Below are positions 1 to 64,000 of a DNA stretch of 64,000 bases, in pieces. The DNA is from Bacteroides sp. An322 (GTDB lineage: Bacteria; Bacteroidota; Bacteroidia; Bacteroidales; Bacteroidaceae), in assembly GCF_002161765.1 (NCBI RefSeq), contig NZ_NFIN01000021.1:1-64000 (forward strand), written 5' to 3'. Below the pieces are notes generated by a model. That model was given only the letters and a program-made list of their open reading frames with translations. It did not search any database and was not told the DNA's origin. The translations under genes and the position numbers were made by a program. Position 1 is the stretch's first letter, and each line of letters starts with the position of its first letter.

Positions 1-153
1 TTATTGTTTGGTACCTTTAAAGATATAACATTTTTCCAATTGACCGACTGATTTGAGATCTGAAGATGCTTATAACATTATTCTTGAATCAATTCAAAAC
101 AGTTTCTTATAAAAGAATACATTTTTAGACACATAAATTAAAACAATCGTGAC

Positions 154-957
154 ATGTATAAAAATATCACATTACTGATTTTATGTTTACTTACATTAAA
201 TATCTATTCACAAAATGATAGTATTATTAAATTAAGGATAAATAATAATGTTCACTATTTTGAAAATTATTATAAACGTCCTATTTCCCTAATTCATTAT
301 AATAATCATACAGATTTTGGAATAAGAAAGAATACATACATGAATAAAATATTTGATATGAAATGCTATAAGTATGATGCCTTTCCAAATTTCATAAATC
401 ATTCCAATACTTTTTTCTATGATTATAATAGATGGGGAAAAATTGCATCTTACATGTATGGTCAAAGTTCTCAAAATACACTTCCTGGTATTGGCATTAT
501 TAATCAAGCATCATTAATATATCAGAAAAATTTTAATTCGTATTTTGATATTAAGATAGGAATTAATGCTATAAAATACCATTTACCCAACTTAAAACAA
601 AGCGGACAATCTTTTGGCCTATTGGGATCTGCTACATATTTACCTACAGAAAAACTACACATCAGTATTTTTGGTTGTTATACTCCTAACAATATATACA
701 ATTTTAATAATTCATATTATGGTACTACAATAGGTTATGAATTTTCAGAGCGAGTCGGTATAGAAGTTGGAGTACAAAGATATTACGATGCTCAGAATGG
801 TTGGAAAACAGTTCCAATTTTCATACCTTATTATAAATTTGAAAAGTTTGATTTAGGAATTGATATTGGAGGTATATTATACGAAATTGTAAGAAGTATA
901 AAAGATAATAAACAACAAAATAAAATGTTACCAATACGCCTTCCTCCTAGAAATTAA
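154..957 (+). CDS. Exported protein of unknown function, possibly outer membrane
   Basis: I do not recognise this 267-residue protein. It starts with a clear signal peptide (Lys followed by a Leu/Ile-rich core, probable cleavage after about residue 19, IYS-Q). The rest is rich in Tyr, Phe and Asn, with alternating aromatic and polar residues and Gly-rich turns (for example FGLLGSATYLP and GTTIGYEFSERVGIEVGVQ), as expected of a beta-barrel or other beta-rich envelope protein. Base composition is strongly AT-rich compared with the housekeeping genes further right. It lies just upstream of an Rhs remnant, so it may belong to a decayed Rhs or surface-polymorphic locus; that link is only positional. 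Confidence 0.6.
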   Translation: MYKNITLLILCLLTLNIYSQNDSIIKLRINNNVHYFENYYKRPISLIHYNNHTDFGIRKNTYMNKIFDMKCYKYDAFPNFINHSNTFFYDYNRWGKIASYMYGQSSQNTLPGIGIINQASLIYQKNFNSYFDIKIGINAIKYHLPNLKQSGQSFGLLGSATYLPTEKLHISIFGCYTPNNIYNFNNSYYGTTIGYEFSERVGIEVGVQRYYDAQNGWKTVPIFIPYYKFEKFDLGIDIGGILYEIVRSIKDNKQQNKMLPIRLPPRN

Positions 958-990
958 AGATTGTCTTAACTTTAAAAAGGTTGACTATTT

Positions 991-1101
991 GAACGCTACA
1001 CCAAGCATATTTATATAGGTAACCAAACTATCGAATCAAAAATCGGTGAGTTTGCATCCTATGGTTCGACCTCGAGACACATACAATATGCAGTAAGGAA
1101 G
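991..1101 (+). pseudogene. Rhs-repeat protein fragment
   Basis: The frame from 991 reads ERYTKHIYIGNQ, then KIGEFASYGS and RHIQYA. This is the conserved block found in Bacteroidetes Rhs/YD-repeat proteins just before the C-terminal core (typically ERYTKHIYIG..R..SKLG.F.SYG...R.IQYAG). The same frame has stop codons just upstream (967, 973 and 982), and after about 1101 the similarity is lost although the frame stays open. Only about 37 codons remain, with no start, so this is a relic. A full Rhs gene would be several kilobases. Confidence 0.6.
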
Positions 1102-1153
1102 ATGCCGTACATGCGCTTCCTTGATTTATCTTGTAAGCATTCTATTTTCCGCC

Positions 1154-1184
1154 TTGACACACATCATAGCCTAACCTATCTTTG
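1154..1184 (+). promoter_or_regulatory. Bacteroides-type promoter
   Basis: TTG at 1154-1156 and TATCTTTG at 1177-1184 are separated by 20 nt, matching the Bacteroidetes primary sigma consensus (-33 TTTG, -7 TAnnTTTG). It points at a 26-codon ORF that starts 20 nt downstream. Confidence 0.7.
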
Positions 1185-1204
1185 CGCCGTAACCTTTAAC
1201 AACA

Positions 1205-1285
1205 ATGATTATGGCAAAAGAAAAAGTAAACTACCAGGAGGTATATGACCTCTACCAGTTATGCAGCTTCGCATCCGTGGGATAA
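1205..1285 (+). pseudogene. Short 26-codon ORF behind a promoter, probably a gene remnant
   Basis: ATG ATT ATG followed by codons for AKEKVNYQEVYDLYQLC and a TAA after 26 residues. It is noticeably less AT-rich than the sequence after it and looks like the first codons of a longer cytoplasmic protein cut off at 1285. I cannot assign a family. The gap from 958 to 1379 otherwise holds only the Rhs relic and the promoter. A functional micropeptide is possible but unsupported. Confidence 0.3.
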
Positions 1286-1379
1286 AATTGATTGAATATC
1301 AACCTATAAAGTGATTTTTAAGGGTAGACTATTATAATATTAGCAAGTTAAAATTAGTATCAACCAAACAAATCATAGA

Positions 1380-2645
1380 ATGAATAAAAGAATTATAATA
1401 AATTGCTCACTTCTTTTGTTTTGTAGTGTTTCTTTTGGGCAAAAATTAAGTCCTGCCCAGCAAATGGCCGATTTTGACACTTTATGTACAAAATTAGAAT
1501 ATGTACACCCCGACCTTTATCTCTATCAGTCAAGAGAAGAGTATGAAAACAACAAAATCAAGATTAAGTCCTCCATGACTGATTCTATCAGCATATCCGA
1601 CTTCTATCTGAAAATAGCCCCTTTTATGGCTAATATAAAGGATGGTCATAGTATGATGCTGCCGCCTATTACCAACGACCTGATAGCGATTGCAAAGAAA
1701 GATGGCAAGACAATGCCATTGAGAATAAAAGTATCCGGAGATTTCTTTATTGTAGATTATCCGGTGATTGATAATTCCATGGTTTGTGAAGGTGATACGA
1801 TTCTCGGAATTAACGGAATCCATTCAAAAGATATACTTGGACGGATGTATAGCCTTTGGGGTTCGGAGAAAGGTAATGGCATTAAGGAAGGCAGTGTAAA
1901 CGCCTATTGGTCTCCATTGTTGTGGTACATGTACAGATGGGGCGAGTCGTATGAGTTTACGATAAAACGTGGTGATAAAATGGAAGAGATACGTTTGGAA
2001 GGAGTTCCGCAAAGTGTGGCTATAAAGGTCATCAAAGAAAGACAATCCCAGAAAAAGCCTGAAAGTTTCAGTTGTTGTTTCTCTTCCGATTTCACAAAGG
2101 CAACTCTCACCATTCGCAATGTATTTCAGGAAACTGAACTAAAGGTATTTTGTGATTCAGTCTTTAAGGAAATAAACCGGAGAAAAATAAAGGATATAAT
2201 TATTGACTTACGAAATAACACAGGGGGTTCAAGCAAGTGTGTGGATAGGCTTATTTCCTATTTTCCACATCCGGACTATTCGCTATATTCTAAGAGTCAG
2301 TTGAAGGTCAGTGCATATTCCAAAGCCTATAATAAAGACAGGCATCCGGAAATATACAGTCAAATCTGCAATTTGCCGGATGGAGGACTTTTTGTTATAG
2401 AAGCTACTCCCGTCAAGAGTAATTTGAAAGAAGCTAATCTATATCATGGTAAAACAACTATTCTTGTGAATAACAAGACTTACTCTGGTGCATCCACTTT
2501 GGCCCATACGATGAAGAGGTTAGGTATCGCGAGAGTGAAAGGAGAAACAGGATGCCCTGATGTATATTTCGGTAATTATCTGCATTTTACATTGCCAAAT
2601 TCCAAGATAGATTATTATATCAGTTTCTCTAAGTTTTATGAGTAA
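1380..2645 (+). CDS. S41 family (C-terminal processing) peptidase, exported
   Basis: 421 residues with a signal peptide (cleavage near residue 20, FGQ). A PDZ-like segment carries GDTILGING at about 139-147, and the S41 core follows from about 240. The core has the strand motif DIIIDLRNNTGGS (272-284) and the nucleophile region NNKTYSGAST with Ser369. Lys379 is the possible base if this follows the Ser-Lys dyad arrangement. The protein stops soon after the last core strand, so no extra C-terminal domain is present. Members of this family cleave peptides or protein tails in the periplasm or on the surface; the substrate is unknown. It is probably co-transcribed with the next gene, 14 nt away, also an exported predicted protease. 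Both are AT-rich. Confidence 0.8.
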   Translation: MNKRIIINCSLLLFCSVSFGQKLSPAQQMADFDTLCTKLEYVHPDLYLYQSREEYENNKIKIKSSMTDSISISDFYLKIAPFMANIKDGHSMMLPPITNDLIAIAKKDGKTMPLRIKVSGDFFIVDYPVIDNSMVCEGDTILGINGIHSKDILGRMYSLWGSEKGNGIKEGSVNAYWSPLLWYMYRWGESYEFTIKRGDKMEEIRLEGVPQSVAIKVIKERQSQKKPESFSCCFSSDFTKATLTIRNVFQETELKVFCDSVFKEINRRKIKDIIIDLRNNTGGSSKCVDRLISYFPHPDYSLYSKSQLKVSAYSKAYNKDRHPEIYSQICNLPDGGLFVIEATPVKSNLKEANLYHGKTTILVNNKTYSGASTLAHTMKRLGIARVKGETGCPDVYFGNYLHFTLPNSKIDYYISFSKFYE

Positions 2646-2659
2646 AAACAATTGATAAA

Positions 2660-3757
2660 ATGAAAAAGATTATTTTAATTTTCGCCTTGTTCATAGCATG
2701 TCTTTGTGCAAAGGCACAATCTATTATTCCACAGGTCAATGAAAATGTAGAACTTATGAGTATCTTGTCCCGTATGGCAGGTTTCCCTGAATACCACATG
2801 GATATGGCAGGACAATACATAAAGGACATGGACAGCTATTTTAAGGATAATACAGATCATCCGGCAGTTCAGTATATGAAAGGACTTAGAAGCAAGTATG
2901 GAATCTCCTTCGATGCTGTCATGTCAATGGCAATACATCTGGACAACCGGAACGGTACTTTATCTTTGTGCCAAAAAGATATTCCTTCCTTAGAAAAAAG
3001 ATGGAAGAATGTGGATAAGGATGAGTTTTTGTCTTATCTCAACAGCTTTTATAAGGACACAAACTTCAATGAATTTTTCAAAGCCCATAAAGACCTTTAT
3101 GATAGAGGACTTAAATCTTATCAGGATAATGTCATTAAACATTTTGATATAGACTGGTATGCCGATTTCTATGGTAACGAACCTCAGGAAACTTTCTCTG
3201 TAATAATCGGATTCTGTAATGGCGGTGGTAACTATGGCGTAAACAGACAGCTAACAGGCAAAATGAAGGAAGTATTTGCCATTGTTGGTTATTACGTGGA
3301 TGAAGAAGATACACCTACGTACAACAAAGAATATCTCCCTACTTTAATACATGAGTTTAACCATTCTTTCATCAATCATTATCTGGATGAAAATAAATAT
3401 CCTGATTTTGCAAAAGAACTGGAACCGACTGCCACAGACTTATTCATGTCCTCTCGTTGGAGTATGGCGAAACAGGCGTATGGTAATTGGAAAACCGTCA
3501 TAAACGAATCACTTGTCCGTGCGGCTGTTATCTGTTATATGCTGGACAAAGAGTACAAACCTGAAGAAATAAGAAATGAACTGTTGGAACAGGTACAGCG
3601 TAATTTTAGATGGATGCCCGAACTGGTTACCCTACTGAGAAAATACGAAAAGAAACAATTTAAGTATGGAAATTTTGAGAATTTCTATCCGAATGTAATA
3701 GACTTCTTCACTGAATATAATAAAATGGAAAATAAAAGATTTGATGTTTTGAAATAA
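2660..3757 (+). CDS. DUF4932 protein, probable exported zinc metalloprotease
   Basis: 365 residues with a signal peptide (cleavage near CAKAQ, residue 20). The middle contains HEFNH at 231-235, an HExxH zinc site, followed by the acidic stretch ELEPTATDLF, which could give a third ligand (Glu). This layout matches DUF4932 proteins of Bacteroidetes, thought to be peptidase-like though not characterised to my knowledge. The start is 14 nt after the S41 peptidase stop, so the two likely form a proteolytic pair. The TAA stop at 3755-3757 is also the first three bases of a CRISPR repeat copy, so the 3' end may have been created by recombination into the array. Confidence 0.75.
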   Translation: MKKIILIFALFIACLCAKAQSIIPQVNENVELMSILSRMAGFPEYHMDMAGQYIKDMDSYFKDNTDHPAVQYMKGLRSKYGISFDAVMSMAIHLDNRNGTLSLCQKDIPSLEKRWKNVDKDEFLSYLNSFYKDTNFNEFFKAHKDLYDRGLKSYQDNVIKHFDIDWYADFYGNEPQETFSVIIGFCNGGGNYGVNRQLTGKMKEVFAIVGYYVDEEDTPTYNKEYLPTLIHEFNHSFINHYLDENKYPDFAKELEPTATDLFMSSRWSMAKQAYGNWKTVINESLVRAAVICYMLDKEYKPEEIRNELLEQVQRNFRWMPELVTLLRKYEKKQFKYGNFENFYPNVIDFFTEYNKMENKRFDVLK

Positions 3758-3953
3758 TCGTACCATAGTGGAATTGAAATTGTTATAATCATTAGACATC
3801 TGGGCGATATCCAAATCTTTTAATCGTACCATAGTGGAATTGAAATAGTTGAAGCCTACGCCGTTGCTTGCCTTCAAAGACTTTTAATCGTACCATAGTG
3901 GAATTGAAACACTGCATGAAACGAAATAGGGACAATCTTCGACATCTTTTAAT
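3755..3953 (+). CRISPR. Short orphan CRISPR array, type I-B-like repeat
   Basis: The 30-nt repeat begins CTTTTAATCGTACC and ends GGAATTGAAAT or GAAAC. Full copies lie at 3817-3846 and 3881-3910. A 5'-truncated copy (26 matching bases) is at 3755-3780, and a stub of eight bases (CTTTTAAT) at 3946-3953. Spacers are 36, 34 and 35 bp (3781-3816, 3847-3880, 3911-3945). The ATTGAAAC-type end indicates orientation left to right, so the missing leader would have been on the left, where the DUF4932 gene now sits. After the stub, TCATGGAATTAGAAAT at about 3973-3988 resembles the repeat's 3' half, as in a decayed terminal repeat. No cas gene is in the window. Confidence 0.9.
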
Positions 3954-4146
3954 TTTGCTGTCTGATAAAAAATCATGGAATTAGAAATTTTTTTGCATAT
4001 GTGAAACAAGGAATATGATACATAACGTTCGGATGAAAGCTTAAACTTGAATGGTTCTATTGCCATTCGCTTGACCGAATGATAAATTTCTGTAAAATGG
4101 GTAGGATTATCGGGATTCAGGTCATACAGATATGAATGTAACTTTT

Positions 4147-4154
4147 TATCTTTG
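4147..4154 (+). promoter_or_regulatory. -7 promoter element for the MalY/PatB gene
   Basis: TATCTTTG matches the Bacteroides -7 box and lies 26 nt before the ATG at 4181. No good TTG is seen at the expected -33 spacing. The rest of the gap 3954-4140 shows only a small inverted repeat (CATTCG 4064-4069, CGAATG 4076-4081). Confidence 0.55.
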
Positions 4155-4180
4155 TGACCGTAAAAAAACGATAGAAAGAC

Positions 4181-5353
4181 ATGGATTATAATTTTGATGA
4201 AATAGTGCCCCGCCGTGGCACCCGTTCGTATAAATGGGATTCAGCGGCAGATGCGGACGTGCTCCCGATGTGGGTGGCAGATATGGATTTCCGTACCTTG
4301 CCTGCCATTGTAGAGACTTTGCAACGAAGAGTGGCACACGGCATATTCGGTTATACCAAAGTGCCCGATGCTTATTATGAAGCTATTGTCAACTGGTTCT
4401 CTGCCCGGCACGGCTGGACGATGAACCGCGAATGGATTATTTATACCATTGGGGTGGTCCCTGCCGTATCGGCTATCATCAAGGCGATGACCCAGCCGGG
4501 CGATCAGGTGATTGTGCAGACTCCGGTGTATAACTGCTTCTTTTCTTCCATCCGGAACAACGGATGTGAAATTGTGTCCAGCCCGTTGGTGCGTAAGGAC
4601 GATACGTATGCGGTTGATTTCGACGATTTAGAGGCAAAGGCTTCCAGTCCGAAGGCGAAAGTGTTCTTGCTCTGCAATCCTCATAATCCGGCAGGGCGTG
4701 TATGGACTCCCGAAGAATTACGCCGGATGGGAGACATTTGCATCCGCCACGGTGTGTTCATCATATCCGATGAAATCCATTGCGAGCTGATACAGCCCGG
4801 ATATGCCTATACGCCTTTCGCTTCGTTGGGCGGGGAATACGTGAAACATTCGTCCGTATGCATTTCTCCCAGCAAGGCGTTCAATATCGCCGGGCTTCAG
4901 ATAGCGAACATCGTGACCGCCGATGAAGAGATTCGGAAGAAGATAGACCGTGCTATCAATGTCAACGAGGTGTGCGACGTGAATCCTTTCGGCGTCGAGG
5001 CTTTAATTGCCGCTTATAGCGAGGAGGGCAGCGAATGGCTGAAGCAATTGAACGCATACATTGCCGGGAACTATCGCTACATGCAAGCGTTTTGCAAGGA
5101 ACATCTTCCCGAGTTCCCTTTGATAAAGCTGGAAGGGACTTATCTGGCATGGATGGATTGCTCGGCGCTTGGCATGAAGTCGGAAGAACTGGAAGAAGAA
5201 CTGGTCGGTAAGGCTAAGTTGTGGCTGAATGCCGGAACGATGTACGGCGCGGAAGGTGAAGGCTTTATGCGCTGGAACTTAGCTTGCCCGCGAAAGAATG
5301 TAGAGGAAGGATTGAACCGCTTCCTCCGGTTTGTGAATGGAAGAAGAAGTTAA
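4181..5353 (+). CDS. patB: MalY/PatB-type PLP-dependent C-S lyase (cystathionine beta-lyase)
   Basis: 390 residues, full length for the class II fold-type I aminotransferase family of MalY/PatB. The N-terminus shows the diagnostic RRGTRSYKWD and LPMWVADMDF. SDEIHCEL (196-203) includes the PLP-pyridine Asp197, and SPSKAFNIAGLQ carries the Schiff-base lysine Lys232. NPHNPAGRVW at 166-175 is the usual conserved loop. These enzymes cleave cystathionine or cysteine to a thiol, pyruvate and ammonia in the cytosol, and some members act as aminotransferases, so the exact substrate is open. It has its own promoter and is followed by a palindromic element, so it is probably monocistronic. Confidence 0.88.
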   Translation: MDYNFDEIVPRRGTRSYKWDSAADADVLPMWVADMDFRTLPAIVETLQRRVAHGIFGYTKVPDAYYEAIVNWFSARHGWTMNREWIIYTIGVVPAVSAIIKAMTQPGDQVIVQTPVYNCFFSSIRNNGCEIVSSPLVRKDDTYAVDFDDLEAKASSPKAKVFLLCNPHNPAGRVWTPEELRRMGDICIRHGVFIISDEIHCELIQPGYAYTPFASLGGEYVKHSSVCISPSKAFNIAGLQIANIVTADEEIRKKIDRAINVNEVCDVNPFGVEALIAAYSEEGSEWLKQLNAYIAGNYRYMQAFCKEHLPEFPLIKLEGTYLAWMDCSALGMKSEELEEELVGKAKLWLNAGTMYGAEGEGFMRWNLACPRKNVEEGLNRFLRFVNGRRS

Positions 5354-5393
5354 CTCCTTCTAAAAATGAATGTCCGCATTTTCCCAAATTAGT

Positions 5394-5474
5394 TGTAGGG
5401 GCGTATCGCATACGCCCTGAAAACATCCGCATGGATAAGTGTGTGTATTCGGGCGTATGCAATACGCCCCTACA
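5394..5474. repeat. Palindromic intergenic element, 24-bp arms
   Basis: Arms at 5394-5417 and 5451-5474 are reverse complements except for one base, with a 33-nt spacer. The arm starts TGTAGGGGCGTAT. It lies between two genes of the same direction and could act as a terminator or be a MITE-like insertion. Confidence 0.85.
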
Positions 5475-5528
5475 TGGCTGTTTGCGAATATTCATAAATG
5501 AACATTAATAATTAAATAAGATAGTATT

Positions 5529-6041
5529 ATGGAATCAGCTGTAAAACTTTATTCATTGCCGTACTCCAATGTGAAAACCTACGGAGCGGCTTTGTTGTTC
5601 GTGATTGGCAATATTGCTTTGCCTCAATTGTTCCATTTGATTCCCCAAGGCGGGATGACGTGGCTTCCCATTTATTTCTTCACCCTGGTAGGCGCTTACA
5701 AGTACGGTTGGAAGGTTGGTTTGCTTACCGCTATCGCTTCTCCGTTGATAAATTCGGCATTGTTCGGCATGCCTGCTCCGGAGGTGCTTCCGGTTATCTT
5801 GTTGAAGTCCGTCCTGCTGGCTGCTGGTGCCGGGTTCGTGGCTCATCGTTTCCAAAAGGTATCGGTATTGGCTCTGTTGGCTGTCGTGTTATTTTATCAA
5901 TGCGTCGGTACTTTGGGCGAATGGGCATTCTTTGCCGATAGCTTCCATGCAGCCGTTCAGGATTTCCGTATGGGCATCCCCGGCATGTTGCTCCAAATAT
6001 TCGGCGGCTATGCCTTCATCCGTTACCTGATTCAGAAGTAA
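5529..6041 (+). CDS. ECF transporter S component-like membrane protein
   Basis: 170 residues, almost entirely hydrophobic, with about five to six membrane segments (around 18-35, 45-62, 65-80, 88-105, 110-128 and 150-165). The small size and pattern of Gly/Ala-rich helices fit substrate-binding S components of energy-coupling-factor importers, which bind a vitamin or metal and dock to a shared EcfA/EcfT module. No EcfA or EcfT gene is adjacent, as in group II systems. No recognisable riboswitch is seen in the leader, so the substrate cannot be inferred. The call rests on general character rather than a signature motif. Confidence 0.6.
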   Translation: MESAVKLYSLPYSNVKTYGAALLFVIGNIALPQLFHLIPQGGMTWLPIYFFTLVGAYKYGWKVGLLTAIASPLINSALFGMPAPEVLPVILLKSVLLAAGAGFVAHRFQKVSVLALLAVVLFYQCVGTLGEWAFFADSFHAAVQDFRMGIPGMLLQIFGGYAFIRYLIQK

Positions 6042-6046
6042 TTTTG

Positions 6047-6126
6047 TTTTCACCACAGAGTACACAGAGGCACACGGAGGATAATTATAAAAACTCTGTG
6101 TGCCTCTGTGTACTCTGTGGTGAAAA
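6047..6126. repeat. Palindromic intergenic element, 33-bp arms, terminator-like
   Basis: Arms 6047-6079 and 6094-6126 pair with a single mismatch around a 14-nt loop. The arm contains CACCACAGAGTACACAG. It sits exactly between convergent genes and ends in T/A runs on both strands, so it could terminate both. Confidence 0.85.
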
Positions 6127-6127
6127 A

Positions 6128-6616
6128 TTAAATCACTCGTTGGTAAGCAATGCGCGGTGTGCCGTTGGCTACGTAGATGATGCCGCAAGGGGTAAAGCCG
6201 TTCTTCTCCAACAGGTGTTGCATCACTTTATTATCGGCATGAGTGTCTGCCCGCAGATTCGAATCATGTAAAGCACACCAGTTGACACATGCTTGAAAAA
6301 TTCCTTTTTCGCTTCCGTCTGAGGCAATCCGATGAATGACATGATAAGGTTCGTCGTTCAGCCACGCTCCGTTTTCGATACGTGCGTAATTCGGGTCGGG
6401 ACTGGGGACGAAACAGAATGTCCCTATGGCTTTCCCTTCTTTGTTTTCGCAAACATAACAATCCCCTCGGCTTATTTCGTCCGCAATCAGTTCACGTTGC
6501 GGATAACCGTTTATCCACTGGTTCGGATTTCCGGTCTTTGCCATAAAACGGCGTGCCGCATCGAATATTTCCATGAGGCGGTTTAAATCAACTGGTGTAG
6601 CTTTACGTATGTTCAT
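6128..6616 (-). CDS. GNAT family N-acetyltransferase
   Basis: 162 residues with the GNAT layout: N-terminal IRKATPVDLNRLMEIFD, central strands around KAIGTFCFVPSP, an acetyl-CoA-binding region near RIASDGSEKGIFQACVNW (the degenerate Q/R-x-x-G-x-G/A loop, here SDGSEKG), and the C-terminal block LRADTHADNKVMQHLLEKNGF, typical of RimI-like members. It would transfer an acetyl group from acetyl-CoA to an amine of an unknown substrate in the cytosol. Its ATG lies inside the last codons of the GH115 pseudogene (14-bp overlap), so it probably depends on upstream transcription or on a promoter within the GH115 remnant. Confidence 0.8.
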   Translation of the reverse strand: MNIRKATPVDLNRLMEIFDAARRFMAKTGNPNQWINGYPQRELIADEISRGDCYVCENKEGKAIGTFCFVPSPDPNYARIENGAWLNDEPYHVIHRIASDGSEKGIFQACVNWCALHDSNLRADTHADNKVMQHLLEKNGFTPCGIIYVANGTPRIAYQRVI

Positions 6617-9050
6617 ATTTATAGATTAATGTAATATTCTGATGCACATGGTCTTTCCACGATTTGGAGTATTCTACCGGAACATTATTCGTCACCTGCA
6701 CGGGTTGCCCGTCTATCGATATGCCGAAACGTGTGCCCCTGCCTTTATAAATAGGGAATACCGGCAACGAATAAACATGCACGGTTACCGAATCTGCATC
6801 TATCTGTGGCAATTCATACTCGATTTGAGGAGCCGAAGGAGAAGTCGGGTCAGCCAATGACTCTGTAGCCTCACCTAATTGGAGGATATTCCAATCGTAA
6901 CCCAATCCTTTTACCAAGCGTAAGGTATGCCCAGAAGCAGATTTAATGTGATAACGTGTCAAATCTACCAAAGTACAGCGTTCCAGCTTATCTTGTTCGG
7001 GACGGAGAGACAAGTCTACCGGTGTTTCTCCTTTTCCTTTTGTGTAGGTCACCTCTGGCATGTTCTGGTATTTGGCAACCCATCCCGGCGCCAGTGTCAT
7101 CATGTGGTTCCATTTTCCATCGAGTTGCGTATTGTAACGATGATTCAGTGAAGCAATACTATCGTATGCCAATTCTGATTGGCGGGCTGCCCAATTAGCT
7201 TGCTCAACCTTTCCCTCGGCAAGCAGTTCACGGTTCAATTGAGCCATTAAAAACTTGCGGTTCATCTGATACGAAGCCAAAGCCTGATAGCCTATCAGTT
7301 CGAAGAATGCCGGACGATAATTTTCCGGGAGTTCGTTATAGAGGCGAACCGCTTCGTCGGACAAACGCTGATAATCGTCTAAACGGCGGAGCGCGTCATT
7401 ATAGTTTTGGAAAGAATAATCGGTAGAAGCTAATTCCGTATATTCGGGTGCATCCCATTCGCGTTCCCAGCCCATGAACTCCGGCTTACGGCTCCATGCC
7501 AACCGGTAATATTCGTCCAACATCCGTTGGAAACGGGCGTTATATGCATCGCCGAACAATCCAGCCATGAATGAAGCCTGATGCCCGTTGATGGAATGAA
7601 TATCGTATTTGTCAATATCCCATGCCATGTCAAAATACGTCTTGATAGCAAGCTCTGCCGGCTTGATGTCGCCTACATTCAAAAGCTAATAACGGTCTGC
7701 CCCTGTATCGTAAGCCTTCTTCAATTCTTCGTACATCAACACGGGGGGAGTGGTGCATATCCAAAGATAATCGTGCGGAGCACCCAGATAAGAAGTGTGG
7801 TAATAAACGCCCGCCCGTCCGCTGCGTTGTTGTTCTTGCGGATTGCTCAAACGTTTCATATAGCCGTAATTATCATCTACCCATACCAAAGTCACGTCAT
7901 CGGGCACCTTCAACCCGCGTTCGTAAATGTCTAGTACTTCTTTGTAAGGCACGAATTGTTGCGGAATGGAGTCGATAGGATGCGGAATGTATTTCGACAA
8001 GATATTCCGTTGGTCTGTTAATACCTCTTCTATCAGGCTCACTTCACGTTCTTTGGGTACGCCCACCAATCCCGCATCGTGAATGCCCCGCATGGCAAGG
8101 GTATAGAAGTTTTCGTAAGGTCCGTTCTCCGAAATACGCTTATCGAGCACCTTGTTAATGCCGTCCTTATTGGTAAGGTAATTCCAGTCGCCCATTGTCT
8201 CCTTATCCCATTCTGTCACATTATTGAAAAGCAACGGCTCGCAATGCGAAGAAGTCATGACAATGGCAAAACTATCTGCCACCAATTTATTGTCGGGATA
8301 CTTGTTAAACGCTCCCGAACTGGGGTGCATGGCAGGAGCCAGCATATTGCCCCGCATACGGAGTATCAACTCGCATACCTTGGCATAGGTTTTCGGACCG
8401 ATATCTCCCAATTCCTTATCGAATGTTTTCGAAGCCCACGGCGTGATGCCCCAACCTTCATCGTTGATAAAGATGCCCCGGTATTTGATGCTGGGAGCCT
8501 TCGATGCATAATCAATGGCTTCCACATACAGTGCGTCATGACGCTTTACGGGGACATCCGACCACCAATAAAGCGGAGACATTCCCATTGCTTCCGATAA
8601 GGCAAACGTTCCGTATGCCGTTCCCCGCCGGTCGCATCCGGCAATGATTAAGACCCGGTCAATATTTTCGGTAGGCTGGTTTATTGTTTTCAGCACATAT
8701 TGCTCCCAACCGTGGCGGATAGCGGACACATCCAGCTTCTTCTGCTTGACCATTTCATCGATAAACCGATTATGTCCTAAGGTACCAATCACAACGATGT
8801 TTTTCCCTTCCGTTGGATTTTTCACCGAAACCGGCCTCTTTACACCCGTCACACGAGCGATGTCTTCCGCAAACAAAGCCGCCGTTTTCTTTACCACTTC
8901 GAAGTCTTCCGAACTGATATAAATATCACACGGCTTTCCGTTGGCACACAAAGGGAAATCTGTTGATGTCGCAGGCTTATCGTTCACTTTCGGCTGGGCG
9001 AAAGCGGATAATCCGCATAGGAGAAATAGAATGATGAATAGATGTTTCAT
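6603..9050 (-). pseudogene. GH115 alpha-glucuronidase, interrupted by an in-frame amber codon
   Basis: Two open segments in the same frame make up one GH115 protein. The first (9050 down to 7686, 454 codons) begins with a signal peptide MKHLFIILFLLCGLSAFAQ. It continues with GH115 hallmarks such as GCDRRGTAYGTFALSEAMG, SPLYWWSDVPV, YRGIFINDEGWG and VWVDDNYGYM. It ends at TAG (7688-7686), where family members have Trp (DRY-W-LLNVGDIKPAE), so one G-to-A change explains the stop. The second segment continues directly with LLNVGDIKPAELAIKTY. The end, after SWKDHVHQ, is also unlike the family and seems to lack the last beta-sandwich strands. GH115 removes glucuronic acid from xylan or arabinogalactan side chains. 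As it stands the enzyme is probably not made. Confidence 0.85.
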
Positions 9051-9128
9051 AATAGTTACTGATTTTGATACGAATATACGAATTAATAGAGTTGATAACA
9101 TTACTAACTTTTTCTTTTAAGTATTTTT

Positions 9129-10499
9129 TTATGAAACTTCTAATACGTAAATAGGATATGAATCCGCCGAATTGTCTGTGTGAATGATTAACCCGTCTTT
9201 AACTAATTCCCAATTCACATTTTGTATTCCAGATAAACTTTTTACCGTATTTATTTTATCCAACTTTGTAAAGGCTCTTAGTTTAAAGACTTTGTCTTGC
9301 ACATGACGGACGATTATATATACCTTGTTCCCTTTACTCGTATAGCGTACGTCTGGAGTACGTTGTTGGGGGAATCCGTTAAATACAGCATCGTCAAATT
9401 CCGCCTTTATCTCTTCATCGGGCTGGTTCGGGTCTATTTTTTCTCCATAAATACGCCAAGGTCTCGTTCCATAAATAGCTTCTCCATTCGTTTGCATCAA
9501 AGCGTGCAACTCTTTTATAATCGGAAATGTCTGTATAGGGAAAGCTCCTTTACCATTAGGAGCTACATTTAATAACATATTTCCTCCTTTGCTAACTACA
9601 TCTGTTAAATAGCGTATAATCATATCTGGTTTTTTATATAAGGTATCATAACGGTTATATCCCCAATTCCGTCCCATGGTCAGATTTACTTCCCAGGGTT
9701 CATGACTGGTATTGTCTGTAAGTTTCTGTTCAACCGTTTTAAAATCACCTTCCCCATTGCCTATTCTGTCATTAATCAGACATTCGGGTTGTAATTTGTA
9801 AATCAACTCTCTGATAGTTTTACTCTGTTCTTTTGTCACCAGTTCAGGAGTATCAAACCACATGAAATCAATTTTCCCGTAATTGGTCAGCAATTCTTTG
9901 ATTTGTGGAATAGCTTTACGCTTCAAATAAGCCGGCAATGATTTCCCGTCTTCATCCGGATAATCCCACGTATTGCTTCTGCCTCCCTTTTGCGGCCAAT
10001 TAGTCGGGACATCCGGATCTTCCCAGTCACGTCCTAAAGAATAATAAAAACCAATCTTCAAATTCTCTTTCCGGCAGGCATCTACAATTTCTTTTATCGG
10101 GTCTCTTTTAAAAGGAGTTGCATCCACGATATTGTAATCACTGCATTGAGAATCGTACATGGCAAATCCCTCGTGGTGCTTTGTTGTGATAACGATGTAT
10201 TTCATTCCTCCTTCTTTAGCTGTTCTGACCCATTGCTCCGCATTAAATTCAACGGGATTAAATTCCTCGGCAAGTTTAGCGTATTCTTTTAACGGAATCC
10301 GCTCGTAAAGCATAAAATGCTCTCCGCCTCTTGTCTTTTTTCCATTCCATTCGCCTCCGGCTTCCGAATAAAGCCCCCAATGAATAAACATACCGAACTT
10401 ATTGTCGGCAAACCATTGTAGACTACGCTGACAAGCCGGTTGGGCTGAAGCGTAGATGCTTGCTATTAAAAATATAATACTAATTGCTAACTTATTCAT
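9129..10499 (-). CDS. GH29 alpha-L-fucosidase, exported
   Basis: 456 residues from the chosen ATG (MNKLAISI..., signal peptide, cleavage after YASA); an ATG one codon earlier also exists. GH29 features include WFADNKFGMFIHWG near the N-terminus, YIVITTKHHEGFAMYDS, GFYYSLGRDW and KIDFMWFD, where the last Asp (residue 216) is the expected nucleophile. A beta-sandwich domain follows the barrel. It would release terminal fucose from glycans in the periplasm or at the surface. It lies immediately behind, and overlaps by 8 bp, a truncated ECF sigma gene, and is probably read from the sigma gene's promoter. The enzyme itself looks intact. Confidence 0.88.
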   Translation of the reverse strand: MNKLAISIIFLIASIYASAQPACQRSLQWFADNKFGMFIHWGLYSEAGGEWNGKKTRGGEHFMLYERIPLKEYAKLAEEFNPVEFNAEQWVRTAKEGGMKYIVITTKHHEGFAMYDSQCSDYNIVDATPFKRDPIKEIVDACRKENLKIGFYYSLGRDWEDPDVPTNWPQKGGRSNTWDYPDEDGKSLPAYLKRKAIPQIKELLTNYGKIDFMWFDTPELVTKEQSKTIRELIYKLQPECLINDRIGNGEGDFKTVEQKLTDNTSHEPWEVNLTMGRNWGYNRYDTLYKKPDMIIRYLTDVVSKGGNMLLNVAPNGKGAFPIQTFPIIKELHALMQTNGEAIYGTRPWRIYGEKIDPNQPDEEIKAEFDDAVFNGFPQQRTPDVRYTSKGNKVYIIVRHVQDKVFKLRAFTKLDKINTVKSLSGIQNVNWELVKDGLIIHTDNSADSYPIYVLEVS

Positions 10500-10698
10500 C
10501 ATTCCATATAGTAAACAAAAGGGGAGTAATCTCTTCAACGGACGTTATTTCCACTTTTTCCCACAAGGCTATCAATGCTTCAGAAGCAATATCCTCTGCC
10601 ACAGCTTCATCGTGGACGTATGATTTTGCAAATCTGAAAGCCTGTTTGTAGTACCTGGTATAAATAAACGTGAACGATATGTCCGACGAGTTTTTCAT
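10492..10698 (-). pseudogene. Truncated ECF sigma factor (N-terminal region 2 only)
   Basis: 68 codons. The N-terminus SSDISFTFIYTRYYKQAF and AKSYVHDEAVAEDIASEA are the region 2 core of PUL-associated ECF sigma factors. The normal continuation (LLFTI.KN..LDYL, linker and region 4) is replaced after LLFTI by WNDE and a stop. A full protein would have about 180-190 residues. The break point coincides with the start of the GH29 gene, so a deletion probably removed the rest of the sigma gene together with whatever lay between. Without region 4 it cannot recognise a -35-type element and is presumed non-functional. Confidence 0.8.
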
Positions 10699-10728
10699 TG
10701 TTTTAACTATAAGATTCGGTTTTGAGAA

Positions 10729-10736
10729 CAAAGGTA
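10729..10736 (-). promoter_or_regulatory. -7 promoter element of the truncated sigma gene/GH29 unit
   Basis: Reads TACCTTTG on the minus strand, 30 nt before the sigma fragment's ATG at 10698. It is the only clear promoter element before the fucosidase gene. Confidence 0.55.
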
Positions 10737-10883
10737 CAAATAAAAAATGTGTTTTTCATAATAGATTGCATGGATTTAATAAATTTATGCGAATCAGGAA
10801 TTGGCTTGTTGATTCAACTCCCGATTCGCATAAAACTAGTAAACTCTGTGGTTCTTGTATCTTTTGTTATACAGAAACGCTCT

Positions 10884-11135
10884 TTAGAACTCGATAATCA
10901 AAGAACGGTTGGCAGGAATAGTCAGGTTTTGAGTGAAATTAACCTTTTTGCCGGTTGTAATGATTGTACCTTCTTTAGAGTCTTGAGTTAGAGCGTTGTA
11001 GTGTTGGCTTGGCAGAACTTGTTCTTTGTCAGTGCTGTTTAAGACAATCATTTCTGTTTTACCATCACTCGTGCGGGCATACAAGTAGATTCCTTGCTCA
11101 GGAATGTGATACTTTACAGTTTTGTTTTCTGACAT
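10884..11135 (-). pseudogene. Orphan C-terminal domain of a GH13 (SusA/neopullulanase-like) enzyme
   Basis: 83 codons. GIYLYARTSDGKTEMIVLNS, GKKVNFTQNLTIPANRSL and the final IIEF match the C-terminal beta-sandwich of SusA-type cyclomaltodextrinases/neopullulanases (Y.R...GKT.M...N.T.K, then D..TG....L...L.L....SLILEF). The catalytic barrel is missing. The short ORF nevertheless has an ATG and a -7 element 29 nt upstream, so it might be expressed as a free domain. Relic of a starch-type enzyme is the simplest reading. Confidence 0.6.
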
Positions 11136-11163
11136 TTTCTTGTTTAGTTTTAGTTTTGCGCTT

Positions 11164-11171
11164 CAAAAATA
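11164..11171 (-). promoter_or_regulatory. -7 promoter element before the GH13 fragment
   Basis: Reads TATTTTTG on the minus strand, a full match to TAnnTTTG, 29 nt before the ATG at 11135. A -33 TTG at the preferred distance is not seen. Confidence 0.45.
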
Positions 11172-11260
11172 GGGCTTTCATTCTAAACAAGCGGAAAGAA
11201 AACGGTTAAAATTGCAGTCCTTATACGGTTTTTATGATATAAATCAAGAAATGTTAGTTT

Positions 11261-11426
11261 TATAAACGCAGAGACGCAAAAACGCAAAGTCTTTATTTAG
11301 AGAGCAAAAGAGCGCAAAGAATTAAAAATTGAGCATTTTTAAATAAGTTCTAATTTTTAACTCTTCCGTGTCTTTTGCTTTCTCTAAAAAATATATTCTC
11401 CGCGCTTTTGCGTCTCTGCGTTTATA
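11261..11426. repeat. Palindromic intergenic element, 'CGCAGAGACGCAAA' family
   Basis: Outer arms TATAAACGCAGAGACGCAAA (11261-11280) and its reverse complement (11407-11426) flank inner arms (TAGAGAGCAAAAGA and TCTTTTGCTTTCTCTA). It fills the gap before the end of mmdB. Related copies are at 18826, 20115 and 61995. Confidence 0.85.
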
Positions 11427-11431
11427 AAATA

Positions 11432-12592
11432 TCAAATCAAGAATCCTAACAGGATACCTGCGGCTACGGCGGAACCGATGACTCCGGCTACATTCGGACC
11501 CATGGCATGCATCAGCAAGTAGTTGGTCGGGTCGTATTCCGCACCGACGATTTGCGAGATGCGGGCAGAGTCGGGCACGGCAGATACGCCTGCATTACCG
11601 ATAAGCGGGTTGATCTTGTTGTCTTTCTTCAATACGAGATTGAATATCTTCACGAAGAGCACGCCCGATGCGGTGGCTATCACGAACGACAAGGCACCCA
11701 AGCCGAATATCTTCAACGAATCCCATGTGATGAATTCCGAAGCTTGGGTAGACGCGCCTACGGTCAGTCCCAACAAAATGGTGATGGTGTCAATCAGCGG
11801 GCCACGGGCTGTCTCTGCCAACCGGCGGGTCACGCCGCTTTCTTTTAACAGATTACCGAAGAACAGCATTCCTAATAGAGGTAAGCCTGAGGGTACTAAG
11901 AAGCAGGTGAGCAACAGACCCATAATGGGGAACAATACCTTTTCGGTATGCGACACGGCACGCGGGGCTTTCATGCGGATGAGGCGTTCTTTCTTGGTGG
12001 TCAGCAAACGCATGATAGGCGGCTGGATAACCGGCACCAATGCCATGTACGAATAAGCGGACACGGCGATGGCTCCCATCAGGTTAGGCGCCAATTTCGA
12101 TGAAAGGAAGATAGCGGTCGGACCGTCCGCACCGCCGATGATGCCGATAGCGGCTGCCTGCATGGGGTCGAATCCCCATTTGAGTGCAATCATGTAGGCA
12201 CCGAAGATACCGAACTGGGCTGCCGCGCCGATGAGCATCAGCTTCGGATTGGAAATCAATGCCGAGAAGTCGGTCATGGCTCCGATGCCGAGGAAGATGA
12301 GAGGCGGATACCAGCCCGACGTCACCCCTTGGTATAAGATGTTGAGTACCGAACCCTGTTCGTAGATGCCGACCTGCAGACCGGCTTCCATATTAAAAGG
12401 AATGTTGCCCACCAGCATACCGAATCCGATAGGAATCAGCAGCATCGGCTCGAATTCCTTTGCCACGGCAAGATAAATGAAGAATATACCGACGGCTATC
12501 ATGATGAAATGCTGGTAAGTCGCATTGTAGAAGCCGGTATACGTCCAGAAATCCGCCAGGTTGCTCTGTAAGAAATTGATAAATTCTCCCAT
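11432..12592 (-). CDS. mmdB: Na+-translocating decarboxylase beta subunit
   Basis: 386 residues, an integral membrane protein with about nine to eleven helices, of the OadB/MmdB/GcdB family. The re-entrant motif IGGADGPTAIFLSS includes Asp156, equivalent to the Na+/H+-binding Asp of Klebsiella OadB. The C-terminal PLIGNAGVSAVPDSARISQ and YLLMHAMGPNVAGVIGSA are also diagnostic. This subunit decarboxylates the carboxybiotin of the carrier subunit and exports Na+. It is the last gene of the mce-mmdA-oadG-mmdC-mmdB operon, 2 nt after mmdC. The methylmalonyl-CoA specificity is inferred from the neighbouring epimerase and carboxyltransferase. Confidence 0.93.
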   Translation of the reverse strand: MGEFINFLQSNLADFWTYTGFYNATYQHFIMIAVGIFFIYLAVAKEFEPMLLIPIGFGMLVGNIPFNMEAGLQVGIYEQGSVLNILYQGVTSGWYPPLIFLGIGAMTDFSALISNPKLMLIGAAAQFGIFGAYMIALKWGFDPMQAAAIGIIGGADGPTAIFLSSKLAPNLMGAIAVSAYSYMALVPVIQPPIMRLLTTKKERLIRMKAPRAVSHTEKVLFPIMGLLLTCFLVPSGLPLLGMLFFGNLLKESGVTRRLAETARGPLIDTITILLGLTVGASTQASEFITWDSLKIFGLGALSFVIATASGVLFVKIFNLVLKKDNKINPLIGNAGVSAVPDSARISQIVGAEYDPTNYLLMHAMGPNVAGVIGSAVAAGILLGFLI

Positions 12593-12594
12593 AG

Positions 12595-13023
12595 TTATTC
12601 GATGATTATAAGGTCTGTACCTTCAAGAATAGATTCTCCTTTGCTCACTTGGATAGCGGTCACTTTGCCGTCGCGGTCGGACTTGATGTCGTTTTCCATT
12701 TTCATGGCTTCCAATATTAATAAGGTCTGTCCGCGTTTCACCGTATCGCCTTCTTTCACCTTGATGTCGAGGATGACTCCGGGCAGCGGTGATTTGATGC
12801 CCGACTTGCCTTGTGATACGGTGGGGCGGGATATAGCCGGAGGAGGAGCGGCCGGAGTGGTCGCGGCGGTACGGACAACCGGCTTGATTTTCGGGCTTAC
12901 GTGCTTCTCTAATTCTACGGTGTAGGGCGTACCGTTTACTTCTACGTGTACGTTGTTGTCTTCTATGTCTCCTACGGTCACTTTGTATAAGTTCCCGTTG
13001 ATTTTATATCTATATTCTTTCAT
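12595..13023 (-). CDS. mmdC: Biotin carboxyl carrier subunit of the methylmalonyl-CoA decarboxylase
   Basis: 142 residues from the second ATG (MKEYRYKINGN); an ATG two codons upstream would add MT. The N-terminal small beta domain is followed by a Pro/Ala linker (about 50-72) and a biotinyl domain with ILEAMKMEND; the lysine in AMKM (residue 108) is the biotin attachment site. It carries the carboxyl group from the alpha subunit to the membrane beta subunit. It lies between the oadG-like gene (22 nt gap) and mmdB. Confidence 0.9.
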   Translation of the reverse strand: MKEYRYKINGNLYKVTVGDIEDNNVHVEVNGTPYTVELEKHVSPKIKPVVRTAATTPAAPPPAISRPTVSQGKSGIKSPLPGVILDIKVKEGDTVKRGQTLLILEAMKMENDIKSDRDGKVTAIQVSKGESILEGTDLIIIE

Positions 13024-13045
13024 GGTCATTCATTACGTTAGAGGG

Positions 13046-13975
13046 TTATTTCTTATGAGGATTTTCGCGCAGGGTATAAATCTTCGAGCTCCATGGCGAG
13101 TAGCTTCTCTTTACGCGGCTGATGGTGAGGATGGTTTCTTCTACATCGTGGTCGCTTCCCTGAGCCTCGTGCAGTGCCATGGCAATGGCGGCTATTACAT
13201 CGCCCGGCGCTTCGCCCAATCTCCGTTCCTTGGCTTCTTGCTTGTCGGTGATGTTATGTACCTTCATGGCATTACGCTTGCGGAGCTTGACGGCAATCTT
13301 GCCGATGACGCGGAAGCAGATGTATAAGAGGATAAGTCCGGTAAACACTACGGTCATGGCGGTAAGGGTCATGCCGAAGCCCGCCGAGTCGTGCAGCTCG
13401 AATTTATCCATTTTGGGATTTCCTTCCAATGTCTGGTTATTCGTGCTTGGAGTGACGTATTTGGTCTCGCTATCATCCTTTACTTCCCATTCGTCCGAGC
13501 CGTCGCTGATGCGTGCATACGATTGGTCTGTCTTCAGGATGCCGGCGGGCACAACCACTTCGTCTAAAAGTTTCCGTCCCGAATCGTACAGTCCTACCCA
13601 GTTGTCATTGGTCTTGCTTAATACGAAATTGGTATGGAAGGTGCCTCGGCGCGGCGCTCCGTCTGCCCAGAAGAGGGCGTGCTGGCGGGGGCTGATAGCG
13701 GTCAGTACATCTCCTTTCGGAATGAAATAAGATACGGTGTCGCCCGGCTCGCTGCTCACTTTCAGGTAGCATCCCGCCAAGTTGACACTATTATAAGATG
13801 TGTTGAATATTTCCACCCATCCGCTATGTACGCCGTAATCGTCCTGAAAGTTGCTTTGGTTATCCACCAATACTTCGTTGATGACGATTTTGCTGCCCGT
13901 CTCCGGTGTGGTGCACGAGCTGAGTGCGCCCGCCATAGCAGATGCGAAGAATATTCCGGCTATGTATTTGTTCAT
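13046..13975 (-). CDS. OadG-like decarboxylase gamma subunit fused to an N-terminal lamin-tail domain
   Basis: 309 residues, much longer than ordinary OadG (about 80-120). A lipoprotein-type signal (AGALSSC, Cys21) leads into a lamin-tail domain at about 28-150 (IVINEVLVDNQ, GWVEIFNTSYNSVNLAGCYL, HALFWADG, VGLYDSGRKLLDEVV). One membrane helix (about 200-224) and a cytoplasmic tail follow. The helix-plus-tail part and the position between mmdA and mmdC identify the gamma subunit, which assembles the complex and helps carboxyl transfer. The lamin-tail part would be on the periplasmic side. Its job is unknown; binding of a partner or the envelope is a guess. Confidence 0.8.
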   Translation of the reverse strand: MNKYIAGIFFASAMAGALSSCTTPETGSKIVINEVLVDNQSNFQDDYGVHSGWVEIFNTSYNSVNLAGCYLKVSSEPGDTVSYFIPKGDVLTAISPRQHALFWADGAPRRGTFHTNFVLSKTNDNWVGLYDSGRKLLDEVVVPAGILKTDQSYARISDGSDEWEVKDDSETKYVTPSTNNQTLEGNPKMDKFELHDSAGFGMTLTAMTVVFTGLILLYICFRVIGKIAVKLRKRNAMKVHNITDKQEAKERRLGEAPGDVIAAIAMALHEAQGSDHDVEETILTISRVKRSYSPWSSKIYTLRENPHKK

Positions 13976-13999
13976 AACTAAACGCGTTAAAGGGGTTAA

Positions 14000-15553
14000 T
14001 TACAAAGGAATATTTCCGTGCTTCTTTGCCGGATTGGTTTGTTTCTTGGTCTGCAATTGTTGCAGGGCGCGGATGATGCGGAAGCGGGTGTTGCGCGGTT
14101 CAATCACGTCATCAATGTAGCCGTATTTCGCCGCATTATACGGATTGGCGAACAATTTGGTATATTCGGCTTCCTTCTCAGCCATGAACGCTTTCGGGTC
14201 TTCGGCTTCTTTCGCTTCTTTGGCATAGAGCACTTCTACGGCTCCCGCACCGCCCATTACGGCGATTTCGGCGGTAGGCCATGCGTAGTTCATATCACCG
14301 CGCAATTGCTTGCAACTCATCACAATGTGCGAACCTCCGTAGGATTTGCGCAAGGTGACGGTCACTTTAGGTACGGTGGCTTCTCCGTATGCATAAAGTA
14401 ATTTGGCTCCGTGCAGGATAACGGCGTTGTATTCTTGTCCCGTGCCCGGAAGGAATCCCGGAACGTCTACCAACGATACGATAGGAATGTTGAATGCATC
14501 GCAGAAACGGACGAAACGGGCACCTTTGCGTGAAGAATTGCAGTCGAGTACGCCCGCCAAGAATTTCGGCTGGTTGGCTACAATACCTACCGATTGTCCG
14601 TTGAAACGGGCAAAACCGACGATGATGTTCTTCGCAAAGTCTTGTTGCACTTCCAGGAATTCGCCGTTGTCTACGATAGCGCCGATTACCTCATACATAT
14701 CGTAAGGCTTGTTCGGGCTGTCGGGAACAATTTCGTTCAGCGAGTCTTCCAACCGGTCTATCGGGTCGGTACAATCTATATAAGGTGGTTCTTCGAGGTT
14801 GTTTTGAGGGATGTAGCTCAAGAGTTTGCGGATAAGCGCCAATCCTTCTTCTTCGGTAGATGCCGTGAAATGGGTTACTCCCGAGCGGGTGGAGTGCACG
14901 CTTGCGCCTCCTAAGTTTTCTTGTGTCACGTCTTCGCCGGTCACGGTCTTTACCACTTTCGGCCCGGTGAGGAACATGTACGAAGTGCCTTCCATCATCA
15001 AGGTGAAGTCGGTCAGTGCCGGAGAATAAACGGCTCCTCCCGCACAAGGTCCGAAGATGCCGGAGATTTGCGGGATTACGCCCGATGCCAAGATGTTGCG
15101 CTGGAATATTTCGGCATAGCCAGCCAATGCGTTGATGCCTTCCTGGATGCGTGCTCCTCCCGAGTCGTTCAGCCCAATGACGGGTGCTCCCATCCGCATT
15201 GCCATATCCATCACCTTGCATATCTTTTGCGACATGGTTTCCGACAAAGAACCAGCCGATACAGTAAAGTCTTGTGCAAAGACATAAACCAGTCTTCCTT
15301 CAATGGTTCCATATCCGGTTACGACCCCGTCGCCCAGATATTGTTTCTTCTCCATACCGAAATTGGTGCAACGGTGTTTCACGAACATATCCATTTCTTC
15401 GAAACTGCCTTCATCGAGCAGCATGGAGATGCGTTCGCGTGCTGTATATTTCCCTTTTGCGTGTTGTTTCTCGATGGCTTTTTCTCCACCTCCCAAGCGG
15501 GCTTTGGCACGCAATTCAATCAGTTCTTTTACTTTTTCAAGTTGGTTACTCAT
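14000..15553 (-). CDS. mmdA: Methylmalonyl-CoA decarboxylase alpha subunit / acyl-CoA carboxyltransferase
   Basis: 517 residues, the normal length for the biotin-dependent carboxyltransferase family (MmdA, PccB, AccD5). It has the paired crotonase-like domains: [22 protein letters not shown] and [19 protein letters not shown] in the first half, [17 protein letters not shown] and [13 protein letters not shown] in the second. It moves the carboxyl group of methylmalonyl-CoA to biotin on MmdC, giving propionyl-CoA. It lies 22 nt after the epimerase gene and ahead of the membrane subunits, so the complex is a Na+-pumping decarboxylase rather than an ATP-dependent carboxylase; no biotin carboxylase gene is present. 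Confidence 0.92.
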
Positions 15554-15575
15554 GGTATTTTCGTTTTATAGATTT

Positions 15576-15980
15576 TTACTTTTCACACAATTCAGTCAAT
15601 ACGCCCATTGTTGATTTCGGATGCAGGAAAGCGATTTGCAAATTCTCCGCACCTTTACGTGGAGCCTTGTCTATCAGCTGGATGCCTGCTCCTTCGGCTT
15701 CAGCTAATGCGTTGGCTACTCCGTCTTCAATGGCAAAAGCGAGGTGGTGGATGCCCATGCCGCGTTTTTCGATAAAGCCGGCAATGGTACTGTCCGGGCT
15801 GGTCGGCTCCAATAATTCGATTTTGGTATCTCCGCATTTCAGGAAAGCGGTCTTTACCTTTTGGTCTTCTACTGTCTCTATGTTATAGCAAGTCAGTCCG
15901 AGAACTTTTTCATAATACGGAAGGGCTTCTTCGATGCTCTTAACGGCAATGCCCAAGTGTTCAATGTGAGAAATTTTCAT
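15576..15980 (-). CDS. mce: Methylmalonyl-CoA epimerase
   Basis: 134 residues, a VOC-superfamily protein. Motifs include MKISHIEHLGIAVKSIEEAL with a metal-ligand His, ALPYYEKVLGL, TKIELLEPT and GMGIHHLAFAIED with a second ligand His, followed by the terminal LHPKSTMGVLTELCE. It interconverts (R)- and (S)-methylmalonyl-CoA, feeding the decarboxylase encoded next. First gene of the operon; the upstream region carries only an imperfect -7-like element. Confidence 0.93.
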   Translation of the reverse strand: MKISHIEHLGIAVKSIEEALPYYEKVLGLTCYNIETVEDQKVKTAFLKCGDTKIELLEPTSPDSTIAGFIEKRGMGIHHLAFAIEDGVANALAEAEGAGIQLIDKAPRKGAENLQIAFLHPKSTMGVLTELCEK

Positions 15981-16316
15981 ATTTGTTGTTTTTTATAGGG
16001 TATTAAATTCTTAAGTCATTTGCATTGATTGCACAAAGAAAAGAAAAATGTGCGATATATGAAATTTTTTCCCTATTTTATTTCATGGAAAGCATGTCTT
16101 TATTGGTTTTGTAGCGCATTGTTACTGTTATAGTGATTGCTTTTTTAGTCTGTCAAGATGTCACTTTCCTTATGCCAAAAATGCATACGGGTTCATCAGC
16201 CATCGAAGCAGGCTTCATTGGCTGATGCACTTAGGTTCGTTGGCTTATGAAGCTAAGTGCGTTTTTTATTGATGCTGAGTGGAGCGAAGCATAACTCCCT
16301 CCATTTCTGATTCGCA
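15981..16316. other. Intergenic region upstream of mce
   Basis: 336 bp without a supported gene. The first part should contain the mce promoter on the minus strand; TTTCTTTG-like sequence near 16030-16045 is only a partial match to TAnnTTTG. The second part holds the two hairpins listed at 16194-16267. Confidence 0.6.
16194..16267 (+). repeat. Two adjacent hairpins, the second followed by a T run
   Basis: Hairpin 1: CATCAGCCA (16194-16202) with TGGCTGATG (16219-16227), and GAAGC/GCTTC nested inside. Hairpin 2: GCACTTAG (16227-16234) with CTAAGTGC (16253-16260), then G and six T. The T run is on the plus strand, whereas both flanking genes are on the minus strand. Confidence 0.6.
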
Positions 16317-17291
16317 TTAAATATAGAAATGAATAAGCAGCCGGTTGAGCCATTTCCAGCGGATGCGGAACCAGCGGCGGGTGCTTAATTGCCTGCCTCC
16401 GAAACGGAGGATGAAGTCGCGGTAGGTATATTTCTTGAAAGGAAGCCCTGCTTCGATGAACTCGAAATGTCTGTAACCTTGCTGGCGGGAGTAGGTCATG
16501 GCGTTCCATACGGCAAGGACGCCCGGATAGAGAAGCGGATAAGTCTTGCGCATGCCGGAAGAGAAAAGTAAATAGGCTGTATTTTGTGAGAATAGGCATA
16601 CCGAGCCTCCGATGATTTTATTTTTGTAGCGGATGAGAAAGATTTTCCCTAATTCGTGTTCAGAAGGACGTTTCAGCAAGGAAAGGAAGAAACGCAGGTC
16701 GGGCAGGTAACGGTGTATCTTGGCTGCATAATATTTCCGTAGCATATTGAAAAAGGCTTCGATGTCTTCTTGAGTGCGTGCGATGTCCATTGTCGCGCCA
16801 TTTTTCAATCCACGTGCTATTTGCCTTTTGCGTGATGCGCTAATCCATTTATCGAGGGTTTGATGATGAATGGAGTTGCGTACCCGAAGCCATCGGATAG
16901 GGAAATATCCGTTTTGCCGGAAATAGCGATAACCGAAAAGTGGTTCTTCTAAGTTCCTGAATTCCAAAAAGAAGGATTGGTCTTGGAATATGATTGTAAA
17001 ATAGGAAAGAAAATTTCCAAAGATTTCATCGGCTTTGCGTGAGGTGTTGAAATATTCACCTGTTCCGTATGCGTATGTCTTTTTTCGGAGTCCGGTGAGC
17101 CGTGCATTGCGGCGCGTGATGCAGAGCAGCTTTCCGATAGGCGTATCGTTTTCCCATGCTACCAACAATACAGGACGATAGCCGGGAGTTTGTTCCAGTA
17201 CTTGAAACAAATCGGTGGAATGAAAGATATTTGTTCCGGGAAGGTCCGGAATGTCTTTCGAATGTTCGTATGTGCTTATTCGAATAGTCAT
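16317..17291 (-). CDS. GNAT/FemAB-like acyltransferase
   Basis: 324 residues from the ATG at 17291 (MTIRISTYEH); the frame is open further upstream, but a promoter element just before this ATG and the family N-terminus favour it. It resembles the BioF2-like or FemAB-type acetyltransferases: N-terminal FHSTDLFQVLEQTPGYRPVLLVAW, the basic segment SASRKRQIARGLKNG, then a GNAT core with IRYKNKIIGGSVCLFSQNTAYLLFSSG and HFEFIEAGLPFKKYTYRDFILRFG (given in two parts here as one conserved C-terminal region). Such enzymes transfer acyl or aminoacyl groups onto cell-wall or lipid precursors. The substrate is unknown. Confidence 0.7.
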   Translation of the reverse strand: MTIRISTYEHSKDIPDLPGTNIFHSTDLFQVLEQTPGYRPVLLVAWENDTPIGKLLCITRRNARLTGLRKKTYAYGTGEYFNTSRKADEIFGNFLSYFTIIFQDQSFFLEFRNLEEPLFGYRYFRQNGYFPIRWLRVRNSIHHQTLDKWISASRKRQIARGLKNGATMDIARTQEDIEAFFNMLRKYYAAKIHRYLPDLRFFLSLLKRPSEHELGKIFLIRYKNKIIGGSVCLFSQNTAYLLFSSGMRKTYPLLYPGVLAVWNAMTYSRQQGYRHFEFIEAGLPFKKYTYRDFILRFGGRQLSTRRWFRIRWKWLNRLLIHFYI

Positions 17292-17298
17292 GGTACTG

Positions 17299-17306
17299 CA
17301 AAGATA
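17299..17306 (-). promoter_or_regulatory. -7 promoter element very close to the start codon
   Basis: Reads TATCTTTG on the minus strand and ends only 7 nt before the ATG at 17291. If used, transcription would begin within a few bases of the start codon, giving a leaderless or near-leaderless mRNA. No TTG is seen at the -33 distance. Confidence 0.5.
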
Positions 17307-17415
17307 AAAATTTTTTTGAGACAGTATATCTAATCGGGAAAAACATGCCAATAAAAAGGATTTTCCGAACGAAACCGAATAAATTTGAAATGGATTTGAA
17401 ATAGTGCCGGTAAAT

Positions 17416-17446
17416 TTGACCTTCTCGTTTTTTACGAGTATCTTTG
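17416..17446 (+). promoter_or_regulatory. Bacteroides-type promoter for the nitroreductase operon
   Basis: TTG at 17416-17418 and TATCTTTG at 17439-17446, 20 nt apart; the ATG follows 22 nt later. Confidence 0.75.
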
Positions 17447-17468
17447 TCGGACTAATAGATAAGAGTTT

Positions 17469-18008
17469 ATGGAAAACTTCAGTGATTTGATTAAGCAACG
17501 GCGCAGCATGCGCAAGTTTACCGAGGAAGAATTGACACAGGATGAAGTGGTGGCTTTGCTTAGGGCTGCTCTGATGTCGCCTTCTTCGAAGCGGAGTAAT
17601 TGTTGGCAATTTATTGTGGTAGACGATAAGCATACGCTTGAATTGTTGTCGAAATGCAAGGCATCGGGAGCCGATTTCTTGAAAGATGCCCCGCTTGCCA
17701 TTGTGGTATTGGCAGATCCGTTGGCGAGCGATGTATGGATTGAAGACGCTTCTATCGCGTCGATTCTCATCCAGCTTCAGGCAGAAGATTTGGGACTGGG
17801 AAGTTGTTGGATTCAGGTCCGGGAACGCTATACCGCCACGGGCATGCCTGCCGATGAGTATATACACGATGTGTTGGATATCCCTTTGCAACTTCAGGTG
17901 CTTTCTATTATTGCCTTAGGTCATAAAGGCATGGAACGGAAACCGTTTGACGAGAGCAAATTGTTGTGGGAAAAGGTACACCTTAATAAATATAATAAGG
18001 GAGAATGA
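17469..18008 (+). CDS. Nitroreductase family flavoprotein
   Basis: 179 residues. The N-terminal IKQRRSMRKFTEEEL is the FMN-phosphate-binding signature of the NfsB/NfnB family. RAALMSPSSKRSNCWQFIVV, APLAIVVLADP and GLGSCWIQVRER follow in family order, and the C-terminal LSIIALGHKG is the usual end of the domain. It would reduce nitro or quinone-type compounds, or act as a thiol-related oxidoreductase, with NAD(P)H and FMN in the cytosol. Its stop overlaps the start of the DUF2520 gene (ATGA), so the two are co-translated. Confidence 0.85.
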   Translation: MENFSDLIKQRRSMRKFTEEELTQDEVVALLRAALMSPSSKRSNCWQFIVVDDKHTLELLSKCKASGADFLKDAPLAIVVLADPLASDVWIEDASIASILIQLQAEDLGLGSCWIQVRERYTATGMPADEYIHDVLDIPLQLQVLSIIALGHKGMERKPFDESKLLWEKVHLNKYNKGE

Positions 18009-18799
18009 CGGCAAAGGGATTATTATCAACTGAAAAGATAGTGTTGGTTGGTGCCGGAAATGTGGCGACCCATTTGGGAACGGCATTGCGTGGTGCCGGA
18101 TATGCGGTACTTCAAGTGTTTAGCCGGACGGAAGAATCGGCTTCGGCGTTAGCTGGGAAATTGAATTGCCCTTATACGACGGATATCAATCAGGTAGTGC
18201 CCGATGCGGAGCTTTATGTCGTATCTGTTAAAGACGCGGTGTTGGCAGAGGTCATTCCGCCTTTGGTGCGCCGTAATCCGAAAGCCTTGTTCGTGCATAC
18301 GGCAGGAAGTATGCCGATGGATGTATGGAAAGGCGAAGCCGTCCGTTACGGGGTGCTTTATCCGATGCAGACCTTTAGCAAAAGCCGTGCGGTAGACTTC
18401 TCTACGGTTCCTTTTTTTATAGAAGGTTCGGGAAGAGAAGAGGCAGAGGCATTGAAAGCCGTGGCGGAGCGGATAGGAGGGAAGGTATACGAAGCTACTT
18501 CCGAGCAACGCCGGTACTTGCATATCGCGGCGGTATTCGCTTGTAATTTCACGAATCACATGTATGCTTTGGCGCACCGCCTGCTGGATTCCCACGGTTT
18601 GCCTTTCGAAGTGATGTTGCCTTTAATCGACGAAACGGCACGGAAAGTACACGAATTGCCTCCGCTTGAAGCTCAGACTGGACCGGCAAGGCGGTATGAT
18701 GAGAATGTAATCGGAAAACATCTGGAAATGCTTGCCGATGAACCTCGTTTGGCAGAATTGTATGAAAAAATTAGCCAAAGCATTCATCGGTTGGCTTAG
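18005..18799 (+). CDS. DUF2520 Rossmann-fold protein (F420/NADP oxidoreductase-like)
   Basis: 264 residues. The N-terminal [16 protein letters not shown] is a GxGxxxxH-type dinucleotide-binding loop, and [20 protein letters not shown] and [14 protein letters not shown] follow the pattern of NADP oxidoreductase-like domains. The C-terminal half ([22 protein letters not shown] and beyond) is the all-helical DUF2520 domain. The true substrate is not known; relatives resemble prephenate dehydrogenase and pyrroline-carboxylate reductase folds. It overlaps the nitroreductase by 4 bp. Confidence 0.82.
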
Positions 18800-18825
18800 G
18801 CTTATACTTTGCGCTGGATATTGTT

Positions 18826-18954
18826 AAAACGCAAAGACGCAAAAGCGCAAAGTCTTTCATTTTTGAGAGTAAACACACAGATAGATGCATTGGTTCTGCG
18901 ACCTTTGCTTTCTCAAAAATAGATTCTCTGCGCTTTTGCGTCTCTGCGTTTTTT
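18826..18954. repeat. Palindromic intergenic element, 'CGCAGAGACGCAAA' family
   Basis: Left arm AAAACGCAAAGACGCAAAAG from 18827; the right arm CGCTTTTGCGTCTCTGCG ends near 18948. Inner arms (TTTTTGAGAGTAAA and TTTCTCAAAAA-like) pair more weakly. It separates the DUF2520 gene from the KdsC-like gene. Confidence 0.8.
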
Positions 18955-18969
18955 AATATTAGAACTCAA

Positions 18970-19488
18970 ATGATAAATTATGATTTAACGAAGATACGGG
19001 CACTGGTATTCGATGTAGACGGAGTATTGAGTGCCGAGACCGTTCCGATGAGTGCGGAAGGGGAGCCTATGCGGACGGTGAACATCAAGGACGGATATGC
19101 CCTGCAACTTGCCGTAAAATGCGGATTGCATGTAGCGATTATTACCGGAGGACGTTCAGACGCTATTCGGAAGCGTTACGAAGCGTTGGGAGTGAAAGAC
19201 ATCTACATGGGCGCTTCGGTCAAGACGAAAGAATATGCTGACCTGCTTGCCCGGTACGATTTGAAGCCGGAAGAAGTGTTGTATATGGGCGATGATATAC
19301 CCGACTATGATGTCTTGCGTTTGACCGGCTTGCCTTGTTGCCCTGCCGATGCCGCTCCCGAAATCAAGGCGGTGTGCAAGTATATTTCTCATCGGAACGG
19401 AGGATACGGATGCGGACGTGATGTGATAGAGCAGGTCTTGCGGGCACAAGGTAAATGGATGTCGCATGCCGATGCGTTCGGATGGTAA
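18970..19488 (+). CDS. kdsC: KdsC-like HAD phosphatase (3-deoxy-D-manno-octulosonate 8-phosphate phosphatase)
   Basis: 172 residues, the size of the capless C0 HAD phosphatases of the KdsC type, which act as tetramers. Motif I is [10 protein letters not shown] (nucleophile Asp15, acid Asp17), motif II is ITGGRS, the lysine lies in [12 protein letters not shown], and motif IV is [12 protein letters not shown]. The tail [17 protein letters not shown] is also typical. The enzyme dephosphorylates Kdo-8-phosphate for LPS inner core synthesis in the cytosol. Next to Maf, 29 nt downstream. Confidence 0.87.
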
Positions 19489-19517
19489 CTCCTTAATTAC
19501 AATAAAATATAAAAATA

Positions 19518-20102
19518 ATGGTATTAGAGAATTTGCAAAAATACAAAGTGAAGCTTGCTTCCAATTCGCCCCGTCGCAGGGAATTGCTTTCGGGGTTGGG
19601 CATTGATTATGAAATAAAGGTATTGCCGGGCATTGACGAGACTTATCCCGACACCTTGAGCGGTGAAGAGATTCCGGTTTACATCGCCCGTGAGAAGGCA
19701 GATGCATACCGGAAAGACATGAAGGAGGATGAACTGATTATCACGGCAGATACCATTGTGTATATCGACGGGGAAGTGTTGGGAAAGCCGGAAGACGAGG
19801 AAGATGCGTGCCGGATGCTTCGCAAGTTATCGGGAAGGACGCATCAGGTCATTACGGGAGTGTGTCTGACGACATCTGCTTTCCAGAAAGCTTTTGCTTC
19901 GGTGACGGAAGTGACTTTCGCGTCGTTGAGTGAAGAAGAAATCCGGTATTATGTTTCTCATTACCGTCCCTTTGATAAGGCGGGTGCATACGGAGTGCAG
20001 GAATGGATTGGCTATGTAGGCGTTACGGGAATGAAAGGTTCTTTCTATAATGTGATGGGGCTTCCCGTCCAGCGGCTTTATCAAGAGTTGAAAGCGTTGT
20101 AA
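19518..20102 (+). CDS. maf: Maf-family nucleoside triphosphate pyrophosphatase
   Basis: 194 residues. Family motifs are LASNSPRRRELLSGLG at the N-terminus, YIAREKADAY, ITADTIVYIDGEVLGKPEDEEDA (here split: TADTIVY, then GKPEDEEDA), LSGRTHQVITGVCL and the C-terminal AGAYGVQEWIG with SFYNVMGLPV. Members hydrolyse dTTP, UTP or modified nucleotides, preventing their incorporation, and are linked to septum inhibition. The QEWIG variant favours the dTTP/UTP-type subgroup. Confidence 0.9.
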   Translation: MVLENLQKYKVKLASNSPRRRELLSGLGIDYEIKVLPGIDETYPDTLSGEEIPVYIAREKADAYRKDMKEDELIITADTIVYIDGEVLGKPEDEEDACRMLRKLSGRTHQVITGVCLTTSAFQKAFASVTEVTFASLSEEEIRYYVSHYRPFDKAGAYGVQEWIGYVGVTGMKGSFYNVMGLPVQRLYQELKAL

Positions 20103-20114
20103 GTGGGTGTTTGA

Positions 20115-20266
20115 ATTTAAACGCAGAGACGCAAAAGCGCTGAGCAACAATTTCTTGATACGCCCTCCGAGTAGTGACAAGTAACTTTTAATTTTTAACT
20201 ACTCCGTGCCCTTTGCTTTCTCTAATTATATTCTCTGCGCTTTTGCGTCTCTGCGTTTATTTAAAT
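20115..20266. repeat. Palindromic intergenic element, 'CGCAGAGACGCAAA' family
   Basis: Left arm TTTAAACGCAGAGACGCAAA near 20116-20135 and its near reverse complement at about 20238-20266, around a divergent core of roughly 100 bp. It sits between maf and the MarR promoter. Confidence 0.85.
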
Positions 20267-20281
20267 CCAATAGTTAAACAG

Positions 20282-20312
20282 TTGACTAATTCCGAAAGAA
20301 TGTGTATCTTTG
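20282..20312 (+). promoter_or_regulatory. Bacteroides-type promoter of the efflux operon
   Basis: TTG at 20282-20284 and TATCTTTG at 20305-20312 with 20 nt between; the marR ATG lies 28 nt after the -7 box. Confidence 0.8.
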
Positions 20313-20339
20313 CGCCCCGAAAGGAAAAAGATTGTTTTT

Positions 20340-20783
20340 ATGGGAAAAGAAAGTGCTGCATTCAGGGAGCTGATGTTGCAGGTGTTCCGTACGCGGATGG
20401 CTTTCAGGCGTTTGGTGCAACGTGCTCTACGGAAAGTGGAAGCAGGGATAACGTTCGAGATGCTTCAAGTATTAAGATGTTTAGGGGAAGAGCAGGGGAT
20501 TACCCAGCAAGTATTGGCGGAGCGCATCGCCAAGGGGAAGGCTGCCTTGTCCAATCTGATTGCGAATTTAGAGAAAAAGAAATATGTGTACCGGCTGGAA
20601 GACGCTTCCGACCGGAGGAACAAACGGGTGTATTTGAGTGAGGAAGGGGCTTTGTTTTACGGACAGCTCCGTTCGTCACTGGATGATATCTATGCCTCTG
20701 CGGGGATAACGGTGGGAATGGAGAAGATGAAAACCCTATTGGCTGACTTAAAACTGACTCGTGATGCGTTGGAGGAGATTTGA
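20340..20783 (+). CDS. MarR family transcriptional regulator
   Basis: 147 residues from the ATG at 20340 (MGKESAAFRELML), which follows the promoter; upstream in-frame ATGs lie across the -7 box and are unlikely. The winged-helix region is ITFEMLQVLRCLGEEQGITQQVLAERI, GKAALSNLIANLEKKKYV and the wing EDASDRRNKRVYLSEEG (the DxRxxR motif of MarR proteins). It is the first gene of a TolC-HlyD-MFS efflux operon and probably represses that operon until a ligand binds. It overlaps the start of the TolC gene by 20 bp. Confidence 0.88.
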   Translation: MGKESAAFRELMLQVFRTRMAFRRLVQRALRKVEAGITFEMLQVLRCLGEEQGITQQVLAERIAKGKAALSNLIANLEKKKYVYRLEDASDRRNKRVYLSEEGALFYGQLRSSLDDIYASAGITVGMEKMKTLLADLKLTRDALEEI

Positions 20784-22107
20784 CCGGTGGCTTTGGGCGG
20801 GCTTGGCGTTTGTGTCGCTCGAAGCGCAAGGGGCAATGGATGTAGAGAGTGAGTGTGCCTTGTCTGCCGATTCAATGTTGCTCACCGTAGACGAACTGTT
20901 CCGCTTAGGTGTGGATAATAGTTTGAAATTGCAGGCAGATGCCTTGGATGAGGCTATGGCGCACGAGCGGAGCCGCACGGCACGTGCTTCGCGTTTGCCC
21001 GATTTGCAAATCGGATTGAACGGGGGAGTGATAGGCCAGCCCATTGTGTTCCAACGTGGTTTGTCGGCTGCTACGTATCCCGATACGCCCGATTGGTCGC
21101 AGAATTATGCGATTGATTTTACCCAACCTCTTTATGAAGGCGGGCGAATCCGTTATACCATCCGGAAAGCCGATTTGGAAAAGCGTGTGGCACAACTCCG
21201 TACCGCAACCGACCGTGCTGACGTAAAGCTCAGCCTTTTAGAACAATACATGAGCCTGTTCAGCCTGTACAAACAGCGTGAGGTCTTGATGCGGAACATC
21301 GAAGAGTCGGAGTTGCGTCTGAAAGACATCCGGCAGATGAAGAAGGAGGGGCTGATTACGAACAACGATGTGTTGCGGAGCGAAATGCAGCTTACGAATG
21401 ACCGGCTTTCATTGACCGAGACCGAGAACAGCTTGGCATTGGTATCACAACAATTGGATATCTTGTTGGGTATCGATGAAGACCGTTTGCTTTTGCCTGA
21501 TACGTCTTTGCTTTACCGTGCCGTGGCATTGGAACCGTATGATGCTTACGTGGCTGAGGCTTTCGATAATGACCCAGCCATGAAATTGCTTCGTAAGCAG
21601 ACCGAACAGGCGAAGAATGAAGTGCGGTTGGTAAAAGCCGAGTCCTTGCCTCATGTTTCGCTTTATGCATCGAACACCTTGGCGCGTCCCGTTTCGCGGA
21701 CCATGGCAGATTTGTATAACAACAATTGGAACATTGGCTTGTCGGTTTCCTATCCGCTTTCTTCGTTGTATAAGAATAACCATCGGGTAAAGGAAACCAA
21801 ATTGGCTGTATTGATGAACCAAAATGCGGAAGAACAGAAGATGCAGCAAGTGCGGGTGACGGTACGTACGGCATTTCTTCGTCATCGGGAGGCGTTGCGT
21901 CAGGTAGAGGCGTTGAAGCTTTCGGTGAAACAAGCCGAAGAGAATTACCGCATCATGCAGAACCGCTATTTGAACCAACTGGCTATCCTGACCGATTTAT
22001 TGGATGCGAATACGGTGAGGCTGAACGCCGAATTGCAACTGACTTCGGCACGCACGCAGGTGATTTTCACCTATTATCAACTGGAACGGGCGTGCGGAAG
22101 ATTGTAA
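20764..22107 (+). CDS. TolC family outer membrane efflux protein
   Basis: 447 residues from the ATG at 20764 (a GTG one codon earlier is also possible). A short signal peptide (about 20-24 residues) precedes two repeated OEP domains; LTVDELFRLGVDNSLKLQ and ARASRLPDLQIGLNGG mark the first, NEVRLVKAESLPHVSLYAS the second. FTQPLYEGGRIRY is the typical outer-membrane beta-strand motif, and long coiled-coil helices lie in between. It forms the exit duct for the HlyD/MFS pump encoded next. Confidence 0.88.
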   Translation: MRWRRFDRWLWAGLAFVSLEAQGAMDVESECALSADSMLLTVDELFRLGVDNSLKLQADALDEAMAHERSRTARASRLPDLQIGLNGGVIGQPIVFQRGLSAATYPDTPDWSQNYAIDFTQPLYEGGRIRYTIRKADLEKRVAQLRTATDRADVKLSLLEQYMSLFSLYKQREVLMRNIEESELRLKDIRQMKKEGLITNNDVLRSEMQLTNDRLSLTETENSLALVSQQLDILLGIDEDRLLLPDTSLLYRAVALEPYDAYVAEAFDNDPAMKLLRKQTEQAKNEVRLVKAESLPHVSLYASNTLARPVSRTMADLYNNNWNIGLSVSYPLSSLYKNNHRVKETKLAVLMNQNAEEQKMQQVRVTVRTAFLRHREALRQVEALKLSVKQAEENYRIMQNRYLNQLAILTDLLDANTVRLNAELQLTSARTQVIFTYYQLERACGRL

Positions 22108-22119
22108 AAAACAAAAACT

Positions 22120-23187
22120 ATGGCAGAACTGAAAATAAAACGAGACAGATTGAAGAAATTACGGATGCGTAACCGTATCTTGAATACGGTCTGCATTATC
22201 TTGGCAGGGTCGGGACTGTGGTGGACCGCTACTTATTTCTGGCGTTATTTCAATTACGAAGTGACCAACGATGCGTTTATTGACCAATATGTGGCACCCT
22301 TGAATGTCCGTGCGTCGGGGTATATCAAGGAGGTGCGCTTCAAGGAACACCAATATGTGAAGAAGGGCGATACGTTGTTGGTGTTGGACAATAGCGAATA
22401 CTTGATTAAGGTAAAGGAAGCCGAAGCTGCCTTGCTTGATGCACGTGGTGCACAGGATGTGCTTCATTCGGGTATTGAGACATCGCACGCCAACATAGCT
22501 GTACAGGAAGCCAATATTGCCGAGGCGAAAGCCAAGCTATGGCAATTGGAACAAGATTACCACCGTTTCGAGCGGCTGCTGAAGGAAGAATCCATTCCCG
22601 AACAACAGTTCGAACAAGCAAAGGCTTCTTACGAGGCTGCCCAAGCGCGTTATCAAGCCTTGTTGGAACAAAAGCGTGCCGCCCAGTCGCAATATACCGA
22701 GGCTAACAAGCGTACCACCAGTGCACAGGCTACTATTTTGCGTCAGGAAGCCGACCTCGACTTGGCAAAGCTGAACTTGTCTTATACTATCCTGATAGCT
22801 CCTTACGATGGCTATATGGGACGGCGTACGTTGGAACCCGGACAGTATGTGCAGGCAGGTCAGACCATTTCGTATTTGGTCCGGGGAGATGACAAATGGG
22901 TGACGGCAAATTATAAGGAGACACAGATAACGAGTATCTATATCGGACAGCCCGTACGTATCAAGGTAGACGCTTTGCCTGGCAGGGTATTCGAAGGGGA
23001 AGTGACTGCTATCTCCGAGGCTACCGGTTCGAAATATTCGTTGGTGCCTACCGATAATTCGGCGGGAAACTTCGTGAAAGTGCAGCAACGCATCCCGGTA
23101 CGCATCGACCTGAAGAATGTATCCGATGAAGATATGCGGCATTTGCGTGCCGGCATGATGGTAGAGACGGAGGCATTGCGGAAATGA
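22120..23187 (+). CDS. HlyD/EmrA-type membrane fusion protein
   Basis: 355 residues with one N-terminal membrane helix (about 21-41), then a lipoyl-like half motif NVRASGYIKEVRFKEHQYVKKGD, a long helical hairpin (about 95-215, Ala/Gln/Glu-rich), the second lipoyl half LNLSYTILIAPYDGYMGRRTLEPG and a beta-barrel domain (VKVQQRIPVRIDL near the end). This is the EmrA arrangement. It bridges the inner-membrane transporter and the TolC partner. Its stop overlaps the start of the MFS gene by 4 bp. Confidence 0.9.
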   Translation: MAELKIKRDRLKKLRMRNRILNTVCIILAGSGLWWTATYFWRYFNYEVTNDAFIDQYVAPLNVRASGYIKEVRFKEHQYVKKGDTLLVLDNSEYLIKVKEAEAALLDARGAQDVLHSGIETSHANIAVQEANIAEAKAKLWQLEQDYHRFERLLKEESIPEQQFEQAKASYEAAQARYQALLEQKRAAQSQYTEANKRTTSAQATILRQEADLDLAKLNLSYTILIAPYDGYMGRRTLEPGQYVQAGQTISYLVRGDDKWVTANYKETQITSIYIGQPVRIKVDALPGRVFEGEVTAISEATGSKYSLVPTDNSAGNFVKVQQRIPVRIDLKNVSDEDMRHLRAGMMVETEALRK

Positions 23188-24788
23188 CGGACGTTAGAAG
23201 TTTGGGGCTGCCCGTCCGCCGATGGGTGCCCGATTGGCTGGCTTTGGCAAGTGTGTTCATCGTTATCTTGCCGGTGCTGATGGTAAATGGTTCGTATACG
23301 GGCAGTATGCTCGAAGTGTCGAACACATTAGGTACGAATACCGAAGACATCACGATGGGCTATTATGCCACATCGGCAGGATTCGCCATCGGTTATCCCA
23401 TTGTGCCCAAGGTCTTGTCGGCTATTCCCGAAAAAATGATGTTAGTGGTCAACCTCACTTTGCAGTTCCTGCTGAGTTGGGTGTGCGCCCGTTCGCAAAA
23501 CGTTGACATATTGATTGTGGCAAGTTTCGTCATTGGTTTCCTCAAAGGATTCATGATGCTGTGGTTCATCCGTATGGCTCGCTTTATCTTTAGCCCGAAG
23601 GATGTGCGTAGCGAGTTCTATTCGTATTTCTTCCCTTTGGCTTTCGGCTTCGGCCAGCTTTCGATGGTACTTACGGCAGAGCTTGCCTACCATTATAACT
23701 GGAAGTATATGTATTACTTCATGATGATTCTGATGCTCATCAGCATCCTGACGGTTATTGTCTGTTATCGTCAAGATAAGAAGGCAGAGAAGATTCCGCT
23801 CTCCGAATTCCATTTCCGCGAGATGATGGTGGCGGCTGTAGGCGTGCTGATGCTGATGTACGTGGCTGATTATGGCAAGATGCTCGACTGGATGGCTTCG
23901 TTTAAGATATGCGCTTACATTGTTATCGGGCCTATCCTGTTAGCTTTCTTCATTTGGTTGCAGAAGACGGCGGAGAAGCCTTTCGTCAGTTTGGCTCCTC
24001 TGTATCAGCCGAAAGCCGTGGTGGGTTATTTCTATATGATGCTGACGATGTTCTTCAGTACCTCCACTACGTTGCTCACTAATTACATGACCACTATCTT
24101 GCAGGTAGATTCCACACGTACCTACCTTGTTTATATATGGGCACTTCCGGGTTATGCATTGGGTGCGTTCATTTGCTTTTGGTGGTTCCGTTGGCAGAGG
24201 TGGCGTTTTCGCTTTTTGGTAGCAGGAGCAATGGGGTGTTTTGCCGTGTTCTTCGGCATTCTCTATTTCACCATTTCGCCCGAAAGCACGTATGAGATGT
24301 TGTTCTTCCCTATCTTCATCCGTGGGGTAGGGATGTTGGTGCTGATTATCGCCTTCGGTCTGTTTGCGGTGGAAGATCTGAATCCGAAGTTCCTCTTGTC
24401 GAACGCTTTCTTTTTGATTTTGTGCCGTTCGGTATTAGCACCGCTGATGGCGACTTCGTTTTATAGCAATACGCTTTATCACTTGCAGCAGAAGTACATA
24501 CACTCCTTGTCGGAAACCATAACAATGGTCGATCCATTGGCTGCCTCGAAGTTCTCCCAGTCGTTGAGCAGCGGAATCGGGCAGGGTCACGGGTATGCCG
24601 AGGCTACCCAAATGGCGACTACCTCGCTTTATTCCACCCTTCAGCAGCAAAGCCTTCTGTTGGCGTTGAAAGACATCTTGGGCTGGCTGTTCATCGTAAC
24701 ATTAGTAATAGCCGTTGTGTCTCGCTTCATCCCGTTCCATAAGACCATCCGGGTTACCTTCGCCAAGGCAGATGATGATATGGTGTGA
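23184..24788 (+). CDS. MFS drug transporter, EmrB/QacA (DHA2) type
   Basis: 534 residues with about 14 predicted membrane segments, the number expected of DHA2 pumps. An early VLMVNGSYTGSMLEVSNTLG segment resembles the start of EmrB-type proteins, though several sites are diverged. Together with the MarR, TolC and HlyD genes before it, it forms a complete three-component efflux system across both membranes, driven by the proton gradient. The substrate is unknown. The next gene is convergent. Confidence 0.87.
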   Translation: MTDVRSLGLPVRRWVPDWLALASVFIVILPVLMVNGSYTGSMLEVSNTLGTNTEDITMGYYATSAGFAIGYPIVPKVLSAIPEKMMLVVNLTLQFLLSWVCARSQNVDILIVASFVIGFLKGFMMLWFIRMARFIFSPKDVRSEFYSYFFPLAFGFGQLSMVLTAELAYHYNWKYMYYFMMILMLISILTVIVCYRQDKKAEKIPLSEFHFREMMVAAVGVLMLMYVADYGKMLDWMASFKICAYIVIGPILLAFFIWLQKTAEKPFVSLAPLYQPKAVVGYFYMMLTMFFSTSTTLLTNYMTTILQVDSTRTYLVYIWALPGYALGAFICFWWFRWQRWRFRFLVAGAMGCFAVFFGILYFTISPESTYEMLFFPIFIRGVGMLVLIIAFGLFAVEDLNPKFLLSNAFFLILCRSVLAPLMATSFYSNTLYHLQQKYIHSLSETITMVDPLAASKFSQSLSSGIGQGHGYAEATQMATTSLYSTLQQQSLLLALKDILGWLFIVTLVIAVVSRFIPFHKTIRVTFAKADDDMV

Positions 24789-24802
24789 TAAAGGGGCAAA
24801 TG

Positions 24803-27292
24803 TTATACGCATTTTGCTTCTTTTATCACTTTCTCTATACACTGTAGAACAATTTCCGCATGGTATTGTGCTTTATCAATCCATTCGGCATTCTTACGGT
24901 GGGTTTCTAGCCATTGAAGGGAAGGAAGTGCTTCTTGGGCTTCTATCATGGTGAAAGTGGGGAGCATTTTGTGTGCGATTTCCCCTAATTCTTGCATCGA
25001 TTTTGTGTTTATCGCTTGCGTTATCCGGTTTTGGTTTTTTCGGGTCTCTTCGATGAATGTCCGGATAATTTGGCGTGCGGCTTCTTCATCGTCTTCGGAG
25101 AAAGCGGTCAAGGGAGCGAAATTGAATTTATGGGATGCCCCGTCGGAAGATATTTCCGGTTCTTTGGCTGGCTCTATAGATTCCCATTTCACTTGCAGGG
25201 TTTGTCCGCATACTTTGCGTAGCTCTTCCCAGTTGAACGGTTTGTAGAGGCATCCGGCAAAACCTTGTTTTCGGAAGTCTGCTTCGTTCATATCGCTCCG
25301 TGCGGTAATGGCTATGATCGGAACGGTCTTTGCTTGTGGCGTGTTGAGCTTCCGAATGGCTTTTAATAAATTAAAGCCATTCATAGCAGGCATTTGTATA
25401 TCAGTCAGAATTAAGTCTACAGACTCAGTTTGGATGAGTTTGAACAATTCTTCCGGCTGGGTACAACAACGGATTACGGGAGTTTGTTTAGCTGGCAGAT
25501 AGGCGAATAAGTCGCGTAACATAGCTTCGTTCAGAGCCAATTGGATACGGTCATCATCAATAAGCAGGATGTGCCATTGTTTATTAGGTAAGAATGATGT
25601 TTCTTGTATTACGTTTTGTGTTTCTTTGGCATGCCGGAGCGGTAAAGATACATAGAAAGTGCTTCCGTTTCCGGGAGTGCTTTCTATACGGATAGTTCCT
25701 TGTAAGAGTTCGATCAGCTTTTGGGTTATGGAAAGTCCTAAGCCGAAACCTTCTTGCCCTTGTGCACTCCTTAATCGGGTAAATGCTTGGAATACATGTG
25801 CTTGTTCTTGCGCATTCATGCCACATCCTGTGTCACTTACATAAAATTGGAGTTGATTTTCTTTATATGTGACATTGAGTGTAATATTTCCTTTTTCGGT
25901 AAATTTCAAGGCGTTCGATAGAAGATTTTCGGCAATCTGCCGAATACGGAACGGGTCTCCTTCTAAAGTTAGATGAGGAAGGAGGTCTGTTTTAAATGCC
26001 AGTTTCAGTTGTTTCTTTTCGGCTGTAGGCAAAAAACTGGTATAAATATGTTCGAATAGTTCATACGGGTTGAAAGACACGGAATTTAAATCCATTTTTC
26101 CTGCTTCCAGCCGGTGATAATCGAGCAAGGAAGTCACTAAATCTAGCAGATGGCGTGCCGAGCTTTGCATGTTGCGCAAGTAGAATTGCTGGCGTTGGTC
26201 GTGTACCAGTCTGATTAATAGGTCGATGTAGCCGATGATGGAGCCGGCTGGAGCTTTGATGTCGTGTGTGATGGTAAGCATCAGCTTTTCGCGTGCCACG
26301 AGCAGGTTTTCGGCATATTGTTTCGATTTTTCCAGTTCTTTTCGGTAATGGTTGCTTCGGGTAAGATCTCGCCATATAATAATGAAGAATATCAGTACGA
26401 GCAATATGGCTAAGGTAGCTATGACGGCCATGGTTTGGGCAGCTTGCCCCCTGATTTCCTGTTCGTGTATGATTCTTTCTTCCATAGCAGCTTGCTCATC
26501 TGTTTCAATGCTTTCCAACAATTGGTTTACCCTTTGGCTGAGCATGCTTCCGGCTATGCGGAGTTGGTTTATCTGTATTTCTAAAGTGCGTTGTTGTTCT
26601 TGCCGGTTTTGGAAAACCTTATGTTGGATAGAGGTCAGCATGCTGGCTATGGTATCTACCGGATTATACGTCTCGTCGATGGTATCGGTATATTCTTCTT
26701 GTATGATGTTGTCCACTTGGGTCGAGTCGGGCTTACCCGGAGAGAAAAGGTCGGCAAGGCGCCGGAAGAATTTCTTCGGTTTATGATGGATGGTGTATGA
26801 ATTGTGATGCGTGACGACACGTCGGCGCACATGAGTATTGTTTAGTAATGAATCTTGCTGGAGGATAAGGCTATCCAGTTGTTGGCGGTAGAGTTCATCG
26901 GTCGGGTTTTCCTTGATAGCTTCCAATACCCTCAGCATGTTTTGTTCTTTTTGTTTCAACAACATGCGCACGGTGTCCAACCTAGCTTGTTGCAGGGTGT
27001 CGGTCAGTTGTTGCTGGAGGGAGTCTATCAAGATTCCTGCTTCTCTCATCGCGCGTTTATACTTTGGGTATTCGTCCAGTTTCCCCGTACGTAAGGTTTG
27101 CCCGATGATTTCGGCGTCATAGAGTTGGGTGATAATCTGATGGGTCGTTTTCCGGCGTAAGCTAATCGTTTCTTCCGTACCCGATGGAGCGGTCAGCAAA
27201 GTCATTTGTCGGTAGATGTACCCGATAGCTCCGAAAAGGAGGGCTATGAGCAGGATATATCCGAACGCTATTTTGACTGGAGTGGAAAGCAT
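24803..27292 (-). CDS. Hybrid sensor histidine kinase with receiver and Hpt domains
   Basis: 829 residues. TM1 is at about 8-28, a periplasmic helical sensor region at about 30-285, and TM2 at 287-307. HisKA carries LTITHDIKAP (His343), the ATPase domain has NLLSNALKFT, DTGCGM and GFGLGLSI (about 450-550), the receiver shows LLIDDD and LILTDIQMP (Asp631), and the C-terminal Hpt domain has EIAHKMLPTF (His774). It can therefore run a His-Asp-His phosphorelay inside one protein, passing phosphate to a separate response regulator. No DNA-binding response regulator is adjacent, so the output is encoded elsewhere. The signal is unknown; the coiled periplasmic part lacks a familiar ligand domain. 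Confidence 0.92.
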   Translation of the reverse strand: MLSTPVKIAFGYILLIALLFGAIGYIYRQMTLLTAPSGTEETISLRRKTTHQIITQLYDAEIIGQTLRTGKLDEYPKYKRAMREAGILIDSLQQQLTDTLQQARLDTVRMLLKQKEQNMLRVLEAIKENPTDELYRQQLDSLILQQDSLLNNTHVRRRVVTHHNSYTIHHKPKKFFRRLADLFSPGKPDSTQVDNIIQEEYTDTIDETYNPVDTIASMLTSIQHKVFQNRQEQQRTLEIQINQLRIAGSMLSQRVNQLLESIETDEQAAMEERIIHEQEIRGQAAQTMAVIATLAILLVLIFFIIIWRDLTRSNHYRKELEKSKQYAENLLVAREKLMLTITHDIKAPAGSIIGYIDLLIRLVHDQRQQFYLRNMQSSARHLLDLVTSLLDYHRLEAGKMDLNSVSFNPYELFEHIYTSFLPTAEKKQLKLAFKTDLLPHLTLEGDPFRIRQIAENLLSNALKFTEKGNITLNVTYKENQLQFYVSDTGCGMNAQEQAHVFQAFTRLRSAQGQEGFGLGLSITQKLIELLQGTIRIESTPGNGSTFYVSLPLRHAKETQNVIQETSFLPNKQWHILLIDDDRIQLALNEAMLRDLFAYLPAKQTPVIRCCTQPEELFKLIQTESVDLILTDIQMPAMNGFNLLKAIRKLNTPQAKTVPIIAITARSDMNEADFRKQGFAGCLYKPFNWEELRKVCGQTLQVKWESIEPAKEPEISSDGASHKFNFAPLTAFSEDDEEAARQIIRTFIEETRKNQNRITQAINTKSMQELGEIAHKMLPTFTMIEAQEALPSLQWLETHRKNAEWIDKAQYHAEIVLQCIEKVIKEAKCV

Positions 27293-27322
27293 GGTTTGTT
27301 ATCTGTTTAATGTGTTTGTTTG

Positions 27323-27404
27323 GAAACGCAGATTCACGCGGATTAACGTAGATAATAATTTAATTTTAATCCATTTGGCGTTAATCTGCGAAAATCTGCG
27401 TTTC
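27323..27404. repeat. Palindromic intergenic element, 'CGCAGATTAACGCGG' family
   Basis: Arms GAAACGCAGATTCACGCGGA onward (27323-27348) and the near reverse complement at 27379-27404. A close relative lies at 62756-62834. Confidence 0.8.
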
Positions 27405-27413
27405 TTCATCGTA

Positions 27414-28757
27414 TCACTTGATTATTTGTACACTTAATTTATAGCGGACTTTATACCGGAAACGGAGGTAATACATGATGCCTGCACTGGTCAGTCCGAA
27501 GGGGAATGCCATCCAGATGCCTGTAATCCCCCATCCGAGGGTGAAGCCGAAGATATATCCTAAGGGCAAGGAGATAATGAAATAGGCGATGAACGAGAAA
27601 ATCATCATCGGGCGCACGTCGGCTATTCCGCGAAGTGCATTGGCGAAATTGATTTGAAGCCCGTCTCCGAACTGGTAGAGCAGGAAGGGGATAATCACTT
27701 GGGTCACCATAAGGCTGACCGCAGCGTCATCGGTAAACCAGCCTCCGATGTAGTTCCGTAAAAGGTAGATAGGAACACATGTGCAGACCGCCATCACCAA
27801 GATGATGTGGAATCCACAATTGGCTATCCGGCGGATATTCTCGAAATCCCTCAGCCCAAGGAAGTTGCTGACGCGGACCGATACAGCGGCTCCCATGCCG
27901 TAATACATCATGAAGCAGACTTGGGAAACGGCTATCATGATTTGGTAAGTGGCAAGTTCGGTGCTTCCCAGCCAACCGACCATGATGGCACTGAGGCTGA
28001 ATGAGGCGGTTTCCATTCCCATTTGGGCGGCAATGGGCCATCCTAACTTATTGAGCAAGGTAAAGTCTGCTTTGTTGGTTTTCCCTTGCATGAATCCCCT
28101 GCGGAATTGTTTGTAACGGGCGGTAAGGAAAAACAAGACCAAATAAGCGAGCACCATGAGGATGCGGGATACCAATGTCGAGATTCCCGCACCTAACAAA
28201 CCTAATTCGGGCAATCCCAGTTTGCCATAGATAAGGATGTAATTTCCGATGATATTTAAAACGTTTCCGCATAAAAGAATCCACATGGAAACTTTGGTGT
28301 CGGTAATTCCATCGGTGAATTGCTTGAAGGCATTAAACCAAAGCACAAAGGGGAGGGACAGAAGCAACACGATAAAATACGGACGCATGTAGGGTATCAG
28401 CTCTTCAGGCTGGCCTAAACGGTGCAGGTTCAGGTAGAGGGCAAGCATAATGCCGCACACGATAAGGGCAAGCAGGGTATTGGCTGAAATGCTGTTTTTC
28501 AATACTTCTCCGGTCTTGTCTGTTTTTCCTTCTCCGAACAGGCGTCCTACTACGGGGGTTAATCCGTATGCGAATCCGGTGCTGAAGATAATGGCGAGAT
28601 TGAACATGTTGTTTACGAAACTGGCTGCAGCCAGTTCTGTAGAGCTATGATGCCCTACCATGAGGGTATCGGCAAATCCCAATACGATAACGCCTATTTG
28701 TCCGATAACGATAGGGAGCCCTAAAGTGAGTAGTGCACGGTAATGTGATTGCTTCAT
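27414..28757 (-). CDS. MATE family multidrug efflux transporter
   Basis: 447 residues from the ATG at 28757 (MKQSHYRALLTLGLPIVIGQ). About 12 membrane segments in two six-helix halves. LGFADTLMVGHHSSTELAAASFVNNMF in helix 1-2 (given here as the family's start region) and the second-half MVGWLGSTELATYQIMIAVSQ show the internal duplication of MATE proteins. It exports cationic drugs or metabolites with Na+ or H+. An ATG 11 codons upstream is inside the palindromic element and unlikely. Confidence 0.9.
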   Translation of the reverse strand: MKQSHYRALLTLGLPIVIGQIGVIVLGFADTLMVGHHSSTELAAASFVNNMFNLAIIFSTGFAYGLTPVVGRLFGEGKTDKTGEVLKNSISANTLLALIVCGIMLALYLNLHRLGQPEELIPYMRPYFIVLLLSLPFVLWFNAFKQFTDGITDTKVSMWILLCGNVLNIIGNYILIYGKLGLPELGLLGAGISTLVSRILMVLAYLVLFFLTARYKQFRRGFMQGKTNKADFTLLNKLGWPIAAQMGMETASFSLSAIMVGWLGSTELATYQIMIAVSQVCFMMYYGMGAAVSVRVSNFLGLRDFENIRRIANCGFHIILVMAVCTCVPIYLLRNYIGGWFTDDAAVSLMVTQVIIPFLLYQFGDGLQINFANALRGIADVRPMMIFSFIAYFIISLPLGYIFGFTLGWGITGIWMAFPFGLTSAGIMYYLRFRYKVRYKLSVQIIK

Positions 28758-28776
28758 GTCGGTTTGCTTTTTATTT

Positions 28777-28851
28777 GAACACAGAGGCACAGAGACACCG
28801 AGTTTTTAAGCAATTAAAAAATAATCTCCGTGCCTTTGTGTCTCTGTGTTC
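28777..28851. repeat. Palindromic intergenic element, 'CACAGAGGCACAGAG' family
   Basis: Arms at 28777-28802 (GAACACAGAGGCACAGAGAC...) and 28826-28851 pair with two mismatches. It resembles the element at 6047-6126. Confidence 0.8.
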
Positions 28852-28860
28852 CATCTATTT

Positions 28861-30102
28861 TCAATCGTTTTTCGCTTTATAATAAAGGATGCTGCAATTT
28901 TCGGGTACAAATGTCCGTTGTGCCGTTTCCTGTATTTGTGTGGAAGTGACGGAGCGGTATTTGCCTACTTCGTCATTAATGTCTTCCGCTTTGCCTATCA
29001 GCTCGTAAAAGGCGAGGTTGGTGGCTACGTTTAGGTAATTGATATTGTTGAATATCTGTTCGCTCTCGTAGCGGTTTTTTACCTTTTCCAATTCTTCGGC
29101 GGATACGGGGACGGTTTTCAGCTTATCCAATTCTTCCCAAATGGCTTGTTCCGCTTCTTCCAGCGATATGCCTGGTGCGGGTTTGCCCGTAATGTGCAGC
29201 AATCCTTCGTCCAGGCTTCCTGAGATATAAGCGTCTATCGAAGCGAATTGTTTCTTTTGCTGTACCAAGGTTTGGATAAAGCGCGAGGAACGTCCGTTGG
29301 AAAGCAGGTCGGTGATGACATCAAACACATGATATTCCGGTGAAAAGCGGTTGCACATGTGGAAAGCCATATACAATGCGTCGAGCGGTACTTTCCGTTC
29401 CACACTCTTTCGCCGGATTTGTGTCTGCGGTTTTTCCTGCGGCAAGTTGCGTTCAGGTATTTGGCGTACCGGAATCGGACCGAACCACTTCTCTGCCAAG
29501 CGGACCGTTTCTTCGAATGAGATATGTCCTGTTACGGAAAGGATGGCATTGTTGGGCGCATAGAAATGGTAGAAGAAGTCTTTTACTTCTTCCAGCGTGG
29601 CATTGGCGATATGGTTGATTTCCTTTCCGATAGTAGGCCAGCGATACGGGTGGTGTTGGTAAGCCATTTCGCGCAATAAGTGGGATGCGTCTCCGTAGGG
29701 CTGGTTCAGGTTGCGTTGCTTGAATTCTTCGATAACCACCTGACGCTGCACTTCCAGGCTTTGCGGACTGAAGTCGAGGCTCAACATGCGGTCGCTCTCC
29801 AGCCAAAAGCCGGTTTCTACGTTCTGATAGGGGAGGGTGATGTAATAATTGGTGATGTCATTATTGGTCCATGCGTTATTTTCTCCTCCGGCATTTTGAA
29901 CGGGAGTGTCGTAATCGGGGATGTTTACCGAGCCGCCGAACATCAGGTGCTCGAATAAATGAGCGAAGCCTGTATGTTCGGGCGATTCGTCGCGCGCGCC
30001 TACATTATATAAGATATTGAGTGCCACCATTTGGGTGGAATTATCTTCGTTGTGCACGATGCGCAGCCCATTGTCCAGCGTATGATGATTAACTTTTATC
30101 AT
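28861..30102 (-). CDS. M16 family zinc peptidase (pitrilysin/MPP-like)
   Basis: 413 residues, one complete M16 unit of two domains. The inverted zinc motif is HLFEH (48-52) within GFAHLFEHLMFGGS, with the third ligand Glu expected in the helix after WLESDRMLSLDFSPQSLEVQ, around VVIEEFKQR. The C-terminal half carries FHMCNRFSPEYHVFDVITDLL and the SR-type loop GRSSRFIQTLV. It degrades or processes peptides; no signal peptide is evident, so it is cytosolic or periplasm-adjacent. The start overlaps the stop of the cyclophilin gene by 4 bp. Confidence 0.9.
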   Translation of the reverse strand: MIKVNHHTLDNGLRIVHNEDNSTQMVALNILYNVGARDESPEHTGFAHLFEHLMFGGSVNIPDYDTPVQNAGGENNAWTNNDITNYYITLPYQNVETGFWLESDRMLSLDFSPQSLEVQRQVVIEEFKQRNLNQPYGDASHLLREMAYQHHPYRWPTIGKEINHIANATLEEVKDFFYHFYAPNNAILSVTGHISFEETVRLAEKWFGPIPVRQIPERNLPQEKPQTQIRRKSVERKVPLDALYMAFHMCNRFSPEYHVFDVITDLLSNGRSSRFIQTLVQQKKQFASIDAYISGSLDEGLLHITGKPAPGISLEEAEQAIWEELDKLKTVPVSAEELEKVKNRYESEQIFNNINYLNVATNLAFYELIGKAEDINDEVGKYRSVTSTQIQETAQRTFVPENCSILYYKAKND

Positions 30103-30935
30103 TTTTCGTTTATGATGGTTGCTTTCAAAATGCGTATGTTCTCTATAGGGCGATCTGCCTTGTTGGTCTTTACGGCTTCGATGCGTGAAACGGCATCCAT
30201 GCCTTCTATTACTTCGCCAAATACAGTATAATCGCCGTCTAAGTGGGGTGCTCCGCCTTTTGACGTATAAATTTTGATTTGTTCGGGAGTGAACTTGCGT
30301 ACGCCTTCTTCTTTTTGTTGTGCTTTGGCTTGTCTTTCTAATGTGTCTTGCAGGGCAAGAAGTCCTGCTGTATCATCGGCTTTGCGCATCTTGAAGATTT
30401 CTTTCATGTGCTTGCGTGCCAAGTTTTGGAATATGGTGTCGAGGCGTGCTTGGTTCATGTTCTTTTCCATGGCGATAAGCTGGTCTTCGTTGAACACTTG
30501 TCCTGTCACAATATAGAATTGGCATCCCGATGAAGCCCGTTCGGGGTTGACATTGTCCGGTTGGCGTGCTGCTGCTAATGCGCCACGTTTGTGATAGAGC
30601 GTCGGGACAAATTCGGCTGGGATTGTATATCCTACATCTCCGCTTCCCAATTTTGCAGTATCGTTGGCGGTCTTGCTGGTAGGGTCGCCTGCTTGAATCA
30701 TGAAATTTTGGATGACGCGATGGAACAATGTGCTGTCATATACTCCTTCTTTCACCAATTTAATGAAATTGTCCCGATGTTTCGGGGTTTCATCGTATAA
30801 TTTTACGGTAATGTCGCCCATGGTCGTTTCCAGGCGCACCAATGTTTCGTTTGTCATAGAGTAATTCTTTTTACGATTGCCTGTGCAGGCGATGCAACAA
30901 GCTATCAGGGTTAATAAAATAATTGTTTTCTTCAT
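30099..30935 (-). CDS. Cyclophilin-type peptidyl-prolyl isomerase, lipoprotein
   Basis: 278 residues with a lipoprotein signal (LTLIACCIAC; lipid Cys around 14-17). The cyclophilin domain has YDETPKHRDNFIKLVKEGVY, FHRVIQNFMIQAGDP (active-site Arg in FHRV, Gln in MIQAGD), SGCQFYIVTG and YTVFGEVIEGMDAVSRIE. A helical insertion of about 70 residues (roughly 155-225) lies between the core strands, a feature of Bacteroidetes homologues. It assists folding of exported proteins. First gene of a two-gene unit with the M16 peptidase. Confidence 0.9.
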   Translation of the reverse strand: MKKTIILLTLIACCIACTGNRKKNYSMTNETLVRLETTMGDITVKLYDETPKHRDNFIKLVKEGVYDSTLFHRVIQNFMIQAGDPTSKTANDTAKLGSGDVGYTIPAEFVPTLYHKRGALAAARQPDNVNPERASSGCQFYIVTGQVFNEDQLIAMEKNMNQARLDTIFQNLARKHMKEIFKMRKADDTAGLLALQDTLERQAKAQQKEEGVRKFTPEQIKIYTSKGGAPHLDGDYTVFGEVIEGMDAVSRIEAVKTNKADRPIENIRILKATIINEK

Positions 30936-30955
30936 GTCTGGGATGATTTATCGTG

Positions 30956-30963
30956 CAAAGGTA
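30956..30963 (-). promoter_or_regulatory. -7 promoter element of the cyclophilin-M16 unit
   Basis: Reads TACCTTTG on the minus strand, 20 nt before the ATG at 30935. Confidence 0.65.
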
Positions 30964-31067
30964 GCGATTTTCTTCCATATATTCTTTGGAGGTTTATATT
31001 ATTTAGGAGGTTTCGGCGTTACATTATTGATTTTTTCTTTAATATTGCGGTATAAAATAGAAACAAA

Positions 31068-32174
31068 ATGAAAAAACGGATTATAAGTTTGGGAACCTTT
31101 CTGCTGTTGGCAGGAAGTTTGTTGGCACAGATTCCATTTGCATATACTGTGAAAGGAGAATTATCTGATTCTGCTTTTCACGGGAAGGAAATAGCTATTA
31201 TCTGTGGTGATGATAGACGTGAAATGGCAAAAACAGTCGTTAATGGATGTAATTTCGAGTTTAGCGGTGCAGAGGATAGTGTGAGATATTGCTATGTTTG
31301 GGCGGGACGTGAATATGGCGAGTTTATTTTGGAACCGGGGACTATATGGCTGGATATGAAAACGCATCGTTTCCCGACCGGTACATCGTTGAATGAAGCA
31401 TTAGGGGAATATAATCGTCTTCAGGACCGTGCGTATGCGATAACTGATTCCATTTACCGTTCGGTCATTCACGAAGGGATGAGTCGTGAAGAACGTATTG
31501 AGGCTTTGAGTACGCATACGTTTGAGGGCGAACGGATACATTACCGTATGTATAAACCATTTATTTTAAAACATACAAATGATGAAGTAGGGGCAGTGGC
31601 GGTTGAGAATCTTCTGATGTTAGGCGCGACTCCTGAAATGTTGGATGACCTTTATCCGCATTTGGGTGAATGGATTTTGTCTCGTCCGTATATTCAGACC
31701 AGTATAGCCTTTGTCGAAGCTTCGCGTAACATGGCTCCCGGAAAGCCTTTCATTGATTTTGAGGCGGAAGATTTGCAAGGTAAGAAAATTCATTTCTCTG
31801 ATTTTGTAGGGAAGGGGAAATATGTGCTGGTAGATTTTGCCGCTAGTTGGTGCGGACCGTGCCGTGAGGAAATGGCTAATTTGAAAGAAGTATACGAAGC
31901 GTATGAAGGTGAAAAATTTGATATACTGACCGTTGCCGTAGAGAATGATTCGGAGGCTTCACGCAAGATGTTCCATGATTGTGGGGTAAATTGGAATACG
32001 ATGCTTAATGCTGGAGAAGTGCCGGCGAAACTATATGGTTTTCGAGGTATTCCGCGGATTATGCTTTTCGCTCCTGACGGAACCATTGTGGCAAATAAAT
32101 TGCGGGGAGATGATGTTTGGGTGGAATTACGGAAGCTGAATTTGAAGGAGAATAATAGAACCTATATGCATTGA
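31068..32174 (+). CDS. TlpA-like thioredoxin-fold protein with an N-terminal DUF4369-like domain
   Basis: 368 residues with a signal peptide (cleavage near LLAQ, residue 21). The N-terminal beta domain (about 25-115: YTVKGELSD, FILEPGTIWLDMK) is of the DUF4369 type often found before Bacteroidetes TlpA domains. A helical linker follows, then the thioredoxin fold with VDFAASWCGPCREEM (Cys262, Cys265) and the cis-Pro loop RGIPRIMLF. It probably reduces disulfides or receives electrons in the periplasm. The gene is divergent from the cyclophilin gene and ends at a bidirectional terminator. Confidence 0.88.
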   Translation: MKKRIISLGTFLLLAGSLLAQIPFAYTVKGELSDSAFHGKEIAIICGDDRREMAKTVVNGCNFEFSGAEDSVRYCYVWAGREYGEFILEPGTIWLDMKTHRFPTGTSLNEALGEYNRLQDRAYAITDSIYRSVIHEGMSREERIEALSTHTFEGERIHYRMYKPFILKHTNDEVGAVAVENLLMLGATPEMLDDLYPHLGEWILSRPYIQTSIAFVEASRNMAPGKPFIDFEAEDLQGKKIHFSDFVGKGKYVLVDFAASWCGPCREEMANLKEVYEAYEGEKFDILTVAVENDSEASRKMFHDCGVNWNTMLNAGEVPAKLYGFRGIPRIMLFAPDGTIVANKLRGDDVWVELRKLNLKENNRTYMH

Positions 32175-32315
32175 TTGATGCATTAGGCTTCATCGGCGAT
32201 CCTAGCCTAATGAAACTGTAATTTCACCCTGCTAGGACAGCAATCTTATCAGGGTTATATTTGCTTGCCATTGAAATCTGTTGTGCTTCTTACCTTATGT
32301 AAATGGCTATGAAAT

Positions 32316-32371
32316 AAAAGCGGATGTGTTGAAATGATAGTTAATATCTATTTCAGCACATCCGCTTTTTG
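32316..32371. terminator. Bidirectional terminator hairpin
   Basis: AAAAGCGGATGTGTTGAAAT (32316-32335) pairs perfectly except for one G:U-type position with its complement at 32350-32369 around a 14-nt loop, with A and T runs at the two sides. It lies between the convergent TlpA-like and phosphate-transporter genes. The core resembles the hairpin after ricT. Confidence 0.8.
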
Positions 32372-32392
32372 AATTGTATTTAGTGTACTTGA

Positions 32393-34684
32393 TTAGTCAG
32401 CCAAGCTCAAAATCTGTGCTTCAGCCGGTACATAGTCGGCTTGGAAGAAGCGGCTTGCACGGAGCAAGTGACGCCAGATACTTACCAATTCTTGCGTTTC
32501 CTGCAAGATATTCAGGTAAACCAGCGCGGCTTTCAGGGCGTTGTTGTCCGTTTCCTGCAAGCGGTTCATCTGTTCCTTACGTAAGGCGGAAATCTTGTTC
32601 TTCAACTCATCGCCTTTTTTTAGGATTTCGTCCGCATCGGCATAATTGTTGTTTTCGATAGCGGCGCGTGTGCTTTCCATCAGCTTGCAGAGCTCTTCGC
32701 GGATGGGAAGGAAGTCTTTCACACTTTCCTTGGCAATCGGGTTGAAGTTGTTGTCTACGTGTTCCTTACACGGTTCGCAGATACGTTTCAGACAGTATAG
32801 CATCTGTTCGCAACTATTACTTCCCAAGTGGAACCACGTATTCTTCTCGATGGCAACGGCAATAGGAATGCGGCGCAAGCCGAGGATTTCCTTGCGGCGG
32901 CGTTTCTTCAGCATCTTGCGTTTGTCTTCCGCCGAGCTTAAGCCTTTCTTCAAGGGCTTCAAGTCTTGGTTGATGAAGCCGTCGGTCACTTGCATATAGC
33001 TCTTTTCGGTGTAGTCGATATAGTCTGCCAATGTTTCACGCACGTGCTGGCGGAGCAAGGTGAGTATTTCCGCCTTGTCTTTGGTAGACATCATGCGCTT
33101 GAATATATCGTCGTCTTGTTTCTCGGCTTTTTGCTTTTCGCTGAACTTGATGTTGCTTCTCACTAATAGGAATACGGCTACGCAGATGAAGATGAACATG
33201 CCTACGAAGCTGGTGTAATACATAACGATAGTGACAAGGGCACATACCGTGAACGCTACAAATGCCGTGATGAACCATCCGCCGATAACGGAGAACATAC
33301 CCGTGATGCGGTAAACGGCGCTTTCACGTCCCCAAGCGCGGTCGGCAAGTGATGAACCCATCGCAACGATGAAAGTCACATACGTAGTAGAAAGGGGTAA
33401 TTTCATCGTGGTACCGATGATAATCAGCAAACCTGAAAGTACGAGGTTGACCGAAGCACGCACCATATCGAAAGCGGCTCCGTTCTCCAGAATCACTTCG
33501 TCTTTGTTAAAACGGTTATCTATCCATTTGCGCAAGCCCGCAGGGATGACTTTAATCAAAAATTCATTGGTAGCCGTAGCACGGCGCACGATAGTTCTTG
33601 CCAAAGCGGACGAACCGAACATCTCGTCTCCTTCTTCCTGACGCGAAAGGTCGACTGAAGTCTTGATTACGTTTTGCGCTTTTTTTGAGGTAGCTAAAGC
33701 ATATACCATTACCAAGCCCGACAAGAAGAGGAATATCATCGGGGTATGGGCGGATGACATCAATGAATCCATCGTGAAGTCGTGGATGCCTACGCCGTTC
33801 GAGTTTGCTACATAGTCCATATAAGAAGAGTAACCTGCCAAAGGCACACCGATGAAGTTCACCAAGTCGTTTCCGGCGAAAGCCAAAGCTAACGAGAAAG
33901 TACCTAATAAAACAATGATACGGAAAACGTTTACCTTGCACCAGTGCAGGATTTGCATCAGGACGGTGAAGAAGACGAAACATCCTAAAATCAGCATCGC
34001 GTTGTGAGAGTTAATCCATTCCAACGTTTCGGGAGATATATAAGGTGAGCTTTGCACTCCTTGCAACAAGATGAAATAGCCAAGTGCCGTAATGGAGATT
34101 CCCCCGAAAATACCGATTGTCCACGAGAGGTTTTTCTTATAATTGAAACTGAAAATCAAGCGGGAAATGTATTGTACCACTGTACCGGCTATAAATGCGA
34201 TAGCCACTGAGAGGAAGATTGCCATAATCACCGAGAACGCTTTTTCGGTATTCATCATGTCTCCTAACGAATACATGCCTGTCTCGTCGCCTAAGATTTT
34301 CAGGATTGCCAAGATGAATGTACCTCCTAAAAGCTCGAAGACCATCGAGACCGTGGTAGAGGTTGGAAGCCCGAGGGTGTTGAATACATCAAGCAGCACC
34401 ACATCGGTCACCATGACCGCCAACAGGATACACATGATTTCATAGAAGCTGAAATTGGAGGGCTGGAATATGCCGTGCCGGGCGATATCCATCATGCCAT
34501 TACTCATAATGGCTCCTACAAAGACTCCCACGGCTGCTACAATGACGATAGTGCGGAATTTGGCTACTTTCGCTCCTACAGCCGAGTTCATGAAGTTCAC
34601 CGCGTCGTTACTGACGCCCACCAGCAAGTCGAACACTGCCAGCATAAAGAGGAATATTACAATTCCTAAATAAACAGTTTCCAT
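32393..34684 (-). CDS. PiT family inorganic phosphate transporter with a C-terminal helical domain
   Basis: 763 residues. The PHO4/PiT repeats are clear: GVSNDAVNFMNSAVGAK near the N-terminus and FAGNDLVNFIGVPLAG in the second half, with GLPTSTTVSMVFELLGG and LPLSTTYVTFIVAMGSS as the paired PxSTT motifs. About 12 or more membrane segments reach to about residue 510. The last 240 residues are soluble, charged and helical, similar in character to PhoU/DUF47 proteins that control PiT transporters. It imports phosphate with Na+ or H+; the tail may be a fused regulator. It has its own promoter, divergent from purH. Confidence 0.9.
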   Translation of the reverse strand: METVYLGIVIFLFMLAVFDLLVGVSNDAVNFMNSAVGAKVAKFRTIVIVAAVGVFVGAIMSNGMMDIARHGIFQPSNFSFYEIMCILLAVMVTDVVLLDVFNTLGLPTSTTVSMVFELLGGTFILAILKILGDETGMYSLGDMMNTEKAFSVIMAIFLSVAIAFIAGTVVQYISRLIFSFNYKKNLSWTIGIFGGISITALGYFILLQGVQSSPYISPETLEWINSHNAMLILGCFVFFTVLMQILHWCKVNVFRIIVLLGTFSLALAFAGNDLVNFIGVPLAGYSSYMDYVANSNGVGIHDFTMDSLMSSAHTPMIFLFLSGLVMVYALATSKKAQNVIKTSVDLSRQEEGDEMFGSSALARTIVRRATATNEFLIKVIPAGLRKWIDNRFNKDEVILENGAAFDMVRASVNLVLSGLLIIIGTTMKLPLSTTYVTFIVAMGSSLADRAWGRESAVYRITGMFSVIGGWFITAFVAFTVCALVTIVMYYTSFVGMFIFICVAVFLLVRSNIKFSEKQKAEKQDDDIFKRMMSTKDKAEILTLLRQHVRETLADYIDYTEKSYMQVTDGFINQDLKPLKKGLSSAEDKRKMLKKRRRKEILGLRRIPIAVAIEKNTWFHLGSNSCEQMLYCLKRICEPCKEHVDNNFNPIAKESVKDFLPIREELCKLMESTRAAIENNNYADADEILKKGDELKNKISALRKEQMNRLQETDNNALKAALVYLNILQETQELVSIWRHLLRASRFFQADYVPAEAQILSLAD

Positions 34685-34708
34685 AAAGTTGTTTTAATAT
34701 TTCGGGTA

Positions 34709-34716
34709 CAAAAGTA
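34709..34716 (-). promoter_or_regulatory. -7 promoter element of the phosphate transporter gene
   Basis: Reads TACTTTTG on the minus strand, 24 nt before the ATG at 34684. Confidence 0.6.
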
Positions 34717-34810
34717 GGGAAATTTCGCTTAATACATATTACAAAGCTGTTACAAATTAAAAGAAAGATAATTTCACGTCGTGTTAGTATGTTTATAAAC
34801 AGATATTTTG

Positions 34811-34818
34811 TAACTTTG
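34811..34818 (+). promoter_or_regulatory. -7 promoter element of the purH-mreB region
   Basis: TAACTTTG, 41 nt before the ATG at 34860; no TTG at the ideal -33 distance. Confidence 0.6.
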
Positions 34819-34859
34819 CACCCGAATACACATTATTAACTTTTAAAAGCCATATAGCT

Positions 34860-35456
34860 ATGTCAGAAACGAAGAAAATAAAGACAGCATTGGTTTCCGT
34901 TTACCACAAAGACGGTTTGGATGAGATTATTCGCTTATTGGCGGAAGATGGAGTAGAATTCCTGTCAACCGGCGGTACGCGTCACTTTATAGAAGATTTG
35001 GGCTATAAATGCCATGCAGTAGAAGATTTGACCGGTTATCCTTCTATTTTGGGTGGCCGTGTGAAGACGCTTCATCCGAAAGTGTTCGGTGGTATCCTTT
35101 GCCGCCGTGCCTTGGAAGAAGACCAAAACCAGGTAAAACAATACGAGATTCCGGAAATCGACTTGGTGATAGTTGACTTGTATCCGTTTGAAGATACGGT
35201 AGCATCGGGTGCAGGCGAACAGGATATTATCGAAAAAATTGATATAGGCGGCATTTCGTTGATCCGTGCTGCGGCTAAGAATTTCAATGATGTGGTAATT
35301 GTAGCGAGCAAGGCTCAATATGGTACATTGTTGAATATCTTGAAGGAGAGAGGTGCAGCTACTACCCGTGACGAACGCCGCCAGTTGGCTTGCGAGGCAT
35401 TTGGCGTATCTTCTTCATACGATACGGCTATCCATAATTGGTTCGAAGGCAAATAA
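34860..35456 (+). CDS. purH: Stand-alone IMP cyclohydrolase domain (N-terminal part of PurH)
   Basis: 198 residues that align with only the first domain of PurH: LVSVYHKDGLDEIIRLLAE, FLSTGGTRHFIEDLG, ILGGRVKTLHPKVFGGIL (the phosphate-binding KTLHP motif), DLVIVDLYPFEDT and EKIDIGGISLIRAAAKNF. The end, SSSYDTAIHNWFEGK, is exactly where bifunctional PurH continues into the AICAR transformylase domain (about 300 more residues), which is absent here. It closes the purine ring of FAICAR to IMP. The formyl transfer step must be done by a separate enzyme. A 43-bp AT-rich gap with CAATT repeats separates it from mreB. Confidence 0.88.
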   Translation: MSETKKIKTALVSVYHKDGLDEIIRLLAEDGVEFLSTGGTRHFIEDLGYKCHAVEDLTGYPSILGGRVKTLHPKVFGGILCRRALEEDQNQVKQYEIPEIDLVIVDLYPFEDTVASGAGEQDIIEKIDIGGISLIRAAAKNFNDVVIVASKAQYGTLLNILKERGAATTRDERRQLACEAFGVSSSYDTAIHNWFEGK

Positions 35457-35467
35457 CGCTTCATTTT

Positions 35468-35499
35468 CAATTGTCAATTTTCAATTTTGAATTTCAATT
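35468..35499. repeat. Short tandem/inverted CAATT repeats before mreB
   Basis: CAATTGTCAATTTTCAATTT followed by TGAATTTCAATT: clustered copies of TCAATTT directly before the mreB ATG, where the AICAR transformylase domain would be expected in a bifunctional purH. Similar to the repeat at 59386. Confidence 0.6.
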
Positions 35500-36522
35500 A
35501 TGGGATTGTTCTCTTTTACACAAGAAATAGCGATGGACCTTGGTACTGCAAATACCATTATCCTGAGCAATGATAAGATTGTCGTAGACGAGCCTTCGGT
35601 TGTAGCCTTGGATCGTCGCACGGATAAGATGATTGCGGTAGGCGAACGGGCTAAAATGATGTACGAAAAGGAGAATCCGAATATCCGTACTGTACGTCCG
35701 TTGCGTGACGGAGTGATTGCCGACTTTAACGCTTGTGAGCAGATGATGCGCGGGCTGATTAAAAAGGTAAATCCGGGACGCCGTTTGTTTACGCCTTCGC
35801 TCCGTATGGTGATTGGTGTGCCTTCGGGTTCAACCGAAGTGGAATTGCGTGCGGTTCGTGATAGTGCTGAACATGCCGGAGGACGCGATGTGTATTTGAT
35901 ATTCGAACCAATGGCAGCTGCTATCGGTATTGGATTGGATGTGGAAGCCCCCGAAGGAAATATGATTGTGGATATAGGTGGAGGTTCGACCGAAATTGCG
36001 GTTATTTCATTGGGCGGTATCGTATCGAACAACTCTATCCGTATTGCGGGTGATGATTTGACGGCTGATATTCAAGAATATATGAGCCGGCAGCACAATG
36101 TGAAGGTCAGTGAGCGTATGGCAGAACGTATCAAGATTCATGTAGGTGCAGCATTGACCGACTTGGGCGATGATGCTCCTGAAGATTATATTGTGCGTGG
36201 TCCAAACCGTATCACAGCGTTGCCTATGGAGGTGCCTGTATGTTATCAGGAAATTGCTCATTGTTTGGAAAAGAGCATTGCTAAGATTGAGACAGCTGTA
36301 TTGAATGCTTTGGAGAATACGCCGCCTGAACTTTATGCGGATATTGTGAGCAATGGTATTTATCTGGCAGGGGGAGGAGCTTTACTCCGCGGGTTGGACA
36401 AGCGTTTGACGGATAAAATCAATATTCCGTTCCATATTGCCGAAGACCCTCTGTTGAGTGTGGCGAAAGGTACAGGAATCGCGTTGAAGAATGTAGACCG
36501 TTTTTCTTTCCTGATGCGGTGA
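35500..36522 (+). CDS. mreB: Rod shape-determining protein MreB
   Basis: 340 residues, full length. Actin-like motifs are IAMDLGTANTIIL (phosphate 1), MIVDIGGGSTEIAVISLGG (phosphate 2) and GIYLAGGGALLRGLDKRL (adenosine). It polymerises on the inner face of the membrane and positions the elongasome for cell-wall synthesis. First of the contiguous set mreB-mreC-mreD-mrdA-rodA. Confidence 0.97.
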   Translation: MGLFSFTQEIAMDLGTANTIILSNDKIVVDEPSVVALDRRTDKMIAVGERAKMMYEKENPNIRTVRPLRDGVIADFNACEQMMRGLIKKVNPGRRLFTPSLRMVIGVPSGSTEVELRAVRDSAEHAGGRDVYLIFEPMAAAIGIGLDVEAPEGNMIVDIGGGSTEIAVISLGGIVSNNSIRIAGDDLTADIQEYMSRQHNVKVSERMAERIKIHVGAALTDLGDDAPEDYIVRGPNRITALPMEVPVCYQEIAHCLEKSIAKIETAVLNALENTPPELYADIVSNGIYLAGGGALLRGLDKRLTDKINIPFHIAEDPLLSVAKGTGIALKNVDRFSFLMR

Positions 36523-36529
36523 TAGGCTT

Positions 36530-37375
36530 ATGCGGAACTTGCTGAATTTTTTAATGAAATATGATTACTGGCTGCTTTTTATTCTTTTAGAAGCAGTCAG
36601 TTTCACTTTATTGTTCCGCTTTAACAGCTATCAGGGAAGTGTGTTTTTTACTTCCGCCAATCGGGTGGTAGGACGTGTAGATGAAACCGTGAACGGAATT
36701 ACTTCTTATTTTGGTTTGAAGAGCATAAACCGGGATTTGGTCAATCGGAATGTAGAATTGGAGTTGGAAGTAAAACGTTTGAACGATGCTTTGAAGGCTT
36801 ATGAAAAAGATACGCTTGTTCAGAGGCAATTACAACATGAGGCTTCGGGAATGTATACCGTAGTGCCAGCCCGTGTGGTGAATAACAGCGTAACCCGAAG
36901 TGATAATTTCATTACGATTGATAAGGGACGGGTGGATAGTGTATATGCAGAAATGGGCGTATTAAGCGGCAATAGTATCGTAGGCATTGTTTATCAGGCT
37001 TCGGCACATTATGCTTTAGTGCTTCCTATATTGAACTCAAAAAGCAGTATCAGTTGTAAGATACGGCGGACCGATTATTTCGGAGTCTTGAAATGGGAGG
37101 GAGGCTCTTCACGTTATGCATGGCTGAAGGATATTCCCCGTCATTCGGAATTTTCGTTAGGAGATACGATTGTGACAAGCGGGCATAGTGCGGTATTCCC
37201 AGAAGGTATTCCGGTAGGTACGGTGGATGATCGGGAAGATAGTCAGGACGGATTGTCTTATTTGTTGAAAGTCCGTTTGTTTACTGATTTTGCACGATTG
37301 GCTGATGTGAGTGTTATCCGATATAGCGGAAGGGAAGAGCAGGCTGCATTGGAAGAGAGTATTCATGTAAAATAA
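36530..37375 (+). CDS. mreC: Rod shape-determining protein MreC
   Basis: 281 residues with one membrane helix (about 14-30), a periplasmic coiled coil (about 60-95, NRDLVNRNVELELEVKRLND), then the beta-rich MreC domain (PARVVNNSVTRSDNFITIDKG, GVLSGNSIVGIVYQ, SGHSAVFPEGIPVGTV). It links MreB to PBP2 and RodA in the periplasm. It follows mreB by 7 nt. Confidence 0.95.
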   Translation: MRNLLNFLMKYDYWLLFILLEAVSFTLLFRFNSYQGSVFFTSANRVVGRVDETVNGITSYFGLKSINRDLVNRNVELELEVKRLNDALKAYEKDTLVQRQLQHEASGMYTVVPARVVNNSVTRSDNFITIDKGRVDSVYAEMGVLSGNSIVGIVYQASAHYALVLPILNSKSSISCKIRRTDYFGVLKWEGGSSRYAWLKDIPRHSEFSLGDTIVTSGHSAVFPEGIPVGTVDDREDSQDGLSYLLKVRLFTDFARLADVSVIRYSGREEQAALEESIHVK

Positions 37376-37398
37376 ATAAAGAAAAGGTATATTATCCT

Positions 37399-37899
37399 AT
37401 GGTTCAGACTTTACATCGTATTGTGTGGTTTGTGGTATTGGTTTTGGTTCAGGTAGAGATATTGAATCATGTACACATCATGGGATATGCAACTCCAATA
37501 GTTTTCATTTATTATATTTTAGCTCTTAATTCCGAGATTTCCCGTAAGTCTTTGTTGTTGCAGGCTTTCTTTTTAGGGCTATGTGTGGATATCTTCAGCA
37601 ATACGCCGGGTATGCATGCGGCTGCAAGCACTTTTTTGGCATTTCTTCGGCGTCCCTTATTGCAGGCACAGATGTTGCGTGAGACTACAGATGATTATGA
37701 ACCGAGTGTCCGGAGTATGGGGCTTGGGCCTTTCTTGCGTTATGTAACGAGTGCGGTACTTGCATTTGTGGTTGTGGTAAGAGTGATTGATGCTTTTAAT
37801 TTCTTCCATTTTATTGAATTATTGCTTCGGATTGTGACCGATACGCTGGTGACGGTGGTTTGTATCATGTGTATAGATGTAATAAGGAGGAGGAAATAG
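37399..37899 (+). CDS. mreD: Rod shape-determining protein MreD
   Basis: 166 residues with about five membrane segments. The family-typical AFFLGLCVDIFSNTPGMHA is present (G-x-x-x-D-x-x in the second to third helix). It belongs to the elongasome. The stop TAG (37897-37899) shares its G with the GTG start of mrdA. Confidence 0.9.
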   Translation: MVQTLHRIVWFVVLVLVQVEILNHVHIMGYATPIVFIYYILALNSEISRKSLLLQAFFLGLCVDIFSNTPGMHAAASTFLAFLRRPLLQAQMLRETTDDYEPSVRSMGLGPFLRYVTSAVLAFVVVVRVIDAFNFFHFIELLLRIVTDTLVTVVCIMCIDVIRRRK

Positions 37900-39749
37900 T
37901 GGACCGGAATTATCAGTTGGTTAAGCGGAAATATGTGATTGGCGGAGCGGTACTGGCGGTGGTTCTTCTTTTTATCATGCGTTTGTTTGCCTTGCAAATC
38001 TTGAATGATGATTATAAGAAAAATGCCGATAGCAATGCGTTGCTGAAAAGGGTGCAATATCCTAGCCGGGGAGTTATGTACGACCGAACGGGTAAGTTGT
38101 TGGTCTATAATCAGCCTGCATACGACATTACGGTGATTATGAGAGAGATAAATCAACTTGATACTGCCGATTTATGCCGTACTTTGAAACTTACTCCAGA
38201 ATTTGTAAGACGCCGGTTTCAGGATTTGAAGAACCGTCGTTTGAATCCCGGATATTCACCTTATACACATCAAGTGTTTCTTACCCAGCTTTCTGCTGAA
38301 GATTGTGGCGTCTTTCAAGAAAAGATGTTCATGTTTCCTGGTTTTTATATCCAACGCCGTACCATCCGGCAATATAGTTATCATGCGGGTGCTCATATTT
38401 TAGGTGATATCTCGGAAGTCTCTAAAGGGGATATCGAAAAGGATGAGTATTATGAACCGGGCGACTTTATCGGAAGCTTAGGTGTGGAACGTTCGTATGA
38501 AAAGCAATTGCGGGGCGAGAAAGGCGTAGAAATCTTGTTACGCGATGCGCACGGGCGTATTCAAGGGAATTATATGGACGGGAAGTTTGATAAAGCTCCT
38601 GTGCCTGGAAAGAACTTGACATTAAGTCTGGATATTGAGCTTCAGATGTTGGGCGAGCGTTTACTGGAAGGTAAAATCGGAAGTATTGTAGCGATAGAAC
38701 CTTCTACGGGGGAGGTGTTGTGCTTAGTTTCTTCTCCAACTTATGACCCTAGTATGATGATTGGGCGAAACCGGGGAAAGAATCATCAGATGATGGCACG
38801 AGATCCTTGGAAACCTTTGCTGAACCGTGCGATTATGGGAACTTATCCGCCTGGCTCTACATTTAAAACCACACAGGCGCTTACTTATCTGCAAGAAGGA
38901 ATTATTTCTACAAGTACAATGTATCCTTGTGTGGGCGGGTTTTCTTTCCGAGGACTTCATGTAGGGTGTCACGGGCATCCATCTCCTTTGTCTTTGATTC
39001 CGGCGATAGCGACTTCGTGTAACGGTTATTTTTGTTGGGGATTGTATCACATGATTGGAGCACGCCAAAAGTATGGGTCGGTACAAAAGGCGATGAATAC
39101 GTGGCGCGATTATATGGTTTCGATGGGATTCGGATATACGTTGGGCATTGATTTGCCGGGAGAAAAGCGGGGTATGATACCGAATGCACAGTTCTATGAT
39201 AAAGCCTATCGAGGCTCATGGAACGGGTTGACTATTATCAGTATTTCAATTGGGCAAGGAGAAGTAACGGCTACTCCTTTACAGATTGCTAATCTAGGTG
39301 CTACAATTGCCAATCGGGGATATTTCGTTACACCGCATGTCGTAAAAAAGATAGAAGGTGAGGAACTTGATTCAATTTATCGTACCAAGCGATATACGAA
39401 GGTAGACAAAGTGCATTACGAAGAAGTCGTACAAGGTATGCGTGCGGCAGTACTGGGCGGAACGTGCCGGATGGCGAACCTTCCGGATATAGAGGTTTGC
39501 GGAAAGACCGGTACGGCACAAAACCACGGAAAAGACCACTCGGCTTTTATGGGCTTCGCTCCGATGAATAATCCGAAGATAGCCATAGCCGTTTATGTGG
39601 AAAACGGAGGGTGGGGAGCTACTTACGGAGTTCCTATTGGCAGGTTGATGATAGAGAAATATTTGACAGGAACCTTAACGGAAGCGGACGAGGCATTGGC
39701 TTCCGATATTCAACATAGAAGGATTGATTATGGCTTACAAGAAAGATAG
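37899..39749 (+). CDS. mrdA: Penicillin-binding protein 2 (peptidoglycan transpeptidase)
   Basis: 616 residues from GTG at 37899. This start is chosen because AAGGAGGAGG lies about 7 nt upstream and it abuts the mreD stop; the ATG at 37860 is inside mreD. There is one N-terminal membrane helix (about 12-30), a dimerisation domain with RGVMYDRTGKLLVYNQPAYD, and the transpeptidase domain with PPGSTFKTTQAL (SxxK), ATSCNGYF (SxN) and VCGKTGTAQN (KTG). It cross-links lateral-wall peptidoglycan together with RodA. Ends 20 bp inside rodA. Confidence 0.95.
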   Translation: MDRNYQLVKRKYVIGGAVLAVVLLFIMRLFALQILNDDYKKNADSNALLKRVQYPSRGVMYDRTGKLLVYNQPAYDITVIMREINQLDTADLCRTLKLTPEFVRRRFQDLKNRRLNPGYSPYTHQVFLTQLSAEDCGVFQEKMFMFPGFYIQRRTIRQYSYHAGAHILGDISEVSKGDIEKDEYYEPGDFIGSLGVERSYEKQLRGEKGVEILLRDAHGRIQGNYMDGKFDKAPVPGKNLTLSLDIELQMLGERLLEGKIGSIVAIEPSTGEVLCLVSSPTYDPSMMIGRNRGKNHQMMARDPWKPLLNRAIMGTYPPGSTFKTTQALTYLQEGIISTSTMYPCVGGFSFRGLHVGCHGHPSPLSLIPAIATSCNGYFCWGLYHMIGARQKYGSVQKAMNTWRDYMVSMGFGYTLGIDLPGEKRGMIPNAQFYDKAYRGSWNGLTIISISIGQGEVTATPLQIANLGATIANRGYFVTPHVVKKIEGEELDSIYRTKRYTKVDKVHYEEVVQGMRAAVLGGTCRMANLPDIEVCGKTGTAQNHGKDHSAFMGFAPMNNPKIAIAVYVENGGWGATYGVPIGRLMIEKYLTGTLTEADEALASDIQHRRIDYGLQER

Positions 39750-41184
39750 TGTATGGAAATCGGTGGACTGGTGGACCGTTGTGCTTTACTTAGTGCTCGT
39801 GATTTGCGGTTGGTTCAGCGTGTGCGGAGCAAGCTATGATTATGGCAATCCTGATTTTTTCGATTTAGGCACTCGTGCCGGAAAGCAATTGATGTGGATT
39901 GGATGTTCGTTGGTGTTGGGATTTGTCTTGCTGATGCTGGAAGAGCGGTTTTACGATACTTATGCTTACTTGGTTTATGGCGTTTTGCTTTTGTTGCTTT
40001 TCGGAACGATTTTCAACCCACATGAAATCAAAGGCTCGCGTTCGTGGATTGTATTAGGTCCAGTCAGTTTGCAACCTGCTGAGTTTGCAAAGTTTGCCAC
40101 GGCACTTGCACTTGCTAAGTTTATGGGAGAATATACTTATTCTATCGAGCGAGGGCGTGATATGCTGGTTTCTTTAGCTATTATTTTAGTACCTATGGTA
40201 TTGATTATTTGTCAAAAGGAGACTGGTTCGGCATTGGTGTACCTTGCTTTTTTCTTGGTGCTGTATCGTGAAGGGATGACCGGTTCGATACTTTTTGCGG
40301 GGGTATGTTCGATTATTTATTTTATTGTGGGCATCCGTTTCGGAGGTGATATGATGTCGGACGAGCTTACTTCATGGGGTGAGTTTTCTGTATTGGGGTT
40401 GATATTGGTCTTTTCGGGCTTGTTGGTCAATTCGTATTGCAAAGGAAGCGGGAAACCGGTCAAATACATTCTTTCTATTGGCTTGGGAGTGACATTCTTG
40501 AGTTTGCTTTTTTCACTTTATGTCATTCCATTCAATGTGGCATACGTGCAAGGAGGTTTGTGTGTAGCTTTGGGTATTTATCTGATTTATCAGGCTTTGC
40601 ACGAGCGTATCCGTAATTATTTTTATATTTTCCTTTTTGCTGTAGGGTCAGTAGGTTTCTTTTTTTCGGCAGATTATGTATTTAATAATGTATTGGAAGC
40701 GCATCAGCAAATTCGTATTAAGGTTTTGCTAGGTATGGAGGACGACCCTACGGGATCTGGATATAATGTGAATCAGAGCAAGATTGCGATTGGTTCAGGC
40801 GGATTCTTTGGAAAAGGATTCTTAAACGGGACACAGACTAAGTTGAAATATGTGCCCGAACAAGATACCGACTTTATTTTTTGTACCGTGGGCGAGGAGC
40901 AGGGTTTTGTGGGAGCATCAGCAGTGATTATTCTTTTTGCTGTATTTATTTGGAGGTTGATTCATTTGGCGGAGCGGCAATCTACGCGCTTTGGACGGGT
41001 GTATGGATATAGTGTGTTGAGTATTTTCTTTTTTCATTTATTCGTCAATATCGGCATGGTGCTGGGGCTGACTCCGGTTATTGGCATTCCTTTGCCTTTC
41101 TTCAGTTATGGAGGTTCCTCGTTGTGGGGATTTACGATTCTGCTATTTGTCTTTTTGCGCATCGATGCTTCCCGTGAGCGATAA
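39730..41184 (+). CDS. rodA: RodA, SEDS-family peptidoglycan glycosyltransferase
   Basis: 484 residues from the ATG at 39730 (MAYKKDSVWKSVDWWTV). About ten to twelve membrane segments. SEDS motifs include GSRSWIVLGPVSLQPAEFAK, CQKETGSALVYLAFFLVLY, EQDTDFIFCTVGEEQGFVG and the C-terminal GLTPVIGIPLPFFSYGGSS. It polymerises glycan strands with PBP2. It is about 60-100 residues longer than E. coli RodA, mainly through a membrane insertion at about 215-290, as in other Bacteroidetes. Its 3' end overlaps the convergent gldH by 42 bp. Confidence 0.95.
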   Translation: MAYKKDSVWKSVDWWTVVLYLVLVICGWFSVCGASYDYGNPDFFDLGTRAGKQLMWIGCSLVLGFVLLMLEERFYDTYAYLVYGVLLLLLFGTIFNPHEIKGSRSWIVLGPVSLQPAEFAKFATALALAKFMGEYTYSIERGRDMLVSLAIILVPMVLIICQKETGSALVYLAFFLVLYREGMTGSILFAGVCSIIYFIVGIRFGGDMMSDELTSWGEFSVLGLILVFSGLLVNSYCKGSGKPVKYILSIGLGVTFLSLLFSLYVIPFNVAYVQGGLCVALGIYLIYQALHERIRNYFYIFLFAVGSVGFFFSADYVFNNVLEAHQQIRIKVLLGMEDDPTGSGYNVNQSKIAIGSGGFFGKGFLNGTQTKLKYVPEQDTDFIFCTVGEEQGFVGASAVIILFAVFIWRLIHLAERQSTRFGRVYGYSVLSIFFFHLFVNIGMVLGLTPVIGIPLPFFSYGGSSLWGFTILLFVFLRIDASRER

Positions 41185-41634
41185 GCGGATACCGGCATCG
41201 GTAATGCCTTTTAGGCAAGGAGTTTTCATGAGATGTACCAATTGCAAAAGAGTGTCTGTATAGGCAAGATAGATTGTTCCTGCTGGAGCTTGAAACTGAT
41301 AAAATGTGCTTGCATTTCCTTCTCCATACCATTTTCCTTCTGTATCAGCAAGTTCTAAATGGATAGTATCATAGGCTGTAGAAGAAGAATGTGGTCGGAG
41401 GACAGCTATCCATATATCACGAAAAGCATAGTTTTCAGTATGTCGCAATCCGATTTCCAATTGATAGTAGTGTCCTGCGAGAGTTGAATCGGGGAGTGCA
41501 AACGAAAGGGTGTCTTCCCGTTCCCAACCTTGAGATGATACGGTACGGTATTGATGATAGACAGTCGCCTCGTTTTTGCATCCGATTAAAAGAAAAAGCA
41601 TTGCCGTAATGAAAAAGGATTTGAAATGTCTCAT
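41143..41634 (-). CDS. gldH: Gliding-motility-type lipoprotein GldH
   Basis: 163 residues. A lipoprotein signal MRHFKSFFITAMLFLLIGC (Cys19) is followed by a beta-rich domain with HQYRTVSSQGWEREDTLSF, YQLEIGLRHTENYAFRDIW and LADTEGKWYGEG, which is the GldH pattern. It is needed for gliding in Flavobacterium, but homologues occur throughout non-gliding Bacteroidales, where the role is unknown. Last gene of the metF-holB-ricT-gldH series. The last 42 bp are antisense to the end of rodA. Confidence 0.85.
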   Translation of the reverse strand: MRHFKSFFITAMLFLLIGCKNEATVYHQYRTVSSQGWEREDTLSFALPDSTLAGHYYQLEIGLRHTENYAFRDIWIAVLRPHSSSTAYDTIHLELADTEGKWYGEGNASTFYQFQAPAGTIYLAYTDTLLQLVHLMKTPCLKGITDAGIRLSLTGSIDAQKDK

Positions 41635-41660
41635 GATTCTTGGCTGTTAAGAGTAGAAGG

Positions 41661-41717
41661 TGTGCCGAAATAGAAATTGCTTGTCAAAAAGTCATGTCAT
41701 TCTTTTATTTCGGCACA
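41661..41717. terminator. Hairpin between ricT and gldH
   Basis: TGTGCCGAAATA (41661-41672) pairs with TATTTCGGCACA (41706-41717) around a 33-nt loop. It lies in the 107-bp gap and may attenuate or process the transcript. The sequence core is similar to that at 32316-32371. Confidence 0.65.
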
Positions 41718-41741
41718 TCCTTATGTTTTATAAGCTTGTTT

Positions 41742-43205
41742 TTACATTTGCGGTTGTTGGGGCGTTCCTCCTCCTTCTCCTGCATTTTCTTTACCTTTGG
41801 GGCGTCGGTTATTCCGGTTCCGATTGTTTCCGTGTCGGTTCCCGTTATTTTCTGTTTTGCCCGAAGGTTGGTTCTGGGCTGTAGCTTTTATTTCCATCGG
41901 AAGTTTTTTGGATGCAGGTTGATGGGCAATGGTTGCCGGAAGTTTGGCGTTAGCTTGCTTGGGAGCTTCATTTCCTTTACGTTCCGGGCGTTCGCCTTTA
42001 TTGTTTTTTGCCTTTTTATTAGGCTGGGCAGAAGCTTGAGGAGTTGCCACATCTCCATTTGCACTGGATTTGGGTTCGATGTTATTTTTAGCTTCCTGAT
42101 TATTATTCCGGTTTTCCCCTCCTTTTTTCTTCTTTTTCTTATTTTTGCTTTTATCGAAACGAGTCACGCTTTCTTGTTCCAGCAGGTCTTTCGATTTGGG
42201 CGAATCGCTGCTTCTTCCATCGGAAAGTTTGGCAGGCTTTTCTCCTTGCTTGTTCATGTTAATGATTTCAAAAGCGCGTCTTGCGGGGATGGTCACTTCA
42301 TTGGCAAGGAAATTCTTGTCGGTCGAATATGTGATAGTGCCTTCCAGAATATCTGCCTTAAAATAATAATAGGTGGAGTCTGCCGTTTCCAATGTGATTT
42401 CCTTGCTGGGCAAACGTTTTTGGCATTCTACATAAGCATCTACTTCGTAGTTGAGGCAACATTTCAACTTGGCGCATTGGCCGGCTAATTTTTGCGGATT
42501 GAGCGAAATGTCTTGATAACGTGCAGCACTGGTAGATACTGACACGAAATTGGTCATCCATGTAGCACAACACAATTCACGTCCGCATGGTCCGATACCG
42601 CCAATGCGTCCGGCTTCCTGGCGTGCTCCGATTTGTTTCATTTCGATGCGGACACGGAATACTTCTGCCAATACTTTTATCAGTTGGCGGAAATCCACGC
42701 GCTCGTCGGCAATGTAGTAGAAGATAGCTTTGTTTCCGTCTCCTTGGTATTCTACGTCACCGATTTTCATTTGCAAACCCAGTTGCAGAGCAATTTGTCG
42801 TGAACGTATCATTGTGTCGTGTTCACGGCTTTTAGCTTCACGGTATTTCTCCATATCCACAGCTTTGGCTTTCCGGTACACGCGCCGGATTTCGGCATCG
42901 GGCTTGATATTGGCTTTGCGCATTTGCAAAGGAACCAGCCGTCCGGTAAGTGTTACGATGCCGATGTCGTGTCCTGGACTGGCTTCTACCGCTACGATGT
43001 CTCCTTTTTCCAGCTTTAGGTGATTGCTGTTCTTGTAATATCCTTTGCGGGTGTTCTTGAACTGCACTTCTACCATATCTTCTGTTTCGGCATTGCCCGG
43101 CACATCTGCCAGCCAATCATAGGTGTTCAGCTTGTTATCTTGTTTTCCGCAGCCCTCACAACAAAGGGAGCCGCTTCCGTTTTTTAGTATAAATTTATTC
43201 TCCAT
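41742..43205 (-). CDS. ricT: PSP1-domain protein RicT (YaaT-like) with a low-complexity tail
   Basis: 487 residues. The N-terminal CCEGCGKQDNKLNTYDWL is followed by the PSP1/RicT core: GDIVAVEASPGHDIGIVTLTG, YIADERVDFRQLIKVLAEVF, RIGGIGPCGRELCCATWM and AKLKCCLNYE, a Cys set likely to hold an Fe-S cluster in complex with partners. In Bacillus, RicT with RicA and RicF stimulates RNase Y-dependent mRNA maturation. Residues from about 310 are a charged, Asn/Lys/Pro/Ala-rich disordered tail typical of Bacteroidetes homologues, possibly RNA-binding. It lies between holB and gldH. Confidence 0.9.
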   Translation of the reverse strand: MENKFILKNGSGSLCCEGCGKQDNKLNTYDWLADVPGNAETEDMVEVQFKNTRKGYYKNSNHLKLEKGDIVAVEASPGHDIGIVTLTGRLVPLQMRKANIKPDAEIRRVYRKAKAVDMEKYREAKSREHDTMIRSRQIALQLGLQMKIGDVEYQGDGNKAIFYYIADERVDFRQLIKVLAEVFRVRIEMKQIGARQEAGRIGGIGPCGRELCCATWMTNFVSVSTSAARYQDISLNPQKLAGQCAKLKCCLNYEVDAYVECQKRLPSKEITLETADSTYYYFKADILEGTITYSTDKNFLANEVTIPARRAFEIINMNKQGEKPAKLSDGRSSDSPKSKDLLEQESVTRFDKSKNKKKKKKGGENRNNNQEAKNNIEPKSSANGDVATPQASAQPNKKAKNNKGERPERKGNEAPKQANAKLPATIAHQPASKKLPMEIKATAQNQPSGKTENNGNRHGNNRNRNNRRPKGKENAGEGGGTPQQPQM

Positions 43206-43232
43206 ATATGTATTCAGTTCTTTCGTTTGCTT

Positions 43233-44354
43233 TCATTTTTTAACTAACAGCACAATAATTTTCAGCACAAAGTCGAAGAATACGAATTTAGGGTTTGCGT
43301 TTTGCTCGATATGCCGGGCAGCTTCTTGCAATTCCTCGTTGATGCCTATAACATTGCGTTCATTAATGAACGGAGCAAACCGTGTGGCGAATTGCTTTTC
43401 TTCGCGTGCCATGTAGTTCATTTCCGGATAATGGAAATTATAAATGAAATTCTCACGCACCATGTGTTCGCAATAGTTCAAGAAATTCTTCTGGCGTTCG
43501 CGTCCCATGCCTGCGACTTGTTCGCTCCATGCTTTCAACTCTTTTAGTTTCCGTGCGTATGCCAAGCGCATGAGGGAGGTAAACAGGTCGAAATACATCC
43601 GGTGTTCTTCGCCTAGATGTATATTTTCAATAGCAGTGATAACGCTTCCTTTCGAAAGGTGGGCTATTTCGTTGCTATCTTCTGGCGAGAGCATATAGCG
43701 AGTGGCAAGCATAGAGGCGATGTCCGCTTCGTGCAGGGGAGGAAGATGAAACCGTTGCATACGGCTTGTTAGGGTGGGCATCAATGTGTCAGGCGCTTCA
43801 CTTACCAGCAGGAATACTGTTTGAGCAGGAGGCTCTTCCAAAAGCTTGAGCAACTTGTTTCCACATTCGGCGTTCATCTTTTCCGGAAGCCAGACAATCA
43901 TGATTTTATATCCTCCGCGGGATGATTTCAGCGAAAGGGCACGCTGGATTTCATCGCTTTCACTCACGAATATTTGGGCTTGCTGGTTTTCTGTACCCAT
44001 GCGTGCCAACCATTCGGGAAGCGTAAAGTAAGGCGTGTCCAGCAGTTGTTGCCTCCATTCGTTCAGAAAGTCAGCCGAAACCGTATCGCGCCCGCTTTTG
44101 CGCTTGATGACGGGGAAAGCGAAATGCACATCGGGGTGGGCGTATTTATTCATCATTTGGCATGAAGGACACTTGCCGCACGCATCTTCTTCACCAGGGT
44201 TTTCGCACGTCAAGTATCTTGCCAATGCCAATGCCAGGGGGAGTTTTCCACATCCCGAAGGTCCGCAAAAAAGCATAGCATGAGGCACGCGCCTTTCGTG
44301 TACGAGGGTCAGAAGGTGCTGCTTTGCTTCGTTTTGCCCTATGATGTCCTTCAT
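43233..44354 (-). CDS. holB: DNA polymerase III delta' subunit (clamp loader)
   Basis: 373 residues from the ATG at 44354 (MKDIIGQNEAKQHLL). AAA+ features are AMLFCGPSGCGKLPLALALA (P loop, with Leu in place of the usual Ser/Thr after the Lys) and the four-cysteine zinc module CENPGEEDACGKCPSCQMM. LLKLLEEPPAQTVFLLVSE and LTSRMQRFHLPPL (SRC-like motif without the Cys) are also typical. The changed P loop suits delta', which does not need to hydrolyse ATP. It helps load the sliding clamp. It sits 7 nt after metF. Confidence 0.9.
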   Translation of the reverse strand: MKDIIGQNEAKQHLLTLVHERRVPHAMLFCGPSGCGKLPLALALARYLTCENPGEEDACGKCPSCQMMNKYAHPDVHFAFPVIKRKSGRDTVSADFLNEWRQQLLDTPYFTLPEWLARMGTENQQAQIFVSESDEIQRALSLKSSRGGYKIMIVWLPEKMNAECGNKLLKLLEEPPAQTVFLLVSEAPDTLMPTLTSRMQRFHLPPLHEADIASMLATRYMLSPEDSNEIAHLSKGSVITAIENIHLGEEHRMYFDLFTSLMRLAYARKLKELKAWSEQVAGMGRERQKNFLNYCEHMVRENFIYNFHYPEMNYMAREEKQFATRFAPFINERNVIGINEELQEAARHIEQNANPKFVFFDFVLKIIVLLVKK

Positions 44355-44361
44355 ATACATG

Positions 44362-45315
44362 TCAATAGATAGCTTTAGCTACACGGCTTACGCTTTGTGC
44401 CGCTCCTACGGTATAAAAATGAATGCTGGGTACGCCATGTGACATCAGTTCGCGGCATTGGTTGACACACCATTCCACACCTACTTCGGCGGCTTCGGCA
44501 TCGGTTTTACACTTCATGGCTTCTGAAACCAGTTCTTGGGGCAAGTCAACTTTGAAAGTTTTCGGTATCACCGAGAGTTGTGAAAGCTTGCCAAAAGGCT
44601 TGATGCCGGGGATAATAGGTACATTAATGCCTTCCGAGCGGAGGCGGTCTACGAAGGTAAAATATTTTTGGTTGTCATAGAAGAGTTGGGTTACAGCATA
44701 TTGTGCTCCCTTTTCTATCTTTTTCTTCAGCCAATAAATATCCTGTTCTATATTAGGGGATTCTTCGTGCTTTTCAGGATAGCATGCAACACCGTACCCG
44801 AAAGGATGTACCGGTTGTTTGATAGGCGAACCGTCCACGAAAATACCTTGATTAAAGTCGTTTATCTGCTCTTCCAGTTCGATAGCATGGCTGTATCCGC
44901 CTTCTTCGGGGGTAAAGACAGACTGGTGTTTCGCCTTATCGCCACGGAGCACCAGCAGGTCAGTGATGCCCAAGAATTGCAGGTCGAGCAACATATATTC
45001 GATGTCTTCGCGCGTGAATCCACTACACAATACGTGGGGCACTACGGGGATGCCGTATTTGTTTTGAATAGCAGCGGCTACGGCTACTGTTCCCGGACGG
45101 CGGCGGATGCGTTTCCGTTCAAACAGTCCGTTTCCCAGTTCGGTATAAACATATTCGCTCCGGTGGGTGGTGATGTTGATGTATTTCGGGTCAAATTCGC
45201 GGAGGAGATCGATGGTTTCATATACTTTTTCGATGCCCGTCCCCTTTAGTGGAGGAAGGATTTCAAATGAAAAAGCGGTTTTCTCCGACGATTTGATTAA
45301 TTCAATTACTTTCAT
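44362..45315 (-). CDS. metF: Methylenetetrahydrofolate reductase [NAD(P)H]
   Basis: 317 residues, a TIM-barrel flavoprotein of normal bacterial length. Motifs are FSFEILPPLKGTGIE (catalytic Glu in FEILPP), YINITTHRSEY, VPHVLCSGFTREDIEYML, LRGDK and AQYAVTQLFYDNQKYF, ending with GVPSIHFYTVG. It reduces 5,10-methylene-THF to 5-methyl-THF for methionine synthesis. It is the first gene of the metF-holB-ricT-gldH series; a near-consensus -7 element (TACCTTAG on the minus strand, 45392-45399) lies upstream. Confidence 0.95.
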   Translation of the reverse strand: MKVIELIKSSEKTAFSFEILPPLKGTGIEKVYETIDLLREFDPKYINITTHRSEYVYTELGNGLFERKRIRRRPGTVAVAAAIQNKYGIPVVPHVLCSGFTREDIEYMLLDLQFLGITDLLVLRGDKAKHQSVFTPEEGGYSHAIELEEQINDFNQGIFVDGSPIKQPVHPFGYGVACYPEKHEESPNIEQDIYWLKKKIEKGAQYAVTQLFYDNQKYFTFVDRLRSEGINVPIIPGIKPFGKLSQLSVIPKTFKVDLPQELVSEAMKCKTDAEAAEVGVEWCVNQCRELMSHGVPSIHFYTVGAAQSVSRVAKAIY

Positions 45316-45570
45316 TTCTTTTTTCTCTGTTATCGTGTTTTGTAGTCATGAGGTCGCTCATGCTATTTCTGGGGTATCGTTATTTATTCTGCTAAGGTAC
45401 GGAAAATTTTTGAATTATGCAATATCTTGATGCAACGTCCAATCTGTTAACAGATATTCACACCATCCGTTTTGAATCCATTGCCGTATGAAAAGGATGC
45501 ATTATCTTTATCGTATGATTTCTTACAAGCCATAGGGATGTTAAGGGGATAAAGCTTTGTAAGTGTATTC

Positions 45571-46851
45571 TTATAATACGGGTGTAAGCAAATGGGCAAA
45601 CCAGCCTACGAAGCGTTTCCACGGAGTGCGGTCGCGATATACGTCTTTGGTCATTACGGTGCTGTTTTGCTTGTCTTGGGCAAATATAGTAGCTAGTTGG
45701 TCGGTGATGGGTAAATCAAATAGAAAAGCATTCAACTCATAATCGTAGCGTAGGCTTCGGCTGTTTAGGTTGGTGCTTCCTACGGTGCAGAAACGGTCAT
45801 CTATCATCATGACTTTCGAGTGGTGGAAGCCTCCGTTGTAGATATAGATGCGTGCGCCTTTTTTGCGTAATTTGTTGGCAAAGTAAAAACCGGCATCGGG
45901 AGTGAATGAGATGTCCGATTTTCCCGGAATCATGATTTCCACTTTTACACCTCGTTCTAGTGCCCGTTCGATAGCCCGGCGGATGCTGACGGTAGGTACA
46001 AAGTAGGGGTTGATGATTTGTATTTTGTGTTCGGCGGCATCAATAGCGGCAATGTAAGCACGGCGCATGGCTTTGGGGCTTACTTTGGGGACGCGCTGCA
46101 CAATAGCCACTTGTCCACCAGAATGGGCAGGAAGGGCTTCTAGTGAATCTTTTCCGTAAGGGAAGTATGCTTTCCCGCTGATGTGTTGCTTGGTTTCTTT
46201 GTCCCACATGATTAGAAAAGCGCGTTGCAATTCTTCGCTGGCGGGTCCTTTGATGCAAAGGTGCATGTCGCGCCACGGACCGATTTTGGGTAGTCCGTTG
46301 ATGTAATAGTCGGCGATGTTCATTCCGCCTGTATAGCTGGTTATTCCGTCTATGACTACGATTTTCTGGTGGTCGCGGCTTGCTACGTGGTTAACGTATG
46401 GGAACGTTATTGGGTCGAACGTTACGATTTCGATGCCTTCATTTCTTAGTTTTTCAAGGTGGCGTTTCCGTAAAGGGCGGTTGTTCGACATGTTGCCGAA
46501 AGCATCGAACATGGCACGTACTTCGACTCCTTCATCGACTTTTTGAGCAAGCAGGTCGAACAAAGCGTTTGCAATTGAATCGTTTCGGAAATTGAAATAT
46601 TCTAAATGTACATGATGCTTTGCTTTTCTGATTTCAGAGAAAAGGTGCGTGAATTTCTCTTTTCCGCTGGGTAGCAATGTCAACTTGTTGTTATTGATAA
46701 TCGAAATATGTTGACTTTGCAGGTAACGGGCGAAAACAGAGTCTGAAGGAATCCAGCGTTCCGATGTTTGTGCCTGAATATTCAGGCTTTCCAGCAAAAA
46801 GAAAAATATGAGAAGGCAATAGCCTGTCAACTTATGGTTCAGTTTTGTCAT
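45571..46851 (-). CDS. Phospholipase D family protein, probable cardiolipin synthase
   Basis: 426 residues with an N-terminal signal or membrane helix (about 7-27). Two HKD active-site motifs are present: HQKIVVID within ASRDHQKIVVIDGITSYTG, and HSKVMMID within FHHSKVMMIDDRFCTVGSTN, as in ClsA/B enzymes. The linking segments (GPASEELQRAFLIMWD, KIQIINPYFVP, NSRSLRYDYELNAFLFD) are those of cardiolipin synthases. It would join two phosphatidylglycerols, or PG with PE, into cardiolipin at the inner membrane. It lacks the usual pair of N-terminal membrane helices and may be periplasmic. The 255-bp gap on its other side shows no gene. Confidence 0.87.
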   Translation of the reverse strand: MTKLNHKLTGYCLLIFFFLLESLNIQAQTSERWIPSDSVFARYLQSQHISIINNNKLTLLPSGKEKFTHLFSEIRKAKHHVHLEYFNFRNDSIANALFDLLAQKVDEGVEVRAMFDAFGNMSNNRPLRKRHLEKLRNEGIEIVTFDPITFPYVNHVASRDHQKIVVIDGITSYTGGMNIADYYINGLPKIGPWRDMHLCIKGPASEELQRAFLIMWDKETKQHISGKAYFPYGKDSLEALPAHSGGQVAIVQRVPKVSPKAMRRAYIAAIDAAEHKIQIINPYFVPTVSIRRAIERALERGVKVEIMIPGKSDISFTPDAGFYFANKLRKKGARIYIYNGGFHHSKVMMIDDRFCTVGSTNLNSRSLRYDYELNAFLFDLPITDQLATIFAQDKQNSTVMTKDVYRDRTPWKRFVGWFAHLLTPVL

Positions 46852-46911
46852 GTAAGTTTATTTTGGTTGCAAAAATAATCAAAATAGCGTAATTTGTGTA
46901 TGGGGGAGGGT

Positions 46912-46946
46912 AAAAAAAGAGGATGCTCCTGAAAGAACATCCTCTA
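46912..46946 (-). terminator. Rho-independent terminator of the ferredoxin gene
   Basis: On the minus strand GAGGATG pairs with CATCCTC around a 13-nt loop and is followed by seven T (plus-strand A run 46912-46918). Located 29 nt after the ferredoxin stop. Confidence 0.88.
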
Positions 46947-46974
46947 TAAATCTTAAAATAGACGATTGAATCGA

Positions 46975-47142
46975 TTATCCTTGGTGGATTGCTTCAGAAG
47001 GACATACATCTGCGCAAGTACCGCATTCTGTACACATATCCGGGTTGATAGAATATTTGTCACCTTCAGAAATTGCGCCAACCGGGCATTCATCGATACA
47101 AGTACCGCAAGCGATACAATCGTCACTAATTACGTAAGCCAT
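46975..47142 (-). CDS. 2[4Fe-4S] ferredoxin, 55 residues
   Basis: A short gene encoding a clostridial-type ferredoxin. It starts MAYVISDDCIACGTC and contains two CxxCxxCxxxCP sets: CIACGTCIDECP and CTECGTCADVCP. Each set holds one [4Fe-4S] cluster with a crossed ligand arrangement. The length (55) is normal for the family. It carries low-potential electrons, for example for pyruvate:ferredoxin oxidoreductase. It is monocistronic, with a clear promoter and terminator. Confidence 0.97.
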   Translation of the reverse strand: MAYVISDDCIACGTCIDECPVGAISEGDKYSINPDMCTECGTCADVCPSEAIHQG

Positions 47143-47186
47143 TGTTGTAAAAGTTAAAGTTATTATTAGTACTAATTTTGATATTG

Positions 47187-47194
47187 CAAAGGTA
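47187..47194 (-). promoter_or_regulatory. -7 promoter element of the ferredoxin gene
   Basis: Reads TACCTTTG on the minus strand, 44 nt before the ATG at 47142. Confidence 0.7.
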
Positions 47195-47263
47195 AGGTTT
47201 TTATGTTAAGTTGTAACGTCTACATAGCAATATTTGCATAATTTGTACATAGTCTAAATAGGT

Positions 47264-50227
47264 TCATGGCTTTATTGATTGATACATTGCTTGTTGCATA
47301 CGTGGACGTATATCCAGCTTCATCAGGTTTTTATGGTCGAACGCACGTGGATAGATGCGGTTGCTCAAGAATACGAATACCAATCCGTTATCGGGGTCTG
47401 CCCATGCGCATGTCCCTGTAAAGCCGGTATGTCCGAACACGCTTCGAGGCGCTTCGCGGGCACAAGGGCTTTTAGATGTGTCATCGGCATCCGGTTTATC
47501 GAATCCTAATCCTCGCCGGCTGATATTCGATTGCATATTCAAGAACAAATCACAAGTGGCACGTGTCAAGTACCGGCGGTCTCCGCACACTCCTTTATCT
47601 AATAGCATTTGGAAAATAATGCCGACATCATGAGCCGTAGAGAAAAGCCCGGCATTGCCCGAAACGCCTCCCATAAAAGCGGCTATCTCATCGTGTACGA
47701 AGCCTTGTACCCGCCCTTTGCGTAAGAAATCTTCTTCTACCGTTGGCACAATTTGCTCTTTCGGGAAATGCCGTAAAGGATTATAAGCCGTATGCATCAG
47801 CCCCATGGGTTTATAAAACACGCTATCCAAGTAAACATCCATAGGCATCTGAGCCAATTCTTCTATCATTGCTTCCAAGAGCATGAAGTTCAAGCAACTA
47901 TACCGATAAGAATGTCCCTTTAAAGGAACTTCCGCCAATTGCTTCCGCATCTCTTCCCGAAAGCCGCCATTCAGATACAGGCTATCCGATAACGGAAGAT
48001 TATATTTAGCCGAAGGAGTGCCAGAAACCCATTCCGCATTGTAAGCGAAATCGGTGCAAGCATACAAATGTTCGTCCACTTGCAATTGATGATGTTTGTC
48101 TTTCCGTTTCCGGAACAATCCCCCTTTGCAAGTCTTCTTGTCGATAGCTTCTTCATAGAAGGGCCAATAAGCGGGCAATCCCGACTCATGAAACAACAAG
48201 TCTTGTATGGTAATGTCTTCCTTATCCGTATCTTTCAGCCAAGGCAAAAACTTGCTTATCGGGTCAGTAAGCCCGAACTTGCCTTCATCATACAATTTCA
48301 TTACGGCAAGTAAGGTTCCGGTCGCCTTGCTTAGCGAAGCTAAATCGTACAAGCTATTCTCCTTTATTTCGGGAGAGCCAGCATCATACGTATATCTTCC
48401 GAAACATTTATTATAAACGGGATACCCTTCTTTTAGAATCAAGACGTGACATCCCGGGTATGCCTGTGCTGCAATGCCTTCTTCGGCTATCGAGTCGATG
48501 CGTGCCAATGTGCGTGAGTCCATTCCGAAGTCTTCGGGAGTATACAAATGCGGATGATCCGGATCAATCACAATGCCTGTACCTGCCGGGCATAAGCCGG
48601 CAATACCTACCGATGCTTTGCCCGTGACTTTGGCTTTGCCCGTCATAACATCGGCTACATACCGTTGAATATAGTCTTCATTCGTATGGGCAAGGACAAT
48701 AGCGGAAACTTTTTGAAGCTCTTGTGCCATATCCGCCAATACATCTTGAGATTGGAAACACACGATAGCCAAGGGCTTATCTTCAGCAAATTCTTGAATC
48801 AAAGGAAGATAAGCCTTACAATCCTTCTGATGCAGGGCTACGATGATTTGTTGTGCCGTACGGAGCCGCTCGCGGATAAATGCCAAAGAATCAACTTTTG
48901 CATGAATCCAGCTAACCGATGCGGATGCTTTCAATTCCTTATAGAACGGATAAGCTTCGGTCAGTGTCGGAGAAATGCTAAGCAAGACATTACCAGACAA
49001 AGAGAGTTCCAAAGGAAGCATTTCGATGGAATCCTTTAATACCGTTACCGCAGCCTTGTTCAATGTTGCCAATAAACGTTCCGTTTCGGACGTGGAAATC
49101 CGTTGGGCAATCCCATTCTCATTTACCGAAGGACGTTCTTTCAATCCAAGCGCATATTTATAAGTCAGCACTTTCCGGCATTTTTCCGTTATCGCGTCTT
49201 CACTTAGCAATCCTTTCTTGACGGCATTCAATACCCCCGACATTTCCCGTTTCAAACTACGTGGAGCCAGCACCATGTCGTTTCCGGCTATCAAGGCTTG
49301 TGCACATACATGTTCGGCATGACGTATGCCCTTCATTTCGAGCGCATCGGTAAAGACCAATCCGGAGAATCCGAATTCGTTACGTAAAATCGAAGTGATG
49401 ACTTCGGGAGAGATGGAAGCCGGTTTGTCCTCTATTTCCGGCACTTGCAGATGTCCTACCATCATCCCTCCGATGCCCGCTTCTATCGCTTCACGGAAGG
49501 GATATAATTCGATAGAGTCCAAACGCGCACGGTCGAAATTCAATACCGGAGTAGATACATGAGAATCGGTTTCCGTATCGCCATGTCCCGGAAAATGCTT
49601 GCATACGGCTAAAATGCCTCCGTCTTCCAGCCCGCGGGCGTATGCTATTACTTTCCGAGCCACTTCTTTCGGATTGCTTCCGAAAGAGCGGATATTTATC
49701 ACCGGATTGTCCGGATTATTGTCGATATCTGCCACGGGAGCGAAGTTGACTTGTGCTCCGATTTCGTGCAATTGGCGTGCCACTTCCCTTCCGTACCGAT
49801 AGATTAACGAATCATCTTCAATGCATCCCAATATCCGGTTCTTCGGAAAGTCGGGAGTGCCCGCCAAGCGCATCGCCAAGCCCCATTCGCCATCGAACGT
49901 GATAAGCAAAGGCACTTTGCTCCATTGTTGCGCCAAGTTAGTCAGCTTCACTTGGTCTTCTGTTCTCCCTTTCGAGAAAAGAAGTCCGCCCAGTCCGTAT
50001 TCTTCAATGGCTTTTTGGATATTCGTCTTGTTCCGTTGCATCAAGCTCGGCTCGACGGTATGAATGAATAACTGGCCTATCTTTTGTTTTAAGGTCATAG
50101 TTGCCAATTGACTTTCTACCCATTTCCGGCAATCTGCCGTATCCTTTATCTGGCTGAATATAGCGGTTTGCGCGAACATCGAAACCGATATAAGCATTGT
50201 GACGCATAGAATGATTGTCTTTTTCAT
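47264..50227 (-). CDS. GH3 beta-N-acetylglucosaminidase (NagZ-like) fused to a serine beta-lactamase-type hydrolase
   Basis: 987 residues with a signal peptide (cleavage near SMFAQ, residue 20). The GH3 half (about 35-560) has VNFAPVADIDNNPDNPVI, the NagZ signature KHFPGHGDTETDSH (His/Asp acid-base pair) and GLVFTDALEMKG (nucleophile Asp in FTDALEM). The second half (about 590-987) is a class C beta-lactamase/esterase fold with DLASLSKATGTL (SxxK), YSCLNF (YxN-like) and GHTGFTGT (KTG equivalent). The protein would trim muropeptides or amino sugars and hydrolyse a peptide, amide or ester bond in the periplasm. This fusion is known in Bacteroidetes. It is 3 nt after the nucleotidase gene. Confidence 0.9.
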   Translation of the reverse strand: MKKTIILCVTMLISVSMFAQTAIFSQIKDTADCRKWVESQLATMTLKQKIGQLFIHTVEPSLMQRNKTNIQKAIEEYGLGGLLFSKGRTEDQVKLTNLAQQWSKVPLLITFDGEWGLAMRLAGTPDFPKNRILGCIEDDSLIYRYGREVARQLHEIGAQVNFAPVADIDNNPDNPVINIRSFGSNPKEVARKVIAYARGLEDGGILAVCKHFPGHGDTETDSHVSTPVLNFDRARLDSIELYPFREAIEAGIGGMMVGHLQVPEIEDKPASISPEVITSILRNEFGFSGLVFTDALEMKGIRHAEHVCAQALIAGNDMVLAPRSLKREMSGVLNAVKKGLLSEDAITEKCRKVLTYKYALGLKERPSVNENGIAQRISTSETERLLATLNKAAVTVLKDSIEMLPLELSLSGNVLLSISPTLTEAYPFYKELKASASVSWIHAKVDSLAFIRERLRTAQQIIVALHQKDCKAYLPLIQEFAEDKPLAIVCFQSQDVLADMAQELQKVSAIVLAHTNEDYIQRYVADVMTGKAKVTGKASVGIAGLCPAGTGIVIDPDHPHLYTPEDFGMDSRTLARIDSIAEEGIAAQAYPGCHVLILKEGYPVYNKCFGRYTYDAGSPEIKENSLYDLASLSKATGTLLAVMKLYDEGKFGLTDPISKFLPWLKDTDKEDITIQDLLFHESGLPAYWPFYEEAIDKKTCKGGLFRKRKDKHHQLQVDEHLYACTDFAYNAEWVSGTPSAKYNLPLSDSLYLNGGFREEMRKQLAEVPLKGHSYRYSCLNFMLLEAMIEELAQMPMDVYLDSVFYKPMGLMHTAYNPLRHFPKEQIVPTVEEDFLRKGRVQGFVHDEIAAFMGGVSGNAGLFSTAHDVGIIFQMLLDKGVCGDRRYLTRATCDLFLNMQSNISRRGLGFDKPDADDTSKSPCAREAPRSVFGHTGFTGTCAWADPDNGLVFVFLSNRIYPRAFDHKNLMKLDIRPRMQQAMYQSIKP

Positions 50228-50230
50228 GGC

Positions 50231-51073
50231 TTAATCTTTCGTCAAATGCAATACCATTTTCCCAACAAACGCGGCGTGTTTGCCCATCTGCTGGAGAGGG
50301 ATTTCTTCCCCGTCCAGATTCTTGTAATACTTAGGCGCATTGAAATAAGAATGCGAATGGCCGCCCAATACCACATCGATATTGCGCGTATTTTCTATCA
50401 ATTCCACATCGGAATAAGGCTCTCCTTGCCAGCCTAAATGGGACAGGCAAATGACCAAGTCGCACTTCTCTTGCGTCTTCAGCAGGTCGGCAATCCGTTG
50501 TGCTTCAGATACCGGGTCTTCAAACTTCACGTCTCCATACGACTCTTTAGCCACCAGCCCTTCCAGTTGCGCCCCTAATCCGAATACGCCAATCTTTATC
50601 CCGTCTCTGTTTAGCACGGTATATTCTTTTACCAAACCTTCCAATACAGTGCCAGCGACATCGTAATTGGCACAAACGATAGGAAATTCCGCTAACTTAC
50701 ACAAGCGTGCTAAATTATCCAAGCCGAAATCGAATTCATGATTTCCGATAGTGCCGGTATCATAGCGCATTTCGTTCATTAACTTGATTTCCACTTCCCC
50801 CTTGAATATATTATAATAAGGTGTACCCTGCGAGAAATCTCCGCAATCGAACAACAACAGGTCGGGATGCAATTCGCGTTGCTGGCGGATGAACGTAGCC
50901 CGTCGTATCATTCCGGCTTTCCCAGCCAACAACGTGTCTTGATATTCTTCCGGGAAAGGCTCTATCCGGCTATGCATGTCGTTGGTATGGAACAAATGCA
51001 ATTCTTTCGTTGATTGGGCGGCTATAATTCCCGAAACCAGGCATAGCCATAAGATGAAATAGATTCTTTTCAT
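50231..51073 (-). CDS. Metallophosphoesterase domain of a split 5'-nucleotidase
   Basis: 280 residues with a signal peptide (cleavage near IIAAQ, residue 19). The calcineurin-like metal motifs are FHTNDMHSRIEP, DLLLFDCGDFSQGTPYY, GTIGNHEFDFGLD, LSHLGWQG and VLGGHSHSYF, in the order of UshA-type 5'-nucleotidases. The C-terminal substrate domain of UshA is not in this chain but is encoded by the preceding gene. It would remove phosphate from nucleotides in the periplasm, presumably as a pair with that protein. Confidence 0.9.
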   Translation of the reverse strand: MKRIYFILWLCLVSGIIAAQSTKELHLFHTNDMHSRIEPFPEEYQDTLLAGKAGMIRRATFIRQQRELHPDLLLFDCGDFSQGTPYYNIFKGEVEIKLMNEMRYDTGTIGNHEFDFGLDNLARLCKLAEFPIVCANYDVAGTVLEGLVKEYTVLNRDGIKIGVFGLGAQLEGLVAKESYGDVKFEDPVSEAQRIADLLKTQEKCDLVICLSHLGWQGEPYSDVELIENTRNIDVVLGGHSHSYFNAPKYYKNLDGEEIPLQQMGKHAAFVGKMVLHLTKD

Positions 51074-51088
51074 ATCCGATTCCTCCCT

Positions 51089-51844
51089 TTATCGTTCTAC
51101 AATACGCCCTTCCGTTTGGGCGTCAACCGCTTTCCCTTTCGCTTCACACCGCTTTACGTATTCGATAAACAAGTCACGCAAAGTGGCATTTTCAGGCTCA
51201 ATCTTAGCCGTAGCACGTTTGAATGCTTCCAGACGGTCATTCCCCTCTGCCAGATAATCAATCGTAGCTATCTGGTATTCTTTTTCCGGCTCAATGTTTT
51301 TGCCGCCTACTTTAGCATCCAGCAGCTCTCCTTCTTCCGAGATAATCAGCTTGGCTCCGCTTATTCCTTCGCCATGGACAGCAGCCATTTGGGAAAACAA
51401 TTCCAGCAAATCGCTTCCTTTCAAAGCTACAATAGCCAGTTTATTCTCAAAAGGAGTGATTTCATACACCGACTCAATTGTTATTTCTCCCTCGTTCAGC
51501 AGATTCCGGATGCCTCCCATGTTCATCACTCCGACATCTGCCTTAATGCCTGCTTTCTCTTGGGCACTTATCCGCAAAATATCGGCAAGCAGGTTTGATA
51601 AAGGAGACTCCGGACGATATGCTTCCAGTTTCCGTCCTGCATGTCCGATGACCGGCTTCATGATGCTGTCCACTTGCGCCTGGTAAGGTTGCAAAAGACG
51701 CCATGCCTTCATGTCCTGGTCTGTATCATATCTATTGGTCATCGGTATCCGTTCGCCTTCTACCGATGCTAAAGAATAGCCTGAACGACATGCCGATAAG
51801 GCAAGCATTCCGGCACATACGCTATATAAAATCGTTTTCTTCAT
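51089..51844 (-). CDS. 5'-nucleotidase C-terminal domain protein, lipoprotein
   Basis: 251 residues from the ATG at 51844 (a second ATG two codons upstream is equally usable). A lipoprotein signal [19 protein letters not shown] (Cys19) precedes the UshA C-terminal domain: [37 protein letters not shown] (substrate-binding NxGGIR), [17 protein letters not shown] and [14 protein letters not shown]. The domain clamps the nucleotide base in UshA. It lies 15 nt upstream of the metallophosphatase gene; together they make one enzyme in two chains. Confidence 0.88.
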
Positions 51845-51867
51845 GTTCATGTTTGATAAAATCCGTT

Positions 51868-51898
51868 CAAAGGTAGGTAAAAAAGCCCATGATGCCAA
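51868..51898 (-). promoter_or_regulatory. Bacteroides-type promoter of the nucleotidase operon
   Basis: On the minus strand TTG (51898-51896) and TACCTTTG (51875-51868) are 20 nt apart, matching the consensus; the ATG at 51844 follows 23 nt later. Confidence 0.8.
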
Positions 51899-52043
51899 GA
51901 TTTTAATCAAAATAAAGAGCAAAGGCTTTGCTATGTCACGAAAAATCACTTACTTTGCACCGCTTCCGCGCAATCGCTGTCAAGAAGAGTTACTTGGTAT
52001 GTTGCGTTGGGTACGATCAAACAATTTAATTTCAAAAAAAACA

Positions 52044-52394
52044 ATGGATTTAATTAAAATTGCAGAAGAAGCATTTGCTACTGGCAAACAGCATCCTTCA
52101 TTCAAAGCAGGTGATACGATTACAGTAGCATACCGTATCGTTGAAGGTAACAAAGAACGTGTTCAGATGTACCGTGGTGTAGTGATTAAAATCTGCGGAC
52201 ATGGCGAAAAGAAACGTTTCACTGTACGTAAGATGTCTGGAACTGTAGGTGTAGAACGTATCTTCCCCTTGGAATCTCCGGCTATCGACAGCATTACCGT
52301 AAACAAAATTGGTAAAGTACGCCGTGCTAAATTGTACTACTTGCGTAAACTTACCGGTAAGAAAGCTAGAATTCAGGAAAAGCGTGCTAACTAA
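52044..52394 (+). CDS. rplS: 50S ribosomal protein L19
   Basis: 116 residues from [15 protein letters not shown], which is the L19 N-terminus; the frame is open upstream to 51843 but that part is the leader. Motifs include [51 protein letters not shown] and the C-terminal [18 protein letters not shown]. It sits at the 30S-50S interface. Single gene with a strong terminator. A near-consensus TTACTTTG at 51950-51957 may be its promoter, giving a leader of about 80 nt. Confidence 0.97.
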
Positions 52395-52423
52395 TACTGA
52401 TTCTATTATTTCCTTACATAAAG

Positions 52424-52457
52424 AAACCGGCTCTCTATGCAGTGCCGGTTTTTTTAT
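52424..52457 (+). terminator. Rho-independent terminator of rplS
   Basis: AAACCGGC (52424-52431) pairs with GCCGGTTT (52444-52451) and is followed by a T run. Confidence 0.92.
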
Positions 52458-52518
52458 TCCCTTCAACCTGTCAACGCAGACAATAGGGAAGCGTCAGGCA
52501 TATAGTTGCGTTTCCAAA

Positions 52519-52583
52519 CCAATACGGCTGCTACACCGGTACGATTACTAATCGTATCGCGTGACGATTACTAATCGTATTGG
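52519..52583. repeat. Tandem palindromes inside a larger inverted repeat, upstream of the HU-like gene
   Basis: A 17-nt palindromic unit ACGATTACTAATCGTAT occurs at 52541-52557 and 52564-52580, 23 nt apart start to start. Outer arms CCAATACG (52519-52526) and CGTATTGG (52576-52583) pair. The spacing is about two helical turns. It could be an operator or a small mobile palindrome. Confidence 0.75.
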
Positions 52584-52645
52584 CGAAGCGGCTAAATTCA
52601 TTATAAACAGGGGATAGATGTGTTGAACTTTAAATCAGATAGATT

Positions 52646-53098
52646 ATGATAAAATACAGTTTAGTGATGCGTGGCAAACCGGGCAAACCGGAAGAACCGA
52701 AACAGGTTTTCGCCTCGGCGCAAAGTATCAAGAAAATGTCGCTGGAAGAGGTGGCAAAGTACATCAAACAACACGGTTGTGCGTATAATGTAGGCGATTT
52801 TTTAGCCATGACCGACATGCTTGCACAAGCTACGGCAGACCTGCTGAAGGAGGGGTATCGTATAGATTTGGGTGAATTGGGTGAATTTTATGTCACATTG
52901 GGTTGCGAAGGTGCGGAAAGCAGGGACGACTTTAATCCGGACAAGCACATCAAGGAATTGCGGGTGCATTGGACTCCCGGCGAAACCTTTAAAGACCTCC
53001 GTCAAGGTGCCACATTCGAAGAAAATTTAGACCGCCGCACGGAACTCAAATTATTGCGGGCGGAACGCAAGGGGGAGGCTGCATTGGAGTTGGAATAA
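52646..53098 (+). CDS. HU family DNA-binding protein (HU-HIG type)
   Basis: 150 residues. The N-terminal YSLVMRGKPGKPEEPKQVFA and helices MSLEEVAKYIKQHG and DFLAMTDMLAQATADLLKEG are those of the Bacteroidetes HU-HIG subfamily; GYRIDLGELGEFYVTLGCEGA is the dimer-core strand region, and the tail after about 105 is an extra charged helix. Subfamily members are nucleoid proteins of unknown individual role, several in each genome and often next to mobile or accessory genes. It precedes the large helicase gene, whose promoter begins inside its last codons. Confidence 0.85.
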   Translation: MIKYSLVMRGKPGKPEEPKQVFASAQSIKKMSLEEVAKYIKQHGCAYNVGDFLAMTDMLAQATADLLKEGYRIDLGELGEFYVTLGCEGAESRDDFNPDKHIKELRVHWTPGETFKDLRQGATFEENLDRRTELKLLRAERKGEAALELE

Positions 53099-53119
53099 AT
53101 TACAAAATTTGTATTTTTG
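53090..53119 (+). promoter_or_regulatory. Bacteroides-type promoter of the exonuclease-RecQ-UvrD gene
   Basis: TTG at 53090-53092 (in the last codons of the HU-like gene) and TATTTTTG at 53112-53119, 19 nt apart; the ATG is 37 nt further. Confidence 0.75.
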
Positions 53120-53156
53120 CAAATGAAGTAAAATAACTCAAATAAAGTTGTGATAA

Positions 53157-56100
53157 ATGTTTATATGGGATAGAATAAAAAAAATCAGAAACGCCGGAGG
53201 TGTAGATAATACCATCGACAGAAATGCTGCGCCTGTTCCATACTGTGTACCGCATTACGCCGTGGTAGATGTGGAGGTTGGTTTTAAAGACCATAAAATT
53301 CATGACATCGGAGCACTCCGTGACGATGGTGCTGTTTTTCATAAGACTTCAAAGCCGGAACTATTTGAGTTTTTTAAGAATGTAAATTATATCTGCGGTC
53401 ACAACATCATTCATCATGATGCCAATTATTTATTTGCTAATGACACTTGTCGTTGGAAGTTAGTCGACACGCTTTACATTTCACCTTTGTTGTTTCCAGA
53501 ACGTCCTTACCATAGACTTGTGAAAGACGATAAGTTGGTAAGCGATCAAATGAACAATCCGGTGAATGATTGTGAAAAAGCCAGAGATTTGTTGCAAGAC
53601 GAGATAGTGTGTTGGCGTGCGTTACCGGATGAAAAGCGAAAGGTATTTGCTTCCTTACTGAGAGGTAAGAAAGAGTTCGAAGGTTTCTTTGATATGATGG
53701 GAGCGGAACGCTTTGATAAAGGATTGGCAAAACAAATAAGGGACTTTTACGAGAAGAAAATCTGCTGGCATGCCGACATCGAAATGTTGATTGAGCGATA
53801 TCCATGTGAGTTAGCATACGCATTGGCTTTAGTTGACACAACCGATTATCGTTCCATAACTCCTGCATGGGTGCTTCGTAATTATCCTGAAACAGAGTAT
53901 GTTGTAAAACTTCTTCGTCATACTCGTTGTGGTCAAGGGTGTGTTTATTGCAATACCCAATTGGATGTGCATTATCATTTAAAAGCCTTTTTCGGGTATG
54001 ACCGATTCCGTACCTACGAAGGCGAGCCGCTTCAAGAACAAGCTGCACAAGCAGCGGTAGACGGGAAATCGTTGCTGGCTATATTTCCTACAGGAGGAGG
54101 AAAGTCGCTTACTTTCCAGTTGCCTGCGCTTATGGAAGGACATACCGTACATGGACTTACTGTTGTAATATCTCCTTTGCAATCACTAATGAAGGACCAA
54201 GTAGATAATCTTGCAGATAAAGGTATTGCGGATGCAGTGACCATTAATGGATTGCTGGATCCGATTACAAGGGCATTGTCAATAGAAAGGGTGCAAAACG
54301 GAGAAGCGTCCCTTTTGTATATAGCTCCTGAAATGCTTCGGTCTAAGACTATTGAAAAAATCCTGTTGGCGCGTCATGTCGTTCGGTTTGTGATTGATGA
54401 AGCTCATTGTTTTTCTTCATGGGGGCAGGATTTTAGGGTTGATTATCTTTACATTGGTAAATTCATTCGGGAATATCAGCAAAAGAAAAGATGTAAACGT
54501 CCGATACCTGTATCTTGTTTTACCGCTACAGCAAAACAAAAAGTGATACAAGACATCTGTGATTATTTTAAACAGATTTTAGATATAGATTTAGAATTGT
54601 TTGCTTCAGCGGCTTCGAGGACAAACTTACGTTATTCTGTCATACATACCGAAACGGATGATGATAAATATTTGAAATTGAGAGCACTTGTAGCTGAATT
54701 CGATTGTCCGACAATTGTTTATGTTTCGCGTACCAAACGAACAAAAGAACTGGCTGGCAAATTGACTCGTGACGGTTATAAGGCATTGCCTTTCAATGGA
54801 AAAATGGATGCCGATGAGAAAATCTCCAACCAAGATGCTTTTATGAATGATCAGGTGCGTATCATCGTTGCGACATCGGCTTTTGGTATGGGAGTCGATA
54901 AAAAAGATGTAGGCCTTGTAGTGCATTATGACATATCCGATTCGTTGGAAAATTATGTACAAGAAGCGGGAAGAGCTGGTCGTGACCCCAATCTTAGTGC
55001 CCGTTGTTATGTGCTTTATAGTGATAACGATTTGGATAAGCATTTTATTTTATTGAATCAAACTAAGTTAAGTATCAGCGAAATACAACAAGTATGGAAA
55101 GCTGTAAAAGATTTGACCATACAGCGTAAGCGGGTCTATTGTTCGGCTTTGGAAATTGCGCGTCAAGCAGGATGGGATGATTCGGTGTCTGATATAGAAA
55201 CACGTGTACGGATTGCTTTAGCGACATTGGAACAAAGCGGATATTTGATAAGAGGCAATAATGTTCCACATGTCTATGCTACAGGCATTACGGTAAAGAA
55301 TGTGGATGAAGCGAGAATGCGCTTGTCGGCTTCTGTTTTATTTGATAAAGATGAAATTGAAAATGCTGTACGGATTATCAAATCTTTGATTTCCCAAAAA
55401 CACATAGTCAAGGCTCAAGATGCAGAGGCAGAGTCGCGGATTGATTATTTAGCTGATATATTAGGACTTAATAAAGGTGAAGTTATATCTGTTGTGGAAC
55501 GGATGCGCCAAGAAGGCATATTAGCTGATAGCAAAGACATCTCTGCTTATTTGATGGATACAGGGGATTCGGAACGGAAGTCACGGATACTTCTTGACCG
55601 TTTTGTCAAACTTGAACAATATATTCTTCATCGTATATCTGACGGACCATTACGGATATCTTGTAAGCAATTGAATGATGATGCTGTGAACAATGGCATC
55701 CAGACATCCCGTGAAAAAGACATTCGGACATTGCTGTATTTTCTTGTCGTTAAAGGATATATCCGCAAAAAAGAAGATGCAGCACACAATATGGAAATTG
55801 TTAGTCTAGTAAATTCGGATTCTGTTATAAAGCGTTTTGAAAAGCGATTGGAAATATGCCGTTTTACTGTGGAATGGTTGTATAAAGCAATTAATGGAAC
55901 GACAAAAGAAAATAAACCGGATGAGGCTGTCCAATTTTCCATAGTAGAGCTTTTCAATCAAATCAAAGCTAATCCGCAATCACTTTTCAGCGGCTTGAAC
56001 GATTTGCAATTAGAAGATGTAGAAGAAGCACTTTTATATTTGTCGAAAATCGGTGCGCTCAAACTTGAAGTCGGATTTTTAGTCCTTTATAATGCAATGG

Positions 56101-58031
56101 ATATCCAGCGTATAAAAGACAACAAATCAAGGTATAAACAGGATGATTATCGAATGCTTAACGAATTTTACAAGCAGAAGATTCAACAAGTGCACATTGT
56201 GGGTGAATACGCCAATCTGATGGTAAAGGATTATAATGCGGCGTTGCAATATGTTCAAGACTATTTCCAAATGGATTACAAGAAGTTCATCGCAAAATAC
56301 TTTAAAGGAGAAAGGGTAAGTGAGATACAGCGCAATTTGACACCTAAGAAATATAAGCAATTATTCGGGGAATTGTCTAAACGCCAGATGGAAATTATTT
56401 CAGACAAGGAATCGCGTTGTATCGTAGTAGCAGCTGGTCCAGGGAGTGGAAAAACACGTGTACTGGTTCATAAACTAGCTTCTCTCCTTCTGCTGGAAGA
56501 TGTAAAACATGAACAACTATTAATGTTGACATTCTCAAGAGCTGCTGCTACTGAATTTAAACAACGGCTAATGGCATTGATTGGCAACGCTGCACATTTT
56601 GTTGAAATAAATACCTTTCATTCTTATTGTTTTGACCTTTTGGGACGGATTGGGAATCTTGAAGAGGTTAAAAATGTTGTTGCGAATGCAGCTGAAAGAA
56701 TAAATCGAGGAGAGGTAGAGCCTAATAAAATAGGCAAAACGGTATTGGTTATTGACGAGGCTCAGGATATGAGCGCAGAAGAATATGCATTAGTCAAAGC
56801 ACTTATGGCTAATAATGAAGAAATGCGTGTGATAGCGGTGGGCGATGATGACCAGAATATTTATGAATTCCGTGGTTCTGATTCAGCGTATATGTATCAA
56901 CTGGCACAAGCACCCGAAAGCCGGTTTATAGAGATGATAGAGAATTATCGTAGTGCACGTCATCCCGTAGATTTTGCTAATGGATTCGTAAAAAATATCG
57001 GTAAAAGAATGAAAACCAACCCTATCCGATCTATGAGGAAAGAAGCTGGATGGGTTGAAGTGATACGGCATAATTCTGTGTATATGTATCAGCCGCTTGT
57101 TGAAGAATTACTCCGTTATCGAGAGAAAGGCACTTCTTGTGTACTTACTCAAACCAATGAAGAGGCTGTTATTATAATGGCTCTTTTGAGGAAATGTGGT
57201 GTCAACACTAAGTTAATACAATCATTGGATGGATTCCGCTTTTGGAATTTGGCTGAAATGAGATATTTCTTAAAATATATAGACCAAAATACGGATACGC
57301 CTCTGATTCCGGAAAATGTATGGGAACAAGCAAAACATACAACCTTTTCTATATATGATAGAAGTCAAAGTTTAGTATATGTGAAGCGTTGTGTGGAACA
57401 ATTCGAGAAAACCTATAAAATAAAGTACATCAGTGATTTTAAGGAGTTTGTGTTTGAATCATCGATAGAAGATTTCTGTGATATATCAGGAACAGATGTG
57501 GTGGTATCGACCATTCACAAAGCTAAAGGGAAGGAATTTGATGACGTATATATGCTTATAGCAGATAATTATCAAAAAAATGCATCTTTAATGCGTCGCT
57601 ATTACGTGGGGATAACACGTGCAAAAAACCGGTTATTCATACATACAAATGGGGAATGTTTTAATCATTTGAATTTCGACCAGTATGTTGTCGATTCTAA
57701 GCAGTATGCAATGCCTGGAGAGATTGTACTGCAACTTTCTCATAGAGACGTTTATTTAGAATACTTTAAGAAATACAAACGTGAGATTTTGGCATTAAGG
57801 GGAGGAGATGCTTTAATTTATAAAGATTTTGTGTTGTATGATGTCCCGACTCACAAACCAATAGCAAAGTTGTCTTTAAATATGCAGCAAACATTATCAG
57901 GCTGGAAAGAAAAAGGCTACGAAGTGAAATCAGCATCTGTCCGCTTTGTTGTAGCATGGAAACCTAAAGATGCTCCAAAGGAAGAACCGGAAACAGCTGT
58001 CTTATTGGCAGATTTACTTCTTTCCTTATAG
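53157..58031 (+). CDS. Exonuclease-like / RecQ helicase / UvrD-like helicase fusion protein
   Basis: 1,624 residues with three enzyme modules. (1) Residues about 33-145 look like a DEDD-type 3'-5' exonuclease: VVDVEVG (Asp38, Glu40), GHNIIHHDANYL (Asp88) and NNPVNDCEKARDLL (Asp138). (2) A Cys cluster CGQGCVYC (258-265) precedes a RecQ-type SF2 helicase: PTGGGKSLTFQLPAL (P loop 312-317), VIDEAHCFSSWGQDFR (DEAH 414-417), SCFTATA, TSAFGMGVDK and QEAGRAGRD. (3) From about 1075 an SF1A UvrD/Rep helicase: AAGPGSGKTRVL (P loop near 1094-1101), LTFSRAAATEF, VIDEAQDMS (about 1198-1206), GDDDQNIYEFRG, IENYRS, VVSTIHKAKGKEFDDVY and YVGITRAKNRL. The region between holds winged-helix-like segments. Both motors look intact. 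It probably acts on damaged, branched or foreign DNA; repair or phage defence are both open. Codon use is AT-richer than in the flanking cys genes. Confidence 0.92.
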   Translation: MFIWDRIKKIRNAGGVDNTIDRNAAPVPYCVPHYAVVDVEVGFKDHKIHDIGALRDDGAVFHKTSKPELFEFFKNVNYICGHNIIHHDANYLFANDTCRWKLVDTLYISPLLFPERPYHRLVKDDKLVSDQMNNPVNDCEKARDLLQDEIVCWRALPDEKRKVFASLLRGKKEFEGFFDMMGAERFDKGLAKQIRDFYEKKICWHADIEMLIERYPCELAYALALVDTTDYRSITPAWVLRNYPETEYVVKLLRHTRCGQGCVYCNTQLDVHYHLKAFFGYDRFRTYEGEPLQEQAAQAAVDGKSLLAIFPTGGGKSLTFQLPALMEGHTVHGLTVVISPLQSLMKDQVDNLADKGIADAVTINGLLDPITRALSIERVQNGEASLLYIAPEMLRSKTIEKILLARHVVRFVIDEAHCFSSWGQDFRVDYLYIGKFIREYQQKKRCKRPIPVSCFTATAKQKVIQDICDYFKQILDIDLELFASAASRTNLRYSVIHTETDDDKYLKLRALVAEFDCPTIVYVSRTKRTKELAGKLTRDGYKALPFNGKMDADEKISNQDAFMNDQVRIIVATSAFGMGVDKKDVGLVVHYDISDSLENYVQEAGRAGRDPNLSARCYVLYSDNDLDKHFILLNQTKLSISEIQQVWKAVKDLTIQRKRVYCSALEIARQAGWDDSVSDIETRVRIALATLEQSGYLIRGNNVPHVYATGITVKNVDEARMRLSASVLFDKDEIENAVRIIKSLISQKHIVKAQDAEAESRIDYLADILGLNKGEVISVVERMRQEGILADSKDISAYLMDTGDSERKSRILLDRFVKLEQYILHRISDGPLRISCKQLNDDAVNNGIQTSREKDIRTLLYFLVVKGYIRKKEDAAHNMEIVSLVNSDSVIKRFEKRLEICRFTVEWLYKAINGTTKENKPDEAVQFSIVELFNQIKANPQSLFSGLNDLQLEDVEEALLYLSKIGALKLEVGFLVLYNAMDIQRIKDNKSRYKQDDYRMLNEFYKQKIQQVHIVGEYANLMVKDYNAALQYVQDYFQMDYKKFIAKYFKGERVSEIQRNLTPKKYKQLFGELSKRQMEIISDKESRCIVVAAGPGSGKTRVLVHKLASLLLLEDVKHEQLLMLTFSRAAATEFKQRLMALIGNAAHFVEINTFHSYCFDLLGRIGNLEEVKNVVANAAERINRGEVEPNKIGKTVLVIDEAQDMSAEEYALVKALMANNEEMRVIAVGDDDQNIYEFRGSDSAYMYQLAQAPESRFIEMIENYRSARHPVDFANGFVKNIGKRMKTNPIRSMRKEAGWVEVIRHNSVYMYQPLVEELLRYREKGTSCVLTQTNEEAVIIMALLRKCGVNTKLIQSLDGFRFWNLAEMRYFLKYIDQNTDTPLIPENVWEQAKHTTFSIYDRSQSLVYVKRCVEQFEKTYKIKYISDFKEFVFESSIEDFCDISGTDVVVSTIHKAKGKEFDDVYMLIADNYQKNASLMRRYYVGITRAKNRLFIHTNGECFNHLNFDQYVVDSKQYAMPGEIVLQLSHRDVYLEYFKKYKREILALRGGDALIYKDFVLYDVPTHKPIAKLSLNMQQTLSGWKEKGYEVKSASVRFVVAWKPKDAPKEEPETAVLLADLLLSL

Positions 58032-58104
58032 CATAACACAAATAATATGCTACTCCTAAATAGCTTATCGTCCTTATTGTAATTTTTATGTGAGCCTGGA
58101 GATA

Positions 58105-58270
58105 CAAAAAAGAGACTGTCTCAAAATGAGAATTGCCTATTAAAAAGTAATGTCTAAGGGAGCGTAGCGAAGAATCTCGTGTACATCAGCTTGTGTATTC
58201 GAGATCCTTCACGGCGTTCAGGATGACAAAATGAAAGTTTATTTCAATTTTGAGACAGCCTCTTTATTTT
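58105..58270. repeat. MITE-like palindromic element, 'GAGACTGTCTCAAAAT' family
   Basis: Arms GAGACTGTCTCAAAAT (58112-58127) and ATTTTGAGACAGCCTC (58247-58262), one mismatch apart. The core contains a second palindrome (GAATCTCGTGTACA with TGTATTCGAGATCC). The right arm overlaps the 3' end of the sulfotransferase gene. Confidence 0.85.
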
Positions 58271-59381
58271 TTTTATCCAAATGATATCCCCATTCATCAA
58301 GGGCGAAGCTCCAATGCTTTTCTACCAGCTCTACCGTTTCGGGTTTATACTGGTACTTGTTTTTCTTATACCCTTTTTTCTTATTGACGTAGGCTTCGAT
58401 AGCAGGACGTGCCTCTTCAAATCCGGGCAGAGAAAGTTTTTGATAGATTTCTTGGGTTAGGTCGAACGCGTTCTTTTCGTAATCCTCAAAGCGTACTTCC
58501 ACCAGATTGCCTTCAGGGATGAAATGCTTGTCTGCCTCGTATTTATGATAAAGCTTGGCATAAACCGAAAGGATGTTTTCCTGAAGCTCTTCGGGGGTGA
58601 TGTTTTGTAGCTGGAGAGGCTTGATGGTATTGGTGAAGAAACTCCGCGTAGATTCGAATACCGTGTAAGGGTTACGCATCAGGTAAATGAACTTGGCGTT
58701 GGGGAACATCTTTACCAATTCTTTCACACGTCCCGTATGCGGCGGGTTCTTGCTCAAGAACTGAGTGCCGTTCGTATTCCAAAGCGAAATCTTGATGAGC
58801 TTGGTAAATGTTTCTTCGAATACTTTCAGTTCGGCATCCGTAATGTCCTCGAACAGCAGATACTTGTCGGCATATTCTTGGGTATGTTTGGGCAGGAACC
58901 AGAAGTTATAATACGTATAAGGCATCATGTTGGTGAGGGCGAACTCTTCCTCCTGAGGCAAGTCTACGGCAAGCTCCATATTATCGGTAGGACGCTTGTC
59001 GGGCATCAGCCAACTCATGTTTTTCTTAAAGAAAGGTTGCCCCCACATCATCAGGTGCGGGAATACAGTCTGGTACGTGGTGTTATATCCGAAATGCTTA
59101 TCACACGAAAAGACATTGTGCATGAAGGTGGTTCCGCTTCGCCAATGTCCGAGGATGAACACCGGGTCGTGCTCCAAAGGTTTGGATGCCAAGAACTTTT
59201 CATACTTCTTGTCCTGCAAGGGTTTCAGTACGGAAAGCAAGCGGCATACGGCTTTGGTCAAGCGATATTTGCCGCGGTAATTCGGGTCAATCGCCCGTCC
59301 GCGCATTATTTCGTTGAATGTTTTCCAATCGGCTCCCACCAACGTGTTCACCGGCAATTTGCTGAATTCTAATAAGCCCAT
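58239..59381 (-). CDS. Sulfotransferase, PAPS-dependent
   Basis: 380 residues of the Sulfotransfer_3 type. The 5'-phosphosulfate loop is PVFILGHWRSGTTFMHNVF (RSGTTF at 81-86), and the 3'-phosphate binding site is FIYLMRNPYTVFESTRSFF (Arg237, Ser residues following). His/Lys candidates for catalysis are in FLSKNPPHTGRVKELV. It transfers sulfonate from PAPS to an alcohol. It follows cysC, cysD and cysN on the same strand, which together make PAPS. In B. thetaiotaomicron a similar arrangement contains BT_0416, reported to sulfonate cholesterol and other steroids; whether this protein has that specificity is inference. The last residues KEAVSKLK and the stop are encoded by the arm of a repeat element. 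Confidence 0.88.
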   Translation of the reverse strand: MGLLEFSKLPVNTLVGADWKTFNEIMRGRAIDPNYRGKYRLTKAVCRLLSVLKPLQDKKYEKFLASKPLEHDPVFILGHWRSGTTFMHNVFSCDKHFGYNTTYQTVFPHLMMWGQPFFKKNMSWLMPDKRPTDNMELAVDLPQEEEFALTNMMPYTYYNFWFLPKHTQEYADKYLLFEDITDAELKVFEETFTKLIKISLWNTNGTQFLSKNPPHTGRVKELVKMFPNAKFIYLMRNPYTVFESTRSFFTNTIKPLQLQNITPEELQENILSVYAKLYHKYEADKHFIPEGNLVEVRFEDYEKNAFDLTQEIYQKLSLPGFEEARPAIEAYVNKKKGYKKNKYQYKPETVELVEKHWSFALDEWGYHLDKKNKEAVSKLK

Positions 59382-59385
59382 AATT

Positions 59386-59473
59386 CAATTGACAATGGAC
59401 AATTGACAATGGACAATTGACAATCATCATACGGCATGGCTAATTGTCAATTGTCAATTATCAATTGTCAATT
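59386..59473. repeat. CAATTGACAAT tandem and inverted repeats
   Basis: Three tandem copies of GACAATGGACAATT-like sequence (59386-59424) face inverted copies (ATTGTCAATTGTCAATT, 59442-59473), able to form a long AT-rich hairpin between cysN and the sulfotransferase gene. Confidence 0.8.
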
Positions 59474-60977
59474 AATACTTAATTTCTATTGCATATCCGC
59501 GCCGTTCCAGTTCTTTTACCACGGTTTCTATCGCTTCATAATGTTCGGGAGCGATGCCCAACTTAGGCAAGTCGAGCACGGGGATTTCCATCGTGGTATG
59601 CATGTCCTTGTCTTCCACCCGGTTGATAATCATGCCTGCGGCACTGGTGTTGTTCGTAATCGGGTCGATGAGGATAAATGCTCCGGTAGCTTTGTTTTGA
59701 GTATAAGGATCGAAGAACAATTCTTTCGATGAAGTGAGCACCACGTGAGCGATTTGGTTCAGTTCCAAAGGCACTTCTTCCTTGTGGAGCTTTCCGTTTT
59801 CTACGCTCAGGTGTTCCATCGTGTTGACATCCACCTTATATTGGATGCTATCGATGCGGGTACGGCTCGTATTGGTGGTTTGCTTCAGGAAGAATGATTT
59901 TTCCATGTCCATCTTTTCTTCGTCCATCCATACTAACATCGCCTCGAAGTTGCGCCCTACCATCGGCACATTATCGGGATGTACCAACATCTCGCCACGC
60001 GACACGTCTATCTCGTCTTCCAAGGTCAGGGTGACGGACATGGGCGGATAAGCATATTCGCATTCCCCGTCGGGCGAGTAAATGGCTTTCACATGCGTTT
60101 TCTTTCCCGAAGGAAGCGCCATTACTTCGTCTCCTTTACGTACGACACCCGAAGCCACTTTGGATGAGAATCCGCGGAAGTCAAGGTTGGGACGGAGCAC
60201 GTATTGCACGGGATAGCGGAAATCGGTCAGGTTATGGTCGTTCCCGATATGCACGGTTTCGAGGAATTCCAGCAAGGAAGGTCCTTCGTACCACGGGGTG
60301 CGTGCGGATTTTTCCACTACATTGTCTCCGTCTAATGCAGAGAGAGGGATGCAAGTCACATCGGGTACACCTAATGGGGTGATGAATGCCTTATAATCGG
60401 CTACAATCTTATCGAACACTTCTTTCGAGAAGTCCACCAAGTCCATTTTATTGACCGCTAAGACCACATGCTTGATGCCCAATAAAGAAACCAAGTACGA
60501 ATGGCGGCGGGTTTGGGTAATGACTCCCGCACGGGCATCCACAAGGATAACCGCTAAGTTTGCAGTAGACCCGCCCGTAATCATGTTGCGGGTGTATTGT
60601 TCGTGTCCCGGAGTGTCGGCAATAATGAATTTGCGGTGGTTGGTAGAGAAGTACCGGTATGCCACATCAATGGTAATGCCCTGTTCGCGTTCGGCTTTCA
60701 ATCCGTCGAGCAAGAGGGCATAATCGATATGTTCGCCCGCATTGCCCACACGCTTACTATCGCGTTCAAGCGCATCCAACTGGTCTTCATAAATCTTCTT
60801 GCTATCGAAAAGCAAACGTCCGATAAGGGTCGATTTGCCATCGTCTACCGAACCTGCGGTAAGAAAACGCAATAAGTCTTTCTCTTCGTCCTTTTTCAGA
60901 AACTCTTCAATGGACATCCGGCCTCTTTCTTCGCCTTCCATCGGGTTTCCTGATTTGGTTTTATCTATTTCTTCCAT
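59472..60977 (-). CDS. cysN: Sulfate adenylyltransferase, GTPase subunit 1
   Basis: 501 residues, EF-Tu-like. G1 is [16 protein letters not shown], the switch region has [16 protein letters not shown]3 [13 protein letters not shown]4 [10 protein letters not shown]; beta-barrel domains follow ([25 protein letters not shown]). GTP hydrolysis drives formation of adenylyl sulfate by CysD. There is no C-terminal APS kinase fusion; cysC is a separate gene. It lies 86 bp after cysD on the same strand. Confidence 0.96.
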
Positions 60978-60984
60978 CTTTCTT

Positions 60985-61066
60985 CAGTTAATAGTTAACA
61001 ATTAATAGTTAATAACGGTGTCGAGATAACATCGTTATTAATTATTCACTATTCATTATTCACTTA
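60985..61066. repeat. AT-rich repeats TTAATAGTTAA / TTATTCACTATTCA
   Basis: Repeated TTAATAGTTAAC units (60988-61012) and repeated ATTCACTATTCATT (61040-61062) flank an inverted AATAACG/CGTTATT pair (61011-61017 and 61033-61039), in the cysD-cysN gap. Confidence 0.65.
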
Positions 61067-61975
61067 GAAGTATCCTTCCCGCTTCTTTTCTTCCATGCTG
61101 GCTTCTTGGTCGAAGTCGATGACACGGGTCGTACGCTCGCTCTTGGTGGTGGTCATCATTTCTTCCACGATTTTTTCGATGGTATCAGCCTCGCTCTCGA
61201 TAGCACCGGTCAAGGGCCAGCATCCCAACGTACGGAAACGGATTTTTTTCATCTCTATCTTGTCGCGGTATTTTTCGGGCAAGCGGTCATCATCGGGCAT
61301 GATAAGTTGGCCGTCGATATTGACCGTAGGACGCATTTTAGCAAAATAAAGCGGCACGATAGGGATTTTTTCCAAACGGATATATTGCCATACGTCCAGT
61401 TCGGTCCAGTTGCTCAAGGGAAACACTCGGATGCTCTCGCCCTTGCGGATGCGGGTGTTGTAGATGTCCCACAATTCCGGGCGTTGGTTCTTCGGGTCCC
61501 ATTGGTGGAACTCGTTACGGAAAGAGAAAATACGCTCTTTGGCACGCGATTTCTCTTCATCGCGGCGTGCGCCTCCGAAAGCTGCATCAAATTTGTATTT
61601 ATCAAGCGCATGGAGCAGGGCTTGAGTCTTCATCAGGTCTGTATGCACTTTGCTTCCGTGGGTGAAGGGACCCACTCCGGCACGGAATGCTTCCATGTTG
61701 CTTTCTACAATCAGTTTCCATCCGTGTTCCTTGGCATACGTATCGCGGAACTGAAGCATTTCCTTGAATTTCCATTTCGAATCAATGTGCATCAAAGGGA
61801 AAGGCGGTCTTCCCGGGGCGAATGCTTTTTCAGCAAGCCGCACCATTACGGACGAGTCTTTTCCGATGCTATAGAGCATCACCGGATTTTCAAATTCGGC
61901 TGCCACCTCGCGGATGATATGGATAGATTCCGCTTCCAGCTCTTTTAAGTGGCTCAAATTGTATGTTTCTTCCAT
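61064..61975 (-). CDS. cysD: Sulfate adenylyltransferase, subunit 2
   Basis: 303 residues of the PAPS reductase/ATP sulfurylase fold. The PP loop is [19 protein letters not shown]; other motifs are [41 protein letters not shown] and [17 protein letters not shown]. The C-terminal [15 protein letters not shown] and the final EKKREGYF are typical. It forms APS from ATP and sulfate together with CysN. Confidence 0.96.
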
Positions 61976-61994
61976 AAGTTATATGTTATGATTT

Positions 61995-62142
61995 AATTTT
62001 AACGCAGAGGCGCAAAAGCGCAAAGTTTTTTATTTTTTGAGAAAGGCAAAGAACCCAGAGAAGTTAAGTCTCAGCAAGGTTTTGCGGACTTTGCTTTTCT
62101 CTTAATTATATTTCTCTGCGTTTTTGCGTCTCTGCGTTTTAA
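61995..62142. repeat. Palindromic intergenic element, 'CGCAGAGRCGCAAA' family
   Basis: Left arm TTTTAACGCAGAGGCGCAAA (61997-62016) and right arm TTTTTGCGTCTCTGCGTTTT (62120-62139) with inner GAGAAAGGCAAAG/CTTTGCTTTTCTC pairing. It lies between cysC and cysD. Confidence 0.85.
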
Positions 62143-62143
62143 T

Positions 62144-62740
62144 CTAAATTCTTTTCACTTTCGGCAATATCAATTCCAATAACCGGTTTACGGACTCTTC
62201 CAGCGAGAGCTTTGATGTGTCGAGCGAAAGTGCCGGATGTTCGGGAGCTTCGAAAGGAGCGGAGATACCCGTAAACTCCTTGATTTCGCCCCGGCGTGCC
62301 TTGGCATACAAGCCTTTCACGTCCCGGCGTTCGCATTCTTCTATCGGGGTGCTGACATACACTTCCACAAAGTCATCTTTGCCGATGATGCGTGATGCCA
62401 TTTCGCGCAACTCGTTATTCGGGCTAATAAAGGCGGCTATGGTAATGATGCCCGTATCTACGAATAGTTTGCCCACCTCGGCTATGCGGCGGATATTCTC
62501 TACACGGTCTTCGGGCGAGAAACCCAAGTTATTATTAATGCCGCTCCGGATGTTGTCTCCGTCCAGGATGCGGCAAAGCAAACCGCGCTTTTGCAATTCG
62601 CGCTCCAGTGCAATGGCAATGGTGCTCTTGCCCGAACCGCTCAGCCCGGTAAACCATACCATCAACCCGCGTTGTCCTAACAAGGCTTCCTTATCGGCAC
62701 GGGTCAGCATTTTGTCAAATATCGGATAAATGTTATTCAT
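62144..62740 (-). CDS. cysC: Adenylylsulfate (APS) kinase
   Basis: 198 residues. P loop VWFTGLSGSGKSTIAIALE; also CRILDGDNIRSGINNNLGF, NIRRIAEVGKLFVDTGIITIAAF and VEVYVSTPIEECERRDVKGLYAKAR, all in family order. It phosphorylates APS to PAPS. In a cluster without an obvious PAPS reductase, the PAPS is more likely meant for the sulfotransferase than for cysteine synthesis. Confidence 0.96.
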   Translation of the reverse strand: MNNIYPIFDKMLTRADKEALLGQRGLMVWFTGLSGSGKSTIAIALERELQKRGLLCRILDGDNIRSGINNNLGFSPEDRVENIRRIAEVGKLFVDTGIITIAAFISPNNELREMASRIIGKDDFVEVYVSTPIEECERRDVKGLYAKARRGEIKEFTGISAPFEAPEHPALSLDTSKLSLEESVNRLLELILPKVKRI

Positions 62741-62755
62741 TTGCTATATTATTTA

Positions 62756-62834
62756 AAAACGCAGATTAACGCGGATTTTCGCAGATTATAATTTAAAATT
62801 GATTCCGCGTTAATCTGCGAAAATCTGCGTTTTC
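62756..62834. repeat. Palindromic intergenic element, 'CGCAGATTAACGCGG' family
   Basis: AAAACGCAGATTAACGCGGA on the left and the complementary CCGCGTTAATCTGCG on the right (to 62834), with CGCAGATT repeated inside each arm. Same family as 27323-27404. Confidence 0.8.
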
Positions 62835-62858
62835 TTATCATGTCTTACACACTTTCGT

Positions 62859-64000
62859 TTACACCGCAACAAAGGGCCAAATCAACGGAATAAGCCCTAT
62901 CGAGAGTATCATTACGATAAGGTCCATAGGAAGACCGATTTTCACAAAGTCGGTGAACTTATAGTTTCCGGCACCTTGCACAATCAGATTTGTCTGATAC
63001 CCAATTGGGGTGGCAAACCCAGCCGATGCGGCGATGCAGATGGCAATGAAGAACGGCATCGGGTCTACACCGAACTGCCCTGCGGTTTCCAACGCCAATG
63101 GGAAAGCGAGTGCAGCCGCGGCATTGTTGGTGATAAGTTCGGTCACTACAAGCGTGACGAAATAAAGCAACGCCAATGCTCCCCATGCACCCAACGAGCC
63201 GGACACACTCTTGATAAATTCGGCTATCAGTGCCGCCAAGCCCGATTCTTCCATTGCCGCACTGATAGCAAAAGCACAAGCAATAGTTATCAGGATATCC
63301 CAGCTGATGTATTTGGTGTATTTCTTGGGCGGGAATATCTTAAGCCAAGCCATTACGACCGCCGTGACCGCCGCAAAGAAGAACATATCCATCTTTACAT
63401 TGGGGAAACTTTCTTGGAAATACGGAAGTTCGCCGATGGTGGCTCCGATAATCATGATAAGCAAGAGTGCCAAAGCCGTCCATTTCTTCCATTCCGGCAT
63501 GGGGCGTGAAGGGATTTCCTTCCCGTTGGTCATCATCAAGAAGACCGAAGAATCCCCCCATGTCTTCGTGAAAGCGTCATCGGCAAGCAACACCAGCGTA
63601 TCGCCTTCCTGCAAACGTACTTCGCCTAAATTTTCGGTAATCACCTGTCCGCCTTGGCGTATCTCTTTGATTTCGGCACCGTAGCGGCGCTTGAAGTCGA
63701 AGCTTTTCAATTTCCGTTTCAAGCCCGGAAAACGGGAAGCAAGCACCACTTCCACAATGTGTTTTCCGTTTTCTTCCGCCGCGTCCGCTTCTTCTTCCTC
63801 GAAATTATCGGGACGCTCGGCTGGAAGCAATTTCTTCGAAGTCAGGAAGATAAAGAGCAGCCCGACCACCGTAATGGGAATGCCGATAAAGGCAAGGTCG
63901 AACATCTTCAGCCCCGGCAAGCCACGGTCTATCATCATGCCGTGCACCACCAAGTTGGTAGAGGTGCCAATCAGGGTACACAAACCTCCTAAAATCGTGG
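62859..64000 (-). CDS. SLC13 family permease with RCK_C (TrkA-C) domain, probable sulfate transporter (5' end outside window)
   Basis: At least 380 residues; the frame stays open to the right edge, so the N-terminus is missing. GGLCTLIGTSTNLVVHG is the first SLC13 signature loop. A soluble region with VRLQEGDTLVLLADD is the RCK_C domain, followed by about seven membrane helices with FVTLVVTELITNNAAAALAF and ASAGFATPIGYQTNLIV, the second signature. Members import sulfate or dicarboxylates with Na+. Position upstream of cysC, cysD and cysN suggests sulfate. Confidence 0.9.
   Translation of the reverse strand, partial: TILGGLCTLIGTSTNLVVHGMMIDRGLPGLKMFDLAFIGIPITVVGLLFIFLTSKKLLPAERPDNFEEEEADAAEENGKHIVEVVLASRFPGLKRKLKSFDFKRRYGAEIKEIRQGGQVITENLGEVRLQEGDTLVLLADDAFTKTWGDSSVFLMMTNGKEIPSRPMPEWKKWTALALLLIMIIGATIGELPYFQESFPNVKMDMFFFAAVTAVVMAWLKIFPPKKYTKYISWDILITIACAFAISAAMEESGLAALIAEFIKSVSGSLGAWGALALLYFVTLVVTELITNNAAAALAFPLALETAGQFGVDPMPFFIAICIAASAGFATPIGYQTNLIVQGAGNYKFTDFVKIGLPMDLIVMILSIGLIPLIWPFVAV

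What the first reader, a model, noticed from the sequence alone, without database searches (positions are those of the whole stretch)
53157..58031. Single 1,624-residue protein joining a DEDD exonuclease-like domain, RecQ and UvrD-type helicases
Seen: acidic motifs of a 3'-5' exonuclease at the N-terminus, a Cys cluster, a complete set of RecQ motifs and a complete set of SF1A motifs, all in one uninterrupted frame, with its own promoter. Known: RecQ and UvrD are usually separate repair enzymes; combinations of nuclease with SF1/SF2 motors occur in repair complexes and phage-defence systems. Inference: two motors plus a nuclease in one chain could process DNA ends or forks in both strands. The gene is AT-richer than the cys genes beside it and sits next to an HU-like gene and a MITE-like repeat, which fits accessory DNA. 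This is the best candidate here for an undescribed system.
Basis: partly seen in the sequence, partly recalled or inferred. Interest (0 to 1): 0.75.

Follow-up and report, generated by a model that had tools for sequence, protein, structure and literature searches.

The report
Mobile exonuclease-RecQ-UvrD fusion protein
One bacterial gene encodes a DNA-chewing enzyme and two different DNA-unwinding motors in a single chain; the same three-part protein is scattered through distant bacteria as a lone, frequently transferred gene, and it may defend cells against invading DNA, although nobody seems to have studied it.

Summary
Window 53157-58031 (+) is one intact 1,624-codon frame. Residues 30-272 fold with high confidence (pLDDT 91) as a DEDD/DnaQ-type 3'-5' exonuclease, closest to that of Firmicute DinG. 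Asp38, Glu40, Asp88 and Asp138 are conserved in 80-81 of 81 relatives, but the usual His/Tyr of motif III is an almost invariant Asn133. A four-Cys cluster follows, then a RecQ core without the RecQ zinc and HRDC domains, a winged-helix linker, a compact UvrD-type helicase lacking most of 1B/2B, and a small C-terminal domain.

The architecture is not unique. About 80 relatives (38-80% identity), most full-length, exist in Bacteroidota, Bacillota and other phyla, plus plasmid copies in Proteobacteria, Campylobacterota and Cyanobacteria; databases call them only 'RecQ family ATP-dependent DNA helicase'. It is patchy (15/61 genomes of the genus, 15/395 of the phylum), sits beside different genes, is AT-rich, diverges more than flanking core genes, and has no obligatory partner. 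Some copies lie next to restriction or DISARM genes, so single-gene defence is the leading but unproven role; accessory repair is the main rival. The neighbouring HU gene and MITE look incidental. I found no published description in the library held.

The parts
53157..58031 (+). Exonuclease-RecQ-UvrD fusion gene, 1,624 aa
   Evidence: Open frame; about 80 relatives, most of the same length and module order
53244..53666 (+). Residues 30-170: DEDD (DnaQ-like) 3'-5' exonuclease core; D38, E40, D88, D138; Asn133 at the usual His position
   Evidence: AlphaFold2 pLDDT 91; best fold matches DinG, DnaQ, ExoI, RNase T; conservation
53667..53972 (+). Residues 171-272: helical extension with four conserved Cys (C203, C258, C262, C265), probable Zn or Fe-S site
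   Evidence: Invariant/nearly invariant columns of A2; secondary structure
53973..55076 (+). Residues 273-640: RecQ (SF2) helicase core
   Evidence: TIGR00614 above cut-off; RECQ5/RecQ PDB matches E about 1e-53; motif residues invariant
55077..56354 (+). Residues 641-1066: linker with several winged-helix-like modules
   Evidence: AlphaFold2 pLDDT 82 but pTM 0.50; middling structural matches to winged-helix proteins, Z 6-9; no zinc-binding Cys cluster here
56355..57671 (+). Residues 1067-1505: compact UvrD/PcrA-type SF1A helicase, most of 1B and 2B missing
   Evidence: Pfam; alignment to PcrA shows 32 residues where PcrA has 117 and about 68 where it has about 155
57672..58031 (+). Residues 1506-1624: small conserved C-terminal domain, fold not identified (includes stop codon)
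   Evidence: Alignment A6; no PDB sequence match
53090..53119 (+). Promoter-like sequence TTGG-N18-TATTTTTG
   Evidence: Pattern match; not tested

Best explanation
It is a stand-alone, horizontally transferred DNA-processing enzyme. Shown by computation: a DEDD-fold exonuclease, a RecQ motor and a stripped-down UvrD motor, joined by winged-helix-like modules, all under strong purifying selection. Inferred: it loads on 3'-tailed or forked DNA; RecQ moves 3'-5' into the duplex while the exonuclease next to it trims the 3' strand it leaves behind (the arrangement of eukaryotic WRN and of Firmicute DinG); the UvrD motor, also of a 3'-5' family and without its regulatory 2B domain, strips proteins or unwinds the second arm. 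Inferred and weaker: its main use is to destroy or stall invading phage or plasmid DNA, as a single-gene defence, not routine repair, because the host already has three other RecQ-type frames and further UvrD-type helicases, and the gene comes and goes.
For: Catalytic residues of all three enzymes are invariant or nearly so in 81 proteins, most of 38-80% identity. dN/dS is below about 0.12 in every module where dS could be computed, apart from the short N-terminal tail. Exonuclease fold. Patchiness: 15/61 genus, 15/395 phylum. Transfer: fusion 80% identical to that of G016 with saturated dS while neighbouring proteins are 81-99% identical, most of them 88% or more; the copy in Coprobacter, another family, is equally close (80%); low G+C; the flanking genes of most copies in the genus and relatives differ; plasmid copies. 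Redundancy in the host: three further RecQ-like frames of 610-747 aa and three further UvrD-family frames. Defence link: PLD-ResIII-DUF3427 'mREase_IV' gene beside it at four loci in two phyla; these genes occur in only 5 of 61 genomes of the genus, four of which carry the fusion (Fisher p 0.011, not corrected for relatedness); DISARM drmB/drmC just upstream on a Scytonema plasmid; a type I R-M frame beside it in Desertivirga (L071) and R-M genes on pALVIN01; near neighbours match 100 PADLOC families against 35 for distant ones.
Against: Most copies have no defence gene next door, the window's own included. The near/far PADLOC comparison counts families, not proteins, and PADLOC models overlap. 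No biochemical or phage data. The general-base His/Tyr of DEDD exonucleases is Asn here, so nuclease activity could be weak or lost, although the four metal-binding acids are kept. The host's other helicases do not exclude a specialised repair role.
Confidence: 0.5

Rival explanations
1. Accessory DNA repair or fork-restart enzyme: a bacterial counterpart of WRN/DinG that trims 3' ends and unwinds forks under replication stress, spread by transfer because it helps in damaging niches.
For: RecQ, UvrD and DinG-type exonucleases are all repair or replication-stress enzymes; the exonuclease domain is structurally closest to DinG, whose B. subtilis form is a 3'-5' exonuclease (PMC12525004). No obligatory partner gene. 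Many copies lie between ordinary genes.
Against: Found in about 4% of Bacteroidota genomes sampled, host already has RecQ and UvrD enzymes, and restriction or DISARM genes recur beside it.
Confidence: 0.33
2. Mobile-element gene: helps plasmids or integrative elements to replicate, recombine or exclude competitors.
For: Occurs on conjugative or mobilizable plasmids of several phyla, once next to parAB; relatives in some IMG/VR contigs.
Against: No match in 50,697 phage records; most copies in Bacteroidales lie between chromosomal genes without relaxase or integrase next door.
Confidence: 0.12

Closest known systems
DinG of Firmicutes (Staphylococcus aureus, Bacillus subtilis)
   Same: N-terminal DEDD exonuclease fused to a helicase; best fold match, Z 13 over 221 residues; B. 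subtilis DinG degrades ssDNA 3'-5' (PMC12525004)
   Different: DinG has one XPD-type motor; here the motors are RecQ and UvrD, and four conserved Cys follow the exonuclease, whereas the paper says B. subtilis DinG lacks the Cys of the Fe-S site
WRN (Werner syndrome protein)
   Same: 3'-5' exonuclease followed by a RecQ core, with winged-helix-like modules after it (PDB match to the WRN helicase)
   Different: No RQC zinc or HRDC domain found here, a UvrD-type motor added, bacterial, and no sequence match of the exonuclease to WRN found
Gabija GajB
   Same: Compact UvrD-type helicase; PADLOC and PDB matches
   Different: GajB works with the nuclease GajA; no recurrent partner gene here, and GajB is not fused to RecQ
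DpdF and PsyrT (RecQ-like helicases of defence systems)
   Same: RecQ-like core, PADLOC matches down to E 2e-93 and 2e-75
   Different: Matches cover only residues about 268-657; no widely recurrent partner gene was seen
RecBCD/AddAB
   Same: Works-like comparison only: nuclease plus one or two motors acting on DNA ends
   Different: Exonuclease is of DEDD type, not the RecB-type PD-(D/E)XK (own knowledge for the latter); both motors are of 3'-5' families; the RecB and AddA equivalog cut-offs are not reached

Membership tests
RecQ helicases | RecQ-type SF2 core (TIGR00614) | tested here: met
   263.5 bits, cut-off 219.8; motif residues invariant
RecQ helicases | RecQ zinc-binding and HRDC domains of canonical RecQ | tested here: not met
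   Neither domain detected by Pfam at E up to 1; RecQ equivalog TIGR01389 309 bits against a cut-off of 640; no conserved Cys cluster after the core
UvrD/PcrA helicases | SF1A motor motifs | tested here: met
   Pfam UvrD-helicase and UvrD_C above cut-offs; motifs invariant or nearly so
UvrD/PcrA helicases | Complete 1B and 2B subdomains / equivalog score | tested here: not met
   Short spacings against PcrA; pcrA 127 bits against a cut-off of 911
DEDD 3'-5' exonucleases | RNase H-like DnaQ fold with four acidic metal ligands | tested here: met
   coordinates of the acids could not be measured, only their place on the secondary structure and in the motifs
DEDD 3'-5' exonucleases | General-base His (DEDDh) or Tyr (DEDDy) in motif III | tested here: not met
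   Asn133 in 79 of 81, followed by Asn/Asp134; invariant in 13 diverse members
DEDD 3'-5' exonucleases | Exonuclease activity | not testable with these tools
   Needs protein
Gabija | gajA beside gajB | tested here: not met
   No widely recurrent partner gene
Dpd or PsyrTA | Match over the whole helicase protein and partner genes | tested here: not met
   PADLOC matches limited to the RecQ part; no widely recurrent partner
Anti-phage defence systems | Neighbourhood association and transfer | tested here: inconclusive
   Transfer well supported; association recurrent but at a minority of loci
Anti-phage defence systems | Protects against phages | not testable with these tools
   Needs an assay

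The most novel reading that the evidence does not exclude
A widespread, undescribed single-gene anti-phage or anti-plasmid defence: one polypeptide with a non-canonical (Asn-type) DEDD exonuclease and two 3'-5' motors that attacks free or replicating foreign DNA without any partner.
Probability: 0.4. Interest if true: 0.7.

Novelty: new variant of a known kind. Interest (0 to 1): 0.5.

Why it matters
Nuclease-helicase machines decide the fate of DNA ends in repair and in immunity. Here three catalytic modules that are usually separate have stayed fused across several bacterial phyla while the gene itself moves between genomes, yet annotation reduces it to 'RecQ helicase'. A family test (phage challenge, DNA-damage test, exonuclease assay of Asn133) is simple and would either add a single-gene defence system or a bacterial WRN-like enzyme.

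Tried and rejected
HU-like gene as partner: rejected, it stays beside rplS in G016 where the fusion is elsewhere. MITE at 58106-58268 as the vehicle of transfer: rejected as evidence, the family has many copies in the genome (57 matching places, both strands counted). Conserved partner gene: none recurs in more than 9 of 94 loci, and those that recur are at varying distances and orientations. Phage origin: no match in the phage collection; about a dozen IMG/VR contigs hold the whole or most of the fusion, not examined for prophage borders. PDB sequence search with the exonuclease, linker and C-terminal profiles gave no convincing match. Literature searches found no description (open-access library only). 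The exact number of defence proteins among neighbours could not be counted, as the tool lists only the 25 most frequent families. The viral fold search returned only generic exonuclease and polymerase matches. Counting RecQ genes of the own genome by family failed; the number three rests.

Full report
Observation. The frame at 53157-58031 (+) is intact, 1,624 codons. Pfam and NCBIfam place a RecQ core at about 273-640 and a UvrD-type helicase at about 1067-1505, both far above curated family cut-offs. The N-terminus has no significant family match on its own, but 10 of 80 relatives weakly match DNA_pol_B_exo1 and 2 match RNase_T.

Exonuclease domain. An alignment of 80 relatives (A2) gave an AlphaFold2 model of residues 30-272 with pLDDT 91 and pTM 0.88. 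Foldseek and VIA-align put DinG of S. aureus first (Z 13.2, 221 residues aligned, rmsd 4.3, 15% identity), followed by polymerase exonuclease domains, DnaQ, ExoI, ISG20, RNase T and TREX-like enzymes. Asp38 and Glu40 fall on the first strand, Asp88 on the helix of motif II and Asp138 in the first turns of the long helix of motif III; I could not measure distances. D38, E40, D88 are invariant in 81 sequences and D138 in 80; Asn133, five residues before D138 where DEDDh enzymes have His, is Asn in 79 of 81 and in all 13 members of a set with proteobacterial, campylobacterial and cyanobacterial members. His119 and Lys123 are also invariant. Whether Asn133 weakens the nuclease or marks another chemistry is open. 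Cys203, Cys258, Cys262 and Cys265 form a conserved set just before RecQ: a zinc or iron-sulphur site by inference.

Motors and linker. The RecQ core keeps all motifs but has no detectable RecQ zinc or HRDC domain. The linker model (pLDDT 82, pTM 0.50) has repeated winged-helix-like units, with middling matches to winged-helix proteins. The UvrD part aligns to PcrA in pieces, with 32 residues where PcrA has 117 (1B) and about 68 where it has about 155 (2B). Both motor families move 3'-5' (established knowledge), so a RecBCD-like opposite-polarity pair is not predicted.

Family. A genome scan returned about 80 relatives, most full-length and with the same module order and spacing, 38-80% identical, from Bacteroidota, Bacillota, Fibrobacterota, Lentisphaerota, Spirochaetota, Aminicenantes and a deltaproteobacterium. 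Plasmids hold copies in Bacteroides, Aliarcobacter, Rhizobium, Croceicoccus, Paracoccus, Cereibacter, Thiothrix, Allochromatium and cyanobacteria, annotated where at all as RecQ helicases; those in B. finegoldii and P. massiliensis are on records with chromosome-like genes and may be assembly artefacts. All modules except the short N-terminal tail are under purifying selection. Some copies have broken frames, so the gene is dispensable, assembly errors aside.

Mobility. In the window's genus (Phocaeicola by the title of a record, CALUJF010000011.1, whose length and flanking genes equal those of G071:C11) 15 of 61 genomes carry it, 12 of 37 among good assemblies; in the phylum sample 15 of 395. 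Flanking genes differ between most loci; exceptions are near-identical strains and one pair with shared upstream genes. In G016 the neighbouring proteins of the window locus are 81-99% identical (HU 81%, a metallophosphatase part 84%, the rest 88-99%), whereas the fusion is 80% identical with saturated synonymous change and lies 1.76 Mb away in contig coordinates; the 46.9-53.1 kb block is inverted there relative to the cys genes, so the window copy sits at a rearrangement border. G+C is 38.7% against 44.5%. The tree groups by phylum only roughly.

Context. No partner recurs widely. A PLD-ResIII-DUF3427 protein (PADLOC mREase_IV) is close to the fusion at L036, L105, L111 and L216. In the genus it occurs in 5 of 61 genomes, four of them carriers of the fusion (p 0.011, uncorrected); chance adjacency at four of about 100 loci is very unlikely under a rough Poisson estimate, which assumes the genus frequency everywhere. 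DISARM drmB and drmC lie upstream in Scytonema, a type I R-M-like frame next to L071, R-M genes on pALVIN01 and type I-D CRISPR genes about 4 kb away on pTfr153. Near neighbours match 100 PADLOC families against 35 for far ones in equal-sized samples, an imperfect measure. An ATP-binding (HATPase_c_4) protein with a C-terminal HTH is another recurrent neighbour in Bacteroidaceae.

Verdict. The biochemical reading (3'-5' exonuclease fold plus two motors on one chain) is well supported by sequence and fold, about 0.85; the role is not settled: defence 0.5, accessory repair 0.33, mobile-element use 0.12. It is a new variant of a known kind (nuclease-helicase fusions), widespread in databases, apparently unstudied.

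Noticed in passing
window 58106-58268: MITE-like element of about 163 bp with 22-bp terminal inverted repeats (AAAAAAGAGACTGTCTCAAAAT); many copies in this genome (57 matching places, both strands counted).
   Followed up: partly
window 52515-52605: Short dispersed repeat around TACGATTACTAATCGTA between rplS and the HU gene; up to about 10 further sites in this genome and many in the relative G016.
   Followed up: partly
window 46909-53124: Block from the glycosidase/beta-lactamase gene to HU is inverted relative to the cys genes in G016; the fusion gene lies at the border.
   Followed up: partly
L251 3664-4674: In G016 a RhuM-like gene follows the HU gene where the window has the fusion.
   Followed up: no
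L216 3-7640: Operon-like array in a Phocaeicola genome: fusion, HATPase_c_4/HTH protein, PLD-ResIII-DUF3427 protein on one strand.
   Followed up: partly
L215: Copy of the fusion with its frame broken after about 160 codons in G041.
   Followed up: no
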